Assembly: GCA_019359125.1 (NCBI GenBank)
Contig: JAHHHY010000001.1
Coordinates: 806,001-870,000, forward strand
From: Pleurocapsa minor GSE-CHR-MK 17-07R
Lineage (GTDB): Bacteria; Chloroflexota; Anaerolineae; Aggregatilineales; Phototrophicaceae
Direction: 5' to 3'
Length of the DNA: 64,000 bases
Below, piece after piece: positions 1 through 64,000 of the stretch (position 1 is the stretch's first letter; every line of letters starts with the position of its first letter). A program made the translations under genes and the position numbers. Under the pieces are notes generated by a model. That model saw only the letters and a program-made list of their open reading frames with translations, searched no databases and had not been told where the DNA came from.

Positions 1-1699
1 AGCCACGCGTCTGGTCGACGGCCTCGCAGATGTAATCGGCCGGGAACTGCTGGGCGAACACATCCTGATTCTTGTGCGGATAGCCCCACTGCGCCACAGG
101 CATGGCACCGCTGTCAAACCACACGTCGATGACTTCCGGCACACGGCGCATGATGCCGCCCTTGCCGCTGGGGTTCGGGAAGGTGATTTCATCCACATAC
201 GGACGATGCAGGTCCAGCCCGGACAGCTCACGTCCAGCCAGTGCGCTCAGCTCGGCTACACTGCCAACGCAGATCGCTTCCCCGGTGGTCTCATCCACCC
301 AGATCGGCAGCGTCGTGCCCCAGTAGCGTTCACGACCCAGCGCCCAGTCTTTCAGCTCGTTCAGCCAGTTGCCGAAACGGCCATCACGCACGTGGCCGGG
401 CACCCAGTTGATCTTCTGATTTTCCGAGATCATTTTCTCGCGGTAATCCGTCGTGCGGATGAACCAGGTGTCGCGCGCGAAGTACAGCAGCGGCGTGCCA
501 CAGCGCCAGCAGAACGGATACGTGTGCTCGTAGTCACCAGACTTGTACAGCAGGCCACGGCGGCGCAGGTCACGCGTGATTTCCGGGTCAGCATCTTTCA
601 CCCACTGGCCGCGAAAGTCGCTCACGGCGTCGATGAAAGTGCCTTCCGACGAGACCGTCTGCAGCACAGGCAGGCCATACTGCTTGCCGATGCTCATGTC
701 GTCCACGCCATAGGCAGGCGCAATATGCACCACACCCGAGCCATCGTCGGTGCTGACGAAGTCGCCCGAGACGACATAGGCATAGTCCTGTTCCACCGGC
801 AGGAACGTATACAGCGGGCTGTAGTGCATGCCCAGCAGATCCTTGCCCTTCAGCTTCTTGACCACGCGATACTGTTCATGGTCTTTCAGCACATGGGCGA
901 CGCGCGCCTCAGCCAGAATGAGCTGCTCGGTGCCTTCGCCATCCTGCGCGGGGCCTTCCACCTGCACGTAGTCGATGTTCTCGCCCACGGCGACGGCGAC
1001 GTTGGCAGGCAGCGTCCACGGGGTGGTCGTCCACACCAGGAAATACACACCCGGCTTGTCGCGCAGCGGGAAGCGCACATACACGCTGGGGTCACGCGTT
1101 TCCTTGTAGCCCAGCGCAACCTCGTGGCTGCTCAGCGGGGTGCCGCAGCGCGGGCAGTACGGAACGACCTTCAGTCCCTTGTACAGCAGGTCTTTCTGGT
1201 ACAACTGCTTCAGCACCCACCACACGCTCTCGATATAGTCGTTGGTGAAGGTGACATACGCGTTATCGAGATCGGTCCAGTAGGCCATGCGCTCGGTAAA
1301 GCGTTCCCAGGTGCCGATATTGCGCATCACAGCCGCACGGCACTTTTCGTTGAACGCGGCCACGCCGTATTCCTCAATCTCGTGCTTGTGCTCGAAACCG
1401 AGTTCCTTCTCGATCTGAAGCTCCACGGGCAGGCCGTGGGTATCCCAGCCGCCCTTGCGGACCGCGTGGAAGCCCCGCATCGTCTTATAGCGCGGGAAAA
1501 TGTCCTTGAATGCACGGGCCAGCACGTGGTGCACGCCCGGCTGACCATTGACCGTCGGCGGGCCTTCATACGTGACATAGCGCTCATTTCCTTCACGTTC
1601 CGTCATCGAACGCTGGAAGATGCGCTGCTCACGCCAGAAGTCCTGCTGTTCCTTCTCTAACTTCGGGATATCAACCTTCGGGTTGACTGCCTTAAACAT
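1..1699 (-). CDS. ileS: isoleucyl-tRNA synthetase (C-terminus beyond window)
   Basis: Charges tRNA-Ile with isoleucine in the cytoplasm. About 566 N-terminal residues are visible; the gene runs off the left edge, so the KMSKS loop and anticodon-binding domain are not seen. The HIGH-equivalent is PGVHHVLAR near residue 54-62, followed by GWDTHGLPVEL, the pattern of the second (mupirocin-resistant-like) IleRS class. The long CP1 editing insertion contains WTTTPWTLPANVAV, two CxxC pairs (CPRCG and CWRCG) and DVWFDSG near residue 530. The ATG at 1699 follows a weak ribosome site. It is the last gene of a minus-strand run, separated from the previous gene by 163 bases that hold a possible leader ORF. 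Identification is firm; class assignment is from motif style. Confidence 0.96.
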   Translation of the reverse strand, partial: MFKAVNPKVDIPKLEKEQQDFWREQRIFQRSMTEREGNERYVTYEGPPTVNGQPGVHHVLARAFKDIFPRYKTMRGFHAVRKGGWDTHGLPVELQIEKELGFEHKHEIEEYGVAAFNEKCRAAVMRNIGTWERFTERMAYWTDLDNAYVTFTNDYIESVWWVLKQLYQKDLLYKGLKVVPYCPRCGTPLSSHEVALGYKETRDPSVYVRFPLRDKPGVYFLVWTTTPWTLPANVAVAVGENIDYVQVEGPAQDGEGTEQLILAEARVAHVLKDHEQYRVVKKLKGKDLLGMHYSPLYTFLPVEQDYAYVVSGDFVSTDDGSGVVHIAPAYGVDDMSIGKQYGLPVLQTVSSEGTFIDAVSDFRGQWVKDADPEITRDLRRRGLLYKSGDYEHTYPFCWRCGTPLLYFARDTWFIRTTDYREKMISENQKINWVPGHVRDGRFGNWLNELKDWALGRERYWGTTLPIWVDETTGEAICVGSVAELSALAGRELSGLDLHRPYVDEITFPNPSGKGGIMRRVPEVIDVWFDSGAMPVAQWGYPHKNQDVFAQQFPADYICEAVDQTRG

Positions 1700-1754
1700 C
1701 CTGATGCTCCATGTTGAATTGGGTTGCTTGCCGGGTTCTGTCCGTGCGCGATAA

Positions 1755-1811
1755 TCAGGCGTACAGGGCGCAGGCAATCACCCGCGACGGGAAAACGTCT
1801 TCCCAGATCAC
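1755..1811 (-). CDS. possible 18-codon leader ORF upstream of ileS
   Basis: In the 163-base gap before ileS there is an unusually perfect Shine-Dalgarno (AAGGAGGTGAT) followed four bases on by GTG and an 18-codon frame ending in TGA at 1755. The peptide would read MIWEDVFPSRVIACALYA with two Ile codons. A small hairpin GGGAA/TTCCC lies inside it. No U-rich terminator follows before ileS, so classical attenuation is not evident. It may be a translated uORF or a spurious frame behind a chance Shine-Dalgarno. Confidence 0.35.
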   Translation of the reverse strand: MIWEDVFPSRVIACALYA

Positions 1812-1862
1812 GGAATCACCTCCTTGTGGCGCATTAATCGATGTCGATAAAACAGGCGGTAA

Positions 1863-2387
1863 TTATGGCGCAGACGTGGCTTCCGGGGTAGTGTCTGTAT
1901 TCGATGAGCCAGCGCCCGACCAGAGCATTTCACGCACAACGCGCAGCATGGTGCCATCCCCCTCACCGCGCCCCACGATCGCCTCGTAGCGCAGGCTGAA
2001 AATAGAGACGTCATACTGGCCATAGCAGCGCGCGATCAGCGCCGCATCCGCGGCAATACTGTTGGAACCAGCGCCGCATTGCAGCGGTGATACCACGCAC
2101 TGCGCCCCGGCATCGATGTAGAACTGGGTCACGGTGCAGGCATCCAGCGGCACGCTGTAAGTCCAGTCGTCCACGCCGTGCGATTCATTCTCGTGCACCT
2201 GGACCACAGCCCCATCCGGCAGCGGCCCGGTCGGCGGACTGATCACGGTAATCAGCACGCCAATCAGCTGCCGCCCCACCACAAACGCGATGACCAGCAC
2301 AATGACAAGGACGCCAATCAGGATGACTGACGGGCGCCCTTTAGCCTGCGCTGTTTCGGGGGAAGCGGTGGATTGACTCTCGCTCAC
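1863..2387 (-). CDS. small membrane-anchored protein of unknown function
   Basis: I do not recognise a family. The 174-residue product has a polar N-terminus, one strong transmembrane segment at about residues 20-50 (IGVLVIVLVIAFVVG) and an extracytoplasmic domain of about 110 residues with four cysteines (near DACTV, QCVVS, LQCG and ARCYG), suggesting disulfides. The tail is Ser/Thr rich. It overlaps the preceding gene by four bases (ATGA), so the two are probably translationally coupled. The neighbours are TPR membrane proteins, and the shared layout suggests a common envelope role, but no function can be assigned. Confidence 0.75.
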   Translation of the reverse strand: MSESQSTASPETAQAKGRPSVILIGVLVIVLVIAFVVGRQLIGVLITVISPPTGPLPDGAVVQVHENESHGVDDWTYSVPLDACTVTQFYIDAGAQCVVSPLQCGAGSNSIAADAALIARCYGQYDVSIFSLRYEAIVGRGEGDGTMLRVVREMLWSGAGSSNTDTTPEATSAP

Positions 2388-2899
2388 GATGCCCAGAACT
2401 GCTGATATTCGACAATGGTTCCGCCAGGCAGATTCACCGCAGGATCGGGGTTATTGGTATACCCCGGATAAATCACGACCTGCGTGTACTGGGTGGCATT
2501 GAATCCGGAATTGTCAAACATGCACTTGAACTGATACGGGATGGCAAACGGATTATTGGGATTGACCGGATATTCACCAGTCGCAGGGACGCGCACGCAT
2601 TGTTCTTCGGCATCCCCATAATGATTACGAAGCTGCTGGTTATAAAACTCCGCCACAGCGTCGGGGGCAATATCGGCTCCCCGGTAAAATACGGTGCGCG
2701 AATTTGACTGCACATCGTTCATACCCCATTCCGACAGGCCGGGATAGACCGCCGGGGTGAAGGGGCTGCGCCGGGCCTGCTGATCGCTCAGAAAAATCAA
2801 CACACCGACCACCACCATTAGCACCCCGATGCCGCCCGCCAGCAAGCCGATGCGAATCACTGGTGAGCCTTGCCTGGTTCGTATCCTTGCTTGAGTCAT
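2384..2899 (-). CDS. small membrane-anchored protein of unknown function
   Basis: A 171-residue product with an Arg-rich cytoplasmic N-terminus, one transmembrane segment at about residues 18-38 (GLLAGGIGVLMVVVGVLIF) and an exported domain with two cysteines (EQCVRV and FKCMF). The architecture matches its downstream neighbour (one anchor, small Cys-containing outer domain), although the sequences are not obviously alike. It overlaps genes on both sides by four bases, which argues for a tight operon with the TPR proteins upstream. No family recognised. Confidence 0.75.
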   Translation of the reverse strand: MTQARIRTRQGSPVIRIGLLAGGIGVLMVVVGVLIFLSDQQARRSPFTPAVYPGLSEWGMNDVQSNSRTVFYRGADIAPDAVAEFYNQQLRNHYGDAEEQCVRVPATGEYPVNPNNPFAIPYQFKCMFDNSGFNATQYTQVVIYPGYTNNPDPAVNLPGGTIVEYQQFWAS

Positions 2900-3690
2900 A
2901 GTGTGCGTGCTCTCCGCATGTCATCGATATCGTGTAATAGCGCCTGCCCATAGGGCGTATGCGCAAGCCGATCCGCCACGCCCTGCCAGTCGGCATCTCC
3001 GTCAAGGCCACCCGCGTCAGGCGATTGCTTCAGCAGTTTCAGCTGAAGCAGCCCCAGCATCCAGGCGCGCACTGGTTCAGCCTGCGTTTCTGCCAACGGG
3101 ACCCTCGCGAGGGAAACAAGCGCGGCCTCGCTGTCGCCTGCACGCCACTGCGCCTCAGCCAGGTCGAGATACACCCCGTCTGGCGACCCATTTTCCAGGG
3201 CAAGGCTAAACTGCCCCGCGGCAGAAGCGTAATCACCCTCTGATAGCAGTGTACGCCCAATTGCATACAACGCGAAATGATGTTGGGGGGATTTGTTCAG
3301 AGCCTCATACAAAACAGCGCTGCTGGCCGGCAAGTCGCCCAGCTGGCGGAATGTATTTCCCAGCAGGGTCAGGCCTTTGGCATCCAGAGTGTCGGTTTCA
3401 CGAAGCGGCACAAGGACATCCACCACATCCTGATAGCGCCCGGCCAGATAATCACGCTGGGCGCGCCCCAGCGGCGTGACCATATTGCGGTAGGCGTATA
3501 GCACGGCGATCTGCATGACCACCGTCAGGCCCAGCGCACCGAAACAGGCCGCGAGGCGCGTCTCCTGAGGCAGGATGAATACAAACGCGCCGGTCACGAC
3601 CAGCAGCAGCACGCCGATGATGAGCGCCAGCCGCACTGGTCGTTCAAAAGTCGGGAAATCTCGGGCGACTTTCAGGATCATCTGCAGCAT
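2896..3690 (-). CDS. membrane protein with TPR repeats
   Basis: About 264 residues from the ATG at 3690, seven bases after the stop of the upstream gene; an in-frame start further up would overlap that gene. Two transmembrane segments lie in the first 75 residues (LALIIGVLLLVVTGAFVFI and a second just after), then TPR-like helical pairs from about residue 90 to 220 (YQDVVDVLVPLRETD, LGNTFRQLGDLPASSAVLYEAL, YASAAGQFSLALENG). TPRs bind protein partners; here they would face the cytoplasm. It shares an overall plan and a C-terminal YGQALLHDI-type ending with the next two upstream genes, suggesting a tandem paralogous set. Confidence 0.8.
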   Translation of the reverse strand: MLQMILKVARDFPTFERPVRLALIIGVLLLVVTGAFVFILPQETRLAACFGALGLTVVMQIAVLYAYRNMVTPLGRAQRDYLAGRYQDVVDVLVPLRETDTLDAKGLTLLGNTFRQLGDLPASSAVLYEALNKSPQHHFALYAIGRTLLSEGDYASAAGQFSLALENGSPDGVYLDLAEAQWRAGDSEAALVSLARVPLAETQAEPVRAWMLGLLQLKLLKQSPDAGGLDGDADWQGVADRLAHTPYGQALLHDIDDMRRARTL

Positions 3691-3697
3691 GGTGCAA

Positions 3698-4570
3698 TCA
3701 TCCCAGGTTACCGGCGTCTGCGTCCACAATCGCCTGTTCAATCTGCATCAGCTCATACTTCAGCGCCTGTCCATAGGCCGTGCCCTGCAGGGCGCGCAGG
3801 CTGTGTTTCCAGCCAGCCAGTCCATCGCGCGCGCTCATCATTTTGGCGGTGGCACGCACAGCATCGCGGGTGCGCCCCTCGCGCTCGGCCGCCTTTGCCA
3901 GATGATAGAACACTCGCACGGCATAACTGGCGGGCATGGCATGGGTCGCCGCCCGCTCAAACGACTTGATTGATCCTGATTCGTCGCCAGCATGACGCTG
4001 CACGAATCCCAGTTCGGCCCAGATAATCGGCTGGTCCGGCGTCAGCTCTGAAGCACGCTGCAAGGCACGTGCTGCCTCATCGTAAGCCGCCTGCATACGA
4101 TAGCCGTTGGCAAGCGTGACATAGGCATCAGGGTCTTCCGGAAAAAGCTGCACAGCGCGGTCAGCGGTAGCCTGGGCGCGTGCCAGCTGGCCGGAGTAGC
4201 CATACGCGCTGGTGAGCAGCATCAGCACTTCGCTGGTTTCCTTACCTTCCTGAATCGATCGCTCCAGATGGGGAATCGCCTCACGGAACTTCAATTGCTC
4301 GATCAGGCGATAAGCATCGCCATAGCCGGAGCCAGACGCGCGCGTCTGACGGGCCAGCAGGATCCCGACAATCGTGAAGGCCACCACGAACATCACGGCC
4401 GACAGGCACAGCCCCAACAGCGCGACCGCCACGGCAGGCGACAGGCCATCGAGATCCATCGAGCGGTCAGACGACAGGAACTCTGCGACGATGCCGCCGA
4501 CGAAAATAAAGATGCCCACGAAGGCGACGATGACCGCGGCATAGGCGACAATCAGGATCAGTCTGCGCAT
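3698..4570 (-). CDS. membrane protein with TPR repeats
   Basis: 290 residues: two transmembrane segments (about 5-32 and 48-75), then at least four TPR-like units between residues 85 and 240 (FREAIPHLERSIQEG, YSGQLARAQATADRAVQLFP, YDEAARALQRASELTPDQP, GSIKSFERAATHAMP). The end carries YGQALKYELMQIEQAI, which resembles the ends of the two adjacent TPR genes. The start is three bases after the stop of the upstream paralogue. Function unknown; TPR scaffolds usually assemble protein complexes at the membrane. Confidence 0.82.
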   Translation of the reverse strand: MRRLILIVAYAAVIVAFVGIFIFVGGIVAEFLSSDRSMDLDGLSPAVAVALLGLCLSAVMFVVAFTIVGILLARQTRASGSGYGDAYRLIEQLKFREAIPHLERSIQEGKETSEVLMLLTSAYGYSGQLARAQATADRAVQLFPEDPDAYVTLANGYRMQAAYDEAARALQRASELTPDQPIIWAELGFVQRHAGDESGSIKSFERAATHAMPASYAVRVFYHLAKAAEREGRTRDAVRATAKMMSARDGLAGWKHSLRALQGTAYGQALKYELMQIEQAIVDADAGNLG

Positions 4571-4573
4571 CGG

Positions 4574-5581
4574 TCAGGCTGTCCCCAGGGTTTCAACTGT
4601 GGCATCGCCGTCCACAAGCTGCTGGGCCAGCGCGATATCCTCGCCCAGCATGTTGCGCAGCACTTCCGCCTGTTCAGACTGGAGGATCTTCTGCCATTCA
4701 GCCAGACCGGCGCGCTGCTTTTTGATTTCCATCACGGCCGCTGCTGCTTTATCGGCCTCACCCAGCCGGGCATGCGCCCGCGCCAGATACAGGCAGATCA
4801 GGACGCGATGGCGCGCATCCGGAATCTTCATGGCAGCCGCTTTCATCAGGCTGTCCACGACCGCTTCGGAGCGGCCCATGCGGTCCTCAATCATGCCGAG
4901 GTTATAGAGCGCGACCCACTCACCCGGGGCCAGCTCGACCGCCTTCAGGGCAGACGCATGTGCACGCTCAAAATTTCCCGACTGAAGATCGACTTCGGCC
5001 AGGCCGTTATAGGCGACTGCGCTGTCAGGCAGCAGCTCCGCCATCCGGGCATAATCGCGGCGCGCACGGTCCAGCTTGCCCCACAGTCGCAGCAGCTCAG
5101 CACGGAAACGATAGTGATTGGAGTCCTCAGGTTCTTCCCTGATGACTTCATCCATGCTTTTGACGGCCGTCTCCAGGTCCCCCTTACGCAGGGCGCGCAC
5201 AGCCGTTTTATAGCCGGTTGGTGTGCGCCCGCGCATCAGCAGCGACGCAGCAATCAGCCAGCCCAGCGCACCGCCCAGCAGCGCGATGCGGAACTCCTGC
5301 GGCGCGAACAATGCCAGCAGCACCGCCCCAAACGCCGGAATCAGAATGACGATCCAGCGCCGTCTGTCGACTGGGTCCATGCGCCCGCCGATGATGATGA
5401 GCGCACCGATGACCGTGCCCAAAGCCAGCACCGTCTGCACGGGTGCCACCCAGGCAAAATCATCGACGATGACGTTGAGTATCAGGCTGGTCAGGCCGGT
5501 CGCCGCAATCAGTATGAACAGCGCCCGCAGACGTGCCGGGCCCAGAAAAAGCGAAAAACGTTCGAATGCGCGTGCAAACAT
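4574..5581 (-). CDS. membrane protein with TPR repeats
   Basis: 335 residues with four hydrophobic segments in the first 130 residues (ALFILIAATGLTSLILNVI, VQTVLALGTVIGALIIIGG, WIVILIPAFGAVLLALF, IALLGGALGWLIAASLL) and TPRs from about 140 to 300 (GDLETAVKSMDEVIREEPED, WGKLDRARRDYARMAELLP, GNFERAHASALKAVELAPGE). It is the first and largest of three consecutive TPR membrane genes, three bases after alaX. No enzymatic motif is visible. Confidence 0.82.
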   Translation of the reverse strand: MFARAFERFSLFLGPARLRALFILIAATGLTSLILNVIVDDFAWVAPVQTVLALGTVIGALIIIGGRMDPVDRRRWIVILIPAFGAVLLALFAPQEFRIALLGGALGWLIAASLLMRGRTPTGYKTAVRALRKGDLETAVKSMDEVIREEPEDSNHYRFRAELLRLWGKLDRARRDYARMAELLPDSAVAYNGLAEVDLQSGNFERAHASALKAVELAPGEWVALYNLGMIEDRMGRSEAVVDSLMKAAAMKIPDARHRVLICLYLARAHARLGEADKAAAAVMEIKKQRAGLAEWQKILQSEQAEVLRNMLGEDIALAQQLVDGDATVETLGTA

Positions 5582-5584
5582 CGG

Positions 5585-6295
5585 CTATTCCAGCTCTATG
5601 TACAGGCGCTTGTTGATGCCGCCCTTGCTTTTGTAATCGGTGATGCGCAGGCGGCCCACTTCGCGCGTATTCGCCACATGGGTACCGCCGTCAGCCTGTA
5701 AATCCAGACCGACGATTTCGACCGTGCGCACTTCCTGGATGCCCTCCGGCAGAAGGTTAATCTTTGTGCGGATCAGATCGGGAATCTGAAACGCTTCGTC
5801 GCGCGGCAGGATAAGCACACGCACGTCACGCTCGGCGGCGACTTCCGCATTGATCTTTGCTTCAATTTCAGACACGAGTTCCTTTTGCAGGCGCTCAAAT
5901 TCAAAGTCCATGCGCCCGCTCAAAGGGTCCATACTGCCGCCTGTCACGCTGGCGCCATAGTCGCGCCAGACGACGCCGCACAGAATGTGCATCGCCGTGT
6001 GCGTGCGCATCAGCTTATAGCGCCTGTCCCAATCGACGACGCCATGCACAGCCTGCCCCACATCCGGCAGAGGCACATCGACGGGCAGCACGTGAACGTT
6101 GCCACGTTCGATCTTCACCAGCGGCACCTGTGTATCGCCCCAGCGGATCGTCCCCAGGTCATGCGGCTGGCCCCCGCCACCGCCATAAAAGGCCGTGCGG
6201 TCGAGCGATAACCCATTCTGTTCGGGATGCACGGCGGTCACCACGGCATTAAATTCGCGTACCGTGGCATCATGGTGATAAATGAGTTCTGTCAT
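5585..6295 (-). CDS. alanyl-tRNA editing protein (AlaX family)
   Basis: A free-standing homologue of the AlaRS editing domain that hydrolyses mischarged Ser- or Gly-tRNA-Ala. The 236 residues contain the editing-core motif FYGGGGGQPHD near 37-45, the zinc pair HTAMH at 99-103 and the second half-site ADGGTHV at 201-207. In most family members the position before GGTH is Cys (CGGTH); here it is Asp, so the metal set would be His-His-Asp-His or the metal may be lost. The C-terminal region aligns with the longer AlaX class. It lies in a run with ileS, fitting a translation-quality role. Confidence 0.9.
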   Translation of the reverse strand: MTELIYHHDATVREFNAVVTAVHPEQNGLSLDRTAFYGGGGGQPHDLGTIRWGDTQVPLVKIERGNVHVLPVDVPLPDVGQAVHGVVDWDRRYKLMRTHTAMHILCGVVWRDYGASVTGGSMDPLSGRMDFEFERLQKELVSEIEAKINAEVAAERDVRVLILPRDEAFQIPDLIRTKINLLPEGIQEVRTVEIVGLDLQADGGTHVANTREVGRLRITDYKSKGGINKRLYIELE

Positions 6296-6312
6296 GCTTC
6301 CCTCAATCCTGA

Positions 6313-6804
6313 TTACAGTTCAGACCGCATGCGAATCATCACCTGCCGGCCGTTCATGGCGTGCCAGAAGTCGATACCCACCTGATTCTGTGCGGCAACA
6401 TGCCATTCAAAGAAATGCAGCCCGCGTTCGCGGAACCAGTCGGCCAGCGCATTGACCAGCGCGCGCCCCACCCCGGCCTGGCGATAGTCGGCCGCCACAT
6501 AGATATCCGCCAGGAAACCGCTCGGCTCCTGCGTGAAAATATCCGGCATCAGGTCTACCACGACGCCCATGACATAGCCCACCAGGCGGTGATTGTCTGT
6601 ATCTTCGGCCACCAACACCCGCGCAGACGGATTGCGCATCTGGTCTTCCGTGCGGCGGGCATACTGCACCGCGCCCAGCGGCGATGCCTTCGGCAGGGTC
6701 GCATCAAGCGCGCTGTGATACTCCACCAGTTCCGTCCACAGGCGTGCGATCGCTTCCGCATCTTCGGCGCGTGCCTGTCGTACTATGATTTCAGCCATAA
6801 CCAT
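6313..6804 (-). CDS. GNAT-family N-acetyltransferase
   Basis: About 163 residues with the Gcn5-related fold: an N-terminal IIVRQARAEDAEAIARLW strand-helix, a beta-4 segment RVLVAEDTDNHRLVGYVMG, and the acetyl-CoA loop YRQAGVGRALVNALADWFRERG near residue 115-135, where QAGVGRAL is the motif-A Q/R-x-x-G-x-G/A. The substrate is unknown. Start choice is uncertain: ATG codons at 6804 and 6798 and a TTG at 6813 are all in frame, and the gene overlaps the upstream GNAT gene by up to 31 bases. Confidence 0.85.
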   Translation of the reverse strand: MVMAEIIVRQARAEDAEAIARLWTELVEYHSALDATLPKASPLGAVQYARRTEDQMRNPSARVLVAEDTDNHRLVGYVMGVVVDLMPDIFTQEPSGFLADIYVAADYRQAGVGRALVNALADWFRERGLHFFEWHVAAQNQVGIDFWHAMNGRQVMIRMRSEL

Positions 6805-7250
6805 TGTGTCCAATCAGAGGCGCCAAGCCCCCGCCAGAATGCCTGATCGGCGGTCGCCAGCCGCGGCACCAGTGCTGTTAACTGATCGATCTGCTGTGCA
6901 GCCAGCCACTTGCGGGCATCCGCCACCAGATCGCGCATCACGCCGCCATGATAATTGTGACTGTCTGCAGCGGCGTCAAAAATCACACCCAGCGCGCGTG
7001 ACGCCATGCCCGGCGTCGGCTCGATGCGCGTCAGACAGTAAGCGACCGGTGTGTTGTCCGCATCATATGCCGCCGCAAACCGTAAATCCGGGCGCGCCAG
7101 CCAGCCTACAGCGGCATCCATCCAATCCTGACGCGCAGTCGGGGACAGCGCAAAACGAGGGTCACCAGCCAGAAGTGTTTTGTGTTCGTACCACAGCTCG
7201 CACAGAACCGGCAGATCGCCTGAAGATGCGGCGCGGATGAGATATGCCAA
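6783..7250 (-). CDS. GNAT-like acetyltransferase
   Basis: 155 residues from a TTG start at 7250. The opening YLIRAASSGDLPVLCELWYEH and the strand RFAAAYDADNTPVAYCLTRI match the first half of a GNAT fold. The acetyl-CoA loop is weak: HNYHGGVMRDLVADARKWLA replaces the usual RGxGxG/A, so this copy may bind acetyl-CoA poorly. It is the first gene of the leftward run and has a plausible promoter just upstream (7281-7309). It may be an old tandem duplicate of the adjacent GNAT gene. Confidence 0.72.
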   Translation of the reverse strand: MAYLIRAASSGDLPVLCELWYEHKTLLAGDPRFALSPTARQDWMDAAVGWLARPDLRFAAAYDADNTPVAYCLTRIEPTPGMASRALGVIFDAAADSHNYHGGVMRDLVADARKWLAAQQIDQLTALVPRLATADQAFWRGLGASDWTQWLWLKS

Positions 7251-7280
7251 ATGAGCACTCTTTCATTCAGTCGTGTCCCT

Positions 7281-7309
7281 AGCATATCAGGACAACATAT
7301 GCACTTCAA
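7281..7309 (-). promoter_or_regulatory. sigma70-type promoter for the leftward GNAT-ileS run
   Basis: On the minus strand TTGAAG (7309-7304) and TATGCT (7286-7281) are separated by 17 bases, 30 bases before the TTG start at 7250. The spacing and position are ideal; each hexamer deviates from consensus at two positions. Confidence 0.5.
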
Positions 7310-7334
7310 GCATGGTACACGTACAATACAGGCT

Positions 7335-9599
7335 ATGAACACAGGTCTTGCTTTGCGCACCGGCATCCCTGAATCCGCAGCTCGCGCCCCGCTGTGGATT
7401 CAGCGCGCCCGTCGCAGGCCAGACCGCGCAGGATGGCTGATTCTCGCGCTGTGCCTCCTGCCTCTACTGCCACTGCTGCTGCAAACAGGTTTTCCGGGCA
7501 ACAGCCAGCTCGATCATTATGCCTTTCAGGTCGAAAACAGCGCACAGTCGCTGCGCGAAGGCCGCCTGTATCCGCGCTGGTCGGCCAACGCTGTCTCAGG
7601 GTTTGGGTCGCCACTGCCCAGCTTCACCCCTCCCCTGCCATCGCTGCTGCCCGGACTGATTCAGGTCACGCTGACCGACAGCCCGGAAGTCGCCATCAAG
7701 CTCACCGTGCTGATCGCACAGGTCGTCAGCGCAATTTCTGTGTATCGCTATGCCACGCTGTTGTGGGGATTTCGCGCCGGGGCTGTCAGCGCGCTGATGT
7801 GGAGCTATACCCCGATGATCGGCCTGGCAGCACTGTATGTCTCCGGCGAGATTCCCGTATTTCTGGCTGCCTGCCTGATGCCCGTGTGGCTGCTTTCCGT
7901 GGAAATCATGCTGCGACCCGGCCGGCCGCGCAGGGCATTTGTGTTCGTCATGCTGTCCACAGCGGGGCTGATGTTCACCCTGCCCGTCGCGCTGCCGGCA
8001 GCCGCAGGACTATTCGTGTGCCGCGCGCTGAACAATCCGCGCCCGTCATGGGAGCGAGCACAACTGCCAGAGGCCATGACGGCGGTCGTGCTGGGGCTGT
8101 GTGCAGCCGCGTGCTACTGGCTGCCCGCAGCACTGGAGGCCTCCGCCGTGTCCTGGTGGGACAGCGCAGCCCAGCGTCCGTGGGCCGCGCAGATCACCGA
8201 TCTGCTGCATCCGTTCCCTGTCATCAGCCCGTGGCTGGCCAATCCGCCGCTGATTGAAAGCATCGGGCTGGGCGGAATGCTCGTGCTGGCGGGCGTCGCC
8301 ATCGCCGCCGCCCGGCGCATGGCACACATTCGCACTGTGGTGATATTTGGGCTGGCAGGGCTGGTCTGTGCGCTGGCCGCCTGGTCCACACCGGAGGTCG
8401 ACACGTGGAATGCAGTCACCGCGCTGGCACTGGCCCTGTGCGCCGGGGCACTCATGCCCAGCATGATGCCCGGCCCGCGCCAGATGGCCGTCGTGCTGGG
8501 CGTGATCGTGCTGGCTGGGGCGCCTGTGCTGATTGCCGCGCGCTGGCCCAGCCTGCCGGGGGACTATTCCCAGCGCAGCGAAATTGACTATCAGCGGCGC
8601 GGCCTGGGCGAAGCTGTGCTGCCCTCCCGGCAATCGCTGCCATCGAACATCACGCCCGATTACGGCGCCATTCCGTCGCTGCTGGACAGCTACAGTTCGG
8701 GCAGCATCCTGAAAGTCGCGCTGGGCGAAACGACTGGCATTGATGTCGGCCTGATCGCCCACGAATCGCACGGCGACCGCTTCCAGATTTTCAACCAGTC
8801 CGATCGCCCATTGCGCATCCTGACGGGTTATTTTCCCGGCTGGGCGGCCACCATCAACGGTCAGCCCATCGAAATTACGCCGGATGCCGATGGCTTCATA
8901 CAGATTCAGCTTCAGGGTGCCAGCGGAGAATTATATGTAGGCCTGGGCCCCACGCCTACGCGTATGCTCGCCTGGATCCTCACCTGGGGTGGCGTCGTCG
9001 TCACTGCCGTACTGGCGCTGGTCGTCCTCAGGCCACAGGAGCAGCCCACACCCTTACACCTTAACGACGCACCTGCATTATCACTACGCGATATCGCCGC
9101 AGTTTTGCCCGCGGTGGCGCTGGCCGTCCTCACGCTGTACAGCGGGCCTGCGCTGTCGGCAACGTTCATGCCCTTCCCAGCGGTAACCACAGGCTATCTG
9201 ACATCAGCACCCGTCCGTACAGAAAACGGCATCGAACTGGTTTCGATCGAACGCGGGCCGCTGGTTCCTGGTTCCAGCGAACAGGTCGTGCTGTACTGGC
9301 GCATCGCGCGCTTTGTGGAAGCCAGCTACGGCGTGCGCCTTTCGCGTATCGACCCGGTTACTGGCGCGCCCCTCGAACGTGGTCCCATCTCGCTGATTGG
9401 CGGGCTGCCCAGCCAGCAGTGGCCCACAGGCAGGCTCATTCGAGATACGCATGTGCTGGAGGTGGAGGGAGAACCGGCAGGTGACTTGTTCATCGAAATA
9501 ATCACCTGTGAATCCGCACGCTGTACAGACGGCACATCTGTTACACTAGTTGACCGGGCTGGAAACAATTACCCGTCCGGCATCCGCGTACCGGGTTGA
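7335..9599 (+). CDS. large polytopic membrane protein (PTPS-related/YfhO-like)
   Basis: 754 residues from the ATG at 7335; an in-frame start at 7251 exists but would add a non-hydrophobic leader. The N-terminus has an Arg-rich stretch, a first transmembrane segment (LILALCLLPLLPLLL), then an exoloop rich in YAFQVENSAQSLREGRLYPR and SPLPSFTPPLPSLLPG, the signature region of the membrane PTPS-related family that is distantly like GT-C glycosyltransferases. About ten further transmembrane segments follow to residue 420, then a beta-rich domain (430-570), one more membrane pair near 570-620 and a second beta-rich exported domain. Likely an envelope glycosyltransferase-like protein; substrate unknown. 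A TACAAT hexamer lies only seven bases before the ATG, so transcription may start very near it. Confidence 0.8.
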   Translation: MNTGLALRTGIPESAARAPLWIQRARRRPDRAGWLILALCLLPLLPLLLQTGFPGNSQLDHYAFQVENSAQSLREGRLYPRWSANAVSGFGSPLPSFTPPLPSLLPGLIQVTLTDSPEVAIKLTVLIAQVVSAISVYRYATLLWGFRAGAVSALMWSYTPMIGLAALYVSGEIPVFLAACLMPVWLLSVEIMLRPGRPRRAFVFVMLSTAGLMFTLPVALPAAAGLFVCRALNNPRPSWERAQLPEAMTAVVLGLCAAACYWLPAALEASAVSWWDSAAQRPWAAQITDLLHPFPVISPWLANPPLIESIGLGGMLVLAGVAIAAARRMAHIRTVVIFGLAGLVCALAAWSTPEVDTWNAVTALALALCAGALMPSMMPGPRQMAVVLGVIVLAGAPVLIAARWPSLPGDYSQRSEIDYQRRGLGEAVLPSRQSLPSNITPDYGAIPSLLDSYSSGSILKVALGETTGIDVGLIAHESHGDRFQIFNQSDRPLRILTGYFPGWAATINGQPIEITPDADGFIQIQLQGASGELYVGLGPTPTRMLAWILTWGGVVVTAVLALVVLRPQEQPTPLHLNDAPALSLRDIAAVLPAVALAVLTLYSGPALSATFMPFPAVTTGYLTSAPVRTENGIELVSIERGPLVPGSSEQVVLYWRIARFVEASYGVRLSRIDPVTGAPLERGPISLIGGLPSQQWPTGRLIRDTHVLEVEGEPAGDLFIEIITCESARCTDGTSVTLVDRAGNNYPSGIRVPG

Positions 9600-9623
9600 A
9601 TTTTGGCCCCGGCCGACTACAAT
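9596..9623 (+). promoter_or_regulatory. sigma70-type promoter upstream of the TPR/URO-D/rsmD genes
   Basis: TTGAAT at 9596-9601 (overlapping the stop of the previous gene) and TACAAT at 9618-9623 are spaced by 16 bases, 34 bases before the ATG at 9658. Confidence 0.5.
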
Positions 9624-9657
9624 CATCGGGTAACTTTGCACAAACAGGGAGATCAAC

Positions 9658-9969
9658 ATGGCCGGTACCGAAGTGAATTCAGACCAGCTCGGCAAAGCAT
9701 GGGATATGCATCGCAGGGGTGACCACAAGGGCGCCCAGGGTGTATTCGCGCAGGTGCTCGGCTCTGAATCCAGCAATATTGACGCGATGTACGGTCTCGG
9801 TCTGTCCCAGCGCGTTTCTGGCGATATGAGCGGCGCGCTTTCCACCTTTGAGAAGTGCCTCGCGGAAGTCACCCGTCAGCTCGCCAGCAACAAAGGTGAC
9901 GACCACTTCGAGATGCTGCAGCGCATGGTGACCCAGCGCATTGACGAGCTGAAGCAGCGCGCCAAGTAA
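9658..9969 (+). CDS. small TPR protein
   Basis: 103 residues, soluble, with two TPR-like helix pairs: LGKAWDMHRRGDHKGAQGVF at 13-32 and AMYGLGLSQRVSGDMSGALS at 44-63. A good ribosome site (AGGGAG) precedes the ATG by six bases. TPR proteins of this size usually act as adaptors. It opens a plus-strand run with a URO-D family protein and rsmD. No specific partner can be named. Confidence 0.8.
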   Translation: MAGTEVNSDQLGKAWDMHRRGDHKGAQGVFAQVLGSESSNIDAMYGLGLSQRVSGDMSGALSTFEKCLAEVTRQLASNKGDDHFEMLQRMVTQRIDELKQRAK

Positions 9970-9978
9970 TTCGGCGTG

Positions 9979-10959
9979 ATGGACAAACGAACTCGGCTTG
10001 AGCGCACCATCGCGGGTGAGGCCACTGACCGTCCGCCCGTCGCGCTGTGGCGTCATTTCCCGGGAGATGACCTGCGCGCTGGGGACCATGCACGCTCCCT
10101 GATCGAGTATCAGCGAGCGTATGACTGGGACGTGCTGGTCGGCCTGCCATGCGCATCGTCTATCGCGACCGACTATGGTCTGCTGGATGCATGGGAAGGC
10201 CGGGCCGATGGTGTCCGCACGGTGCACAAGCACCCCATCCAGCGGTCGATTGACTGGACGACGCTGCGCGTCCTCGATCCGCTGCGCGGCGGCAGCGGCC
10301 GATATCTGGAAACACTCGACCAGGTCACGCGCGGGCTGGGTGACGCCGTGCCGGTGTGTGCCGCCGTGTTCAGCCCGCTGGCCCACGCTGCGATGATGGC
10401 AGGTGATACGCTGCTGCTGCGGCACCTGCGCACCGAACCAGAGCGTCTGCGCACGGCCCTGAACACGCTGACCGAAAACATCCTGCGCCTGATCGATGTA
10501 TTGAAGCGCCTGCCGCTGGCCGGACTGCATTACATCGTCGAACACGCATCGATTACCCGCTTCAGCGAAGACGAGTATGCTGCGTTCGGGCTGCCTTCTG
10601 ACCTGAAAATACTCGAAGCCCTGCCGCAGAAATGGTGGCTCAACAGCGTCAATCTGCGCGGGGATCTGCCCATGTTCAAGTTTGCTGCCGGGATGCCTGT
10701 GCAGGTCGTGCAGTGGGCGGACCGCGACACCGAGCCGGAGCTCAATATCGGCAAGACCCTCATCAGCGGTGCAGTGTGTGGCGGGCTGGCTGGGGCAGCG
10801 CACGTGCTGAATGGCACGCCAGCCACCATCCGCGATGTCGTGCATGACGCGATTCACCGCACGGCCGGCAGACGACTGATTCTGTCATGCGGGGGTGCCG
10901 CGCCCGTCATCGCGCCGCTGTCCAATTACCGCGCTGTGCGCGAAGCTGTAGAGGGGTGA
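9979..10959 (+). CDS. uroporphyrinogen decarboxylase (URO-D) superfamily protein
   Basis: 327 residues with the URO-D TIM barrel pattern: opening TRLERTIAGEATDRPPVALWRHFPGDD, internal YQRAYDWDVLVG, VFSPLAHAAMMAGDT, and the late ALPQKWWLNSVNLRGDLPMFKFAA and LISGAVCGGL strands. The HemE substrate signature (PxWxMRQAGR) near the start is absent, so it is more likely a relative of the corrinoid/methyl-transfer MtaA-type branch than true HemE. The start may be the GTG at 9976 or the ATG at 9979. It sits 9 bases after the TPR gene and 4 bases before rsmD. Confidence 0.82.
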   Translation: MDKRTRLERTIAGEATDRPPVALWRHFPGDDLRAGDHARSLIEYQRAYDWDVLVGLPCASSIATDYGLLDAWEGRADGVRTVHKHPIQRSIDWTTLRVLDPLRGGSGRYLETLDQVTRGLGDAVPVCAAVFSPLAHAAMMAGDTLLLRHLRTEPERLRTALNTLTENILRLIDVLKRLPLAGLHYIVEHASITRFSEDEYAAFGLPSDLKILEALPQKWWLNSVNLRGDLPMFKFAAGMPVQVVQWADRDTEPELNIGKTLISGAVCGGLAGAAHVLNGTPATIRDVVHDAIHRTAGRRLILSCGGAAPVIAPLSNYRAVREAVEG

Positions 10960-10963
10960 TGAG

Positions 10964-11533
10964 ATGTCGATTCGCGTGATTGCAGGCACTGCCCGCGGGC
11001 GCCAGTTGAAGCTGGTTCCAGGAGATACCACCCGGCCTATCATGGACCGCGTGAAAGAAGCGCTGTTCAATATCATCGGGCCAGATATCTATGACACCGC
11101 CTTCCTTGATGTGTTTTCCGGCACCGGCAGTGTGGGCATCGAGGCGCTCAGCCGCGGGGCAAAATCTGCCACGCTGCTCGATCTGGAGAAAAAAGCGGTC
11201 GATACCATCAAAGAGAATCTCAGGCTGACGCGCCTGGAAGACCGCGCTGATGTGCGCCGTGCCGATGCATTTTCCTTCCTGTCTGCCGTCCCCTATCAGG
11301 CCTTCGATTACGTATACATCGCGCCGCCTCAGTATGCCGGCATGTGGCTCAAAGCTGTGCAGCTGGTGGATGACCAGCCCGGCTGGGTGGCGCCGGAAGG
11401 CAGCATCATCATCCAGATCGATCCATCCGAACTGGTGGAGCTAACATTACGGCACTTTTCACTATACGATCAGAGAAAATATGGCAGTACGCTGTTATTG
11501 TTTCTCGAGCATACATCCGGACAAGCGGAGTAA
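10964..11533 (+). CDS. rsmD: 16S rRNA (guanine966-N2)-methyltransferase, RsmD
   Basis: Methylates G966 of 16S rRNA during 30S assembly. The 189 residues show the RsmD opening MSIRVIAGTARGRQLKLVPG, TRPIMDRVKEALFNIIG at 26-42, SAM-binding FLDVFSGTGSVGIEALSRGA near 48-67 and the partner loop LLDLEKKAV. The catalytic N6/N2-amino motif, usually (D/N)PPY/F, reads IAPPQY here (near residue 122), so the first acidic/amide residue is Ala; this may be a lineage variant. Good match otherwise in length and order. Confidence 0.9.
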   Translation: MSIRVIAGTARGRQLKLVPGDTTRPIMDRVKEALFNIIGPDIYDTAFLDVFSGTGSVGIEALSRGAKSATLLDLEKKAVDTIKENLRLTRLEDRADVRRADAFSFLSAVPYQAFDYVYIAPPQYAGMWLKAVQLVDDQPGWVAPEGSIIIQIDPSELVELTLRHFSLYDQRKYGSTLLLFLEHTSGQAE

Positions 11534-11536
11534 TTC

Positions 11537-11968
11537 ATGTCGAATGATCAGGCGAGCCTGGAGCGGATCGCGGAAGCCTTGCTGGGCCTGTTTGATGTGA
11601 CCAGCCCGCCCGTGCCTATTGAATACATGCTGCAGCATCCCCGTGAAAACATGTGGGAAGTCGTTGATATTTCGCTGGTGTCGGGCAGCTTCATGAATAT
11701 GAATGTGCCCTACAAGCCACGCATGTCCCTCACCCGCGTGCTGGCGCGCCTGATCGCGGGCAGCGAATGGGGCAAAGCGATGCAGGTCAGCCCGCTCACC
11801 AGCGATCCGGACGCCATCAGCCGGCTGGCCCGCGCCATCGTCATGCCCCATCAGATGCTGATGACACTCCCGCCGTCGGCCAGAAATGCAAAAGCCATCA
11901 GCGAACATTTCGAGGTTCCCATATCCGAAGCCGAGAGTCGGCTGCACGAAGTGGGCAAGCTGAAGTAG
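11537..11968 (+). CDS. ImmA/IrrE-like protein lacking the metalloprotease motif
   Basis: 143 residues. The order of elements resembles ImmA/IrrE domains: PPVPIEYMLQH near 28-38, a middle helix with LTRVLARLIAGSEWG where HExxH would be, then AISRLARAIVMPHQMLM and AISEHFEVPISEAESRLHEVG at the end, as in the (F/A)ANxLLMP ... LAxxFxVSxxAxxxRL pattern. No HExxH is present, so it is not expected to cleave protein. It starts three bases after rsmD. Family assignment is an inference from pattern and is moderate. Confidence 0.6.
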   Translation: MSNDQASLERIAEALLGLFDVTSPPVPIEYMLQHPRENMWEVVDISLVSGSFMNMNVPYKPRMSLTRVLARLIAGSEWGKAMQVSPLTSDPDAISRLARAIVMPHQMLMTLPPSARNAKAISEHFEVPISEAESRLHEVGKLK

Positions 11969-11974
11969 CCTGGC

Positions 11975-13393
11975 TCAGGCGTCGCCCAGCGCCCGGCGCG
12001 CGAACGTCAGCGCGTCCTCCGGGCTGGCCACTTCACCCGTTACCTGCGCTTCCTGAATCGCGGACAGCAGTTCCCCGATAATTTTTCCCTGCTTCAGCTT
12101 AAGCGCGGCCATCAGGTCTGCGCCTGTCACCAGCACGGGTGGCTCCACAATGCGGTCGTATGCCTCGAAGTACGCATGAAACAGCCACTGCGCGCGCTCC
12201 AGCTCGATCAGCCAGTTATCCTGATCGAGGTCGATATCCTGGTTGCACAGCACGCGTGACAAATGCAGGATGATGGCATCCACGCCGCTGGCGCCTGTCG
12301 CTTTCCAGAAACGGTGCGCGCCAAGGACATCGTCTTTGGCTACGCCAGCTACAAGTCCCATCCCGGCCAGCGCGCCCAGCCAGCGATCTATTTCCGCGCG
12401 GCTGAGGCGCAGGTCCATCGCATTTTCTTCCACCAGCTCGCTGGACAAATGCCCCAGCATCACCATCAGGATCATCAGCGCGCGATGCACCCGATCATTC
12501 GGCCACAGGTGGCTAAAGTGGGCGTGCAGGGGCGCCCGAAAGCGATCCAGCGCGATCACAAACATGCCCAGGCCAAAGCGGGCTGCCGTCTCGTCAGTGC
12601 GATTCGGGCTGGCCGCCAGCGCAAACTGATAGACCTGCTCTGCCGTGCGCTGCATCAGCGTCTTCTGCTCAGCAGACAGCGGGGAAGCATCCGGCACGGC
12701 GGCCCGCATCACGCCCAGCAGATCAGCCAGAATCAACGCCGTGCGCGGCTTACCCAGCGAGAGGATTTTGAACAGTTCGTCGCGCACCCGCTCACGTGAG
12801 ACATTCGCCAGGCCAGGAGCCGCAGCGATAATCAATTGTGACGACTCAGACTTAATGCGCATGCCCAGACTGATGGCATAGCGCACCGCGCGCATCGCCC
12901 GGATTGGGTCGTTGGTCAGCGCTTCGGGGGAGCATGGCCGCAGGATTTTCGCCGCCAGGTCATCCAGCCCGCCGGTCGGGTCGATGACGATGTTCAGGGC
13001 ATCCTGCTTGAAATCAACCGCCATGGCGTTGATGGTGAAATCGCGGTCGCGCAGGTCATCGAGCAGGGTCCCAACCCGGAAACGTGATACATCGATGGTC
13101 AGATTTCCCTGCAGCGTGGGCGTATTCATGCGGATGATCGCCCGGCCCACATCGCGTTCCTCGTCCAGCGGATAAAACGCGCCGCCCAGCCGATTGGCCA
13201 GCGCCCGCGCCACTTTCAGGCCGCTGCCGCTGGTGGCCAGGTCCAGATCGTGAATCGGGGCGCGGCGATAGGCGTCACGCACAGCGCCACCCACGATATA
13301 GATATCTTCAGGCAGTTCCTGCACGATCTCCTGCACGGCCAAAATTTCATCCGTCCAGACCAGCACTGCTTCACGCTCAAACTCATTCTTCAA
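11975..13393 (-). CDS. cca: CCA tRNA nucleotidyltransferase/poly(A) polymerase family
   Basis: Adds or repairs the 3' CCA of tRNA. The 472 residues show the class II nucleotidyltransferase head: IVGGAVRDAYRR at 33-44, catalytic HDLDLA at 49-54, RDRDFTINAMA near 114-124, then GGLDDLAAKILRPCSPEALTNDPIRAMRAVRYA, the head-to-neck region. The C-terminal half carries degenerate HD-like helices but no clear HD pair, as in many bacterial family members. It overlaps the end of hpt by 11 bases, so the two are co-transcribed. CCA versus poly(A) specificity cannot be read directly, but CCA is much more likely. Confidence 0.92.
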   Translation of the reverse strand: MKNEFEREAVLVWTDEILAVQEIVQELPEDIYIVGGAVRDAYRRAPIHDLDLATSGSGLKVARALANRLGGAFYPLDEERDVGRAIIRMNTPTLQGNLTIDVSRFRVGTLLDDLRDRDFTINAMAVDFKQDALNIVIDPTGGLDDLAAKILRPCSPEALTNDPIRAMRAVRYAISLGMRIKSESSQLIIAAAPGLANVSRERVRDELFKILSLGKPRTALILADLLGVMRAAVPDASPLSAEQKTLMQRTAEQVYQFALAASPNRTDETAARFGLGMFVIALDRFRAPLHAHFSHLWPNDRVHRALMILMVMLGHLSSELVEENAMDLRLSRAEIDRWLGALAGMGLVAGVAKDDVLGAHRFWKATGASGVDAIILHLSRVLCNQDIDLDQDNWLIELERAQWLFHAYFEAYDRIVEPPVLVTGADLMAALKLKQGKIIGELLSAIQEAQVTGEVASPEDALTFARRALGDA

Positions 13394-13943
13394 TCAGCGC
13401 CTCCTTCCGCACCACGCCCACAAAGGGCAGATTGCGGAATTTCTCATCCAGGTCGAGGCCATAGCCAAACACAAACTTGTCTTCAATCTCGAAACCGGTG
13501 TAGTCAATCGCGATTTCCAGGGTGCGGCGGGAAGGCTTGTCCAGCAGCGTGACGATTTTGACGCTGTTGGGATGGCGGGCGCGCAGCAGCTGCTTCACGA
13601 ACTTCAGCGTAAATCCGCTGTCGATGATGTCTTCCACAATCAGGATATCTTTACCCTCGCACTCGCTTGTCAGGTCCTTGTCGATGCGAACCTTGCCCGT
13701 GCTTTCGCGCGCGCCTTTGCCATAGCTGGATACAGCCAGAAAGTCGATCTCGTGGGGCACCGTGATATGGCGCATCAGGTCGGTCAGAAACAGCACGCCG
13801 CCTTTCAGGATGCACACCAGCATCAGACCGGGCGAATCGGCGTAGTCGGCAGAAATCCGGGCGCCAAGCTCGGCTATCCGCTGCTGAAGGGCGTCAGAAG
13901 GGATGAGAATTTCCTGCAGGTAGTGGTCGTAAGAGTGGGTCAT
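13383..13943 (-). CDS. hpt: hypoxanthine phosphoribosyltransferase
   Basis: Purine salvage: converts hypoxanthine (and guanine) with PRPP to IMP/GMP. The 186 residues contain ILKGGVLFLTDLMRHI at 45-60, the SSYGKG flexible loop, the PRPP-binding VEDIIDSGFTL at 103-113 and late KFVFGYGLDLDEKFRNLPFVG. A perfect AAGGAG sits six bases before the ATG and an extended -10 lies 27 bases upstream. It is followed by the overlapping CCA-adding enzyme gene and is divergent from the nucleoside kinase gene, forming a small nucleotide-salvage locus. Confidence 0.95.
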   Translation of the reverse strand: MTHSYDHYLQEILIPSDALQQRIAELGARISADYADSPGLMLVCILKGGVLFLTDLMRHITVPHEIDFLAVSSYGKGARESTGKVRIDKDLTSECEGKDILIVEDIIDSGFTLKFVKQLLRARHPNSVKIVTLLDKPSRRTLEIAIDYTGFEIEDKFVFGYGLDLDEKFRNLPFVGVVRKEALIEE

Positions 13944-13969
13944 GGAGGCTCCTTCGCGCGACGAGGCCC

Positions 13970-13978
13970 ATTATAGCA
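13970..13978 (-). promoter_or_regulatory. extended -10 promoter of hpt
   Basis: TGCTATAAT on the minus strand is a perfect TGn-extended -10 element; no good -35 is seen at the expected place, which extended -10 promoters tolerate. Confidence 0.55.
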
Positions 13979-14014
13979 GCAGATCATGCCGGATGCGGGG
14001 CGCTTCCCGCAGCA

Positions 14015-14043
14015 TAGACACTCCCTCCGATGTCAGATATAGT
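14015..14043 (+). promoter_or_regulatory. sigma70-type promoter of the nucleoside kinase gene
   Basis: TAGACA (14015-14020) and TATAGT (14038-14043) are separated by exactly 17 bases, 34 bases before the ATG at 14077, and diverge from the hpt promoter. Confidence 0.6.
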
Positions 14044-14076
14044 GGATAACATTTCCGTCATTTCAGGCTATGTACT

Positions 14077-15834
14077 ATGCGCAAATCCACCAAACCCGGT
14101 CTACATGTCACGCTGTCCAAAGCACGTTCGCACATTCGTGCCACCTTTCCGGATGGCAAGGTGCTGGAAGGCAGGGTGGGCACCACCGCGCAGGAATTTC
14201 TGCGCGCGCATCGCTCGCTTTATCCGGCCAGCTACGACAGCGAATTCATGGGCGCGATCATCAACAACAAGCTGCGCGAGCTGAGCTATCGACTGGAATC
14301 AGACGCGACCATCGCGCCTGTCCTGCTCTCGTCTGGCGATGGCCGCCGCATATACCGGCGCACGCTGGTGCTACTGCTGGTCGTCGCCGCCGCCGAGCTG
14401 TATCCGGATGCACAGATCAATGTCAGCTACGCCGTGCCAGATGGCGGCTACTACTGCCTCGTGCGCAATCGGCTGCCGTTCTCCGGGGATGAGCTGGTCG
14501 CGCTGGAAACGCGCATGAAAGAAATCGTCCAGGCCGACGACCCGATCGTCAAGAGCACCGTCACGATCAGGCAGGCCATCGAAATTTATGGCAAGCGCAA
14601 TGTGACGCCCAAGCTGAGGCTGCTGGAACAGCGGTCGCGCAATGACCTGAATATGTATGCGCTGCGCGGCTACAGCGATTATTTCTTCGGGTATATGCTG
14701 CCCTCGACCGGCTTTCTGAGCCTGTTCAGGCTGGTGCCCACGCAGACCGGCGGTTTCATCCTCCAGTATCCGCAATCAGACATGCCCAATGAACTGAACG
14801 CCACGGTAGATAATCAGGGCAAGCTGTGTGCCGTGTTTGACCGGGCCGAGGAACTGATCTCGCGACTCGACATCGAGGACATCGGCAAGCTGAACCAGAT
14901 CGTGCGCAGTGGCAAGGTGCAGGAGCAGATTCTGGTGGCCGAGGCCATTCATGAACAACAGATTGCCAGCGTCGCACAGCAGATCACGACCGCTTATCAG
15001 CAGCGCGGCCTGCGCCTGGTGATGATCGCCGGGCCGTCATCCTCAGGCAAAACGACCTTCTCGAAGCGGCTGGCGATTCAATTGCTCGCCTTTGGCCTGA
15101 AGCCATTCACGCTGGAACTGGACAATTATTTCGTCGACCGGGAATTCACGCCACGGGATGCCAATGGCAACTATGATTTTGAAGCCCTGGAGACAGTCAA
15201 TCTGGCGCTGTTCAACCGTCACCTGAGCCAGCTCATCGCGCAGGAACAGGTCACGCTGCCGAAGTTCAACTTCAAGATGGGCAAAAGCAGCGAAGGCCCG
15301 ACGGTACAGCTTGAGAAGAATCATGTCCTGATCATCGAGGGCATCCACGGCATCAATCCACGCCTGGTGACCTCGCTGCCCCAGGACGCCGTGTTCCGCA
15401 TTTATGTGTCGGCGCTGACCGTGCTCAATATCGACCCACACAACCGCATCGCCACGACCGATGTGCGCCTGCTGCGCCGCATCTGTCGCGACGCTGTCTC
15501 GCGTGGATACAATGCGCAGGCGACGATCAACCAGTGGCCCAGCGTGCGGGCAGGCGAAAAAAAGTACATTTTCCCGTATCAGGAGAACGCCGATTACATC
15601 TTCAATTCGTCGCTGACGTATGAGCTGGCCGCCCTGCGCGCCATCGCCGAGCCGCTGCTGCTGCAAGTGGAACCGGGCAGCAAGCCGCACATTGAGGCCA
15701 ATCGCCTGCTGTCTTTCCTGCGCTGGGTGACGCCATTCACGCCAGAGCAGCGCGCCCAGATTCCAGACACCTCGCTGCTGCGCGAGTTCGTCGGCGGATC
15801 AATTCTGGAGGCTTATCACCCCGGCGGGTCATAG
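14077..15834 (+). CDS. TGS-domain uridine/nucleoside kinase-like protein
   Basis: 585 residues. An N-terminal TGS-like segment (residues 10-75; RATFPDGKVLEGRVGTTAQE) and an AlaRS-like second-domain region precede a phosphoribulokinase/uridine-kinase domain. The P-loop MIAGPSSSGKTTFSKRL is at about 317-330, followed by TLELDNYFVDREFTPRD, the substrate-binding DNYF motif, and VLIIEGIHGINPRLV, a Walker-B-like strand. Family members phosphorylate nucleosides and are usually annotated as nucleoside kinase. It is a single gene with its own promoter and stands opposite hpt. Confidence 0.88.
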   Translation: MRKSTKPGLHVTLSKARSHIRATFPDGKVLEGRVGTTAQEFLRAHRSLYPASYDSEFMGAIINNKLRELSYRLESDATIAPVLLSSGDGRRIYRRTLVLLLVVAAAELYPDAQINVSYAVPDGGYYCLVRNRLPFSGDELVALETRMKEIVQADDPIVKSTVTIRQAIEIYGKRNVTPKLRLLEQRSRNDLNMYALRGYSDYFFGYMLPSTGFLSLFRLVPTQTGGFILQYPQSDMPNELNATVDNQGKLCAVFDRAEELISRLDIEDIGKLNQIVRSGKVQEQILVAEAIHEQQIASVAQQITTAYQQRGLRLVMIAGPSSSGKTTFSKRLAIQLLAFGLKPFTLELDNYFVDREFTPRDANGNYDFEALETVNLALFNRHLSQLIAQEQVTLPKFNFKMGKSSEGPTVQLEKNHVLIIEGIHGINPRLVTSLPQDAVFRIYVSALTVLNIDPHNRIATTDVRLLRRICRDAVSRGYNAQATINQWPSVRAGEKKYIFPYQENADYIFNSSLTYELAALRAIAEPLLLQVEPGSKPHIEANRLLSFLRWVTPFTPEQRAQIPDTSLLREFVGGSILEAYHPGGS

Positions 15835-15914
15835 GAGTCCACAGACCAACCAGCCATGAATTGGCTGGCACAGCGGGGTATACTAACGTTCTCTCTAACG
15901 AAAGGCGGATTTCA

Positions 15915-17084
15915 ATGACGTCTTTGCTCATCACCAACGCGCAGCTCGTAACGCCTTTCGCGGGCATCGCCAACGGCTGGCTGCACTGCGACAATGGACG
16001 CATCCGCGCACTGGGATTTGATCCGGCCGTCATGCCAACTGCCGAGTCCATGCTGGATGCCGACGAATCATTGCTGCTGCCCGGATTCATCGACGTGCAT
16101 GTGCATGGCGGGGACGGCCACGAAGTGATGGATGCCCGCGCCGAAACGCTGCCCGCGCTGTCACGCTTTTATGCGCGGCACGGCGTGACCGGCTTTCTGG
16201 CCACCACCTGGACCGACACCTACGAACGCATCAAGGCCGCCCTGCTGATGTGTGCCTCAGCCATGCAGTCCGGCGAAGCACTGCCCGGCGCTGCGCTGCT
16301 GGGCGTACATCAGGAAGGGCCGTATATCAATGTCAGCAAAGTTGGCGCGCAGAATCCAGCCCATGTGCGCCCTGCCCCGCCTGACGAGGCGACTGAATTC
16401 CTGAACCTGAATGTCATTCGGCTGATGGCGCTGGCCCCGGAAATAGAGGGCAATCACTGGCTGATTGAAGAATGTGTCCGGCGAGGCGTGGTCGTCAGCG
16501 CAGCGCATACGGCGGCCAGCTATGACGACATGCTGAAAGCCATCGAGCGCGGCGTCACGCAGACCACGCACACGTTCAACGCGATGGTGGGCTTGCAGCA
16601 CCGCGAGCCGGGAACCGTGGGCGCGGCGATGGCGTGCGATGAACTGGTGTGCGAGCTGATCGCGGACAACATCCATGTGCATCCGGGCGCGATGCGGGCG
16701 CTGTACAAGGCCAAAGGCCCTGATGGCATCATCCTGATTTCAGACGCGATCCGCGCCGCCGGGTTGCCCGATGGAGATTATCCGATTGACGACCGCACTA
16801 TTACGGTGAAACATGGCGCCGTCCGCCTGCCCGATGGCACGCTGGCGGGCAGCATCCTCACCATGGAAAACGCATTGAAGAATTTCATCGCGGCCACTGG
16901 CGCACCGCTGGAGACTGTGTGGCAGACGAGCAGCCTGAATGCCGCACGCGCGCTGGGTATTGCTGGCCGAAAGGGCAGCCTGGAGCCCGGCCGCGATGCC
17001 GACCTGGTGCTGCTAAACGAGGATTTTGTGGTGCAGAAGACGCTGGTCGGCGGAAGCGTGGTTTATGATGCGGCTGTTTCGTAA
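15915..17084 (+). CDS. nagA: N-acetylglucosamine-6-phosphate deacetylase
   Basis: Deacetylates GlcNAc-6-P to GlcN-6-P in amino-sugar and wall recycling. From the ATG at 15915 (AAAGGCGG nine bases ahead) the product is 389 residues; an upstream in-frame start at 15861 is unlikely because it would lie inside the promoter region (TATACT at 15879-15884). Amidohydrolase motifs are all present: GFIDVHVHGGDGHEVMDA, HQEGPYINVSKVGAQNP, SAAHTAASYDDM, THTFNAMVGLQHREPG and LISDAIRAAGLPDGDY, then the closing GSLEPGRDADLVLL. The next gene overlaps its 3' end by about 20 bases. Confidence 0.94.
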   Translation: MTSLLITNAQLVTPFAGIANGWLHCDNGRIRALGFDPAVMPTAESMLDADESLLLPGFIDVHVHGGDGHEVMDARAETLPALSRFYARHGVTGFLATTWTDTYERIKAALLMCASAMQSGEALPGAALLGVHQEGPYINVSKVGAQNPAHVRPAPPDEATEFLNLNVIRLMALAPEIEGNHWLIEECVRRGVVVSAAHTAASYDDMLKAIERGVTQTTHTFNAMVGLQHREPGTVGAAMACDELVCELIADNIHVHPGAMRALYKAKGPDGIILISDAIRAAGLPDGDYPIDDRTITVKHGAVRLPDGTLAGSILTMENALKNFIAATGAPLETVWQTSSLNAARALGIAGRKGSLEPGRDADLVLLNEDFVVQKTLVGGSVVYDAAVS

Positions 17085-18501
17085 GGAAAAACGCCGTCGC
17101 GTCGCCATCATTGGCCTGGACTGCGCGGAACCCTCGCTGCTGTTTGAGCATTATGCTGGCCACCTGCCCACGTTCGACCGTCTGCGGACACAAGGCGTTT
17201 CGGGCAGGCTGGAAAGCGTGATTCCCGCCATCACTGTGCCGGCGTGGTCGTGCATGATGAGCGGGCAGGACCCCGGCGCGCTGGGCATTTACGGCTTCCG
17301 CAACCGGGCCGACCACAGCTACGGCGGCCTGAAAACCAGCAACGGGGACGCCGTGCTGGAGCCGCGCCTGTGGGACATCCTGTCGCACTACGGCAAAACC
17401 AGCATCGCGCTGAATGTGCCGGGCACCTATCCGGTGCGCCCGCTGAATGGCAAAATGCTCGGCTGTTTCCTCACCCCACCCGGCGCGCACGACTACGCCT
17501 ATCCCCTAGCCTTTCAGCATGAGATCGAGGCGTATCTAGGGGCACATCAACTGAACGAGTATCCGTTTGATGTGAAGGAATTCCGCACCGATGACAAATC
17601 CGGGCTGGCCGAATCCATCGGCGCGATGACGCGTGTCCATTTTGATATCGCGCAACTGGCGACGTCCGGTAATGACTGGGACCTGTTTGTCAGCGTGGAA
17701 ATCGGGCTGGACCGCATGCATCACGCGTTCTGGCGGCACATGGACGAGCTGCATCGCGACTACGTCCCCGATTCGCCGCTGGCCTCGGCCATTCTGGACT
17801 ACTATCGCGTGCTGGATACGCGCATTGGTCAGTTGATCGCATCGTTCGACAAAGACACGATCGTGTGGATTGTCAGCGACCACGGCGCGCGCAGGATGGA
17901 CGGCGGCATCGCCATCAATGAATGGCTGATCGCCAATGGCTATCTGGCGCTGAAAGGTGATATTCCCACCCAGCAGACGCGCCTGGCGCCTGACATGATT
18001 GACTGGTCGCGCACGACAGCGTGGGGCGAAGGCGGTTACTTTGGGAGACTATTCCTGAATATCCACGGACGCGAGCCACAGGGCATCGTCGCGCCGGAAG
18101 CTGTGCCCGCCCTGCTGGCAGAGATCGAGGCGCGGTTCAGCGCGCTGGGCGACGAGGACGGGAACCATATTGGCACGCGCTGCTTCCGACCGGAAGACGT
18201 GTATCCAGTCGTGAACGGCATCGCGCCGGACCTGATGGTGTATTTCGGGGATCTGGCCTGGCGCAGCATCGGCACGATTGGCTGGGGACGGGTGCACGTG
18301 CGCGAAAACGACACCGGCCCCGATGACGCCAATCATGCCCAGCACGGCCTGTTCATCGTGCATGACCCGCAGCTTCCGGAAAACCTGCGCGGCAGGCAGA
18401 TTGATAATGCGCATCTGCTCCAGGTGGCGCCGACGGTGCTGCATCAGCTAGGCATCGACATCCCGAAAGCCATGACACGCCAGCCTCTGCCGCTTCGCTG
18501 A
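17065..18501 (+). CDS. alkaline-phosphatase-superfamily phosphodiesterase/nucleotide pyrophosphatase
   Basis: About 478 residues; the start ATG at 17065 has GGAAG eight bases upstream and overlaps nagA. The fold is shown by RRVAIIGLDCAEPSLLFEHY (metal Asp), AITVPAWSCMMSGQDPGALGIYGF, where Ser/Thr near VPAWS is the nucleophile region, GLDRMHHAFWRHMDE (metal D/H), and WIVSDHGARRMDGGIAINEWL (metal DHG). These are typical of type I phosphodiesterase/nucleotide pyrophosphatases. No signal peptide is visible, so it is probably cytoplasmic. Substrate unknown; coupling with nagA hints at a phosphorylated sugar or nucleotide-sugar. Confidence 0.87.
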   Translation: MMRLFRKEKRRRVAIIGLDCAEPSLLFEHYAGHLPTFDRLRTQGVSGRLESVIPAITVPAWSCMMSGQDPGALGIYGFRNRADHSYGGLKTSNGDAVLEPRLWDILSHYGKTSIALNVPGTYPVRPLNGKMLGCFLTPPGAHDYAYPLAFQHEIEAYLGAHQLNEYPFDVKEFRTDDKSGLAESIGAMTRVHFDIAQLATSGNDWDLFVSVEIGLDRMHHAFWRHMDELHRDYVPDSPLASAILDYYRVLDTRIGQLIASFDKDTIVWIVSDHGARRMDGGIAINEWLIANGYLALKGDIPTQQTRLAPDMIDWSRTTAWGEGGYFGRLFLNIHGREPQGIVAPEAVPALLAEIEARFSALGDEDGNHIGTRCFRPEDVYPVVNGIAPDLMVYFGDLAWRSIGTIGWGRVHVRENDTGPDDANHAQHGLFIVHDPQLPENLRGRQIDNAHLLQVAPTVLHQLGIDIPKAMTRQPLPLR

Positions 18502-18520
18502 TGCGCGGGCAGAGGCTGGC
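18479..18520. terminator. 13-bp hairpin between convergent genes
   Basis: GCCAGCCTCTGCC (18479-18491) and GGCAGAGGCTGGC (18508-18520) are perfect inverted repeats around the stop codon at 18499-18501. There is no T-run, so it is a transcription block or mRNA end stabiliser rather than a classical intrinsic terminator. It separates the plus-strand phosphodiesterase gene from the convergent carB. Confidence 0.5.
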
Positions 18521-18542
18521 AGTCGGGTGAATAAGTGCTGCG

Positions 18543-21740
<3,198 letters not shown>

Positions 21741-21759
21741 GTTGTGTAATATTCCTTCA

Positions 21760-22692
21760 TTATTCCTGTGGATGACGAAGATCTACCGTTACTTCAAATA
21801 CACCGCTGTTATCAGCGTATGCACCTTTAGAATCATTGATTGCTAAGTGCAGAAATCCACTGCTATGCACAATTTGCCTATGGTTTAGACCTATGAAAAA
21901 CCCATTATCTGGCCCCTCATCACCAATCCAACCGAACAGACTCCCAATTACGCCAATTGACTGGTTTGGAAACGCCGGGTGGCCTTTAACGGAAAAGGCT
22001 TCTGGGTGTTGAAAATACTGAACCACATCTGGCGGCAAATCCAAGTATCGACCATCTGGTTGCATAAAAGTTTGACCCGAATCAATCGTTATTCTTCCGC
22101 TGGCATGAATACTTATTTCATCCCCACGAATTAAAAAAATACCCGTATTACATACAGATCGATTGATATGCGTCGGTTCAATATGCGATGAGACTTCCAT
22201 GTTGATTCGAAGACAATTATGTTCAATCGGCTTAACGTTACGAGACTTCCAGATCGAAGTAGGTGGAGCAGCGTCTTGTGATGAAGGCTCAAAGATGCTT
22301 GCAATAATTTCCACAATGTCTTTGGCCGATGGCTGAAAATCGCTGATTTCTATGGTCTGAAAAGAGCTTGCAATGACTGGTGGAACTACAGCATTTCGGA
22401 TTTTTAATGGAACTATATGTTTGCCTCTCAACCATGCCTCAGTAAGTTCCATGCGACAATAAATGGATTCGATCGCTTCCCGTGATATGAGATAGATAAA
22501 CGTATCACGCGACGCAATTTGTCGTACGATCTCATTCCACCACTTTTGTCCGCCAATCAGTTCTTTGTCAAACCAAACACCTTGTTCGGAATAAAGACGC
22601 CGCAAGAGGCTTGCTATCTGCTCAACTATTGGCCGATCTGCACTCTTATAACTGATAAAGATCTTGGACGAGCGGCGTCCTTTTCCAGCCAT
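21760..22692 (-). CDS. TIR-domain protein with a LecA-like lectin-fold C-terminus
   Basis: About 310 residues; ATG at 22692 has GGGAG at a better distance than the ATG at 22701. Residues 8-135 form a TIR domain: [37 protein letters not shown] and [10 protein letters not shown], where Glu in MELTEAW is in the place of the catalytic NADase Glu. Residues about 185-310 look like the PA-IL/LecA galactose-lectin fold: [17 protein letters not shown], a central FFIGLNH strand, and [20 protein letters not shown], which parallels the LecA calcium/sugar loop NDVPGTYGNNSG. The base composition is clearly more AT-rich than the flanking car genes, suggesting transfer. It sits 31-40 bases after carA and 19 bases before carB in the same direction. 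TIR proteins are often NAD-depleting antiphage effectors; that role here is inference. Confidence 0.78.
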
Positions 22693-22732
22693 ATGCTTCA
22701 TTGCTCCCAGTTTGTCTGATGTTAGATTCTCT

Positions 22733-23872
22733 CTACTCTAACAGTTTAGCCGAGAAACTCTTTTTAACCCGGCTGACAAATTCATCGAACAGATACAGTG
22801 AGTCGTGTGGGCCGGGCGAGGCCTCCGGGTGGTACTGCACGCTGAACGCGCCCAGCCCCTCGTGGCGCAGGCCCTCGATCGTGTTGTCGTTCAGGTTAAT
22901 GTGCGTAATTTCCGCGCCCTGCAAATTGCTGTCGGCGGTCACGGCGAAGCCATGATTGTGCGAGCTGATTTCCACTTCACCCGTCAATAGATTTTTGACC
23001 GGCTGATTGCCCCCGCGATGGCCGAAGCGCATTTTTTCGGTCTTGCCACCCAGCGCCAGCGCGAGAATCTGATGTCCGAGGCAGATGCCAAAGACCGGCA
23101 CCTTGCCCAGCAACTGCTGCGTATTGGTAATCATGCCCGTCACTGCGGCCGGATCGCCCGGCCCATTGCTGAGGAAAATCCCCTGAGGCTTCATCTTGAG
23201 CACTTCTTTGGCGGGGGTGGATGCCGGCACGACCGTCACGCGCAGGCCGCGGTCGGTCAGCATCTTGAGGATATTGCGCTTGATGCCGGTGTCGTAGGCC
23301 ACCACCAGCGGGCCCGCCGGGTCATAAGCATGGGTGCGATACCAGGCCGGGTCGCTGGCCTGTGTCCAGTGATACGGCTCCGGGCAGGTTACCTCATCCA
23401 CCAGGTTCGCGCCAGACATATCCGGGGCGGAACGCGCCAGCTTCACCAGCGCGGTCGTGTCATGGGCGGCTTCGCCGTGGGCGATGGCGGCGCGCATCAC
23501 GCCGCGCGTGCGCAGATGGCGCACCAGCATGCGGGTGGTCACTTCCGACAGGCCAATCACGCCCTGTTCGCGCAGATAGCCATCCAGATCGAGCTGGCTA
23601 CGCCAGTTGCTGACCACCGGGCTAAGCGAACGCACCACAAAGCCAGACACCCACACGCGGTCGGACTCCACGTCTTCCGGGTTGATGCCGGTATTGCCCA
23701 CATGGGGCACGGTCATCACCACGATCTGGCGGTGATAGCTGGGGTCGGTCAGGATTTCCTGATACCCGGTCATCGAGGTATTAAACACGACTTCACCCGT
23801 TTGCACGCCGGTGGCGCCAAACCCCTCTCCGGTGAAGATCATGCCGTCTTCAAGCGCAAGTGCTGCCTGCAT
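22733..23872 (-). CDS. carA: carbamoyl-phosphate synthase small (glutaminase) subunit
   Basis: Hydrolyses glutamine and passes ammonia to CarB. 379 residues: N-terminal domain starting ALALEDGMIFTGEGFGATG with the conserved GYQEILTDPSYHRQIVV, then a class I glutamine amidotransferase with catalytic Cys in VFGICLGHQILALALGG, the conserved KMRFGHRGGNQPVK and the His-Glu pair in VQYHPEASPGPHDS. AAAGGGA lies five bases before the ATG. It lies 185 bases after argJ, a gap holding a palindromic repeat, and is followed by the TIR gene. Confidence 0.97.
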   Translation of the reverse strand: MQAALALEDGMIFTGEGFGATGVQTGEVVFNTSMTGYQEILTDPSYHRQIVVMTVPHVGNTGINPEDVESDRVWVSGFVVRSLSPVVSNWRSQLDLDGYLREQGVIGLSEVTTRMLVRHLRTRGVMRAAIAHGEAAHDTTALVKLARSAPDMSGANLVDEVTCPEPYHWTQASDPAWYRTHAYDPAGPLVVAYDTGIKRNILKMLTDRGLRVTVVPASTPAKEVLKMKPQGIFLSNGPGDPAAVTGMITNTQQLLGKVPVFGICLGHQILALALGGKTEKMRFGHRGGNQPVKNLLTGEVEISSHNHGFAVTADSNLQGAEITHINLNDNTIEGLRHEGLGAFSVQYHPEASPGPHDSLYLFDEFVSRVKKSFSAKLLE

Positions 23873-23945
23873 TATGTCCCTTTCAGAAGCGAGGCCGGTG
23901 CCCCACTGTGTTGGTAGGTATCTCGATTTCGGATCTTTCGTGCCA

Positions 23946-24027
23946 CCTCACCCCGTTTCGCTCCGCTCAACCGCCCCTCTCCACGTTGTGGAGAGGGGCA
24001 AAAACCCGTCAGGGTTTTGGGGTGAGG
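23946..24027. repeat. REP-like composite palindrome between argJ and carA
   Basis: Three nested hairpins: outer arms CCTCACCCC (23946-23954) and GGGGTGAGG (24019-24027); an inner stem GCCCCTCTCCAC/GTGGAGAGGGGC (23973-23999) with a three-base loop; and AAAACCC/GGGTTTT (24001-24018). Elements of this CCTCACCCC...GGAGAGGGG...GGGGTGAGG style are, to my knowledge, dispersed in intergenic regions of several Chloroflexota genomes, so this is probably one copy of an interspersed repeat. Only one copy is in this window. Confidence 0.7.
24000..24018 (-). terminator. possible intrinsic terminator after argJ
   Basis: On the minus strand AAAACCC-TGAC-GGGTTTTT forms a seven-base stem with a tetraloop ending in five T residues, 40 bases after the argJ stop. 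It is part of the palindromic repeat. If active it would reduce readthrough from argCBDJ into carA. Confidence 0.45.
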
Positions 24028-24057
24028 TTGTATTCAGGCAGAGGGTGTCACGCCCCT

Positions 24058-25281
24058 CTAGCTGCGATAACTGCCGTTGATCGATACATAATCGTGGCTG
24101 AGGTCGCATGTGTAAACAATCGCACTGCCGGGGCCGCTGCCCACGGCCAGCGTGACGGTGACCTCGCTGGCCTTGACGATTTCTGTCGCCGTCGCCTCGT
24201 TGTAGGCGGTCGGCATGCCGTTTTCAAACAGCAGCAGACTATCCTCCGCCCCGGGCGCCAGGCCCGCCGCCATCGTCAGCGTGACCGCGTCCGGGTCAAA
24301 CGGCACATTGGCACGCCCGGCAGCGGCAACGATGCGCCCCCAGTTGGCATCACCGCCATAAAATGCTGTCTTGACCAGCGGAGAAGTCGCGATCGTGTTG
24401 GCGATCACTTTGGCGCTGGCATCATCCGCCGCGCCGGTCACCTCCAGCGAAATAAACTTGGTAGCGCCTTCGCCATCGCGCACAATCGCCATCGCCAGGC
24501 TCAGCGCGACGGCACGGAAGGCCTCGTCAAATTGCCTGGCGTGGTTCGGATGCACCGCGATGCCCGACGCGCCGTTGGCCAGCAGGATGACCGTGTCATT
24601 GGTGCTCATGTCGCCATCGACGACGATGCGGTTGAAGCTAATGTCGTTGGCGGCCTTGAGCGCATCGGACGCCTGCGCCGGGGTCAGCACCGCATCTGTG
24701 ACGATCACGCCCAGCATGGTCGCCATGTTCGGGGCGATCATGCCCGACCCTTTGGTGATACCCGCGATCGTAATCACACCTTCGGGCGTCTCGATGCGCG
24801 CGCTGGCAGACTTCGGACGCGTGTCAGTGGTCATGATGCCGCGCGCAGCTGCGGCCCAGTCATCGCCCAGCGCATTCACGGCCAGATTGATGCCATGTGC
24901 GATCTTGTCCATTTGCAGATGCGTGCCGATCACACCGGTGCTCATCACCAGCACGCTCGACTCCGAGATGCCGAGGGCATCGGCCGTCAGGCGCGACATT
25001 TCGCGGGCATTGGCCAGCCCCTGCTCACCCGTGCAGGCATTGGCGCAGCGGGTATTCACCGTCACGGCGCGGATATCCCCCGCGCTCTCAGCCATGCGCT
25101 CCATGTCCAGCAGCACCGGTGCGGCCTTCATCAGGTTGGTGGTGAATACGGCGGCAGCAGCGCACGGCCTGTCGCTCACGATCAGCGACATATCTTCGGC
25201 CCCGCTGGCCTTCAGCCCGGCAGCCACACCCGCGACACGAAATCCGGCCACCTGTTCAATCGTCTGCGAAACATTCGTCAC
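24058..25281 (-). CDS. argJ: glutamate N-acetyltransferase / amino-acid acetyltransferase
   Basis: Transfers acetyl from N-acetylornithine to glutamate, closing the cyclic arginine pathway. 407 residues; the autocleavage site is in GSGMIAPNMATMLGVIVTDA near residue 180-200, with Thr of ATMLG as the nucleophile. Also seen: SDRPCAAAAVFTTNLMKAAPV, VNTRCANACTGEQGLANA and the closing CDLSHDYVSINGSYRS. The GTG/ATG start overlaps argD by four bases. Presence of argJ and absence of argE nearby supports the recycling route. Confidence 0.97.
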   Translation of the reverse strand: MTNVSQTIEQVAGFRVAGVAAGLKASGAEDMSLIVSDRPCAAAAVFTTNLMKAAPVLLDMERMAESAGDIRAVTVNTRCANACTGEQGLANAREMSRLTADALGISESSVLVMSTGVIGTHLQMDKIAHGINLAVNALGDDWAAAARGIMTTDTRPKSASARIETPEGVITIAGITKGSGMIAPNMATMLGVIVTDAVLTPAQASDALKAANDISFNRIVVDGDMSTNDTVILLANGASGIAVHPNHARQFDEAFRAVALSLAMAIVRDGEGATKFISLEVTGAADDASAKVIANTIATSPLVKTAFYGGDANWGRIVAAAGRANVPFDPDAVTLTMAAGLAPGAEDSLLLFENGMPTAYNEATATEIVKASEVTVTLAVGSGPGSAIVYTCDLSHDYVSINGSYRS

Positions 25282-26480
25282 GGCTTTTCCCCCATCCCTG
25301 CCAGGATTATCGTCAGTTTTTCAACCAGTTCGTCGACCTCAGGCTTGCCAATTGTCAGCGGCGGCACAAACCGGATCACGTTCGGCCCGGCGTTCACCAT
25401 CAGCAGGCCATGCTGATAGCCTGCCTCGATGACCGGCCCAACGTCCACGTTTAGCTCCATGCCCACCATCAGGCCGCGACCGCGCACTTCGACCACCAGC
25501 GGACTGTTGATTTCGCTCAGGCGCTCCTGCAAATACTCACCCGTCTCGCGCACGTGCGCCAGGAAGGCGGGTTCGCTCACGCGGTCGAGCACATATTTCG
25601 CCACGCCTGTGATGAAAGGCCCGCCGCCAAACGTCGTGCCATGGTCGCCAGGCTGAATATGCGCGGCCACTTTTTCGGTCGTCAGGATCGCACCAATCGG
25701 CATGCCACCCGCCAGCGGCTTGGCCAGCGTCATGATGTCCGGATTTACGCCGCTTGGCTCATTCGACCACAGCGTGCCGGTGCGCCCCATGCCACACTGC
25801 ACCTCGTCAAATACCAGCAGCGCCCCCACGGCATCACACTTCCCCCGCAGAAACTGAAGGAATTCATCCGTCGCCGGGTGAATGCCGCCTTCGCCCTGCA
25901 CCGGCTCGATGAATACCGCGCACGTGCGCTCGGTAATGGCCGCATCCGCCGACGCGATATCGTTATATTCCGCGATCACCACATCGCTCATCAGCGGGCG
26001 AAACGGCACCTGATACTTGTCTTTCGGCGTCATCGCCAGCGAGCCCATCGTGCGGCCGTGGAACGCGTGGCTGAACGCGACAATCTGCGTCTTGTCCGGC
26101 GCGCCAGAGTCATAGGCGACTTTGCGCGCAAACTTGATCGCGCCTTCGTTGGCCTCGGTGCCGCTGTTGCTGAAAAATACGCGGTCGGCAAACGATTTTT
26201 CCACCAGGGCGGCGGCCAGTTCTGCCTGTGGCGCGGTGTAATACAGGTTGCTGGTATGAATCAGCCCTATGCTGGCTTTCTGGATGGCGGCCTGCAAACC
26301 GGCATCGTTATAGCCCAGCGCATTGACCGCGATACCCGCCACCCAGTCGGTGTAGGCCTTGCCCGATTCGTCGTACAGTGTCACGCCATCGCCATGCGTC
26401 AGCACAAATGGCGGACGCTTGTAGGTCTGCACGAGATTGTCATTTTCCAGCTCGATAATCGATTGTGCTGTGTTCACCAC
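25278..26480 (-). CDS. argD: acetylornithine aminotransferase
   Basis: PLP class III transaminase converting N-acetylglutamate semialdehyde to N-acetylornithine. 400 residues: DGVTLYDESGKAYTDWVAGIAVNALGYN at the start, FSNSGTEANEGAIKFARK near 98-115, FSHAFHGRTMGSLAMTPK, VFDEVQCGMGRTG near 225, and the Schiff-base Lys in IMTLAKPLAGGMPIGAI. It overlaps argJ by four bases and lies 45 bases after argB. Gene order makes ArgD more likely than other class III aminotransferases. Confidence 0.95.
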   Translation of the reverse strand: MVNTAQSIIELENDNLVQTYKRPPFVLTHGDGVTLYDESGKAYTDWVAGIAVNALGYNDAGLQAAIQKASIGLIHTSNLYYTAPQAELAAALVEKSFADRVFFSNSGTEANEGAIKFARKVAYDSGAPDKTQIVAFSHAFHGRTMGSLAMTPKDKYQVPFRPLMSDVVIAEYNDIASADAAITERTCAVFIEPVQGEGGIHPATDEFLQFLRGKCDAVGALLVFDEVQCGMGRTGTLWSNEPSGVNPDIMTLAKPLAGGMPIGAILTTEKVAAHIQPGDHGTTFGGGPFITGVAKYVLDRVSEPAFLAHVRETGEYLQERLSEINSPLVVEVRGRGLMVGMELNVDVGPVIEAGYQHGLLMVNAGPNVIRFVPPLTIGKPEVDELVEKLTIILAGMGEKP

Positions 26481-26525
26481 GTGTGCTCTGCCCTTCCCTC
26501 AAACATCCGTCGTCAAAACGCATCT

Positions 26526-27290
26526 TCAGCTGTGAAATACTGTGCCTGTGCCCGCTTCCAGGCCGGCCAGATTGGTGATGACCGCCTGGTTGACGCCATC
26601 CTGCAGCGCGCGCAGCGCCGTCGTCACTTTGGGGATCATGCCCCCGAAAATTGTCCCGTCAGCAATCATAGATTCCACCTGCGCAGGCGTCAGAGAAGGC
26701 AGCAGCGCGCCATCCTTCAGCACGCCGGGCACGTTCGACAGAAACACGATGCGATCGGCATCCAACGCGGCGGCCAGCGCGCCAGCCACGATATCCGCAT
26801 TGACGTTGAAATTATGCGCTGTTCCTCCGCAGATGGGCGCGACCACCGGCACCACGCCCAGGCCCAGCAGGTCCGTCAGGATGCTGGCATCGACCGACTC
26901 AATCTCGCCGGTGAAGCCCATATCCTGGCCATCAACCGTGATCGTGCGCGCACGCGCCAGGCCCGCATCCACACCGCTGAGGCCGAGCGCCCGTACGCCT
27001 GCATTCAGCAGCGTGCGCACCAGTCGCTTGTTCACGGCGCCGGCCAGTACCATCTCCACCAGTTGCAGCGAGTCGGCATCGGTCACGCGGATGCCCTGCA
27101 CATAGCGCGGCTGAATACCCATGCGCTCCTGAAGCTGGGAAATCTCTTTGCCACCGCCGTGCACGATGACGGCGGGCACCGACAGCGCCTTGACCACGCT
27201 GGCAAACTGTGTCAGCACGGCTTCATCGTCCAACTCGTGCCCGCTGATCTTGATAAGAATCGGAGAGGTCATCGGTTGTGCATCCCTCAC
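26526..27290 (-). CDS. argB: acetylglutamate kinase
   Basis: Phosphorylates N-acetylglutamate, the second step to ornithine. 254 residues from the GTG at 27290, which overlaps the argC stop as GTGA; an ATG at 27272 giving 248 residues is equally plausible. Motifs of the amino-acid kinase fold: ILIKISGHELDDEAV, VIVHGGGKEISQLQERMG near 42-60, LVRTLLNAGVRALGLSGVDAG and IPKVTTALRALQDGVNQAVIT. The short length and lack of an N-terminal helix resemble the arginine-insensitive dimeric type rather than the arginine-inhibited hexameric type, which would leave control to gene expression. Confidence 0.96.
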   Translation of the reverse strand: MRDAQPMTSPILIKISGHELDDEAVLTQFASVVKALSVPAVIVHGGGKEISQLQERMGIQPRYVQGIRVTDADSLQLVEMVLAGAVNKRLVRTLLNAGVRALGLSGVDAGLARARTITVDGQDMGFTGEIESVDASILTDLLGLGVVPVVAPICGGTAHNFNVNADIVAGALAAALDADRIVFLSNVPGVLKDGALLPSLTPAQVESMIADGTIFGGMIPKVTTALRALQDGVNQAVITNLAGLEAGTGTVFHS

Positions 27291-28297
27291 AGCAGCGCCG
27301 TAAATTCAGGCAGGCCCAGCATAATGTTCATGCACTGCACCGCCTGGCCGCTGGCGCCCTTGCGCAGATTGTCGGTCACGCTGGTGATATGCAGGTATTC
27401 CGGCGTAATCGGCGTCAGGCTGATCGCTGCGCCATTGCTCCGCACCACGTGCTTCAGCGTGGCCTGCTGGCCTTTCGGCAGCACTTTCACCAGCGGCTCG
27501 GCCTGATACGTCTCGGCATACAGCGCCTGTGCCTCAAAGGCATCAACGCCTTCCTTCAGCGTGACGTAAATGCTGCTCATCAGCCCGCGATCAACCGGCA
27601 GCAGATGTGGCGTGAAAATCAGCATGCCCGCGTGCGCGTCCAGCTTGTGGATTTCCTGTTCGATTTCGCCTACGTGACGATGTACACGGCCGGGATTATA
27701 TGGGGAAAAATTGCTGTACACCTCGACAAACTGGAGGTTGGGCTTCGGCTCGCGCCCGGCACCGGACACGCCCGACTTGGCATCGACGATGATCGGCGCG
27801 CCGGGCTTCAGCCAGCCAGCCTTCAGCAGCGGCATCAGGCCCAGGATCGTCGTGGTGGGATAGCAGCCCGGCGCTGCAATGGCCGGCACGCCTGCCAGCT
27901 TTTCACGGTTAATCTCAGGCAGGCCATACGGGGTATCGAGCAGCTCCGGAAACGGATGGTCGTGCTCATACCATTTCTTGTAGCTTTCGGCCGTATCCAG
28001 CCGCAGGTCCGCCGACAGGTCGATCACGCGCACGCCTGCCTCAAGACACTGCTTGGCCATCTTCGCGCTCACGCCGTGCGGCAGCGCCAGGAACGCCACA
28101 TCCAGCTCGATCAGGTCCGCCTTGTCCGGAGTGACATAGGACAGGCCGTCTGCGAACGGGACGGGCTGACCCGCGTAGGTACTGGAAGTCGCAAATACGA
28201 TTTCCACCGCCGGATGCCGCGAGAGAATTTCCACCAGGTCCTGCCCCGCGTAGCCAGACCCGCCGTATACCCCAACTCTGTACTGCACCTGTGTCAT
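27287..28297 (-). CDS. argC: N-acetyl-gamma-glutamyl-phosphate reductase
   Basis: NADPH reduction of acetylglutamyl phosphate to the semialdehyde. 336 residues: GVYGGSGYAGQDLVEILSRHP at 8-28 (nucleotide-binding), VAFLALPHGVSAKMA, the catalytic Cys in APGCYPTTTILGLMPLL near 145 and FTPHLLPVDRGLMSSIYV. The ATG at 28297 follows GGAAGGT by seven bases and lies only 15 bases after the U-tract of a strong terminator, the attenuator described separately. First gene of argCBDJ. Confidence 0.97.
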   Translation of the reverse strand: MTQVQYRVGVYGGSGYAGQDLVEILSRHPAVEIVFATSSTYAGQPVPFADGLSYVTPDKADLIELDVAFLALPHGVSAKMAKQCLEAGVRVIDLSADLRLDTAESYKKWYEHDHPFPELLDTPYGLPEINREKLAGVPAIAAPGCYPTTTILGLMPLLKAGWLKPGAPIIVDAKSGVSGAGREPKPNLQFVEVYSNFSPYNPGRVHRHVGEIEQEIHKLDAHAGMLIFTPHLLPVDRGLMSSIYVTLKEGVDAFEAQALYAETYQAEPLVKVLPKGQQATLKHVVRSNGAAISLTPITPEYLHITSVTDNLRKGASGQAVQCMNIMLGLPEFTALL

Positions 28298-28312
28298 TGA
28301 CCATACCTTCCG

Positions 28313-28354
28313 AAATAAAAATCCCCCGCCTCATCAGGTGAGGTCAGGGGATTT
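28313..28354 (-). terminator. intrinsic terminator (attenuator) before argC
   Basis: On the minus strand AAATCCCC (28354-28347) pairs with GGGGATTT (28325-28318), with an inner CCTCA/TGAGG stem, and is followed by TTTTATTT. It lies between the leader ORF and argC and so can only act on transcripts entering the operon. Confidence 0.88.
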
Positions 28355-28393
28355 GCTGGCGAATCCGGGCGTCCCACTTGCACGCCGCTGTCG

Positions 28394-28483
28394 TTAACGC
28401 AAAAATCCCTCAATGACCTCACGGATCATAGGGCGACGGCTGCGACGACGCGGGATAGAAATCACAACGCAAGTCATGGACAT
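28394..28483 (-). CDS. arginine leader peptide
   Basis: A 29-codon frame starting ATG at 28483, preceded by AAGG at a good distance, ending TAA at 28394. Residues 11-18 read PRRRSRRP, with codons CGT CGT CGC AGC CGT CGC giving five Arg in six codons; seven Arg in total of 29. The C-terminal codons double as the antiterminator arm. It starts about 30 bases after the predicted transcription start and ends 40 bases before the terminator. The peptide itself is probably only a ribosome position sensor. Confidence 0.85.
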   Translation of the reverse strand: MSMTCVVISIPRRRSRRPMIREVIEGFLR

Positions 28484-28519
28484 GACAACCTTGTCGAAGT
28501 CCTGCAAGATAACGCCGAT

Positions 28520-28548
28520 ACTGTAGCGAAAAACACGCGGTGTGTCAA
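28520..28548 (-). promoter_or_regulatory. promoter of the arg operon
   Basis: Consensus TTGACA (28548-28543), a 17-base spacer and TACAGT (28525-28520) on the minus strand. No ARG-box-like palindrome is evident around it. Confidence 0.8.
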
Positions 28549-28602
28549 CGGCAGATGGTCTGCATAACCATGCAGAAATTGTGCGGGTTTCTGCGCTTGT
28601 GC

Positions 28603-28632
28603 TTGACGCCGTTTGCCCACACGCGTTACCCT
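28603..28632 (+). promoter_or_regulatory. promoter of the Gld-like ABC operon
   Basis: TTGACG (28603-28608), an 18-base spacer and TACCCT (28627-28632), 51 bases before the GTG start at 28683, divergent from the arg promoter. Confidence 0.45.
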
Positions 28633-28682
28633 GTTCAGTACGCATTGAGTGCAGATCTGTGTGACATAACTGGGGCATTCCC

Positions 28683-29624
28683 GTGATTGAAGTTAAATCT
28701 CTCACCCGTCTGTACGGGGAAGTGATCGCTGTCGATCACATCAGCTTTAAAGCGGCATCCGGCGAAATCGTCGGCCTGCTGGGGCCTAATGGCGCTGGCA
28801 AAACCACCACCATGCGCATGCTGACCGGCTTCCTGCCGCCCACCAGCGGCAGCGCGAAAATCGGCAAGTACGACATCGTGGAAGATTCGATGGAGGCGCG
28901 CCGCCGCGTGGGCTATCTGCCGGAACGCGTGCCGCTCTATCAGGATATGACCGTGTTTGGCTACATCCTGTTCTGGGCACAACTGCGCCAGGTAAAAGCC
29001 CCGCGCGACCGCACCGTCGACGTGCTGAAGCGCTTCGACCTGCTGGGCAGGCGCGACAAACTGGTGCGCCAGCTTTCCAAAGGGCTGCGCCAGCGGCTGG
29101 GGCTGGCCCAGGCACTCGTGCACGACCCACCGGTGATTATCCTGGACGAACCTACCATCGGCATCGACCCGCAGCAGGTGATCGAGGTGCGCCAGGCCGT
29201 GCGCGACCTGCGCAAGTCGCATACGGTGCTGTTCAGCACGCACATCCTCAGCGAGGCCGAAGAAATCTGCGACCGCGTGGTCATCATCGACAAAGGCAGG
29301 ATCGTCGCCCAGGGCACGCCAGACGCGCTCGAAAAGCAGGTGCGCGCCAATTCGTTCACCCTCGAGGTGGGCAGGCTGGCGCCCGAACGGGTGCTGGAAG
29401 TGCTGCGGGCCATCCCCGGCGTGGCATCCGTGAAGCGGCGGGATGCCCATTTCTCCGTCGAGACCGATGGCTCACGCGATGTGCGCGGGGATATTTCCGG
29501 AGCGATTGTCGCGGCGGGCGGTGAACTACTGGAGATGAAACAGGTGAAAAGCTCGCTGGAGGATGTGTTCCTGCGTGCCGTGCAGTCTGCCGCTGACAAC
29601 CCTCAGGGACAGAAAAAATCATGA
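28683..29624 (+). CDS. ABC transporter ATP-binding protein (GldA-like)
   Basis: 313 residues from a GTG start. Walker A LGPNGAGKTTTMRML at 33-47, Q-loop region RRRVGYLPERVPLYQDMTV, signature LSKGLRQRLGLAQAL near 130, Walker B VIILDEPTIGIDP near 149, and H-loop FSTHILSEAEE. The C-terminal 80 residues form the extra domain common in drug-export-type and GldA ATPases. It is coupled by a four-base overlap (ATGA) to an ABC-2 permease and then a GldG-like protein, so it powers a Gld-type export or membrane-remodelling complex. Substrate unknown. Confidence 0.93.
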   Translation: MIEVKSLTRLYGEVIAVDHISFKAASGEIVGLLGPNGAGKTTTMRMLTGFLPPTSGSAKIGKYDIVEDSMEARRRVGYLPERVPLYQDMTVFGYILFWAQLRQVKAPRDRTVDVLKRFDLLGRRDKLVRQLSKGLRQRLGLAQALVHDPPVIILDEPTIGIDPQQVIEVRQAVRDLRKSHTVLFSTHILSEAEEICDRVVIIDKGRIVAQGTPDALEKQVRANSFTLEVGRLAPERVLEVLRAIPGVASVKRRDAHFSVETDGSRDVRGDISGAIVAAGGELLEMKQVKSSLEDVFLRAVQSAADNPQGQKKS

Positions 29625-30349
29625 CCGTGACGTGGACGATTTTCCGGCGCGAGTTCGCCTCATTTTTTGTCACGCCCACCGCGTATATCATCGCAGCAGG
29701 GTTCATGCTGTTCACAGGCGTGTTTTTCTCTCAGGAATTTCAGGTGGCCGCCGTGCGCCGCATCCCGATTAATCCGGCGACGATTCCCAGCCTGGTCTCG
29801 TATATGCTGGTTTTTTTCGCCCCGCTGTTCACGATGCGGCTGTTTGCCGAGGAGAAACGCGAAGGCACGGTCGAGCTGCTGCTGACTGCACCCGTGAGCG
29901 AGGCCAGCATTGTCGTGGCGAAGTTCATGGCAGCCTGGGCCTACGTGACGATTCTGCTGGGCATCACGCTGGTGTATCAGGCTATCCTGGCCACTTATGC
30001 GCCCCAGGACATCGGACATACGATCTTGGCCTATATCGGTATATGGCTATATAGCGGGACTGTCATATCTATCGGCATGATGTTCTCGGCGCTGACCGAG
30101 AATCAGATCGTTTCCGCCTTCAGCAGCCTGCTCACCTTGTTGATTCTGTATGTGGGCGATGGCGTCGGCGGCATCATCGGAAACATCCAGCTTTCCGAAA
30201 TCATGCGTTCGCTTTCGCTGGAAGCACACTACAGCACCTCGTTTGCCGCCGGGCTGTTTCGCGCAGAGGATGCCGCTTTCTATGCAGGGGTGATCGTCAT
30301 CATGCTGTTTCTGACCATGCGCATCCTAGAATCGAATCGGTGGCGCTGA
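29621..30349 (+). CDS. ABC-2 type permease (GldF-like)
   Basis: 242 residues with six predicted transmembrane segments. It begins VTWTIFRREFASFFVTPTAYIIAAGFMLFTG, the characteristic opening of GldF-type permeases, contains FTMRLFAEEKREGTVELLLTAPVSEASIVVAKFMAAW, the conserved coupling segment of ABC-2 permeases, and ends with an ILESNRWR tail. Its stop codon is immediately followed by the start of the next gene. Confidence 0.92.
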   Translation: MTVTWTIFRREFASFFVTPTAYIIAAGFMLFTGVFFSQEFQVAAVRRIPINPATIPSLVSYMLVFFAPLFTMRLFAEEKREGTVELLLTAPVSEASIVVAKFMAAWAYVTILLGITLVYQAILATYAPQDIGHTILAYIGIWLYSGTVISIGMMFSALTENQIVSAFSSLLTLLILYVGDGVGGIIGNIQLSEIMRSLSLEAHYSTSFAAGLFRAEDAAFYAGVIVIMLFLTMRILESNRWR

Positions 30350-31996
30350 ATGACGCAGAAATCGGGCTATGTACTCACGCGTGGGCGCGCCGCGCAGATT
30401 GCCAGCTTCGTTGGCATCACCGGGCTGATCACGGGCGCAATCGGGATGGTGTGGCGCAGCGGCGCCTCCGCCAATTATGCCCTCATCGCAATCATCATCG
30501 GCGGGCTGGGCATCGCGCTGTGGGCAGGGCTCACGCCCAGGGAATTCCGCGAGACGATCACTGGCAAGCGCGTGCGCTACGGCACCGTGACCATCGTCTC
30601 GACCGCGCTGCTGATCGGCATCGTCACGCTGACCTACATGCTGCTGCAATCCGCCGCGCTCACGCTGGATGTCACGCAGAACCAGAGCTTCACACTCAGC
30701 CAGGAAACGCTGAACGTGCTGCGCCGCGTCAGTCGGCCGATCCGGCTGACCGGCTTCTATACAGCGCGCAATCTGGCCGCGCGCGAGCTGGACGATCAAT
30801 TTTTCCGGCTGTATACAACGGCAACCAATGGCCTGATCGAGCGCGACTATATCGACCCGGAGCAGAATCCGGCGATGGCCGGTCGCTTTGGGGTGCAGGA
30901 AGATGGCCAGTTGTACATCAGCTATCTGGACGCCGCCGGTGAAATCGATATGACAACCGTGTCACGTGTGCCGCGTGGCGAAAGCCAGGAACGCGATGTC
31001 ACGCAGGCCATTTCGCGCATGCTGATTGCCGGCACCATCAAGATTTATTTCGCCACCGGGGCAGACGAGCGCGATGCATTTGATACCACGGCGGAAGGCA
31101 TCGCCGGCATCAACAACGGCATTCGCGAAAGCGGCCTGCTGACCGACACGCTCAACATCAGCCAGATCGCGATGGCCAACGGCGATATCCCCAACGACGC
31201 AGCAGCACTCATCATCACGCGACCGCTGCGCGACCTGACAGGTGCGGAGACGGATGTCATTCGGCGCTACATGGACGGTGGCGGCGGACTACTGCTGATG
31301 CCAGACGTCACCTATAACGAAGACCGCTTCATGTCCGAGACGGGCACCTTCAACACCTGGCTGTGGCAGACCTTTGGGCTGCGTGCGCTGGATGCCGCTG
31401 TGGTCGACCCGGATGCCAGCGCCAGCAGCGCGCTGGATGTCATCAGCGCCGTCGTGTTCACCGAATCGCCCATCGCCTCGCGCATTAATCCCGAAGCCGG
31501 CACGCAAACGCTGTTCCGCGTCGCCCGCGTGGTAGAGGCTGATCTGTTATCCACGCCGGCCAATATCGCCAACGGGCGCATCATCATGACCACGCCGTTC
31601 GGCTTTGGCGAACGCAACCTGGCCGACCTGGGCGCGACCAATACCTTCGGCTTTGACGAAGGCGAAGACATCCCCGGGCCAGTGTCGACCGCGGTGTGGG
31701 CCACCCATCAGGTGACCGGCTCACGCGTCGTGCTGATCGGCGACAGCGACTTTGTCTCCAACGGCCAGGTGCTCAGCGCTCCGGGAAATGGCATCCTGTT
31801 CACCGATGCGCTGTCGTGGGTGAGCGGCTTCTCTGACGAGATCCAGTTTGCGCCCCAGGCCTTCACCTCCGGCTTGCCCACGGTATTTGTCTCGCAGCAG
31901 CAGGTGGACCTGGTGGTCTTCCTCAGCGTGATTCTGGTGCCGGGCATCCTGCTGGTCAGCGGCCTGGCGATCTATGCCCGCCGCGTGCGCCGCTAA
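30350..31996 (+). CDS. GldG-like ABC-associated protein
   Basis: 548 residues: two or three transmembrane segments in the first 110 residues, then a long exported domain with LDVTQNQSFTLSQETLNVLRRVSRPIRLTGFYTARN near 105-140, the hallmark of the GldG/PF09822 family, a Rossmann-like DAAALIITRPLRDLTGAETDVIRRYMDGGGGLLLMPD and a late VVLIGDSDFVSNG. One C-terminal transmembrane helix (VDLVVFLSVILVPGILLVSGLAIYA) anchors it. It forms the periplasmic/exterior partner of the ABC core encoded upstream. Confidence 0.9.
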   Translation: MTQKSGYVLTRGRAAQIASFVGITGLITGAIGMVWRSGASANYALIAIIIGGLGIALWAGLTPREFRETITGKRVRYGTVTIVSTALLIGIVTLTYMLLQSAALTLDVTQNQSFTLSQETLNVLRRVSRPIRLTGFYTARNLAARELDDQFFRLYTTATNGLIERDYIDPEQNPAMAGRFGVQEDGQLYISYLDAAGEIDMTTVSRVPRGESQERDVTQAISRMLIAGTIKIYFATGADERDAFDTTAEGIAGINNGIRESGLLTDTLNISQIAMANGDIPNDAAALIITRPLRDLTGAETDVIRRYMDGGGGLLLMPDVTYNEDRFMSETGTFNTWLWQTFGLRALDAAVVDPDASASSALDVISAVVFTESPIASRINPEAGTQTLFRVARVVEADLLSTPANIANGRIIMTTPFGFGERNLADLGATNTFGFDEGEDIPGPVSTAVWATHQVTGSRVVLIGDSDFVSNGQVLSAPGNGILFTDALSWVSGFSDEIQFAPQAFTSGLPTVFVSQQQVDLVVFLSVILVPGILLVSGLAIYARRVRR

Positions 31997-32008
31997 AGGA
32001 CGACCTTT

Positions 32009-32554
32009 ATGCCAAAAAGCTCACGTCACACGCTGGTCGCACTCGTCGTCACATTTGGGATATTGCTCGTGCTGGGGCTGCTGGTCACGACCCGCCAGGC
32101 CAATCTGCCGCAGACGACGCCCTACCCGTTTACGCGCGTGTTTGAGACCATCGCCGAAAGCGAGATCGCGGCTGTGCGCATCAGCGACCTGCTCACTAAC
32201 GAACAGCTCACGATCACGCGCGCCGAGAATGGGCGCTGGATAACCGCCGCAGGCGTGGACGTGCACGACGCGGGCACGCTGATCGCGCGCACTTTCGCCC
32301 TGCTGCCCTACGACGGGATCATCGCGCCAGAAGACCAGGAAGACCCGTCGCTGTACGGCTTCACACCCTATGGCACGCTGGAGATGCAGGCGCTGCTCTT
32401 TAATGGGGAGGCGCACATCGCGGTCGTGGGGTATCTGGCGCCCGGTGAACGGGCCTACTATGCTAAGATTGATGATGAAGACAGCGTCTATATATTGCTA
32501 CGCCCGGCCGTCGATTACATGCTGCAACAATTAAGAACAGTCGCACCTTCTTGA
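32009..32554 (+). CDS. DUF4340-like membrane-anchored protein
   Basis: 181 residues with one N-terminal transmembrane segment (VALVVTFGILLVLGLLVTT) and an exported beta-rich domain. The LTITRAENGRWITAAGVDVHDAGTLIARTFALLPYDG segment matches the DUF4340 style protein usually found behind gldG-like genes. A strong AAAGGA precedes the ATG by nine bases. It is the last gene of the Gld-like operon, followed by a terminator. Confidence 0.8.
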   Translation: MPKSSRHTLVALVVTFGILLVLGLLVTTRQANLPQTTPYPFTRVFETIAESEIAAVRISDLLTNEQLTITRAENGRWITAAGVDVHDAGTLIARTFALLPYDGIIAPEDQEDPSLYGFTPYGTLEMQALLFNGEAHIAVVGYLAPGERAYYAKIDDEDSVYILLRPAVDYMLQQLRTVAPS

Positions 32555-32577
32555 CAAAGATTTCAAATACGGATAAT
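32551..32577 (+). promoter_or_regulatory. possible promoter upstream of the sigma-factor gene
   Basis: TTGACA (32551-32556) overlaps the previous stop codon and GATAAT (32572-32577) follows after a short 15-base spacer. A strong terminator lies downstream at 32611-32634, so if used it would make a short RNA or an attenuated transcript. A separate TATATT at 32670-32675 may instead serve the sigma-factor gene. Confidence 0.3.
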
Positions 32578-32610
32578 CTGTAAATGTAAATCTTCGCGAT
32601 GCGTTTCGGG

Positions 32611-32634
32611 TAGACGGCTTTGCCGTCTATTTTT
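32611..32634 (+). terminator. intrinsic terminator of the Gld-like operon
   Basis: TAGACGGC-TTT-GCCGTCTA followed by TTTTT: an eight-base perfect stem, three-base loop and U-tract, 57 bases after the stop of the DUF4340-like gene. Confidence 0.9.
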
Positions 32635-32735
32635 GCGCCTATACCCGATTTATCGTTATTTGAGTTCAGTATATTGTCACCCGCGGCAGGCTTTCCCTGT
32701 GAACGCCGGTGGTAGCAAGTTGAAATGGATCTTGA

Positions 32736-33983
32736 ATGCTCACAATGGCTGCACGAAAGGAAGAGCTGCGCAAGCAAGTGCTGGAAAAAGCACGTAAACA
32801 GGGCAGCATTTCCGTCGACGAAATACTCCAGCTTCTCCCCAACGCGGAGCGCGATGTCGCGCTGCTGGATGAAATTATGGATGACCTGCTTGACGCAGGC
32901 ATCGAACTAACTGCTACGCCTGAGCCAGAACCAGACGAAGCCATTTTCGACGCGCGTGCAAACGCCCTCGAAGGCGAGCTGGAATGGATCGAGGACGAAG
33001 AACTCGAGTACGGCGCCTGGATGGATAACGACCTGACCGACGATGCTGGCTATCAGCATGCGCTGGACAGCGATGACGTCGTTGGCCTGTACCTGAAGGA
33101 AGCCGGACGCGTGCCCCTGCTGACAGCCGACGAGGAAGTCTCGCTGGCCAAACGCATGGAAATCGCCGAGCTGGCCACACAGCAGATCGCTGAATATGGC
33201 GACCGCCTGCCGCTGGATGACGTGTATACGCTGAAGGATCAGATTTCTGACGGCGAGCTGGCCCAGGAACACCTGGTGCGCGCCAATGCCCGCCTGGTCA
33301 TCAGCGTGGCCAAGAAGTACATTGGCCGTGGCGTCCCGTTCCTGGACCTGATTCAGGAAGGCAACATCGGCCTGATTCGGGCGACCAAGAAATTTGACTA
33401 TCGCCGTGGGCACAAATTCAGCACGTATGCCACCTGGTGGATTCGCCAGGCCGTCAGCCGCGCTGTTGCCGACCAGGGCCGCACCATTCGTGTGCCCGTG
33501 CACATGGGCGACCAGCTCAACCGTATGCGCCGCGTGCAAATGCGCCTGACGCAGGAACTGGGCCGCGACCCGACGATTGACGAGATCGCCGTGGGCATGG
33601 AGCTGACGCCGGACAAGATCGAGAATCTGCTCGAAATTGCCCGTCGCCCGGTGAGCCTGGAAACGCCGATCGACGAGGAAGGCGACAGCACCTTTGGCGA
33701 TTTCGTCGAAGATGTGAACAGCCCTGCCCCGGCCGAGGAAGTGGCGACCAATCTGCTGCACGAGCAGCTGAAGGCCGCGCTGGACCGCCTGCCAGTGCGT
33801 GAAGCGCAGATCCTGCGCCTGCGCTACGGCCTCGAAGACGGCCGCGTGTATACGCTTGAAGAAGTGGGCCAGGCCATCGGCGTCACGCGTGAGCGCGTCC
33901 GCCAGCTGGAGGCGCAGGCCCTGAACCGTTTGCGCCAGTCGTCTGCGCACGTTATTCTTCGGGACTATCTCTACGAGGAATAG
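32736..33983 (+). CDS. rpoD: primary sigma factor (RpoD/SigA family)
   Basis: 415 residues. Region 1.1-like N-terminus (SISVDEILQLLPNAERDVALLDEIMDDLLDAGI), region 1.2 DDVVGLYLKEAGRVPLLTADEEV near 112, region 2 core LIQEGNIGLIRATKKFDYRRG and FSTYATWWIRQAVSRAVADQGRTIR near 205-250, which bind core RNAP and the -10 element, region 3 and region 4 LRYGLEDGRVYTLEEVGQAIGVTRERVRQLEAQALNRLR near 365-405, which reads the -35. It agrees with the many TTGACA/TATAAT-like promoters in this window. The start at 32736 has GGA six bases ahead; ATG at 32745 is an alternative. Confidence 0.96.
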   Translation: MLTMAARKEELRKQVLEKARKQGSISVDEILQLLPNAERDVALLDEIMDDLLDAGIELTATPEPEPDEAIFDARANALEGELEWIEDEELEYGAWMDNDLTDDAGYQHALDSDDVVGLYLKEAGRVPLLTADEEVSLAKRMEIAELATQQIAEYGDRLPLDDVYTLKDQISDGELAQEHLVRANARLVISVAKKYIGRGVPFLDLIQEGNIGLIRATKKFDYRRGHKFSTYATWWIRQAVSRAVADQGRTIRVPVHMGDQLNRMRRVQMRLTQELGRDPTIDEIAVGMELTPDKIENLLEIARRPVSLETPIDEEGDSTFGDFVEDVNSPAPAEEVATNLLHEQLKAALDRLPVREAQILRLRYGLEDGRVYTLEEVGQAIGVTRERVRQLEAQALNRLRQSSAHVILRDYLYEE

Positions 33984-34001
33984 CCACAGAGGAGCATTAG
34001 C

Positions 34002-34787
34002 TTGGGCGCGAAAGGAACACGGGGCTTACTGGCAGGTGCAATTGCCCTCATCGCACTCGGCGTGGTGCTGCTGCTGAACAACTTTCTCTTTCTGACCGGC
34101 TTTAATGTGACAGCTCTGCTGCCGCTGACGCTGGTCATCGTCGGGGCGATTATCCTGCTGCGTGGGGATATCGTCCCGACTGCTGCTTCCCGGCCCTTTG
34201 GCATCACCCGCGGCAGCGTGGAGTCTGGCAATATAGAGGTCAATGCCGGACTGGTGGATGTCTTTGTCGGCGGCCTGGAGCGCGAAGGCCGCCTGATTGC
34301 CGGCCAGTACGCACACGACAGCCGCCCCCAGCTCACCGTCGAAAACGAAGAAGCCTACCTGCATTTTGACCGCGCCGCCGTGCCCTGGGTCAATTTTGCC
34401 GACTGGACGATCGAAGTCGCGCGCGACCTGCCGTGGGGACTGTTCGTCTCTACTTCCATCGGCCAGATAAACGCTGACTGTTCCGGTCTGATTCTGTCGC
34501 GTGCTGTGCTGGCGACAGGCCTGGGCGGCATTCGATTTGTCTGCCCGCCGGAAGCCTTCGAGCCCATTCAGATTCGTTCGGCCGCGGGCAGCATCCGCGT
34601 GCTGACACCGCCAGGTATTCGGGCGCGTATTGTCGTTTCCGGCCCGAAGATTTTCCGTGTGCACAGTGATGATGTCCGCTATGAGCGTGAAACCAGCAGC
34701 ACCTACCTCAGCCGTGACCCACGGCCAGGCGCGCCCACGGTCGAAATCCGGGTCACCGGCACCTTTGGTGATCTCTATCTCGCGTAA
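34002..34787 (+). CDS. membrane protein with a toast-rack/LiaF-like C-terminal domain
   Basis: 261 residues from a TTG start supported by AGAGGAG nine bases upstream. Two transmembrane segments (LLAGAIALIALGVVLLLNNFLFL and TALLPLTLVIVGAIILLRG) form a short hairpin as in DUF5668/LiaF-type proteins, followed by a beta-rich domain (VESGNIEVNAGLVDVFVGG, QINADCSGLILSRAVLATGLGGIRF) and an acidic/aromatic end. LiaF relatives modulate envelope-stress sensing; no sensor kinase is next to it, so the role is open. Confidence 0.72.
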   Translation: MGAKGTRGLLAGAIALIALGVVLLLNNFLFLTGFNVTALLPLTLVIVGAIILLRGDIVPTAASRPFGITRGSVESGNIEVNAGLVDVFVGGLEREGRLIAGQYAHDSRPQLTVENEEAYLHFDRAAVPWVNFADWTIEVARDLPWGLFVSTSIGQINADCSGLILSRAVLATGLGGIRFVCPPEAFEPIQIRSAAGSIRVLTPPGIRARIVVSGPKIFRVHSDDVRYERETSSTYLSRDPRPGAPTVEIRVTGTFGDLYLA

Positions 34788-34808
34788 TCCACAAAAGGCT
34801 GGCTGACT

Positions 34809-35372
34809 ATGCCCCCGTCCACCCCATCACGAGCCGTGATTCGTGACGGCGTCGAGGCTGATGTCCCGCGCTGTGTTGCTCTCGACCACTCGTATGATGC
34901 CGAATATGTGTATCAGATCCAGGTCAACACCGATGAGGAAAGTGGCTGGTCGATTGTATTAAGGAAAGAGCGACTGCCTCGGCCTGTCGAGATGGGCGGC
35001 ATGGCAGACCCCTCGCGGCTGAAGCTGGCTGTCCCCGATGCGGAGTGTTTTCTGGTGGCCCAGCAGCGCGAAACAGGTGACATTCTCGGCTATCTGGCCA
35101 TGCAGCACGACCGCCGTCACCGCCTCGGCCTGATTCATGACCTGGTGGTAGACCGGCCAGAACGCCGCCAGCAAATTGGCACCCGCCTGTATGGCGCAGC
35201 GCGCATCTGGGCAAAGGAACAGCACATTACCCGCATCAACGTCGAAGTTCAGTCCAAGAACCTGCATGGTGTGCTGTTTTTTGAGGGCCTGGGATTCAAC
35301 TTCTGTGGGTACAATGACCGTCACTTTCCCAACCAGGATGTCGCGCTCTTTCTCAGCACATCCCTTCGGTAG
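34809..35372 (+). CDS. GNAT-family acetyltransferase
   Basis: 187 residues: strand AVIRDGVEADVPRCVALDHS at the start, an inserted loop with ESGWSIVLRKERLPRPVEMG, then ECFLVAQQRETGDILGYLAM and LIHDLVVDRPERRQQIGTRLYGAARIWAKE near 110-138, which is the acetyl-CoA-binding motif A (RRQQIGTRL). The tail LHGVLFFEGLGFNFCGYNDRHF is typical of rimI-like GNATs. Substrate unknown. It sits between the toast-rack gene and the 7TM/GAF gene on the same strand. Confidence 0.85.
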   Translation: MPPSTPSRAVIRDGVEADVPRCVALDHSYDAEYVYQIQVNTDEESGWSIVLRKERLPRPVEMGGMADPSRLKLAVPDAECFLVAQQRETGDILGYLAMQHDRRHRLGLIHDLVVDRPERRQQIGTRLYGAARIWAKEQHITRINVEVQSKNLHGVLFFEGLGFNFCGYNDRHFPNQDVALFLSTSLR

Positions 35373-35381
35373 ATCGTCACC

Positions 35382-37334
35382 ATGAGCGAAACCATCGCCT
35401 ACATCCTCAGCCTGGTAAACGAGACATTCGCATCGGCCATCGTGATTGTGTCCGCATCGATGCTGCTCTATAACCTGTCGCGCAATCAGCAAAGCGGCGT
35501 GGCGCGCACGTCCGCCCTGATGCTAGGCTGCATTACCGTGATTTATGTCTGCGATGTGCTGATCGCGCTCGACCCCAGCATGGTGACATACCGCGCCATC
35601 CTGCGTATTCAGTGGATCGGCATCGCCTTCATGCCGGTGGCGATGGTGCATCTCAGTGACAGCCTGCTGGCGACCACCGGCCAGCCCTCGCGCGGCCGCC
35701 GCCGCCGTGTTATCCGCATCTTCTATGTGCTCAGCGCGGCTTTTTTGCTGCTGGCGGCCTTCAGCAACCTGCTGATCGTCCCCGTGAACATCGCCCCTGA
35801 ATTCTTTTCCGGCGCATTCTACAGCGTCAGCAGCGGTGTCCTGTTTCCGGTATATGTCGTCTACTTCATCATTGCGACGGTTTTTGCATGGGTCAACGTG
35901 GGCCGTGCTGCCCAGCGCTGCCTGACGCGCAGCACGCGCCGCCGGATGCGTTACCTGCAGCTCGCCCTGCTCACGCCCGCGCTGGGCAGTTTCCCGTTCG
36001 CGGTCGTCCTTGGGCCCGGCCAGGAATATTCTCTGCTGGGCCTGCTGCTGGTCAATGTAGCCAATCTGGTCATCATCCTGCTGCTGGTGTTTCTGGCCTA
36101 TCCGCTGTCCTTCTTTGGCTCGCGCGTGCCCGACCGCGTGGTCAAAACAGAACTGCTGCGCTTTCTGCTGCGCGGCCCGATGACCGGCCTGATCGCGCTG
36201 GTGACCATCCTGTATGTCACGCCGGCCACGCGCATCCTCGGCATCACCGGGGCCAGCTTCGCGCCATTTGCCGTGGTCGCGGTGGTGCTGCTTTGGCAGT
36301 GGTTCGTCTCGATTGCCCTGCCCTATCTGGAGAAATGGCTGGTCTTTGCGGCCGACGAGCGCGACCAGTTCACCCGCCTGCAAACCCTGACCGACAAGCT
36401 GCTCACGCGTGAGGACTATGTGCAGCTGCTGGAGGCCACGCTGGCTGCCATTTGCGACTACCTGCGCGTGCCGACCGCCTTTGTCGTCTCGCTGCTGGAG
36501 TCTGAGCCGGAAATTATCGCGGCCGTTGGGCCGGTGCGCCCGAACGTGACCAAGCTGCGCGATGAGGCCGCTCTGCTGCGTGAACAGCTCGCCAGCGCGG
36601 AGGAAGCGCAGCTGGTGGTGTGGAACGGCTTCTGGGCCGCCCCGCTGAATCGGCGTGACAGCACCGGCCGTCAGGTGCCCATTGGCATCCTGGCGATTCA
36701 GGCGCGTGGCAATGACATTGACCTGACCGCCGACGAACAGGTGGAGCTGGCCCGGTTCCTGCGCCGTGCTGACCAGACGTTCGAGGATCTGTCTGTGCAG
36801 ACGGATATCCTGTCCGCGCTGGAGGGCCTGCTGCCGCAGATTATGCTGTCCGCCGACACCCGCGGCGAAATCGAGTATCGCACGCCCAGCGTGACGCTGC
36901 CCGCGCCGGCCCATCAGCCCGCGCTGCCGCCCGACCTCGCCGACGCGGAGCAGTTCAAGGAACAGGTGCGCGCCGCGCTGCGCCATTACTGGGGTGGCCC
37001 CGGCCTGACCAACAGCCGCCTGCTCGACCTGAACATTGTGCGGCATGGGCCCAGCTCTGCCGATGAGAATCCGACGCAGACGCTGCGCGGCCTGCTTCTG
37101 AAAGCCATTGATGCGCAGAAACCGATGACTGACCGCAAAATGCTCAGCCCGGAATGGACGCTCTACAACATTCTTGAGCTGCGGTTCATCAAGGGCGAAA
37201 AGGTCAAGGATGTGGGCGTCAAGCTGGCCATGAGCGAAGCAGACCTGTATCGCAAGCAGCGTGTCGCCATCGATGCCGTCGCGGACACCCTGATGGAAAT
37301 GGAAATGGCTTCCCTCAAAGAAGAGAGCGCCTGA
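35382..37334 (+). CDS. 7TM-GAF-HTH membrane protein of unknown function
   Basis: 650 residues. Residues 1-240 give seven to eight transmembrane helices in the style of the histidine-kinase 7TM sensor region, followed by two more near 265-320. Residues about 335-480 (FTRLQTLTDKLLTREDYVQLLEATLAAICDYL onward) form a GAF-like domain. No histidine kinase H-box or ATPase domain follows. Residues about 580-640 (EWTLYNILELRFIKGEKVKDVGVKLAMSEADLYRKQRVAI) look like a sigma-region-4-type helix-turn-helix. This would be a membrane-tethered one-component regulator. Domain calls are by pattern; the HTH is the least certain. Confidence 0.65.
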   Translation: MSETIAYILSLVNETFASAIVIVSASMLLYNLSRNQQSGVARTSALMLGCITVIYVCDVLIALDPSMVTYRAILRIQWIGIAFMPVAMVHLSDSLLATTGQPSRGRRRRVIRIFYVLSAAFLLLAAFSNLLIVPVNIAPEFFSGAFYSVSSGVLFPVYVVYFIIATVFAWVNVGRAAQRCLTRSTRRRMRYLQLALLTPALGSFPFAVVLGPGQEYSLLGLLLVNVANLVIILLLVFLAYPLSFFGSRVPDRVVKTELLRFLLRGPMTGLIALVTILYVTPATRILGITGASFAPFAVVAVVLLWQWFVSIALPYLEKWLVFAADERDQFTRLQTLTDKLLTREDYVQLLEATLAAICDYLRVPTAFVVSLLESEPEIIAAVGPVRPNVTKLRDEAALLREQLASAEEAQLVVWNGFWAAPLNRRDSTGRQVPIGILAIQARGNDIDLTADEQVELARFLRRADQTFEDLSVQTDILSALEGLLPQIMLSADTRGEIEYRTPSVTLPAPAHQPALPPDLADAEQFKEQVRAALRHYWGGPGLTNSRLLDLNIVRHGPSSADENPTQTLRGLLLKAIDAQKPMTDRKMLSPEWTLYNILELRFIKGEKVKDVGVKLAMSEADLYRKQRVAIDAVADTLMEMEMASLKEESA

Positions 37335-37346
37335 TCTTTCTGCTCC

Positions 37347-37415
37347 ACAGTCGCGATGGATCTATTGCATCATGTCCGCATATTAATGCTATACTCATAA
37401 AAGTTCCGCGACTGT
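37347..37415. promoter_or_regulatory. promoter of the S1-domain gene flanked by a 9-bp inverted repeat
   Basis: TGCTATACT (37387-37395) is a TGn-extended -10, with TTGCAT 19 bases upstream (37365-37370). The whole promoter lies between ACAGTCGCG (37347-37355) and CGCGACTGT (37407-37415), a perfect 9-bp inverted repeat 51 bases apart, which could be an operator pair or fold in RNA. Confidence 0.5.
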
Positions 37416-37446
37416 CTACTTATTGTAAGGTTTACGAGGGAACTGC

Positions 37447-38427
37447 ATGTCGGCTGACTTTCAGCGGGAATTCAACGCTTCTCCCCAACCAGAAATTGAC
37501 GAAAGTTACTGGCGTGCACTGCTTCAGGAAGCAGAAGATACGCCTGAAGCTCACGAGTCGGCGGATGACGATGTCATACGTTTCACATCGGTCATCCAGC
37601 AGGCACGTTCAGCCGCCGATAACAGCTCAGACTGGGCGACCATTCGCGCCTGCACCGAAAAAGACGAAACCCTTCAGCTCTATGTCAGCGGCTACAACCG
37701 AGGCGGACTGCTGGTGGAATGGAACGCGCTGCGCGGATTCGTGCCCGCCAGCCAGCTGATCGACTTTCCCGCCACTGCAAATCCAACCGTGCGCCAGAAG
37801 TCCCTGGCCGCCCGCGTGGGCCAGATGCTGTCGCTGCGCGTCATTGAGCTGAATCAGGAACACAATCGATTGATTCTGTCCGAGCGTGCGGCCAAAGTGC
37901 GCCCCGGCGAGCGGGCCGGCCTGCTGACGCGCATTCAGACCGGTGAACAGGTTCAGGGCGTGGTGACCAACCTGTGCGAGTTCGGCGCTTTTATCGACCT
38001 GGGCGGCATCGAAGGGCTGATCCATATCAGCGAATTGAGCTGGGGGCGCGTCGGCCATCCCAACGAAGTCCTGCGCCGTGGACAGATCGTGGATGTGAAA
38101 GTGCTGGAAGTGAAGCCGGACGCTGGCCGTGTGGCGCTGAGCATGAAACGCCTGCATCCGGACCCGTGGGCCACGGTGAATGAACGCTATCGTATCGGCG
38201 AGTATGTCACGGGCATCGTCACCAATGTGGTCGATTTCGGGGCATTTGCCCGCATCGAAGAAGGCCTGGAAGGCCTGATCCACGTCTCGGAGCTGGCTGA
38301 GGGACATTTCCTGCACCCGCGCAATGTACTGTCCGAAGGGCAGGAAGTCCGCGCGCGCATCCTCAGCATAGATGGGCGCGCCCGCCGCCTGGGCCTCACG
38401 CTCAGGTCCACCCCAGCCGACGCGTAA
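37447..38427 (+). CDS. S1 RNA-binding domain protein (ribosomal protein S1-like)
   Basis: 326 residues with three S1 OB-fold repeats: about 60-140 (LQLYVSGYNRGGLLVEWNALRGFVPASQL, degenerate), 152-222 (GEQVQGVVTNLCEFGAFIDLGGIEGLIHISELSWG) and 238-310 (GEYVTGIVTNVVDFGAFARIEEGLEGLIHVSELAEG). Shorter than proteobacterial S1 (six repeats), similar in design to the shorter S1 of Gram-positive and deep-branching bacteria. GAGGG lies six bases before the ATG. Likely helps mRNA loading on the ribosome or RNA binding in general. Confidence 0.88.
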   Translation: MSADFQREFNASPQPEIDESYWRALLQEAEDTPEAHESADDDVIRFTSVIQQARSAADNSSDWATIRACTEKDETLQLYVSGYNRGGLLVEWNALRGFVPASQLIDFPATANPTVRQKSLAARVGQMLSLRVIELNQEHNRLILSERAAKVRPGERAGLLTRIQTGEQVQGVVTNLCEFGAFIDLGGIEGLIHISELSWGRVGHPNEVLRRGQIVDVKVLEVKPDAGRVALSMKRLHPDPWATVNERYRIGEYVTGIVTNVVDFGAFARIEEGLEGLIHVSELAEGHFLHPRNVLSEGQEVRARILSIDGRARRLGLTLRSTPADA

Positions 38428-38441
38428 GCACACACCGCGCG

Positions 38442-38470
38442 TTGCCCAAAGCCGCCCAAAACGGTAGAAT
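38442..38470 (+). promoter_or_regulatory. promoter of ftsK
   Basis: TTGCCC (38442-38447), 17-base spacer, TAGAAT (38465-38470), about 76 bases before the probable GTG start. Confidence 0.55.
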
Positions 38471-38545
38471 AGATGTACGAAGACGGCACTGGCACTTCCG
38501 CCGGTGCCGCATCGTTTTTCACCCAGTTCAAGGACAATTGACCGA

Positions 38546-41236
38546 GTGACTCAGAAGAAATCACAGGGCGAGCGTCCCAAAACGCGTCCACCTGCCAGCA
38601 CCCAGGGCGGCCCCGGCTCAAAGAAGCCCGGCACGCGTGCTGCCGTTCCGCCAGAAGAACCCCGGCGTTCGCGCGACGAACGCTATACCGTAAAGCCCGA
38701 ATTCTGGGACAGCGTGATGGACATCATCCCCCCGTGGGGCGATGAAATCGCTGCTGTGCTGCTGATTGTATTCGGGCTGGTCTCGTTTCTGTCGCTGCTG
38801 AATGTCTCCGGTGACAGCACCATCGCGGCGGCCTGGTCCAACGCCCTCATCAGTCTGTTCGGCTATGGCAGCACCATCGTGTGTGCTGGACTGCTGGGGC
38901 TAGGCATTGTGCTGCTGCTGCCGCGCGCGGGCATCGTCATTCGCTTTCCAGCGCGGCGCATCCTCAGCATCGAGATGGCTTTCTTCTCGGCACTGGCGCT
39001 GCTGCATCTGCTGTCTGGCGCAAACGAATTACGCTCGCTGGCCAGGCTGGGCCGCGGCGGCGGACAGGTGGGCTGGGCGCTCAGCTCGGTGACCACAGGC
39101 GTCGTCGGCGTGCCCATGTCGGTGATCATCTTCTCAGTTATCTTCACCATTTCGGTAGCCATCGTGCTGGGCGTTCGGCGCGTGCATATCAAGACCGTGC
39201 TCAATCGTGCCAGCACCCGTCTGCTGACCATCGGTCGCGAGCTGAAGCCTGCCGACTCAGGTGCACGCGTCACCGTATCGCGTTTCGATGAGGCCTTAAA
39301 AGGGCCGAAACGCGCCCTGGACGACTCCGGCGCGCCCGCGCTGATGATGCCGACAGTGGCCCAGGCTCAGCGTGTGAAAGCCTTTCACATCATGCGCGTG
39401 AAGATCAATCTGGAAAGCCTGCCGCCATCTGCGCGCGCGGCCCTGCTCAGCAGCACAACCGCCCAGCAGCCCACGCCCGAAGAACTGGCCTTGTTTGGCA
39501 AACGGGATGGCATCCCGCAGTTCAATGCCATCGGCACTGTGAAGGGCAAGCCTGTCAAGGGCAGCACGTATGTGCCTGTTGAGCGACCGGATGGACGCCT
39601 GAAACGTTACTTTGTCGTGTCTGGACTGCGCGAATCCCGGGGAAATATCCGGCGCGATCCCGCCCTGCCGCCGCTGTCCATTTTCAAAGACATCGACCTG
39701 ACGCTGCCGGACGAGCGCGAAATCAACAACAACGTCGTGCTGATTGAAAACACGCTGCTGGAATTCGATATCGACGTAGACGTGGCGGATGTGAAGATCG
39801 GCCCCACCGTGACACAGTATGCCGTGCAGCCCTATCGCGAGAAAGCCAACGAAGAAGGTGAGGTCGCGTTCAGCCGCACGCGCGTCAGCAAGATTGCCTC
39901 GCTGGCCAGCGACCTGGCGCTGTCGCTCAGCGCCAAGCGCCTGCGCCTGGAGACGCCAATTCCAGGCACCAATTACATTGGCATCGAAGTGCCGAATCGC
40001 AAGCCGAGCACGGTCGCGCTGCGCTCTGTCTACGAGAGCAAACAGTATCAGGACGACGCCTCAAAGCGTAAAAGCCCGCTGTTTGTGCCGCTGGGACGTG
40101 ACGTGGCCGGGGCGCCGGTCGGCATTGACCTGGGCCAGATGCCACATCTGCTGATCGCGGGCACGACCGGCTCCGGCAAATCGGTGTGTATCGCTGCGCT
40201 GGCGGCGGCCCTGCTGATGGACAACTCGCCTGACATGGTTAAAATGGTCATGCTCGACCCGAAACGCGTCGAGCTGAGCCGCTTCAACGGCATCCCGCAC
40301 CTGCTGGGGCCGGTGGAAACCGACCACGAGCGCATGATCGGCGTGCTGCGCTGGCTGACGCGTGAGATGGACCGGCGCTACAAGCTGCTGGAAGAAAGCG
40401 CGGCGCGCAACATCGACACCTACAACCAGCGGCTGGGGCGCAGGCGCAAGGACGAAATGCTGCCCTATATCGTCATCTTCGTCGATGAAATCGGTGACCT
40501 GATGATGAACAACCCGGATGAGACCGAAAAATCGATCACGCGCCTGGCGCAAATGGCGCGTGCCGTGGGCATGCACATGGTCATCGCCACACAGCGGCCC
40601 AGCGTGGATGTCATCACCGGGCTGATCAAGGCGAATTTCCCGTCGCGCATCGCCTTTTCGGTGGCCAGCGGCACCGACTCACGCGTGATTCTGGACGCTG
40701 TTGGCGCGGAAAACCTGATGGGCCGCGGGGACATGTTGTACCAGGCTGCTGACGCGCTGGCTCCGCGCCGTTTGCAGGGATGCTGGGTGTCTGACGATGA
40801 AGTGCGCGAGATTACGCAGTTCTGGCGCGATCAGGCGGCAGGCAGGCTGACACCCGCTGCCCCGGCAGCAACCGCCGAAACATCAGAGCCCGAAGTCGTC
40901 GCGGAAGTGCCTGCACCGCCTGCACCCAGTGTCGCGCCGTGGGAACGCGGCCTGACGCGGCGCGAATTCCTGTCTGAGACGGATCCGCTGCTGGAGCAGG
41001 CAATCGCGCTGGTGGTGGCCGACCAGGAAGCCAGCGCGTCGCAGATTCAGCGCAAGATGGGCATCGGCTATCCGCGTGCGGCACGTCTGGTCGACCTGCT
41101 GGTGGAGCTGGGTATTGTCGGGGAGTTCAAGCCAGACCGGCGCAGTCGTTTCGTGCTCATCAAGCCGGGACAGGATCCCTTTAAGGACCTGATCGAAAAG
41201 CGCATGAAGAGACAGCAGTCTCCAGACTCAGAGTAG
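38546..41236 (+). CDS. ftsK: DNA translocase FtsK/SpoIIIE
   Basis: About 896 residues from the GTG at 38546; an upstream in-frame GTG at 38504 is less likely. N-terminal four transmembrane segments (about 60-215), a long linker, the motor with Walker A IAGTTGSGKSVCIAALAAALL near 535-555, MLDPKRVELSRFNGIPHLLGPVET, Walker B YIVIFVDEIGDLMMNN, and IATQRPSVDVITGLIKANFPSRIAFSVAS. The C-terminal winged-helix gamma domain (SQIQRKMGIGYPRAARLVDLLVELGIVG) reads polar KOPS-like sites. It moves chromosome DNA at the septum. Its 3' end overlaps the convergent SRAP gene by nine bases. Confidence 0.96.
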   Translation: MTQKKSQGERPKTRPPASTQGGPGSKKPGTRAAVPPEEPRRSRDERYTVKPEFWDSVMDIIPPWGDEIAAVLLIVFGLVSFLSLLNVSGDSTIAAAWSNALISLFGYGSTIVCAGLLGLGIVLLLPRAGIVIRFPARRILSIEMAFFSALALLHLLSGANELRSLARLGRGGGQVGWALSSVTTGVVGVPMSVIIFSVIFTISVAIVLGVRRVHIKTVLNRASTRLLTIGRELKPADSGARVTVSRFDEALKGPKRALDDSGAPALMMPTVAQAQRVKAFHIMRVKINLESLPPSARAALLSSTTAQQPTPEELALFGKRDGIPQFNAIGTVKGKPVKGSTYVPVERPDGRLKRYFVVSGLRESRGNIRRDPALPPLSIFKDIDLTLPDEREINNNVVLIENTLLEFDIDVDVADVKIGPTVTQYAVQPYREKANEEGEVAFSRTRVSKIASLASDLALSLSAKRLRLETPIPGTNYIGIEVPNRKPSTVALRSVYESKQYQDDASKRKSPLFVPLGRDVAGAPVGIDLGQMPHLLIAGTTGSGKSVCIAALAAALLMDNSPDMVKMVMLDPKRVELSRFNGIPHLLGPVETDHERMIGVLRWLTREMDRRYKLLEESAARNIDTYNQRLGRRRKDEMLPYIVIFVDEIGDLMMNNPDETEKSITRLAQMARAVGMHMVIATQRPSVDVITGLIKANFPSRIAFSVASGTDSRVILDAVGAENLMGRGDMLYQAADALAPRRLQGCWVSDDEVREITQFWRDQAAGRLTPAAPAATAETSEPEVVAEVPAPPAPSVAPWERGLTRREFLSETDPLLEQAIALVVADQEASASQIQRKMGIGYPRAARLVDLLVELGIVGEFKPDRRSRFVLIKPGQDPFKDLIEKRMKRQQSPDSE

Positions 41237-41899
41237 CCGTGCGAGAGGTTCGATCAGCTCCGGCCCGTCGAAGACCGGCTTATTCACCGCCGTGCTGACT
41301 TCGTACGCGGTCATCGCATTCGGGTCGTACTGCGTCAGCAGCGCACGCAGAGGCTCGGTCGGCGCCTGCTGATCCAGCCACAGACCGTAGTCAGCGGGCC
41401 TGACAATCACGGGCATCCGCTCGTGAAACTGGCGCATGAAGTCATTGGCGCCGGTGGTCAGAATCGTGAAGGTGTGGATGGGTCGCTTCTCGACATCGTG
41501 CCAGGTTTCCCACAGCCCGGCCATCGCAAACAGCGGCACATCCTTCAGGTGGATATAGCGCGGCATCTTCTTCGTGCCTTCGGCCTTCCACTCATAGAAG
41601 CCGTTAGCAGGCACCAGGCAGCGGCGGCGGCGAAAGGCGTGCTTGAACGACGGCTTTTCTTCAATCGTCTCGGAACGCGCATTGATCATCTTGGCGCCCA
41701 TCGCCAGGTCTTTGGCCCACGATGGCACCAGTCCCCAGCGATACATGACCAGCTCGCGCCCGCCATCTTCGTTGATGATTACCGGGGCCAGCTGCGTCGG
41801 CGCCACGTTGTAGCGCGGCGTCAGTTCCGGGACGCTGGCCAGGTCAAACGCCTGCTGAAGCGCCGTGCTGTCGGCGGCAATCACAAATCGGCCACACAT
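41228..41899 (-). CDS. SRAP (YedK/HMCES) abasic-site crosslinking protein
   Basis: 223 residues. Cys2 in MCGRFVIAADS is the residue that forms a thiazolidine with abasic DNA; YNVAPTQLAPVI (Asn, N-A-P-T), NARSETIEEKPSFKHAFRRRRCLVPANGFYEWK with the catalytic Glu, and FTILTTGANDFMRQFHERMPVI with the catalytic His are all in order. It shields abasic sites in single-stranded DNA. Convergent with ftsK. Confidence 0.94.
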   Translation of the reverse strand: MCGRFVIAADSTALQQAFDLASVPELTPRYNVAPTQLAPVIINEDGGRELVMYRWGLVPSWAKDLAMGAKMINARSETIEEKPSFKHAFRRRRCLVPANGFYEWKAEGTKKMPRYIHLKDVPLFAMAGLWETWHDVEKRPIHTFTILTTGANDFMRQFHERMPVIVRPADYGLWLDQQAPTEPLRALLTQYDPNAMTAYEVSTAVNKPVFDGPELIEPLARLL

Positions 41900-41929
41900 G
41901 AAGACCTCTTTCAGGCGGCACAGGCGCCG

Positions 41930-42214
41930 CTATTTCCTGCGTTTCTGATCGCTGCGGCCCATTTCGGCAATCTGGCGTACCGTCGCCAGCAGCGCCAACA
42001 CCAGGCCCATCAATTCGCCGGTCGCGGGGGACGGACGCATGCCCGTGCGGCGCACTTCTTCTTCAGCGGCGCGGTTATACATATAAGCCGACAGCGCGCC
42101 CAGGATCAGGCCGCCCACCAGGCCAACCAGATAGTTCTGGCCTTTCCAGCCGTCGGTTGAGGCCGTTCCAGCCGTCACATCCTGCACAGCGTCCACCAGA
42201 TTCTGCTTATTCAT
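41930..42214 (-). CDS. small membrane protein of unknown function
   Basis: About 94 residues starting at the ATG at 42214 (overlapping the previous stop by eight bases). One transmembrane segment, NYLVGLVGGLILGALSAYMYNRA, then a mostly cytoplasmic tail with ELMGLVLALLATVRQIAEMG and a basic C-terminus. The run GLVGGLILGALSA resembles YtxH-type glycine-zipper anchors. Paired with the next upstream gene; function unknown. Confidence 0.7.
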   Translation of the reverse strand: MNKQNLVDAVQDVTAGTASTDGWKGQNYLVGLVGGLILGALSAYMYNRAAEEEVRRTGMRPSPATGELMGLVLALLATVRQIAEMGRSDQKRRK

Positions 42215-42656
42215 GGGTCGCATCCTTCGATGAGGTCGATTTACGGTCAAATGCCTTGTTCATCCAGTTTTCCAGCGGGGCCGTGCGCACGCTGAAGTTC
42301 GCGGACTGCTGCGCTGCCACATCACTGACCTCTTCCACTTTCTGCCGCGCAGTCACCGTCAGCGACTCGACACGACGCAGCGGACTGGCAACAGCACCTG
42401 TCACCTTATTCATGCCAAAAACACTCACAACCATGACGATAAACAGCGCGAACATGCACAGCAGTGCCGGGCACAGCATCATCACCATCATCATCACATT
42501 GGCCGTCAGCGATGGCCGTGGCGAGACCCCCGCCAGCACCACCAGGCCGACCAGCACAGCCACGCCCACGATCATGGGCAGGCGCAGCGAACGCCACCGG
42601 ACCTGCCGGATGCGCTTCTGTGTCGCGTCTAACAACTGCTGTTTATCCGCCTGCAT
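42207..42656 (-). CDS. two-helix membrane protein of unknown function
   Basis: About 149 residues from the ATG at 42656, preceded by GGAAG; an in-frame upstream start would run into the promoter region of psuG. Two transmembrane segments (LPMIVGVAVLVGLVVLAGV and NVMMMVMMLCPALLCMFALFIVMVVSVFG) are followed by a helical cytoplasmic tail (SLTVTARQKVEEVSDVAAQQSANF). No family recognised. Confidence 0.7.
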   Translation of the reverse strand: MQADKQQLLDATQKRIRQVRWRSLRLPMIVGVAVLVGLVVLAGVSPRPSLTANVMMMVMMLCPALLCMFALFIVMVVSVFGMNKVTGAVASPLRRVESLTVTARQKVEEVSDVAAQQSANFSVRTAPLENWMNKAFDRKSTSSKDATHE

Positions 42657-42734
42657 GCAGGATCTTCCATCCGTGAAAGACAACAAGTAAGATGTATTGT
42701 ACTGAGTCCGACGCCGCGGAACAACGGAGCGCAC

Positions 42735-43649
42735 ATGAGCAACCTGCACATTTCCCCTGAAGTGGCCGATGCATTGTCAGAAAATAGTCCGGTTGTCGCA
42801 CTCGAATCCACCCTGATTACCCACGGGCTGCCCTATCCCGAAAATGTCGAGACCGCGCTGGCGATGGAAACAGCCGTGCGTGAAGGCGGCGCGGTGCCGG
42901 CCACGATCGCCATCCTGAACGGCGAGATTCGCGTCGGACTGACGCATTCGGAAATTGACCGACTGGCGCACCTGCAGAATGTGCGTAAATGCAGCCGCCG
43001 TGACCTGGGCATCGCGGTAGGCCTGAAAGAAAATGCGGCCACAACCGTGGCAGGCACGATGATTGCCGCCAATATGGCCGGGATTCGCGTGTTCTCGACC
43101 GGCGGCATCGGCGGCGTGCATCGCGGGCATCCCTTCGATGTCTCGGCGGACCTGATCGAGCTGGGACGCACGCCAGTCGCGGTGGTCTGCTCAGGCGCGA
43201 AATCGATTCTCGACCTGCCCCTGACGCTGGAAGTGCTGGAGACGCAGGGCGTGCCGATTCTGGGCTATGGCACGGATGTGCTGCCCTCGTTCTATTCGCG
43301 GGCGACCACCCTGCCGATCGATGCGCGCATCGACACGCCCGAGCAGGCCGCCAGCGTGATTGCCGCGGCTGGCAAGCTGGGCCAGACGCACGGTATCCTG
43401 ATCGCGGTGCCCGTGCCGGAAGGCAAAGACATCGACCAGGCCATCGTCGAGGCTGCAATTGTGCAGGCCACCGCCGAGGCAGATGCCCAGGGCATCAGCG
43501 GCAAGCTCATCACGCCGTTTGTGCTGGGACGCGTGGCCGAGCTGACCGGCGGCACGTCGCGCACGGCAAACATGGCCCTGCTGCGCAATAACGCCTTCGT
43601 GGGCGGGCAGATTGCAGTCGCGCTGTCAGCCTTGTCTGCCGGAGCCTGA
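42735..43649 (+). CDS. psuG: pseudouridine-5'-phosphate glycosidase
   Basis: Cleaves the C-C glycosidic bond of pseudouridine 5'-phosphate to uracil and ribose 5-phosphate. 304 residues with VVALESTLITHGLPYPENVETA near 20-41 (catalytic Glu), CSRRDLGIAVGLKENAATTVAGTM with catalytic Lys region, FSTGGIGGVHRG and VVCSGAKSILDLPLTLEVLETQGVPILGYGTD, all signature segments. No psuK kinase is adjacent. Divergent from the small membrane protein pair. Confidence 0.95.
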   Translation: MSNLHISPEVADALSENSPVVALESTLITHGLPYPENVETALAMETAVREGGAVPATIAILNGEIRVGLTHSEIDRLAHLQNVRKCSRRDLGIAVGLKENAATTVAGTMIAANMAGIRVFSTGGIGGVHRGHPFDVSADLIELGRTPVAVVCSGAKSILDLPLTLEVLETQGVPILGYGTDVLPSFYSRATTLPIDARIDTPEQAASVIAAAGKLGQTHGILIAVPVPEGKDIDQAIVEAAIVQATAEADAQGISGKLITPFVLGRVAELTGGTSRTANMALLRNNAFVGGQIAVALSALSAGA

Positions 43650-43664
43650 TTCGCCGCCTATCAA

Positions 43665-44177
43665 TCAGCCTTCCAGCTGGTCTTGCTGCTCCCAGATGTA
43701 AATTAACAAATCCTGTTCAAGGGTTTTCGCGCCCAGCATATACAGCATCGCCAATATCTGGGCGCGATGATCCGTGCCGTGATTAATCATATGGCGCACA
43801 ATATCGCTGCGCAGATCGCGCTTTTTGCCGCCACGCTGTGGCACGTCATACTCAATATACTGTTCCAGGTCATCCTCGGTTAGCCCGTCCAGCAGCGCGC
43901 GGGTTTCCGCCTGGAGAACATCCCACAACTGCCTGACTGCCGCAATCGATGGTGCATCGTCGGTGGTCAGGCGCTCAGGCGGCTGCTGTCCTGTCAACCG
44001 CACTGCCCAGCGACGCTCGACGTTCATACAGTGCGTCACCTGACCGCGGATGTGTTCAAAGGCATATCCCACATTCCGGTTGAACTGCTCATCTGTCAAT
44101 GTGTTAATGCACGACCACACGCGCGCATGGGCCCATGCGTTGTAGTCAAGCAGCTGCTGCATTTCTTCACGTGTCAT
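43665..44177 (-). CDS. DinB-family protein (metal-dependent four-helix bundle)
   Basis: 170 residues from the ATG at 44177, which has GGGGAG nine bases upstream. Opening MTREEMQQLLDYNAWAHARVW and the metal His in GYAFEHIRGQVTHCMNVERRW and INHGTDHRAQILAMLYMLG (HGTDHR) are typical of DinB/DfsB-like thiol-dependent transferases or hydrolases. The true substrate is not indicated. Convergent with psuG and divergent from the MurA-like gene. Confidence 0.88.
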   Translation of the reverse strand: MTREEMQQLLDYNAWAHARVWSCINTLTDEQFNRNVGYAFEHIRGQVTHCMNVERRWAVRLTGQQPPERLTTDDAPSIAAVRQLWDVLQAETRALLDGLTEDDLEQYIEYDVPQRGGKKRDLRSDIVRHMINHGTDHRAQILAMLYMLGAKTLEQDLLIYIWEQQDQLEG

Positions 44178-44234
44178 GACATTTCTCCCCAATACGACCG
44201 GCACAGGCCTATAGTACGCGCACTGGCGTCGGCC

Positions 44235-44243
44235 TGCTATAAT
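44235..44243 (+). promoter_or_regulatory. extended -10 promoter of the MurA-like/wall cluster
   Basis: TGCTATAAT is a perfect TGn-extended -10, 34 bases before the ATG at 44278, with no matching -35. Confidence 0.6.
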
Positions 44244-44277
44244 GTGGCCCGTACCACCTGACACGAGAGATTCGCAT

Positions 44278-45552
44278 ATGCGTATTCGAATTGAGGGGCG
44301 CAATCCCCTCCAGGGCAGCTATATGCCCTCTGGCAGCAGCAACAGCGCGCAGGCCCTGACGGCCGCCGCGCTGATGGCAGACGCTCCCGTGACCCTGCAT
44401 AACTTCCCCACGACGCTCAGCACCACATCGATGCTGCATCAGGCTGAAGCGATGGGCGTCACGATTACGCGGCAGGCCAACCCAACGTCCCTCACGATTC
44501 ACGCCGGCCAGATCACGCGCCGCACCATCGAACAGGGTGAAAACGAAGCATCGGTCGGGGCGCTGTTGTTTCTGGCGCCGATGCTGCTGCGTCGTGGGTT
44601 TGCTCGCCTGGAGCTCGACTACCCGCTCAACCGCATCCGCACCCATTTGGAAGCCCTGCGCGACCTCGGACTGGACATTCTGGTCAACAACGGCGCGGTG
44701 GATATCAAAGCCGCGGCATGGGAGAAGCGCGACATCATTCTCACGCAGACGAGCGTGACGGCGACGGCGATTGTCATGATGCTGGCCGCGCGCATGGGCC
44801 GTGAGACGATCATCCAGAATGCTGCCAGTGAGCCGCATATTCAGGAGCTGGGACACCTGCTGCTGGACATGGGCGCGCATATAGAGGGCATCGGCTCCAG
44901 CGTGCTGACCATCCACGGTGTCGATGCGCTGCAGGGCGCACAGGCCAGCATCGCCGCTGACCACGTCGAGGCTGCCAGCATCGCCGCGATGTGCGCCATT
45001 ACGGGCGGTCGCATGCAGATCAATGGCATCTCATCGCGTCCCATGCGCCTGATCGCCAAAATTTACCAGCGCATCGGCATCACGCTGGAGCTGGATAACG
45101 ATGCGCTGTATGTGCCGCGCCACGACATTCTGACCGTCTCCAACCGCGAAGAAGACGTGGATGCCTCAATCGAGACAGCCCCGTGGCCCGGCTTCCCGTC
45201 CGACCTGGTGGCGGTGGCCACTGTGATCGCCACACAGGCACGTGGCACCTCGCTCATTCACGAGAAGCTGTTCAGCAACCGTCTGCTGTTTGTGGACAAG
45301 CTGAAGGCGATGGGCGCGCAAATCGTGTTGTGCGACCCGCATCGCGCCATCGTCATCGGGGCGTCACGCCTGCGCGGCATCTACATGGACACGCCGGATG
45401 TACGCGCCGGCCTGGGCATGGTGGCGGCCGCCCTGTGTGCCGAACGAGAGACGGTCATTGACAATGCCCAAGCGCTCAATCACACCTTCGGCGATGTGCT
45501 GACCAAGCTGCAGGCCGTCGGCGCCAATATCCAGATCGAGCAGCCAGCATGA
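44278..45552 (+). CDS. MurA-like enolpyruvyltransferase lacking catalytic residues
   Basis: 424 residues with the UDP-GlcNAc enolpyruvyltransferase (inside-out alpha/beta barrel) plan throughout: opening IRIEGRNPLQGSYMPSGSSN, SASEPHIQELGHLLLDMGAHI-like repeats, PGFPSDLVAVATVIATQARG and DTPDVRAGLGMVAAALCAE. By family knowledge MurA needs Lys22 (GAKN), Cys115 in CAIGARPVD, Arg120 and Arg397 (DRGYE). Here GAKN is GSSN, the Cys115 loop and Arg120 are missing (LDYPLNRIRTHLEALRDLG), and DRGYE is NHTFG. Asp305 (PGFPSD) is kept. It may be a non-PEP enzyme or a pseudoenzyme. First gene of the wall cluster and overlaps the hydrolase by four bases. Confidence 0.82.
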   Translation: MRIRIEGRNPLQGSYMPSGSSNSAQALTAAALMADAPVTLHNFPTTLSTTSMLHQAEAMGVTITRQANPTSLTIHAGQITRRTIEQGENEASVGALLFLAPMLLRRGFARLELDYPLNRIRTHLEALRDLGLDILVNNGAVDIKAAAWEKRDIILTQTSVTATAIVMMLAARMGRETIIQNAASEPHIQELGHLLLDMGAHIEGIGSSVLTIHGVDALQGAQASIAADHVEAASIAAMCAITGGRMQINGISSRPMRLIAKIYQRIGITLELDNDALYVPRHDILTVSNREEDVDASIETAPWPGFPSDLVAVATVIATQARGTSLIHEKLFSNRLLFVDKLKAMGAQIVLCDPHRAIVIGASRLRGIYMDTPDVRAGLGMVAAALCAERETVIDNAQALNHTFGDVLTKLQAVGANIQIEQPA

Positions 45553-46337
45553 TTCAGCCGCGCACGCTGGACGTGCAGGGCATTCAGACGCATATGCTAC
45601 AAGCGACACCGGACCGCCGAAATATCCCCCTGCCCGTGCTGGTGCTGCACGGCTGGGGCGCCAATGCCGGGCTGGTGCAGGTCATCCTGGACCGGCTGTC
45701 GGCACAGGGGGCAGTTGTCGTCGCGCCAGACCTGCCAGGCTTTGGCGACAGCGCACTCCCTCCCGCGACATGGGACGTCTTCAGCTATGCCAATTGGGTG
45801 CTGGCGCTGCTCGACGCGCTTGGCATGGAGCGCTGCCATCTGATCGGGCACTCATTTGGCGGGCGACTGGGCCTGATTCTGGGTGCGGAACATGCCGCGC
45901 GCCTGGGTAAAATGATCCTGGTGGACAGTGCAGGCATTCCGCCAAAGCGTTCGACGTCTTCACAGCTTCGCCTGCGTACGTATAAACTGGTGCGCGATGG
46001 CCTGAAAGCTGTCGGCGCACGCGGCCTGTCTGACCGGCTGCGCGGGTGGTACAGCAGCAAATACGGCTCGTCAGACTTTCAGTCGGCGGGCGCCCTGCGC
46101 GAGATTTTTGTACGCGTCGTCAATCAGGACCTGTCCGATTATGCCCGGCGCGTGGGTGTCTCCACCCTGCTGGTGTGGGGTGACCAGGACGAGGACACCC
46201 CGCTGTGGCAGGGCCAGACGCTGGAAAAGCTGATACCGGACGCGGGACTGGTCACGCTGAAAGGCGCGGGACACTACAGCTATCTGGAGCGCCCGGCCGA
46301 ATTTGCCACCATCGCCCATCATTTTCTTACACACTAG
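45549..46337 (+). CDS. alpha/beta hydrolase
   Basis: 262 residues of the alpha/beta hydrolase fold: VLVLHGWGANAGLVQVIL (oxyanion loop), VAPDLPGFGDS, nucleophile GHSFGGRLGLILG near 99-111, acid in LVWGDQDEDTPLW and histidine in LKGAGHYSYLERP. No signal peptide. Its start overlaps the MurA-like stop as ATGA, and a MurF-like gene follows after 10 bases, so it likely acts in the same pathway. Substrate unknown. Confidence 0.9.
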   Translation: MIQPRTLDVQGIQTHMLQATPDRRNIPLPVLVLHGWGANAGLVQVILDRLSAQGAVVVAPDLPGFGDSALPPATWDVFSYANWVLALLDALGMERCHLIGHSFGGRLGLILGAEHAARLGKMILVDSAGIPPKRSTSSQLRLRTYKLVRDGLKAVGARGLSDRLRGWYSSKYGSSDFQSAGALREIFVRVVNQDLSDYARRVGVSTLLVWGDQDEDTPLWQGQTLEKLIPDAGLVTLKGAGHYSYLERPAEFATIAHHFLTH

Positions 46338-46347
46338 TGAGTGATTT

Positions 46348-47994
46348 GTGACGCCGATACTGATCATTCTCGTATGCGCCGCCTGGGCCGCCGCGACCTG
46401 TCTGCGGGCCTATCGGATGGCACGTTTTTACCAGATTGAAGAATACATGGGGCGGCGCTTCTTGCGCTGGCTGTGGACGAACCGTGCGCGCTGGTATCCG
46501 CAGCGCTTCTTCCTTGTCATCTTTGTCGGCTGCATTGTGCAGTTCTTCACGTCTGAGGGCGGCGTGCTGCTGCCCGGCCTGCTGGGGCTGGTCATCGCCG
46601 GCGTTACTGCCATCCCGCCCGACGAGGGCGAAGTCAAGAAGAAGTTTAATGCCACAGCGCGCGCCAGGCGCCTGCTGGGCGCCTCATTTGCCTGGACTCT
46701 CGCGTTCATGGTGGTCGCTGGTGTGCTGACATCCGCCGTGGCAGCACGATTTGAAGATGGCGCTTTCGTCGCACTGACGCTGCTGGGCGCCTTTGGTTTC
46801 ATGCTCGCGCCTGTCTGGCTGATTCTGGGCAACCTGACGATGACGCCTCTCGAGGCATGGATGCGCAGGCGATTTATTGCGCGCGCACGCCGGGCACTGG
46901 CCGAAACGCACCCGGTCGTCATCGGCATCACCGGCAGCTATGGCAAAACGACCACTAAGAATTATCTGGCGCACCTGCTGAACAGCCGCTACCGCGCCTA
47001 TGCCACGCCCAAAAGCTATAACACCATGATGGGCGTGTGCATCGCCATCAACAATGACCTGGCCAATGACCGCAGCATCGAGTACTTCATCGCGGAAATG
47101 GGCGCGTATATCCCCGGTGAAATCCGCCGCATCGCCGACCTGACGCATCCCACCATCAGCATCGTCGTCGAAGTGGGGCCGCAGCATCTGGAGCGTTTTG
47201 GAAGCGTGGAGAACGTCGCCATCGCCAAATACGAGATTATCAGCGCCCTGCCCCCTGACGGAACCGGCGTATTCAACATCGATAATCCGTACATCCGCGA
47301 GATGTTTGGGCGCGGCTATCCCGCGACGCGCATTGGGATCAGCAAACTGCTGTCGCCTGAGGAAGGCAAAGCACAGGGCGTACGGCTGGTCGCGACAGAT
47401 ATCAGCGAGTCGCTGGCGGGACTGCGCTTCATGCTGCACGATACGCAGCAGGGCGAATCCGTCGAGATCATGACGCCATTGGTGGGCCAGCACAACGTGA
47501 CCAACATCCTGCTGGCCGCGGCCGTCGCGCTGCACGAGCGTATCCCGCTGCGCGATATCGCCCGCCGCGCGGCCAGCCTGAAACCCGCCGAAAGCCGCCT
47601 CGTCAGCCAGACGACGGCGCAGGGCATCACTATTATCAACGATGCCTACAGCGCCAACCCTGTCGGCGTGCTGTCCTCGCTGGCCGTGCTGGCCATGCAC
47701 CAGACGGGCCGCCGCCTGCTGATTACCCCTGGCATCGTCGAGCTGGGCGAGCTGATGGAATCGGAGAATCACAAGCTGGGCATCGCCGCGGCGGGGTCGG
47801 CCACCGATGTCATTCTGGTGGGCGAAATTCAAACAAGGCCAATTAAGGCAGGCCTGCTGGAAGCTGGGTTCCCGGAAAGCCGTATTCAGGTAGTTGAAGC
47901 GCTGGGTGAGGCCGTGGCCTGGTATCAGGGCAACCTGACGGCCGGGGACTGCGTATTATTCCTGAACGATCTGCCCGATACGTATAATCGCTGA
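46348..47994 (+). CDS. MurF-like Mur ligase with an N-terminal membrane region
   Basis: 548 residues from a GTG start. Residues 1-170 carry about four transmembrane segments in place of the usual UDP-MurNAc-binding domain. The ATP-binding core starts VVIGITGSYGKTTTKNYLAHLL near 190-211, continues with MMGVCIAINNDL, AEMGAYIPGEIRRIADLTHPTISIVVEVGPQHLERFGS and VENVAIAKYEIIS, and the late NDAYSANPVG, all MurF-like. The motif set points to an amide ligase adding a dipeptide or amino acid to a carboxyl group, probably on a membrane-bound substrate. It could be an unusual MurF or a relative such as a cap/poly-amino-acid synthetase. Confidence 0.83.
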   Translation: MTPILIILVCAAWAAATCLRAYRMARFYQIEEYMGRRFLRWLWTNRARWYPQRFFLVIFVGCIVQFFTSEGGVLLPGLLGLVIAGVTAIPPDEGEVKKKFNATARARRLLGASFAWTLAFMVVAGVLTSAVAARFEDGAFVALTLLGAFGFMLAPVWLILGNLTMTPLEAWMRRRFIARARRALAETHPVVIGITGSYGKTTTKNYLAHLLNSRYRAYATPKSYNTMMGVCIAINNDLANDRSIEYFIAEMGAYIPGEIRRIADLTHPTISIVVEVGPQHLERFGSVENVAIAKYEIISALPPDGTGVFNIDNPYIREMFGRGYPATRIGISKLLSPEEGKAQGVRLVATDISESLAGLRFMLHDTQQGESVEIMTPLVGQHNVTNILLAAAVALHERIPLRDIARRAASLKPAESRLVSQTTAQGITIINDAYSANPVGVLSSLAVLAMHQTGRRLLITPGIVELGELMESENHKLGIAAAGSATDVILVGEIQTRPIKAGLLEAGFPESRIQVVEALGEAVAWYQGNLTAGDCVLFLNDLPDTYNR

Positions 47995-48010
47995 GGCGCA
48001 CCCAAACCGC

Positions 48011-48514
48011 ATGGAATTTTCGCAGAATGTCCAGCTCCTGCTCGCCGCCATCGCCATGGGCATTGGCGTGCTGCTCGCGCTCGTGCCTTTTCTGCCCGCG
48101 ACGCTCATGGTATGGGGCATCGGCACGCTGACCGCCTATCTGACCGGTTTTGAGCGCGTCACCGTATTGGCGGTCATCATCATGACGCTGGTGATGCTGC
48201 TCACGCAAACGCGGGATTTCTGGCTGCCCGTCTTTGGGGTTAAAATGGCAGGCTTGAGCTGTCTGGCCTCTGTCGGCACGCTGGTGGGCGGCATCATCGG
48301 CGTGCTGATCATCCCGATTCCCATCCTCAACGCACTGATTGGCAGTGTGATCGGCGCGGCTGTCGTGGAAATCATCCTGGTGCGGCGGGTGTCGCGCGGA
48401 GTAGTGGCCGGAAAAACAGCCGCCAAGCTGTTCGCCATCAGCTATGTGCTGGAGCTGGCTGGCGTCAGCCTGGTCTTTGTTATTTTTCTCATCAGCATCG
48501 CCCTGACCGCCTGA
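48011..48514 (+). CDS. DUF456 family membrane protein
   Basis: 167 residues with about five transmembrane segments and the typical VPFLPATLMVWGIGTLTAYLTGF and GTLVGGIIGVLIIPIPILNALIGSVIGAAVVEI glycine-rich hairpin, the family signature. Function unknown. It sits between the MurF-like gene and ddl. Confidence 0.85.
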   Translation: MEFSQNVQLLLAAIAMGIGVLLALVPFLPATLMVWGIGTLTAYLTGFERVTVLAVIIMTLVMLLTQTRDFWLPVFGVKMAGLSCLASVGTLVGGIIGVLIIPIPILNALIGSVIGAAVVEIILVRRVSRGVVAGKTAAKLFAISYVLELAGVSLVFVIFLISIALTA

Positions 48515-48545
48515 GGCGCGTCAGGCCCGCGGAGGGATTTGTACC

Positions 48546-49751
48546 ATGATGAATGCATCGCGCCAGATTACGCTGGGCGTTATTTTCGGCGGCAGAAGCG
48601 TGGAACACGACGTCTCGGTCGTGACCGGGCATCAGGTGATGGAAGCCTGCGACCCCGCGCGCTATCGCGTCGTGCCGCTGTACATTGACCGCGAGGGACG
48701 CTGGTTTACCGGCGAGCCGCTGCGCGACCTCAAGTCATTTCAGGGCGATGTGGCGAAGCTGGAAGGTGTGCACAGCGTGGTCTTCTCGCCAGACATCCGC
48801 CAGCATGGCCTGATTGTCAATCCGCTGCCCACGGGGCTGTTTGCGAAAAGCCAGGGCCTGAAGCTGGACGCCGTATTTCCGGCTATTCACGGTTCGCATG
48901 GCGAAGATGGCACGCTGCAAGGCCTGTTCGAGCTGGCCGATATCCCCTATGCCGGGTGCGGCGTGCTGGCCTCTGCGCTGGCCAACGACAAATGGGTGAG
49001 CAAACAGACGCTGCGCCAGGCCGGCGTGCCAGTCGTCGATGGCATCAGCTTCACCCGCGCTGCCTGGGACCGCGACCCGGATGCGCTCGTCAAGTCCATC
49101 ACCCATAAGTTTGCCTTCCCGATCTTCGTCAAGCCGGTGACGCTCGGCTCCAGCATTGGCATTGGCCGCGCCACAGACGAGGCCATGCTGCGCGCCTTCA
49201 TCGGAGTGGCCGCCAGCCTGGACCGGCGCGTGCTCATCGAGCCGGCGGTGACCAACTGCGTCGAAATCAACTGCGCCGTGCTGGGCGACGACGAGCGACT
49301 GGAAGCCAGCGTGCTGGAACAGCCTGTCTCGTGGGAGCAGTTTCTCACCTACGAAGAAAAGTATCTGCGCGGCGGCGAAGGCATGAAGAGCGCCGACCGG
49401 CTGATTCCCGCCCCGCTGACGCCGGAGCTGACAAAGCGCATTCAGGATATCGCGCTGCAGGCCTTTCGTGCATTAGACGGCCGGGGCACGGCGCGCATCG
49501 ACTTTCTGGTGCGCCCTGAGACAAATGAGGTCTTCCTCAACGAAGTCAACACCATGCCTGGCTCGATCGCGTTCTATTTGTGGCGGGACACCGGCATGTC
49601 AGCCGGCGACGTCATCCAGCGGATGCTGGAAATTGCCAGCAATGCCCAGGCCGAAAAGCGCCGCAGCACCTATAACTATCAGACCAACCTGATCGCACTG
49701 ACCGTGTCGCGCGGGGCAAAAGGCAGCAAGGGCGGCACCAAGCGTCCGTAA
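48546..49751 (+). CDS. ddl: D-alanine--D-alanine ligase
   Basis: Joins two D-Ala for peptidoglycan precursors. 401 residues with GVIFGGRSVEHDVSVVTG at 12-29, DAVFPAIHGSHGEDGTLQGLFELADIPYAG near 109-138, NDKWVSKQTLRQAGVPV, VKPVTLGSSIGIGRA near 197 and FLNEVNTMPGS (metal-binding) near 340. A strong GGAGGG precedes the start. A short Lys/Arg-rich tail extends past the ATP-grasp fold. Its normal motifs contrast with the altered MurA-like enzyme in the same cluster. Confidence 0.96.
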   Translation: MMNASRQITLGVIFGGRSVEHDVSVVTGHQVMEACDPARYRVVPLYIDREGRWFTGEPLRDLKSFQGDVAKLEGVHSVVFSPDIRQHGLIVNPLPTGLFAKSQGLKLDAVFPAIHGSHGEDGTLQGLFELADIPYAGCGVLASALANDKWVSKQTLRQAGVPVVDGISFTRAAWDRDPDALVKSITHKFAFPIFVKPVTLGSSIGIGRATDEAMLRAFIGVAASLDRRVLIEPAVTNCVEINCAVLGDDERLEASVLEQPVSWEQFLTYEEKYLRGGEGMKSADRLIPAPLTPELTKRIQDIALQAFRALDGRGTARIDFLVRPETNEVFLNEVNTMPGSIAFYLWRDTGMSAGDVIQRMLEIASNAQAEKRRSTYNYQTNLIALTVSRGAKGSKGGTKRP

Positions 49752-49777
49752 ATCAGACATGCGTGCGCCGCCCTGCA

Positions 49778-49807
49778 TTGGCCGAATATGGCGCAGTGGA
49801 CTAAAAT
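49778..49807 (+). promoter_or_regulatory. promoter of the lipoprotein gene
   Basis: TTGGCC (49778-49783), 18-base spacer, TAAAAT (49802-49807), 60 bases before the ATG. Confidence 0.5.
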
Positions 49808-49866
49808 AGCCGAACAGTGCCTTGCGATCAAAGCAACCTGCACGTCACCAGGGGAAACTGTCTTAC

Positions 49867-51462
49867 ATGCCACGTTTGAAAATCACACTTTTGCTGACGC
49901 TCGCTTTGCTGATTGCTTCTGCGTGCGCGCGCCAGCCTGAACAGCTTGTCCTGGCGCCGACCAGCACGCCCGCCGGTGCGATCGTGCCTACGCGCCAGCC
50001 CTCTCTCACGCTGACGCCAACTATCGAGGCAAGTGCGACCAGCACCGAGGCAGCTTCCGCGACGCCGACGGACGAACCATCCCTCGCGCCGACCGAATCG
50101 GCCACCAGTACTACTGCCGCGCCCACCGAAACAGCGACGCCGACAGAAGCGCCCGTAAGCACAGATACCCCCACAGAAACCCAGGTTCCAACTGATGCAC
50201 CCGATGCGCTGGCAGGGACGGCACTAGCGAACAGCGCCAGCCTGTACCCGGCCACCTATACTGCCAGCCTGCCTCTCGATGCCCCCGTGTCAGGCAGAAT
50301 CGACAGCACAACGCCGTTGGTCTATTTCGCCTTTGAAGCATCCTCCGGCCAGACCTACAACATCCAGATGGACGCCGCCGACAGCCGCTCAATTACGCTG
50401 CGGCCTATGCTGATGGTGATCGACCCTGACGGCGCAGAGCTGGCGCGCACCTCCATCTACAACACCGAATTCTCGGCCGCCATACGCGGCTTCACCGCGC
50501 CTATCAATGGCGTGTATACCGTGATCGCGACCCGTGTGAACGGCGAATATGGCCGCACAGAGGGAGATTTCACCGTGGCCGTGACGGAGGGATCCCTCGG
50601 CACGAATACGGGCATCACCGCCCAGTCGCTGACGCTCAACCAGGTGGTCTCCGGCGCCATTTCTAACGAAGTACCGGAGCAGCTCTATGTATTTTTCGGC
50701 CAGGAAGGCACCAGCATCAGCGCGGTGATGGATGCCGCGGGCACGCTGGACTCGCGCATCCTGTTGTACGACAATGCCGGGCGCATGATCAGCAGCAACG
50801 ATGACGACTTCGAGCAACCGCCAGGCAACGTCGACTCGCGCATCAATGGCTATGTGCTGGCGCGAACCGGCTTTTACAGCCTGCTGGCGACGCGCTTCTT
50901 TGAGAATTCACCGACGCTGTCGACGGGGTCGTATCGCCTGAAAGTGGATGACCTGGGCATCGTGTCAGCCGACGACTTCCGCTATGAGGCGGTCATCGAC
51001 GGCGCCAACACGACCCTGGTGACGGCGCTCAATCAGACCTACGGTGGTTTCCTGATCGGGGAATTTCAGCCAACCTCGCAGACGACCGGCACCCGTATCG
51101 ATGCCCTGGTGACGTTCACGCTGCCGCCCATCGATGCGGATGCATGGACGAGCGCCGCCCTGGCCTTTGAGCCGTGTCGGGAAGCTGAAGGCGGATTCGC
51201 CGCGCTGGGCGAAATGAGCATCCTGGAAGAACCGTTTGGGGAACTGGTCAGCGCGGACCGCGACCTGTCGCGCGTGACCAGCGGCGCGCGCGTTGTCGCC
51301 CGTGCCACCGATTGCGGCGCACTCGATTTCACAGAGTCCGTGCGCGCAGCATATAACGCCGGCGAAACCCGCGTGCAGATTCGCCTGACCTTCCGCAACC
51401 CGCAGGTCAACAGCACGACCGACAGCATCAGCGTGACGCCGAGGCTGTTCCTGTCGCCTTAG
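49867..51462 (+). CDS. lipoprotein with low-complexity linker and PPC-like domains
   Basis: 531 residues from the ATG at 49867 (GGGGA upstream). Signal peptide LKITLLLTLALLIASAC with lipobox ASAC and lipidated Cys20, then a 100-residue Thr/Pro/Ala/Ser/Glu linker (ATPTDEPSLAPTES style) as in many Chloroflexota surface proteins. Two or more beta-sandwich PPC-like domains follow: TPLVYFAFEASSGQTYNIQMDA near 160 and EQLYVFFGQEGTSISAVMD near 280, with the IDGVYTVIATRVNGEYG/TGFYSLLATRFFENSP closing strands. Likely a surface-anchored sensor or binding protein. Confidence 0.82.
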   Translation: MPRLKITLLLTLALLIASACARQPEQLVLAPTSTPAGAIVPTRQPSLTLTPTIEASATSTEAASATPTDEPSLAPTESATSTTAAPTETATPTEAPVSTDTPTETQVPTDAPDALAGTALANSASLYPATYTASLPLDAPVSGRIDSTTPLVYFAFEASSGQTYNIQMDAADSRSITLRPMLMVIDPDGAELARTSIYNTEFSAAIRGFTAPINGVYTVIATRVNGEYGRTEGDFTVAVTEGSLGTNTGITAQSLTLNQVVSGAISNEVPEQLYVFFGQEGTSISAVMDAAGTLDSRILLYDNAGRMISSNDDDFEQPPGNVDSRINGYVLARTGFYSLLATRFFENSPTLSTGSYRLKVDDLGIVSADDFRYEAVIDGANTTLVTALNQTYGGFLIGEFQPTSQTTGTRIDALVTFTLPPIDADAWTSAALAFEPCREAEGGFAALGEMSILEEPFGELVSADRDLSRVTSGARVVARATDCGALDFTESVRAAYNAGETRVQIRLTFRNPQVNSTTDSISVTPRLFLSP

Positions 51463-52172
51463 GTCAGCACCGCGCCTTCCTTCATCATGAAACGATAGCC
51501 GACGCCATATTCGCTCTGAATATACGTCGGCTCTTTCACGTCTGGCTCAATCTTGCGGCGCAGATGCGAGACATAGATTCTGGGATAATGGTGCTCGGTC
51601 GTATATTCAAAGCCCCACACCTGCTCCAGCAAATGCTGAAATGAGAGCACAGCCCCCGGATGCTGCACAAACAGCGTCAGCAATTTGAATTCGGTCGGCG
51701 TCAGGCGGACATCTTCACCATGCGCGGTCACACGGCGCATGGACACATCCACATGCAGAAAGTCATCCTGATAGCGGGTGGGCAGGCTTTGATTGGGATC
51801 ATAAGCGCGGGCCCGACGCAGCAGCGCACGTATGCGTGCCTGCATCTCCATCGGGCGCAGCGGCTTGATCATGAATTCATCAGCGCCGATATTCAGCCCC
51901 TGCACGATATCTTCTTCACTCACGGCGTGGGCCGTCATCATCAGAATCGGCACGTCGCTCACTTCGCGGATGCGCTGGCACACAGCCCGTCCATCCATCA
52001 TCGGCAGCGCGATATCCAGCATCACCAGGTCGGGATGCACGGCATGAAACTGGCGCAGCCCTTCCAGGCCGTCCCGGGCGATGGTGGTTTCATAGCCCTG
52101 CCCTTTCAGCTCGAGCTGGAGCATTTTCGAGAGCTCTTTATCGTCCTCAATAATCAGTACGTGCGATGCCAT
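51459..52172 (-). CDS. OmpR/PhoB-type response regulator
   Basis: 237 residues: receiver domain with acidic pocket HVLIIEDDKELSKML, phosphoacceptor Asp53 in DLVMLDIALPMMDG, MMTAHA (Thr switch) and the KPLRPME Lys; then a winged-helix DNA-binding domain (VRLTPTEFKLLTLFVQHPGAVLSFQHLLEQVWG, HLRRKIEPDV, YGVGYRFM). No histidine kinase is adjacent, so it is an orphan regulator here. A 6-bp inverted repeat AGGGAC/GTCCCT (52194-52208) and a TAGTAT -10 with ATGACC 17 bases upstream lie in its promoter region. Confidence 0.94.
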   Translation of the reverse strand: MASHVLIIEDDKELSKMLQLELKGQGYETTIARDGLEGLRQFHAVHPDLVMLDIALPMMDGRAVCQRIREVSDVPILMMTAHAVSEEDIVQGLNIGADEFMIKPLRPMEMQARIRALLRRARAYDPNQSLPTRYQDDFLHVDVSMRRVTAHGEDVRLTPTEFKLLTLFVQHPGAVLSFQHLLEQVWGFEYTTEHHYPRIYVSHLRRKIEPDVKEPTYIQSEYGVGYRFMMKEGAVLT

Positions 52173-52345
52173 GACACATTACTCCGCCATTTGAGGGACT
52201 GTGTCCCTGCGCTTCAAGTTCCACAGTGCTGCAGATACTACCACATTCACACCCGTGGGTCATGCAGAAAATCCCCGCCCCGTCGCGCGTATTTTCAGGT
52301 ACACTTTCATCCACATTCTGGAGCTTTTACGGCGGAGTCTGAAGC

Positions 52346-53245
52346 ATGGCAAAAATCGGCTATATTGGCCTCGGCATCATGGGCGCAGCGATCGCCCGCA
52401 ACCTGATGAAGGCGGGCCACACGCTCGTCATCCATAACCGCAGCCAGGCGATTGTGGAGACGCTGGTATCCGAGGGAGCCGTACGCGCTCACAGCCCGCA
52501 GGAAGTGGCGGCGCAGGTGGATATCGTGTTCACTAACCTGCCCGATTCGCCAGATGTGGAGCTGGTCGTTCTTGGCGAGCATGGTATCGTGCACGGGGCG
52601 CACGAAGGCCTGATTTACATCGACAACAGCACCATCAAACCAGAGCTGGCGCGGTCGATTTATGAACGCCTGAAAGCGCACGGCGTGGCCGCGCTGGATG
52701 CGCCGGTCAGCGGCGGCGATGTGGGCGCCAAAAACGGCACGCTGACGATCATGGTCGGTGGGGACGAACATGCATTCAAACTGGTCGAGCCGATTTTCGC
52801 CGCCATGGGCAAGGCCTGGGTGCTGGTGGGCGATGCCGGAGCCGGGCAGATTGCCAAGGCGTGTAATCAGATTATCGTCGGTGCGCAGATGGTCGCGATG
52901 GCTGAGGCGCTGATCACCGCGCAGAAAGCCGGCGTGGATCCCATGCGCATGGTCGAAGCGATCAAGGGCGGCGCTGCACAGATGTGGTCGCTGGATGTCA
53001 AGCCGCCGCGCCTGTTTGCAGGCAATCGCACGCCGGGCTTCAAGGCCTATATGCAGCACAAAGACCTGGGTATTGTGATGGACACGGCCCGCACCTATGG
53101 CATCCCCCTGCCAATGACCGCTCTCGTGACGCAGATGTTCACTGCCATGCTGGAACAGGGGAATCGTGAGCTGGACAACAGCGCCGTCATCAGCGTATAT
53201 GAATCCCTGTCAGGAATCAGCCTAGACGAACCCCTGAAGTCATAG
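52346..53245 (+). CDS. NAD-dependent beta-hydroxyacid dehydrogenase
   Basis: 299 residues of the 3-hydroxyisobutyrate/tartronate-semialdehyde reductase family: GYIGLGIMGAAIARNLMKAGH at 4-24 (NAD site), FTNLPDSPDVELVVLG, substrate loop DAPVSGGDVGAKNGTLTIMVGG near 118-139 and catalytic Lys in GAGQIAKACNQIIVGAQM near 172. The NAD-type Rossmann loop ends HNRSQ, where Arg is usual for NADP preference, so NADP use is possible. Substrate cannot be specified from sequence. Confidence 0.92.
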   Translation: MAKIGYIGLGIMGAAIARNLMKAGHTLVIHNRSQAIVETLVSEGAVRAHSPQEVAAQVDIVFTNLPDSPDVELVVLGEHGIVHGAHEGLIYIDNSTIKPELARSIYERLKAHGVAALDAPVSGGDVGAKNGTLTIMVGGDEHAFKLVEPIFAAMGKAWVLVGDAGAGQIAKACNQIIVGAQMVAMAEALITAQKAGVDPMRMVEAIKGGAAQMWSLDVKPPRLFAGNRTPGFKAYMQHKDLGIVMDTARTYGIPLPMTALVTQMFTAMLEQGNRELDNSAVISVYESLSGISLDEPLKS

Positions 53246-53289
53246 CGTATAATAGACCGATTGCCTCAACAACGGAAAGAAATCAAGAA

Positions 53290-55557
53290 GTGATAGTACG
53301 CGTACAAAAGCTGATGGCCATGGCGAATGTCGCCAGCAGACGTGCCTCCGAAGAACTCATCCTACAGGGCCGCGTCACGGTAAATGGCGAGGTCATCACG
53401 CTTGGCGCGAAGGCGGACCCCGAGACTGATACCATTCAGTTGGACGGCGAGACGCTGCGCTTTGACAAACAGCCGAAGGTTTATATTGCGCTGTATAAGC
53501 CCAAAAACATTCTGACGACCAGTGACACCCACTCCACCGACGACCGCAAGACAGTCTACGACCTGGTGCCGCGTGGCGAGCACCTGTTTGCCGTGGGTCG
53601 CCTGGACGCCGACAGTGAAGGCCTGGTCGTGCTGACCAACGACGGGGAGATGGCCAACAAGCTGACGCACCCGCGTTATCGCCACACCAAGACGTATCTC
53701 GTCACAGTCCTGGGTGAGCCCAGCGAGCGCACGATTGAAGTGTGGCAGCGCGGCATCACCATCGACGAAGAACGCACTGCCCCGTGCGTGGTCAAGGTCA
53801 TCAAGTCTGGTGCCAAGGAAACCATCCTCAAGATCATCATGACTGAGGGCAAGAAACGCCAGATTCGCCGCGTAGCGAATGCGCTCGGCCATCCGGTCCA
53901 GCGCCTGATCCGCACACAGATTGGCTCACTGACGGTCGAAGACCTGAAGTCGGGTGAATACCGCGAGCTGACTGCCGAAGAAATCGAACAGCTGCAGACG
54001 CCGACCTTCGAATACAAGCCGCCCCGTATTTCCAAGGGCTATCAGGGCAAGAATCCTCGTCCGGAACGCCGTGAAGGGTCCAGCGACCGTCCTGCGCGCT
54101 CGTTCGGGGATCGTCCGCCGCGCCGCGAAGGGTCTAGTGACCGTCCTGCACGCTCGTTCGGAGACCGTCCGCCGCGCCGTGAAGGTTCCAGCGACCGCCC
54201 TGCGCGTTCATTCGGTGATCGTCCTCCCCGCCGCGAGGGTGATTCCAGCGACCGTCCTGCGCGCTCGTTCGGCGATCGTCCGCCGCGCCGTGAAGGTTCA
54301 AGCGACCGCCCTGCGCGTTCGTTTGGAGACCGTCCGCCGCGCCGTGATGGTGATTCGCGTCCTCCCCGCCGCGAAGGCGATTCCAGCGACCGTCCTGCAC
54401 GTTCATTCGGTGATCGTCCGCCGCGTCGTGAAGGTTCCAGCGATCGTCCTGCACGTTCGTTCGGCGATCGTCCGCCGCGCCGTGAAGGTTCCAGCGACCG
54501 CCCTGCGCGCTCGTTCGGTGATCGTCCACCGCGCCGTGATGGTGACTCGCGTCCGCCGCGCCGCGATGGTGATTCCAGCGATCGTCCTGCGCGCTCATTT
54601 GGGGATCGTCCGCCGCGTCGCGAAGGTTCCAGCGACCGCCCTGCGCGCTCGTTCGGTGATCGTCCACCGCGTCGCGAAGGTTCCAGTGACCGTCCTGCAC
54701 GTTCGTTTGGAGACCGTCCACCGCGCCGTGATGGGGACTCGCGTCCTCCCCGCCGTGAAGGCGATTCCAGCGATCGTCCTGCGCGCTCGTTCGGCGATCG
54801 TCCGCCGCGTCGTGATGGCGATTCACGTCCTCCCCGCCGCGAGGGTGATTCCAGCGACCGTCCTGCACGTTCATTCGGAGATCGTCCGCCGCGCCGTGAA
54901 GGTTCCAGCGAACGTCCTGCACGTTCGTTTGGAGACCGTCCGCCGCGCCGTGAAGGTTCCAGCGACCGCCCTGCGCGTTCATTCGGTGATCGTCCGCCCC
55001 GCCGTGATGGGGATTCGCGTCCTCCCCGCCGTGAAGGCGATTCCAGCGACCGTCCTGCACGCTCGTTCAGCGATCGTCCGCCGCGCCGTGATGGGGATTC
55101 GCGTCCTCCCCGCCGTGAAGGCGATTCCAGCGATCGTCCTGCGCGTTCGTTTGGGGATCGTCCTCCCCGCCGTGAAGGCGATTCCAGCGACCGTCCTGCA
55201 CGTTCGTTCGGAGATCGTCCGCCGCGCCGTGATGGCGACTCGCGTCCGCCGCGTCGTGAAGGTTCCAGCGATCGCCCTGCGCGTTCGTTTGGCGACCGTC
55301 CACCGCGTCGCGATGGGGACTCACGTCCTCCCCGCCGCGAAGGTTCCAGCGATCGTCCTGCGCGTTCGTTCGGAGACCGTCCGCCGCGTCGTGATGGGGA
55401 TTCGCGTCCTCCTCGCCGCGAGAGTTCCAGCGACCGCCCTGCGAAGCCCGTGAATCACGACCGTCCGCGCCGCGCCGAGGGTGATGTCCCGCGCGCGCGC
55501 CGCCCGTTTGGTGATACCCGTCCGAATACTAAAAAATCGGACGATGCTGAAGAATAG
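53290..55557 (+). CDS. RluB-type pseudouridine synthase with a long Arg-rich repeat tail
   Basis: 755 residues from a GTG start with GGAAAG upstream. Residues 1-60 are an S4 RNA-binding domain (KLMAMANVASRRASEELILQGRVTVNG); 65-240 are the RsuA/RluB/RluF catalytic domain with Asp in VGRLDADSEGLVVLTNDGEM and GKKRQIRRVANALGHPVQRL. From about residue 262 to 716 the protein is a repeat of the unit SSDRPARSFGDRPPRREG (about 20 units, often with the spacer DGDSRPPRR). It modifies a uridine in rRNA, most likely 23S. The tail is highly basic/acidic mixed and surely disordered. Confidence 0.9.
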   Translation: MIVRVQKLMAMANVASRRASEELILQGRVTVNGEVITLGAKADPETDTIQLDGETLRFDKQPKVYIALYKPKNILTTSDTHSTDDRKTVYDLVPRGEHLFAVGRLDADSEGLVVLTNDGEMANKLTHPRYRHTKTYLVTVLGEPSERTIEVWQRGITIDEERTAPCVVKVIKSGAKETILKIIMTEGKKRQIRRVANALGHPVQRLIRTQIGSLTVEDLKSGEYRELTAEEIEQLQTPTFEYKPPRISKGYQGKNPRPERREGSSDRPARSFGDRPPRREGSSDRPARSFGDRPPRREGSSDRPARSFGDRPPRREGDSSDRPARSFGDRPPRREGSSDRPARSFGDRPPRRDGDSRPPRREGDSSDRPARSFGDRPPRREGSSDRPARSFGDRPPRREGSSDRPARSFGDRPPRRDGDSRPPRRDGDSSDRPARSFGDRPPRREGSSDRPARSFGDRPPRREGSSDRPARSFGDRPPRRDGDSRPPRREGDSSDRPARSFGDRPPRRDGDSRPPRREGDSSDRPARSFGDRPPRREGSSERPARSFGDRPPRREGSSDRPARSFGDRPPRRDGDSRPPRREGDSSDRPARSFSDRPPRRDGDSRPPRREGDSSDRPARSFGDRPPRREGDSSDRPARSFGDRPPRRDGDSRPPRREGSSDRPARSFGDRPPRRDGDSRPPRREGSSDRPARSFGDRPPRRDGDSRPPRRESSSDRPAKPVNHDRPRRAEGDVPRARRPFGDTRPNTKKSDDAEE
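54070..55445 (+). repeat. 54-bp-class tandem coding repeat in the pseudouridine synthase gene
   Basis: About 20 imperfect in-frame copies of a roughly 54-base unit (encoding SSDRPARSFGDRPPRREG) plus nine inserted units of about 27 bases. Copies differ mainly at synonymous third positions, and the only protein variants seen are S-E swaps such as SSERPAR and SFSDRPP, so the protein sequence seems under selection. Confidence 0.92.
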
Positions 55558-55579
55558 ACTGTAGCCGAAGGATCTGGTT

Positions 55580-56314
55580 TTGGCCGACGAACAAACCGTA
55601 CAACAGTACATCGCCATGCAGCCGAAAATTGCCTGGCGCAGACATATCATGCGGTGGCTGATCCGCACCTTCGTATTTAGAATCCTTGCCCGTGTTACTG
55701 TCACGGGCGAGGAAAATGTCCCGGCGACGCAGCCGGGCATCGTCATCATCAACCACATCAGCTATCTCGACCCTGTTCTGGGGATGGGCGCGGTGAACAA
55801 CCGTTTCTGCATCCCTATGAGCAAGGCCGAAAACCGCAAGAATCCGCTGCTGGCTTTCCTGATCTGGTGGTGGGGCTCGTATTACGTGAATCGCGGCGCT
55901 GTCGACCGCACCGCGCTCATGAACTCGATCGAGCTGATCAAATCCGGCCAGCTCATCCTGATTGCGCCGGAAGGCACGCGCCAGCCCAGCCTGACCCAGC
56001 CTAAAGATGGCTTTTCGTTCTACGCCACCAAGTCGGATGCGACCATCGTGCCGATGGCCATCACCGGCGTGGATGACGCCTGGATCAAGAAAATCCTCAC
56101 GCTTCAGCGGCCAAAAATCCAGATCGTGTTCGGCAGGCCCTTCAGGTTCAAGACTGAGGGACGTACACGCATCCCGCGCGAAGAACTGACCGCGATGACG
56201 GATGAGGCCATGTACCAGCTGTCTTCGCATATCCGCGATGAAAAGCTGCGTGGTGAATACAGCGACCTGAGCAAAGCGACAACCCAGTATCTGGAATTTG
56301 TGAAGCCGGAGTAA
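55580..56314 (+). CDS. plsC: 1-acyl-sn-glycerol-3-phosphate acyltransferase
   Basis: Acylates lysophosphatidic acid in phospholipid synthesis. 244 residues from a TTG start with AAGGA ahead. Motifs: NHISYLDPVLGMGAV (H-x4-D catalytic) near 57-71, WWGSYYVNRGAVDRTALMNSI, motif III LIAPEGTRQPS near 133 and a late VPMAITGVDDAWI. An N-terminal amphipathic or membrane helix (WRRHIMRWLIRTFVFRIL) would hold it at the membrane. Located between the pseudouridine synthase and glmS. Confidence 0.9.
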   Translation: MADEQTVQQYIAMQPKIAWRRHIMRWLIRTFVFRILARVTVTGEENVPATQPGIVIINHISYLDPVLGMGAVNNRFCIPMSKAENRKNPLLAFLIWWWGSYYVNRGAVDRTALMNSIELIKSGQLILIAPEGTRQPSLTQPKDGFSFYATKSDATIVPMAITGVDDAWIKKILTLQRPKIQIVFGRPFRFKTEGRTRIPREELTAMTDEAMYQLSSHIRDEKLRGEYSDLSKATTQYLEFVKPE

Positions 56315-56372
56315 CACCGCCTCACTGTCCTGCCCCTTGCCGAGACGAAAACCCTGAACCGGAGATACTGTC

Positions 56373-58217
56373 ATGTGCGGAATCGTTGGAGTTGTGGGTG
56401 CCGACAATGCCACGCCGATCATCCTGGATGGCCTGAGCCGCCTGGAGTATCGCGGCTATGACTCGGCCGGTATCGCCGTGCTGCAAAACAGTAAAATTGC
56501 GCTGCGCCGTGACGTGGGCAAGCTGATCAACCTGCGCCGCCGTGTGGAAGCTGATCCGCTGGCCGGCCCCATCGGCATCGGCCACACGCGCTGGGCCACG
56601 CACGGCGTCCCCGCCGAACACAACGCACACCCGCATATCAGCATGGACGGCAATTTCGTCGTCGTGCACAACGGCATCGTCGAGAATTACCGCGAACTGC
56701 GCGCAGAACTGATCGCTGAGGGCGTGCAGTTTTCGTCGGAAACTGACACCGAAGTGATCGTGCATCTGGTGGCCAAATTTGCGGCCGGGGGCGACGGCGA
56801 CGTGACCAGCGCCGTCCGCCAGACGATTGGCCTGCTGCGCGGCGCCCACGCTATCGTGGTCATGAACAGCGCCCAGCCGGACCGGCTGGTGGCCGTGCGC
56901 ATCGGCAATGCCGGCGGTGTGGCTGTTGGCCTGGGCGACGGGTCAAACTTCATCGCCTCGGATATCCCGGCGATCATAGAAGAAACCCGCCGCATGATTT
57001 TCCTCGAACACCGTCAGGTGGCCACCGTGTTTGCCGATCACGTGGACATTCAGACGGCCGACGGCGCGCCCGTGAAGCCGGTCATCCACACGATCGGCTG
57101 GGATGCGGTCAGCGCGGCCAAAGGCGAATATCAGCATTTCATGCAGAAAGAAATCTTCGACCAGGCGCGCAGCCTGACCGACACCATTCGCGGGCGGGTG
57201 GACTTTGAAACGCAGCAGGTGGTGCTGCCCGACCTGAATCTGTCAACCGAGACAGCACAGCAATTGCAGCGCATCATCTCCGTCGCGTGCGGCACCAGCT
57301 ACTACAGCAGCCTGGTAGGAAAGTTCTACATCGAACACCTGGCGCGCCTGCCTGTCGAGGTGGACTATGGCAGCGAGTTTCGCTACCGCGACCCGATTAT
57401 CGGCCCGAACACGGCCGTGCTGGCGATCACGCAAAGCGGCGAGACGGTCGATACCCTGGCGGCGATGGAAGAAGCCCGTCACAAGGGCGCGCTGCTGTGG
57501 GCGATCGTCAATGCGATGGGCAGCCAGGCGATGCGTGTGTCTGACGGGCACATCACCATGAACGCCGGGCCGGAAATCGGCGTGGCTTCCACCAAAGCAT
57601 TTACCTCCAGCATCGTCGACCAGTTCCTGCTGGCGCTGTATCTCGGCCAGCTGCGCGGCACGCTGTCTGAAGCGGACCGGCTGCACTACCTGCATCAGCT
57701 CACCCGCATCCCGGACCTGGTCGGCCGCACGCTGGAGACCTTCCCCGTGGTGCAGGCGCTGGCCAGCAAGTTCCACAACTACCGCGATTTCCTGTATCTG
57801 GGGCGCGGCATCAATTACCCGATCGCGCTGGAAGGCGCGCTGAAGCTGAAAGAAATCAGCTATATCCATGCCGAAGGCTATCCTGCTGGCGAGATGAAGC
57901 ACGGCCCGATCGCGCTGATCGACGAGAATATGCCGGTGCTGGCCATCGCGCTAAAAGACGCCCTGTATGAAAAAATGATCAGCCAGATTGAGCAGGCCAA
58001 GGCGCGCGGCGGCATTGTCATCGCGGTCGCCACCGAAGGTGACGAGGACATCGGCCAGAAAGCCGATCATGTAATACATGTGCCTGAAGTCGATCCGATG
58101 CTGGCGCCGATCGTCGCGGTGATTCCGCTGCAAATGCTGGCCTACAGCATCGCCGTCCGCCGTGGTGCTGATGTCGACCAGCCGCGCAATCTGGCCAAGA
58201 GTGTGACGGTAGAGTGA
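56373..58217 (+). CDS. glmS: glucosamine--fructose-6-phosphate aminotransferase (isomerizing)
   Basis: Makes GlcN-6-P from Fru-6-P and glutamine, the first step of UDP-GlcNAc and wall synthesis. 614 residues: nucleophile Cys2 in MCGIVGVVG, RLEYRGYDSAGIAV, TRWATHGVPAEHNAHP and HNGIVENYRELR for the glutaminase, then two SIS domains (VACGTSYYSSLVG, ITQSGETVDTLAAMEEARH, YLGRGINYPIALEGALKLKEISYIHAEGYPAGEMKHGPIALI) and the end NLAKSVTVE. No glmS ribozyme-like sequence is in the 58 bases before it. Confidence 0.98.
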   Translation: MCGIVGVVGADNATPIILDGLSRLEYRGYDSAGIAVLQNSKIALRRDVGKLINLRRRVEADPLAGPIGIGHTRWATHGVPAEHNAHPHISMDGNFVVVHNGIVENYRELRAELIAEGVQFSSETDTEVIVHLVAKFAAGGDGDVTSAVRQTIGLLRGAHAIVVMNSAQPDRLVAVRIGNAGGVAVGLGDGSNFIASDIPAIIEETRRMIFLEHRQVATVFADHVDIQTADGAPVKPVIHTIGWDAVSAAKGEYQHFMQKEIFDQARSLTDTIRGRVDFETQQVVLPDLNLSTETAQQLQRIISVACGTSYYSSLVGKFYIEHLARLPVEVDYGSEFRYRDPIIGPNTAVLAITQSGETVDTLAAMEEARHKGALLWAIVNAMGSQAMRVSDGHITMNAGPEIGVASTKAFTSSIVDQFLLALYLGQLRGTLSEADRLHYLHQLTRIPDLVGRTLETFPVVQALASKFHNYRDFLYLGRGINYPIALEGALKLKEISYIHAEGYPAGEMKHGPIALIDENMPVLAIALKDALYEKMISQIEQAKARGGIVIAVATEGDEDIGQKADHVIHVPEVDPMLAPIVAVIPLQMLAYSIAVRRGADVDQPRNLAKSVTVE

Positions 58218-58231
58218 GGGCGCGTTATACT
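58203..58231 (+). promoter_or_regulatory. promoter of the epimerase-family gene
   Basis: GTGACG (58203-58208), 17-base spacer, TATACT (58226-58231), 60 bases before the GTG start. A second TTGACG at 58241 with TATCAG 18 bases on is an alternative. Confidence 0.4.
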
Positions 58232-58290
58232 CCGTATCGGTTGACGGGCAAAATTGCAGCTTTTTATCAGGCACTTCTAGAGGGATTTCC

Positions 58291-59262
58291 GTGCGTGTAC
58301 TAGTCACCGGGGCGGCCGGGTTCGTTGGCAGTCATCTGCTGCGCCTGCTGCGGGCAGAATTTCCACATGCAGAGCTGCACGGCACCGTGCTCGATCCAGC
58401 TCACGCGCTGGCCGTCCCGGATGCCACCCCGCACGCCCTGAACCTGATGAATCCTGAGGCGGTCGCACAGCTTGTCGCACAGGTCACCCCTGACAGGATT
58501 TATCATCTGGCCGCATTTGCCGTCGTGCATCGGTCATTTGAGGATCCGTGGGCCACACTGGAGAATAATATTCGCACCCAGCTCAACGTGCTGGATGCCT
58601 GCGTAAAGCAAAAACTGTCACCGCGCATCGTGCTGGTCACCAGCGGCGAAGTGTACGGCGTCGAACAGTCCTTAAATGTACCCACGCCGGAAAGCGCGGC
58701 CATGCGCCCCGCCAATCCATATGCAGTGAGCAAGGTGACGCAGGACATGCTCGGCCTGCAATACTCGCTCAGCCACAAGCTGCCAATCATGCGGGCGCGC
58801 CCCTTCAATCATCTGGGTCCCGGCCAGGGGCCTGGCTTTGTCGCGCCAGACTTTGCCCGCCAGATCGCGCTGATAGAGGCCGGACAGCAGTCGCCCGTCA
58901 TCACCTGCGGCGACTTGTCGGGCGAGCGCGACTTCACCGATGTCCGCGACATCGTGCGCGCCTATGTGCTGATGGCCGAGCGCGGTATCCCCGGAGACGC
59001 GTACAACGTAGCCACCGGACGCACCGTCACCATCGGCCACATCCTGAATATGATGCTAGGCATCAGCGGCAGCGAGATTCGTGTGGAATCAAAAGCTGGC
59101 TATGTGCGCTCATCTGGCGTGCAGAAATCATGGGGCGATGCGTCTCACCTGCGCACGGTCACCGGCTGGGAACCGATCATCCCGCTGGAACAGACCGTGA
59201 CCGATGTGCTGAACGACTGGCGCGCGCGTGTGGCCACAGACGCAGGCAAGAAACCCGTCTGA
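58291..59262 (+). CDS. GDP-6-deoxy-4-keto-mannose reductase-like SDR (Rmd-type)
   Basis: 323 residues of the extended SDR family: VLVTGAAGFVGSHLLRLLRAEFP at 3-25, YHLAAFAVVHRSFEDPW, VTSGEVYGVEQ, and YAVSKVTQDMLGLQYSLSHKLPIMRARPFNHLGPGQGPGFV, the Tyr-Lys pair and a segment typical of GDP-4-dehydro-6-deoxy-D-mannose reductases. It would make GDP-deoxysugars for surface glycans. A sugar 4,6-dehydratase is an alternative. GTG start preceded by AGAGGGA. Confidence 0.85.
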   Translation: MRVLVTGAAGFVGSHLLRLLRAEFPHAELHGTVLDPAHALAVPDATPHALNLMNPEAVAQLVAQVTPDRIYHLAAFAVVHRSFEDPWATLENNIRTQLNVLDACVKQKLSPRIVLVTSGEVYGVEQSLNVPTPESAAMRPANPYAVSKVTQDMLGLQYSLSHKLPIMRARPFNHLGPGQGPGFVAPDFARQIALIEAGQQSPVITCGDLSGERDFTDVRDIVRAYVLMAERGIPGDAYNVATGRTVTIGHILNMMLGISGSEIRVESKAGYVRSSGVQKSWGDASHLRTVTGWEPIIPLEQTVTDVLNDWRARVATDAGKKPV

Positions 59263-59360
59263 TACCCGGTCATCAGCAATAGCACCCTACCCCTGCGTTC
59301 AATCCATCAGTTGTCACATTTACACAAGCATGTGGACGACTGCATGCTGCGCCTTGTCCA

Positions 59361-59389
59361 TTGACGGGCATTTGTGAATATGTGACAAT
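59361..59389 (+). promoter_or_regulatory. promoter of the aminotransferase leader
   Basis: TTGACG (59361-59366), 17-base spacer, GACAAT (59384-59389) with a TGT extension before it. It lies upstream of both the leader ORF and the terminator. Confidence 0.55.
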
Positions 59390-59407
59390 CGCTTTACTGG
59401 TGAAGCG

Positions 59408-59473
59408 ATGGGAATAACCATGCGCCGTACGATGAATATGACCACTGATACTGATACTCTGCCTCCCAGGTAG
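59408..59473 (+). CDS. possible leader peptide upstream of the aminotransferase
   Basis: A 21-codon frame (ATG 59408 to TAG 59473) with GGTGA upstream. The peptide is rich in Thr (six) and Met (four), reading MTTDTDT near its centre, which recalls Thr-type leader peptides. It is followed 42 bases later by an intrinsic terminator and 97 bases later by the aminotransferase. No perfect antiterminator pairing was found by eye beyond CGGGG (59478-59482) with CCCCG (59518-59522). Whether it is translated is unknown. Confidence 0.45.
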   Translation: MGITMRRTMNMTTDTDTLPPR

Positions 59474-59515
59474 ATGACGGGGTCGTATACGTGTTGTTCA
59501 CACCGAGTGAATTAC

Positions 59516-59544
59516 CGCCCCGCACAGGGGCGTTTTTGTTGTTT
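59516..59544 (+). terminator. intrinsic terminator inside the aminotransferase leader
   Basis: CGCCCC-GCACA-GGGGCG (59516-59532) followed by TTTTTGTTGTTT. It is downstream of the likely promoter at 59361-59389 and 26 bases before the start codon, so it works as an attenuator, or it could end transcription from the upstream reductase gene. Confidence 0.8.
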
Positions 59545-59570
59545 GCAGACAGTTAAAGGTGGAGGAAACT

Positions 59571-60908
59571 TTGTCAGCACAACCCGTTGTCACCTCATCG
59601 CTGGATACGCCCGAATACGCGCATCCGTTGGCAAATCGCGTCGCCGTCAACGATTATCCGGCACACATGCAGGATATTCCGCCGTCGCGCATGTTTCTCA
59701 TCCGTGACGCGCTGAAGGCCTATAAGGACCGCGAAGGGGCCGGCGCCGTCACCTTTGACGCCTCGCAGGGCGACGGCGGGGCCAGCCTGCCCGGCACGCC
59801 CACCCATATTCTGGAAGCCGCGCTCAAGCTGCAAATCGACCACGGCACTGCCTACGACCAGCCGTGGGGCACGGCCCGTTTCCGCAAGGCCGCTGCCGAG
59901 TCGTACTGGAAGTTTGACAGCAGCACCGGCTGGTCTGGCGAGAATATCGTGTTTGTGCAGGGTGGCCGCGATGGCCTGCAAAAGGCCTATGGCGCGATGA
60001 TCGCGCTGGGCCACAAGCGCGTCGGCGACGCTCTAGTCGTCTCGCGCGTGCCGTGGATCAGCTACAACTGGGGCCCGTATGCCGTCGGCCTGAATGTGCT
60101 GCTGGCGCCCGGCCGCCCCGAAGAAGGCTGGCGCTATACGCCGGACAGTATCCGTGCGACAGCAGAATTTGCCCAGCGTGAAGGCCGCGGCGTCGCGGGA
60201 CTGGTCATCACCTCACCAGACAATCCGACCGGCCGCACGATTCCCCTCGAAGAGCAGATTCTGCTGGCGCGCACGGCCATTGAAGCGGGCTATCCGTTTG
60301 TGCTGTTTGACTGGATTTACCACTGGGTGACCGACCACGGTCCGAACGACATCAACGTCATCCTGAACGCGTTCTCGCCCGCCGAGCGCGAGAAGCTGAT
60401 TTTCCTGGACGGCCTGACCAAGAGCCTGGGCGGTTCCAATGTGCGTTCCGCGCATCTGGTGGCTGGCAAGGCAGTCGTCAAGCACATCACCAGCCAGGCG
60501 TCGCACAGCGTGATTCCCGCGTTCTTCTCGCAGGCTGTCGCCATCGCTGCCTATGAGATGGGCTTTGGCGAAGCCGCCAAGGACATTATTCAGGCATGCA
60601 GCGCCAGCCGCAAAGTCCTGCGTACGGCGCTGGAGGAATCCGGCGTGGGGCACATCATTGGCGACGGCTACTATGCCTTCATCGACTGCACGCAGCATAT
60701 CGAGTCTGGCAGCGCGAAGTATGATTACCTGAAAGACTCGGAAGGCCTGCTGAAGTATCTGGGCGAAAACTATGGCCTGGCCGTAGTGCCCGGCGTGTAC
60801 TTCTCACCTGCTGGCGCCAACTGGATCCGCTTCTCGTATGCGCTGCCGCCGGATGTCACGGCAGGCGCGGTTGAACGGCTGTTTGCCGGGCTGAATGCGC
60901 TGAAATAA
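59571..60908 (+). CDS. PLP-dependent class I/II aminotransferase
   Basis: About 445 residues from the TTG at 59571, five bases after GGTGGAGG; the GTG at 59559 would put the start inside the ribosome site. Fold-type I motifs: DQPWGTARFRKAAAESYW and IVFVQGGRDGLQKAYGAMIALG (cofactor region), VITSPDNPTGRTIPLEEQ near 218, FVLFDWIYHWVTD and the Schiff-base Lys in FLDGLTKSLGGSNVRSAHL near 284. Substrate is not clear; family members include aspartate, aromatic and branched-chain aminotransferases. Preceded by a candidate attenuator and followed by a strong terminator. Confidence 0.9.
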   Translation: MSAQPVVTSSLDTPEYAHPLANRVAVNDYPAHMQDIPPSRMFLIRDALKAYKDREGAGAVTFDASQGDGGASLPGTPTHILEAALKLQIDHGTAYDQPWGTARFRKAAAESYWKFDSSTGWSGENIVFVQGGRDGLQKAYGAMIALGHKRVGDALVVSRVPWISYNWGPYAVGLNVLLAPGRPEEGWRYTPDSIRATAEFAQREGRGVAGLVITSPDNPTGRTIPLEEQILLARTAIEAGYPFVLFDWIYHWVTDHGPNDINVILNAFSPAEREKLIFLDGLTKSLGGSNVRSAHLVAGKAVVKHITSQASHSVIPAFFSQAVAIAAYEMGFGEAAKDIIQACSASRKVLRTALEESGVGHIIGDGYYAFIDCTQHIESGSAKYDYLKDSEGLLKYLGENYGLAVVPGVYFSPAGANWIRFSYALPPDVTAGAVERLFAGLNALK

Positions 60909-60925
60909 GCACCAGACCAGACAAC

Positions 60926-60963
60926 AAAAACAGGGATTCCGGTTCGCCGGAGTCCCTGTTTTT
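60926..60963. terminator. bidirectional intrinsic terminator
   Basis: A 17-bp stem AAAAACAGGGA...TCCCTGTTTTT with a TTCG tetraloop and T-tracts on both strands, between the convergent aminotransferase and fabD genes. Confidence 0.93.
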
Positions 60964-60982
60964 ATTTCGGTGAAGTAATGCT

Positions 60983-61924
60983 TTATCCCACAAATGCCCG
61001 TAATGCGTCGGCTGAGTTCAGCGCCGTCGACGTGACCGAGGCATCAATGCGCTTCACCAGTCCGGCCAGCACATCCTTCGAGCCAATCTCGACAATCTGC
61101 GTCACGCCGGTTGCGATCATCGCCTGCACGCTCTCGGTCCAGCGCACCGACTGCGTGAGCTGATTGGCCAGTTCTTCGCGGATGGCATCGGCATCAGACA
61201 GCAGCGCGGCGCTCACATTGCCCACGACCGGCGTGGATGGTGCCGAGATTGGCGTATTGGCCAGCGCGGCTCGGAAGCCGTCCTGGGCGGGCGCCATCAG
61301 TGGCGAGTGCGAGGCGATGCTGACCGCCAGCTTGAGCGCCCGGCGTGCGCCAATCGACTTCGCGTCGGCAATGGCCGCGTCCACGGCCTCCACGTCGCCC
61401 GAAATCACCGCCTGCCCAGGGCAGTTATCGTTGGCCAGCACCAGCACCTTGCCGGTTTGTTCAGCAATGCGGGCGCACAGCTCGCGTACAGCGGCAGTAT
61501 CCGGCCCCAGCAGCGCCGCCATCGCCCCGGGATTCCGCTGGCCGGCGGCTTCCATCAGGCGGCCGCGTTCACGCACGAGGCGCAGGCCATCGGCGAACGA
61601 GAGCGCACCAGCAGCGGTCAGTGCCGTCAGTTCACCCAGGCTGTGGCCGGCCATCACGCGGGGTGACGCATCCGCACGCTGCGATTGCAGCGCGCGCAGG
61701 ATAGCGATGCTGCACACAAACAGCGCAGGTTGGGTGTTAATCGTACTGTTCAGCGCTTCTTCCGGCCCGCTAAAGCACATCTCGCTGAGCGAAAACCCAA
61801 GCACGTCGTCAGCTTCAGCAAATGTCTGGCGGGCGATGTCATAGGCCGCCGCGACATCCTGCCCCATGCCAATCACCTGCGAGCCCTGCCCCGGAAATAC
61901 AAACGCGGTCGTATCAAAAGTCAT
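60983..61924 (-). CDS. fabD: malonyl-CoA:ACP transacylase
   Basis: Loads malonate onto ACP for fatty-acid synthesis. From the ATG at 61924 (GGAGT eight bases ahead) 313 residues: TAFVFPGQGSQVIGMGQDVA at the start, catalytic Ser in VMAGHSLGELTALTAAGAL near 90-107, Arg-containing LRLVRERGRLMEA and catalytic His in SIASHSPLMAPAQ. It lies 66 bases after rpmF on the same transcript. The typical plsX and fabH are not between them. Confidence 0.95.
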   Translation of the reverse strand: MTFDTTAFVFPGQGSQVIGMGQDVAAAYDIARQTFAEADDVLGFSLSEMCFSGPEEALNSTINTQPALFVCSIAILRALQSQRADASPRVMAGHSLGELTALTAAGALSFADGLRLVRERGRLMEAAGQRNPGAMAALLGPDTAAVRELCARIAEQTGKVLVLANDNCPGQAVISGDVEAVDAAIADAKSIGARRALKLAVSIASHSPLMAPAQDGFRAALANTPISAPSTPVVGNVSAALLSDADAIREELANQLTQSVRWTESVQAMIATGVTQIVEIGSKDVLAGLVKRIDASVTSTALNSADALRAFVG

Positions 61925-61989
61925 CTTCATACTCCAAAACAAAAGAGCCGCACTCGTGTACGGCCCTTTAGGTCACTCTGAAATTCGGG

Positions 61990-62178
61990 CTAATCGTCTT
62001 TCTTGACATCGAGGACGGTCACGCCGCGGTAGCTTCCACACTTCATGCAAACGTGATGCGCCAGATGATAGGCACCGCAAGTCTCGCACTTGGCAAGCTG
62101 TTTGAGCGTGAGCGCGTCATGAGCACGACGCTTGTTGCGTCGGCTGGGGGAGATTTTTTTCTTAGGTAACGGACCCAC
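61990..62178 (-). CDS. rpmF: 50S ribosomal protein L32
   Basis: 62 residues starting at the GTG at 62178, which has AGGAG seven bases upstream and gives the normal L32 start (GPLPKKKISPSRRNKRRAHD). A zinc-ribbon CETCGAYHLAHHVCMKCG fits the four-Cys form. A farther in-frame ATG at 62199 would add a non-L32 leader. Co-transcribed with fabD from a near-consensus promoter. Confidence 0.96.
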   Translation of the reverse strand: MGPLPKKKISPSRRNKRRAHDALTLKQLAKCETCGAYHLAHHVCMKCGSYRGVTVLDVKKDD

Positions 62179-62222
62179 GATTGCGCTCCTGTAGTGCACA
62201 CAGTTCGTACAATAACGGACCC

Positions 62223-62252
62223 ATTATACGGGTCACTTTAGCCGTGTGTCAA
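62223..62252 (-). promoter_or_regulatory. near-consensus promoter of rpmF-fabD
   Basis: TTGACA (62252-62247), 18-base spacer, TATAAT (62228-62223) on the minus strand, 45 bases before the rpmF start: both hexamers are perfect. Confidence 0.85.
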
Positions 62253-62290
62253 TTGCGCTTCCCCCAAAAACACGAGGAATTCTGCGCCTG

Positions 62291-63124
62291 TTATGGAATC
62301 GGAATTCCGGCGCGGCGCAGCTTGACCTCGATGCTGTTACGCGTCTCGCGCATGCTGTCGTCCAGATAGGGCAGCGCCAGCCAGATATTCATAATGCCAA
62401 ACAACGCGCCTGTCAGCAGCCTGAACACAGGCAGCGTCTCACGTGGAGGCCACAGGTTAAAGGGCGGATAGCCCAGCAACTGGCTCACACCGTCGATGCC
62501 AATGGGCCCGATGCCCAGAATCAGATACAGCCATATGGGGACTGGCCGCAGGCGGCGGCGCACGACGGGCAGCGCATACAGCATCACCCCGCCAAACATC
62601 GCCAGATAAATGGCCACGTCGCGGGCGCACAGCGTCGTCTTGTAGCCCATCGCCTCGCTGCCGACGAAGTCTTTCGAGGCAAACTGATACCACGGCGTGA
62701 ACGTCGAGGCCAGGTCAGCTTCCGTCACCGATGCCGGCGGCGCGCCGCCGTTCGACCGGCGATAGTAGAAATCATAACTGGACAGAAACTCCGGCTCATT
62801 GACCACGACCGCTTCAAACGGCACCGTGTCCATGCCCGCCACCGCACGCGGATAAGTGGCCTGTGGGCCAAACAGCCAGAGCGAGCGAAAGCCGAACTGA
62901 TGGCAGAACGGTGCATAGAACGTATACAGCGCGCGGGCGGGCCCGGTCAGGCCTATTTTCATTAGGACAGGTGTGATAATCGGCAGCGTGGAATACAGGC
63001 CTAGCACCACGATCATGATGCGTAGCCAGTGCTTCGTCGTCCACAACAGGCCCTTGTTCACGCGCACGGCAAATGGACGCGGCGGGCGCGGGGGCTGCGG
63101 GGCAATCTGGGGAGTCTGCGTCAT
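62291..63124 (-). CDS. DUF2085 family membrane protein
   Basis: 277 residues. A Pro-rich cytoplasmic N-terminus, a membrane helix (LRIMIVVLGLYSTLPIITPVL), a loop with FYAPFCHQFGFRSLWLFG (FCHQ) and KTTLCARDVAIYLAMFGGVMLYAL (CARD), then further helices and a cytoplasmic tail. FCHQ and CARD are the family's conserved motifs. The unit overlaps the upstream TlpA-like gene by four bases, so they are co-expressed. Function unknown, but the association with thiol-redox genes suggests an envelope redox role. Confidence 0.82.
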   Translation of the reverse strand: MTQTPQIAPQPPRPPRPFAVRVNKGLLWTTKHWLRIMIVVLGLYSTLPIITPVLMKIGLTGPARALYTFYAPFCHQFGFRSLWLFGPQATYPRAVAGMDTVPFEAVVVNEPEFLSSYDFYYRRSNGGAPPASVTEADLASTFTPWYQFASKDFVGSEAMGYKTTLCARDVAIYLAMFGGVMLYALPVVRRRLRPVPIWLYLILGIGPIGIDGVSQLLGYPPFNLWPPRETLPVFRLLTGALFGIMNIWLALPYLDDSMRETRNSIEVKLRRAGIPIP

Positions 63125-63693
63125 ACATTGTCCTGAAGGGTGGTTATAAGTTGTTGAAGCGTCGTCGGGCCAAAGTATATCGCATCTATGGCGCCCTCTG
63201 GCGAAATCACGAAAGTCGTCGGCTGCCCGCGAATAGCAAAATCCCGCGCTGCCTGCCCGTCCACATCAAACAAGACGTCCAGCGTCAGGCCACGGGCGGC
63301 CAGCCAGGCCATCGCCTGGGCGGGCGGCTCTCCCACATTGACGGCCAGCACGCGCACGTCCGGGCGGCTGTCGGCAAGCGCCTGAAGCTCAGGCATTTCG
63401 ACTTCGCACGGGACGCACCAGGTCGCCCAGAAGTTGATCACGACCGGCATCCCGCGCAGCTCAGACAGGCGAACAGGCGGTCCCTCTCTGCCCGGCAGCA
63501 CAAGCTCTGGCGCGACACCGCCGGTTGCGGGCGTAAACCAGCTGCTTTCAAGGCGAATCAGCCCTGCCCCGGACGCGTCACCCACGGGTGTCAGCGCGAT
63601 GATGCCAGCACCAACCGCCAGGCTGATGGCCCCGGCGATGGCAAGCAAGACACGGCGCAGGTTACGTTCCGGCACTGGTGGGAGCGTCACCAT
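63121..63693 (-). CDS. TlpA/ResA-like membrane-anchored thioredoxin
   Basis: 190 residues with an N-terminal transmembrane anchor (VLLAIAGAISLAVGAGIIAL) and a thioredoxin-like domain with FWATWCVPCEVEMPELQAL (WCVPC redox centre) near 88-107, preceded by MPVVINFWA and followed by VRVLAVNVGEP and the cis-Pro in GQPTTFVISPEG. It reduces or exchanges disulfides in exported proteins or haem-binding sites. Overlaps the ccdA 3' end by 32 bases, and the CcdA-type protein would supply electrons. Confidence 0.93.
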   Translation of the reverse strand: MVTLPPVPERNLRRVLLAIAGAISLAVGAGIIALTPVGDASGAGLIRLESSWFTPATGGVAPELVLPGREGPPVRLSELRGMPVVINFWATWCVPCEVEMPELQALADSRPDVRVLAVNVGEPPAQAMAWLAARGLTLDVLFDVDGQAARDFAIRGQPTTFVISPEGAIDAIYFGPTTLQQLITTLQDNV

Positions 63694-64000
63694 TCACGCA
63701 GGCGGGAAACTCACCCAAGTTGATGGTGCCGTTAGACAGCTGCACAGCACATTCTTCCAGGCGATACGACAGGTCGGCAAACTGGACGGCGGCATTTTGA
63801 CTGAGAAGCTGCAACTGTCCGCTGGCCACCAGGATACCGACAGCGATCATGAAGATGCCCGCGACACGTTCAATCGTCGGCAGTGCCTTGCGCATACGGC
63901 GCAAAAAGCCCTGCGCGCCATCCAGCGCCAGCGCGGCGATCAGGAAAGGAATGCCCAGGCCGAGCGAGTAGGCCACCATCAACCCTGCTGCCTGGCCAAT
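63662..64000 (-). CDS. ccdA: CcdA/DsbD-type membrane thiol-redox transporter (N-terminus beyond window)
   Basis: About 113 C-terminal residues are visible; the gene enters from the right edge in frame. Segments GLMVAYSLGLGIPFLIAALALDGAQGFLRRM and IERVAGIFMIAVGILVASGQLQLL match the last transmembrane helices of CcdA proteins that carry electrons from cytoplasmic thioredoxin across the membrane. A short exported tail with two Cys (EECAVQ and PACVNG) follows. Its neighbour is a TlpA-like thioredoxin, the usual electron acceptor. Confidence 0.85.
   Translation of the reverse strand: MGQAAGLMVAYSLGLGIPFLIAALALDGAQGFLRRMRKALPTIERVAGIFMIAVGILVASGQLQLLSQNAAVQFADLSYRLEECAVQLSNGTINLGEFPACVNGDAPTSAGT

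Follow-up and report, generated by a model that had tools for sequence, protein, structure and literature searches.

A predicted ribosome-mediated arginine attenuator upstream of argC in Chloroflexota genomes in which ArgR is not detected

The argC locus and the parts of its leader

The window (the whole stretch of 64,000 nucleotides that was analysed) carries on its minus strand the arginine biosynthesis genes argC, argB, argD and argJ, identified by NCBIfam models, followed after a gap of 185 nt by carA, a TIR-domain ORF and carB. All elements of the leader discussed here are read on the minus strand, between argC and a divergently oriented ABC transporter gene. In the direction of transcription of argC, the features are:

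28683-29624, plus strand: ABC transporter ATPase gene, the divergent upstream neighbour
28543-28548, minus strand: putative -35 hexamer TTGACA of the leader promoter, a consensus match
28520-28525, minus strand: putative -10 hexamer TACAGT, separated from the -35 hexamer by a 17 nt spacer
28394-28483, minus strand: leader ORF MSMTCVVISIPRRRSRRPMIREVIEGFLR, 29 codons and a stop, with an Arg run that is kept in relatives
28433-28450, minus strand: control codons CGT CGT CGC AGC CGT CGC, 5 Arg of 6
28423-28437, minus strand: predicted segment 1 (protector), covering the last part of the Arg run and the codons that follow, from a single-sequence fold
28414-28422, minus strand: segment 2, part a of the antiterminator 5' arm, GTGAGGTCA, within the leader ORF, from covariation and the duplex test
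28403-28409, minus strand: part b of the antiterminator 5' arm, GGGATTT, in the pre-terminator fold
28338-28354, minus strand: segment 3, AAATCCCCTGACCTCAC, the arm common to antiterminator and terminator
28319-28354, minus strand: intrinsic terminator hairpin, segments 3 and 4, -22.1 kcal/mol
28313-28321, minus strand: U-tract TTTTTATTT, read from the sequence
28306-28311, minus strand: GGAAGG, the likely ribosome binding site of argC, not part of the hairpin, from sequence only
27287-28297, minus strand: argC, N-acetyl-gamma-glutamyl-phosphate reductase (TIGR01850, 343.2 bits, cut-off 233.6)
26526-27290, minus strand: argB, acetylglutamate kinase (TIGR00761)
25278-26480, minus strand: argD, acetylornithine transaminase (TIGR00707)
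24058-25281, minus strand: argJ, ornithine acetyltransferase/N-acetylglutamate synthase (NF003802/TIGR00120)
22733-23872, minus strand: carA, putatively a possible operon end by read-through

The promoter hexamers agree with the consensus at 10 of 12 positions, and shuffled sequences yield 0.5 such sites on average. AAGG precedes the ATG of the leader ORF, in which 7 of the 29 codons are Arg, and the U-tract ends 15 nt before the argC ATG (28297). Two stretches of the leader are complementary to the 5' arm of the terminator: GTGAGGTCA (28422-28414) to TGACCTCAC (28346-28338), over 9 bp, and GGGATTT (28409-28403) to AAATCCC (28354-28348), over 7 bp. Every part named in the preliminary description of this DNA, that is the promoter, the 29-codon leader, the terminator and the 9+7 bp pairing of leader and terminator arm, is present in the sequence. 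A simple terminator scan of the window did not list the argC-leader hairpin, in our reading because a single-base bulge interrupts its stem. Since the ABC transporter gene is divergent, its transcript does not end at this terminator. The fold of the whole leader is mildly better than that of shuffled sequences (z -1.48, equalled or bettered in stability by 16 of 200 shuffles); the question of chance at a single locus is settled by comparison with relatives.

Downstream, argJ directly precedes carA in 13 of the 16 carA loci of relatives (own included), as read from the printed sequence, and co-transcription of argCBDJ with carA is plausible. The TIR-domain ORF (21760-22701, minus strand; PF13676, 69.5 bits) sits between carA and carB in an apparent metabolic operon. 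A second argC homologue, 37% identical, occurs elsewhere in the same genome (L002, C13:103939-104943).

Conservation of the Arg-run leader

Relatives were compared by a rule that asks for a short ORF holding 4 or more Arg within 8 codons, its stop lying 10-70 nt before the lowest-energy terminator. The rule finds such a leader before argC in 31 of 36 loci at the level of the order (60 shuffles: mean 1.2, maximum 4) and in 27 of 43 loci from the other orders of the class (60 shuffles: mean 2.1, maximum 5). Outside Chloroflexota the figure is 3 of 31 argC loci (shuffled mean 1.2, maximum 4). By this measure the predicted Arg-run leader before argC is conserved and beyond chance. The preliminary description had named as its own test the occurrence in relatives of an Arg-run leader with a paired antiterminator and terminator; these counts, and an antiterminator that covaries (see below), bear it out.

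Of the 334 genomes matched, the class sample takes 30 loci (own included) and 40 more argC upstream regions, chosen approximately in descending order of argC score, with further loci added later; 38 of the 40 belong to other orders. Because the best argC matches were sampled first, the class-wide frequency of the leader is a biased estimate. Two of the "class" loci, L133 and L152, belong to the organism's own order and were moved to the order set in the final counts. The duplicates L096, L180, L182, L184 and L186 are removed from the final rule counts and kept in the hairpin and fold-model counts. Loci without a recognisable argC N-terminus were omitted (L179, L185, L192, L198 and 27 of 75 non-Chloroflexota loci), and 27 fetched upstream regions were kept with an approximate argC start. 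L002 is excluded, and one locus set excludes L090, L094, L109 and the duplicate L096.

No residue besides Arg approaches its frequency at the place of the control codons in the order sample, where any residue other than Arg satisfies the rule in at most 3 of 36 loci. In the other orders, 8 loci have glycine at 4 of 8 as well; their leaders contain both residues (e.g. RIRRPETLPGIGSGAGRR). The Arg codons used across loci are of all kinds (CGT 142, CGC 128, AGG 32, CGA 17, CGG 15, AGA 3), which points to selection on arginine rather than on the letters of the RNA. The rule fails in 5 of the 36 order-level loci; by eye, Arg runs are shorter or otherwise placed in L097, L103 and L106, and no Arg run is seen in L090 and L109. 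In the other orders it fails in 16 of 43; among these are loci with 3 Arg and loci with nothing.

Within the organism's own genus, the Arg run is kept in 13 of 14 argC loci, mostly as RRRSRRP. The fourteenth locus, L358, has a degenerate run, VRRCSPRE, with the terminator and a GAGGT segment remaining, and is possibly a decaying attenuator. An Arg-run ORF, a terminator and a complementary segment are found in all of five Anaerolineae loci, L003-L007, whose argC is 62-74% identical (L003-L006 come from named contigs, their order not confirmed, and the L003 and L004 leaders are the own-genus leaders of L353 and L356). Across the wider order sample the layout recurs while the leader peptides diverge, and several members of the class display four segments, with CCAGACC-NNN-GGTCTGG in the leader and CCAGACC...GGTCTGG in the terminator. 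A terminator-like hairpin is present in 35 of 35 order, 40 of 40 class and 9 of 10 further class loci (five duplicates included).

Two families beyond the class also carry the element, at seven argC loci (L172-L177, from one genus, and the single locus L178). The argC of these loci is 53-55% identical to that of the window, from either old inheritance or transfer. A search of the organism's own genome with the RRRSRRP codon pattern gives 21 matches (12 forward, 9 reverse) against 9 for a reversed control and carries no information on further leaders.

Pairing of the leader with the terminator arm

In the window, the duplex of leader tail and terminator arm reaches -23.5 kcal/mol, where 200 dinucleotide shuffles average -10.6 kcal/mol (p = 0.005), and a stricter ungapped test of this pairing gives p = 0.03. 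Among the 59 distinct loci that pass the Arg and spacing filter, every one has a duplex of leader tail and arm 3 that exceeds the shuffled mean in strength, and in 46 it has p <= 0.05, in an energy-based test that includes the loop. An ungapped duplex test confined to the stem arm is weak, with p <= 0.05 in 24 of 86 loci; the loci being related, no use is made of its Fisher combination.

Covariation was followed in an alignment (A1) of 33 loci. In the helix of segments 2 and 3, GAGGTC:GACCTC, 92.4% of 198 cells are paired and 11 cells are double-changed, values of which neither is reached by any of 500 shuffles, and sliding the partner lowers the pairing to 22-57%. On three of five measures none of the 500 shuffles reaches this helix, and it falls within the shuffle range on pairs with a double change (130 of 500) and on pair types (109 of 500). 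The terminator helix of segments 3 and 4 has 78.4% of 329 cells paired and 24 double changes, again with 0 of 500 shuffles, the aligned sequences being related so that these shuffle counts are not probabilities. The predicted antiterminator overlaps the 5' arm of the terminator and covaries with it.

An occlusion fold model considers two ribosome positions, the first Arg codon and the stop, at a moment before segment 4 exists. It covers 77 loci, 13 having been left out by hand where the script chose no leader or the wrong ORF. When the ribosome sits on the first Arg codon, the leader is predicted to pair with over half of arm 3 in 65 of the 77 loci (62 of 72 without duplicates), the antiterminator being not favoured with a stalled ribosome in 12; with the ribosome at the stop, this happens in 0 of 77. 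Once segment 4 is present, the terminator is the more stable structure despite the stalled ribosome (median pair probability 0.94 in the order, 0.78 in the class), and the window's own leader likewise favours it. Since the terminator usually wins at equilibrium, with the ribosome in either position, the switch must be kinetic, decided during transcription, as such switches are.

In the scheme that we infer from these parts, RNA polymerase would start some 30 nt upstream of the leader ORF, with a ribosome behind it. When arginyl-tRNA is scarce, the ribosome would wait on the Arg run and leave segment 2 open for pairing with segment 3 as soon as the latter emerges; this pairing would delay the terminator, and argCBDJ would be transcribed. 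When arginine is plentiful, the ribosome would reach the stop codon, cover GGGATTT and crowd GTGAGGTCA, segment 3 would then pair with segment 4, and transcription would end before argC. Without translation, the region of the Arg codons would fold with segment 2 and the terminator would form, which is the protector state of classical systems; the single-sequence fold predicts just such a pairing of segments 1 and 2 in the absence of the ribosome. It would appear, as the preliminary description proposed, that the argC leader is very probably a ribosome-mediated transcription attenuator sensing arginine by way of charged tRNA-Arg. The proposal draws its support from the Arg-run leaders of relatives, from the covariation, and from a search for ArgR that finds it in 0 of 199 class genomes (see below).

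A leader peptide rich in arginine could also act as a peptide, with free arginine (or ornithine) and the nascent chain together arresting the ribosome, as happens with the arginine attenuator peptides of fungi and with TnaC and SpeFL in enterobacteria. The pathway is indeed that of arginine, the leader is short and basic, and the core RRRSRRP is largely kept as a peptide within the organism's own genus. Across the class, however, the leaders share the content and position of Arg and not a peptide sequence (compare RRPRRPRTTGLVF, TRRRRGINREMEIGAD and LRLRRPRTNEV), and the non-Arg residues that are kept, around E-V, overlap the pairing segment, where a constraint on the RNA can explain them. Arrest upstream of segment 2 would also produce read-through, and high arginine would then switch biosynthesis on needlessly. 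We regard peptide arrest as improbable.

Even less credit belongs to a plain constitutive terminator that happens to follow a basic ORF, with no regulation at all or with some other ligand (a riboswitch or a protein) in charge. GC-rich upstream regions do produce Arg-rich ORFs, on average 1.2 in 36 and 2.1 in 43 after shuffling and more under loose rules, but 31 of 36 and 27 of 43 are observed, and the leader segment covaries with the terminator arm. As for another ligand, no Rfam family reaches its gathering score in the window or in L001, L248, L172 and L140.

Macrolides stall ribosomes at basic-X-basic motifs, and the leader peptide does contain R-X-R, so that a leader sensing ribosome-targeting drugs such as macrolides, and not arginine, may be imagined. 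A text on the hflX motif uORFC-6-1 names Arg-Leu-Arg as a motif of antibiotic-resistance leader peptides (PMC8632094). Such a role is nonetheless extremely unlikely here, because the genes downstream serve arginine biosynthesis (argC by design of the search, argG found separately), the four genes that were checked behind the leader proved to be argC, argB, argD and argJ, and R-X-R alone does not require runs of 4-6 Arg.

ArgR, other operons and known systems

Repression by ArgR, a DNA-binding repressor acting at ARG boxes, is the textbook form of arginine control in bacteria. A search for its C-terminal domain (PF02863) finds none in 199 genomes of the class and none in the organism's own genome; as a control, the same search, which covers the C-terminal domain only, finds it in 8 of 14 named genomes. 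Across the phylum, 66 of 301 genomes have the domain, all of them outside the class. In the ArgR-bearing families of Chloroflexota, 8 of 11 argC upstream regions contain a palindrome of the TGCAT-N-ATGCA type at a score of at least 0.875 (L208, L209, L212, L213, L218, L220, L238 and L239), which we take to be an ARG-box-like site; the maximum score of this type in the order loci is 0.8. No attenuator is seen at argC in the loci of family f71, and the attenuator is not in every ArgR-less lineage.

A second Arg leader, MNTATTLTRVIRRRRTA, stands with a terminator before argG elsewhere in the same genome (L248, in C22, upstream of argG at 247497). Its segment 2 lies after the stop codon, and its pairing has p = 0.229 in the window used by the script. 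By script, argG has an Arg leader in 9 of 17 loci of relatives (own included; L253, which has no argG motif, is excluded) and in 4 of 29 further class loci, and by eye such leaders are also found in L325, L330, L343, L346 and L348. The end of another arg gene precedes argG in L241 and L243, where argG therefore seems to lie inside an operon. With this second copy of the design, attenuation probably controls arginine synthesis in the lineage, a task that falls to ArgR in many bacteria.

Three other candidates were rejected. As a separately attenuated unit, carA has no leader with a terminator in 16 loci of relatives. Arg-containing ORFs are listed by the script in several carA loci, with 4 of 8 in L271, L273 and L274, and in these three we read them as out-of-frame argJ coding sequence; some starts of carA and of OTCase/ATCase are misplaced by the script. 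For argF/OTCase and ATCase, an ORF with 4 Arg in 8 occurs in 4 of 30 upstream regions, in none of them seen before a terminator. As a sign of general use of leader peptides, trpE fails because the organism's own trpE has a T-box (L321 2080-2345, minus strand; RF00230, 102.8 bits). A loose rule, with neither terminator nor spacing, flags Arg-rich ORFs in 7 of 17 trpE upstream regions, and these chance ORFs make the loose rule worthless without terminator and spacing.

We think it likely that the class has a tRNA-Arg attenuation regulon of argC and argG, or of more operons, and that it replaced ArgR or never had it. This would be the first arginine-specific ribosome-mediated case for a biosynthetic operon in bacteria, old, with diverged leaders, and shared with two families beyond the class. 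A large lineage in which ArgR is not detected seems to rely on a translation-coupled switch, of a specificity that the surveys consulted do not report, and the distribution suggests a rule by which some Chloroflexota families have ArgR and palindromes and others have attenuators. The leader itself offers a compact putative arginine sensor. With a T-box at trpE and putative attenuators in the same genome, two tRNA-sensing strategies coexist, and the choice between them per amino acid becomes open to study.

T-box leaders likewise respond to tRNA charging and end in a terminator and antiterminator, but the T-box binds tRNA directly, without translation; its covariance model has no match at gathering score in L001, L248, L172 and L140 or in the window. 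The ArgR/ARG-box system controls the same genes, but through a repressor that binds DNA, and the PF02863 search finds no gene for it in this genome. A survey of Actinobacteria describes, in the part available, arginine operons without a conserved RNA element, and T-boxes as the RNA control of arginine elsewhere (PMC1262725). The carA leader of Pseudomonas aeruginosa also places a leader peptide before an arginine/pyrimidine gene; the available part of that report describes control by pyrimidines, perhaps through attenuation, and an arginine effect at the level of transcription (PMC4997734).

The orf34 leader of speF in Salmonella resembles the argC leader in that its short ORF has Arg codons side by side, and the available text describes how low arginine makes the ribosome pause at these codons, after which the mRNA refolds (PMC6386406). 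It differs in that it belongs to gamma-proteobacteria, has two consecutive Arg codons and controls ornithine decarboxylase. It works through Rho, RNase G and a structure that sequesters the ribosome binding site, its authors having found, as far as the available text goes, no rho-independent terminator (PMC6386406). At the present locus, the gene is argC and a terminator hairpin with a U-tract is there. The main text of the survey of Naville and Gautheret does not contain the word "arginine" (PMC2965389). In searches of an open-licence library, no Arg-specific attenuator of a bacterial arginine-biosynthetic operon was found; the Lopatovskaya 2010 survey could contain one.

With classical attenuators the argC leader shares a run of codons for the end product, an overlapping antiterminator and terminator, and, in several members of the class, the layout of 1:2, 2:3 and 3:4 pairings. 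Such ribosome-mediated attenuators are established for the trp, his, leu, thr, phe and ilv operons. Unlike these, the argC and argG leaders are predicted to sense arginine and belong to Chloroflexota, and most argC loci have segment 2 within the leader ORF. The "new class" of the preliminary description was an overstatement, the mechanism being of the classical trp/his type with a new specificity. Its kind is known; what appears to be new is the specificity for arginine and its use across the class instead of ArgR.
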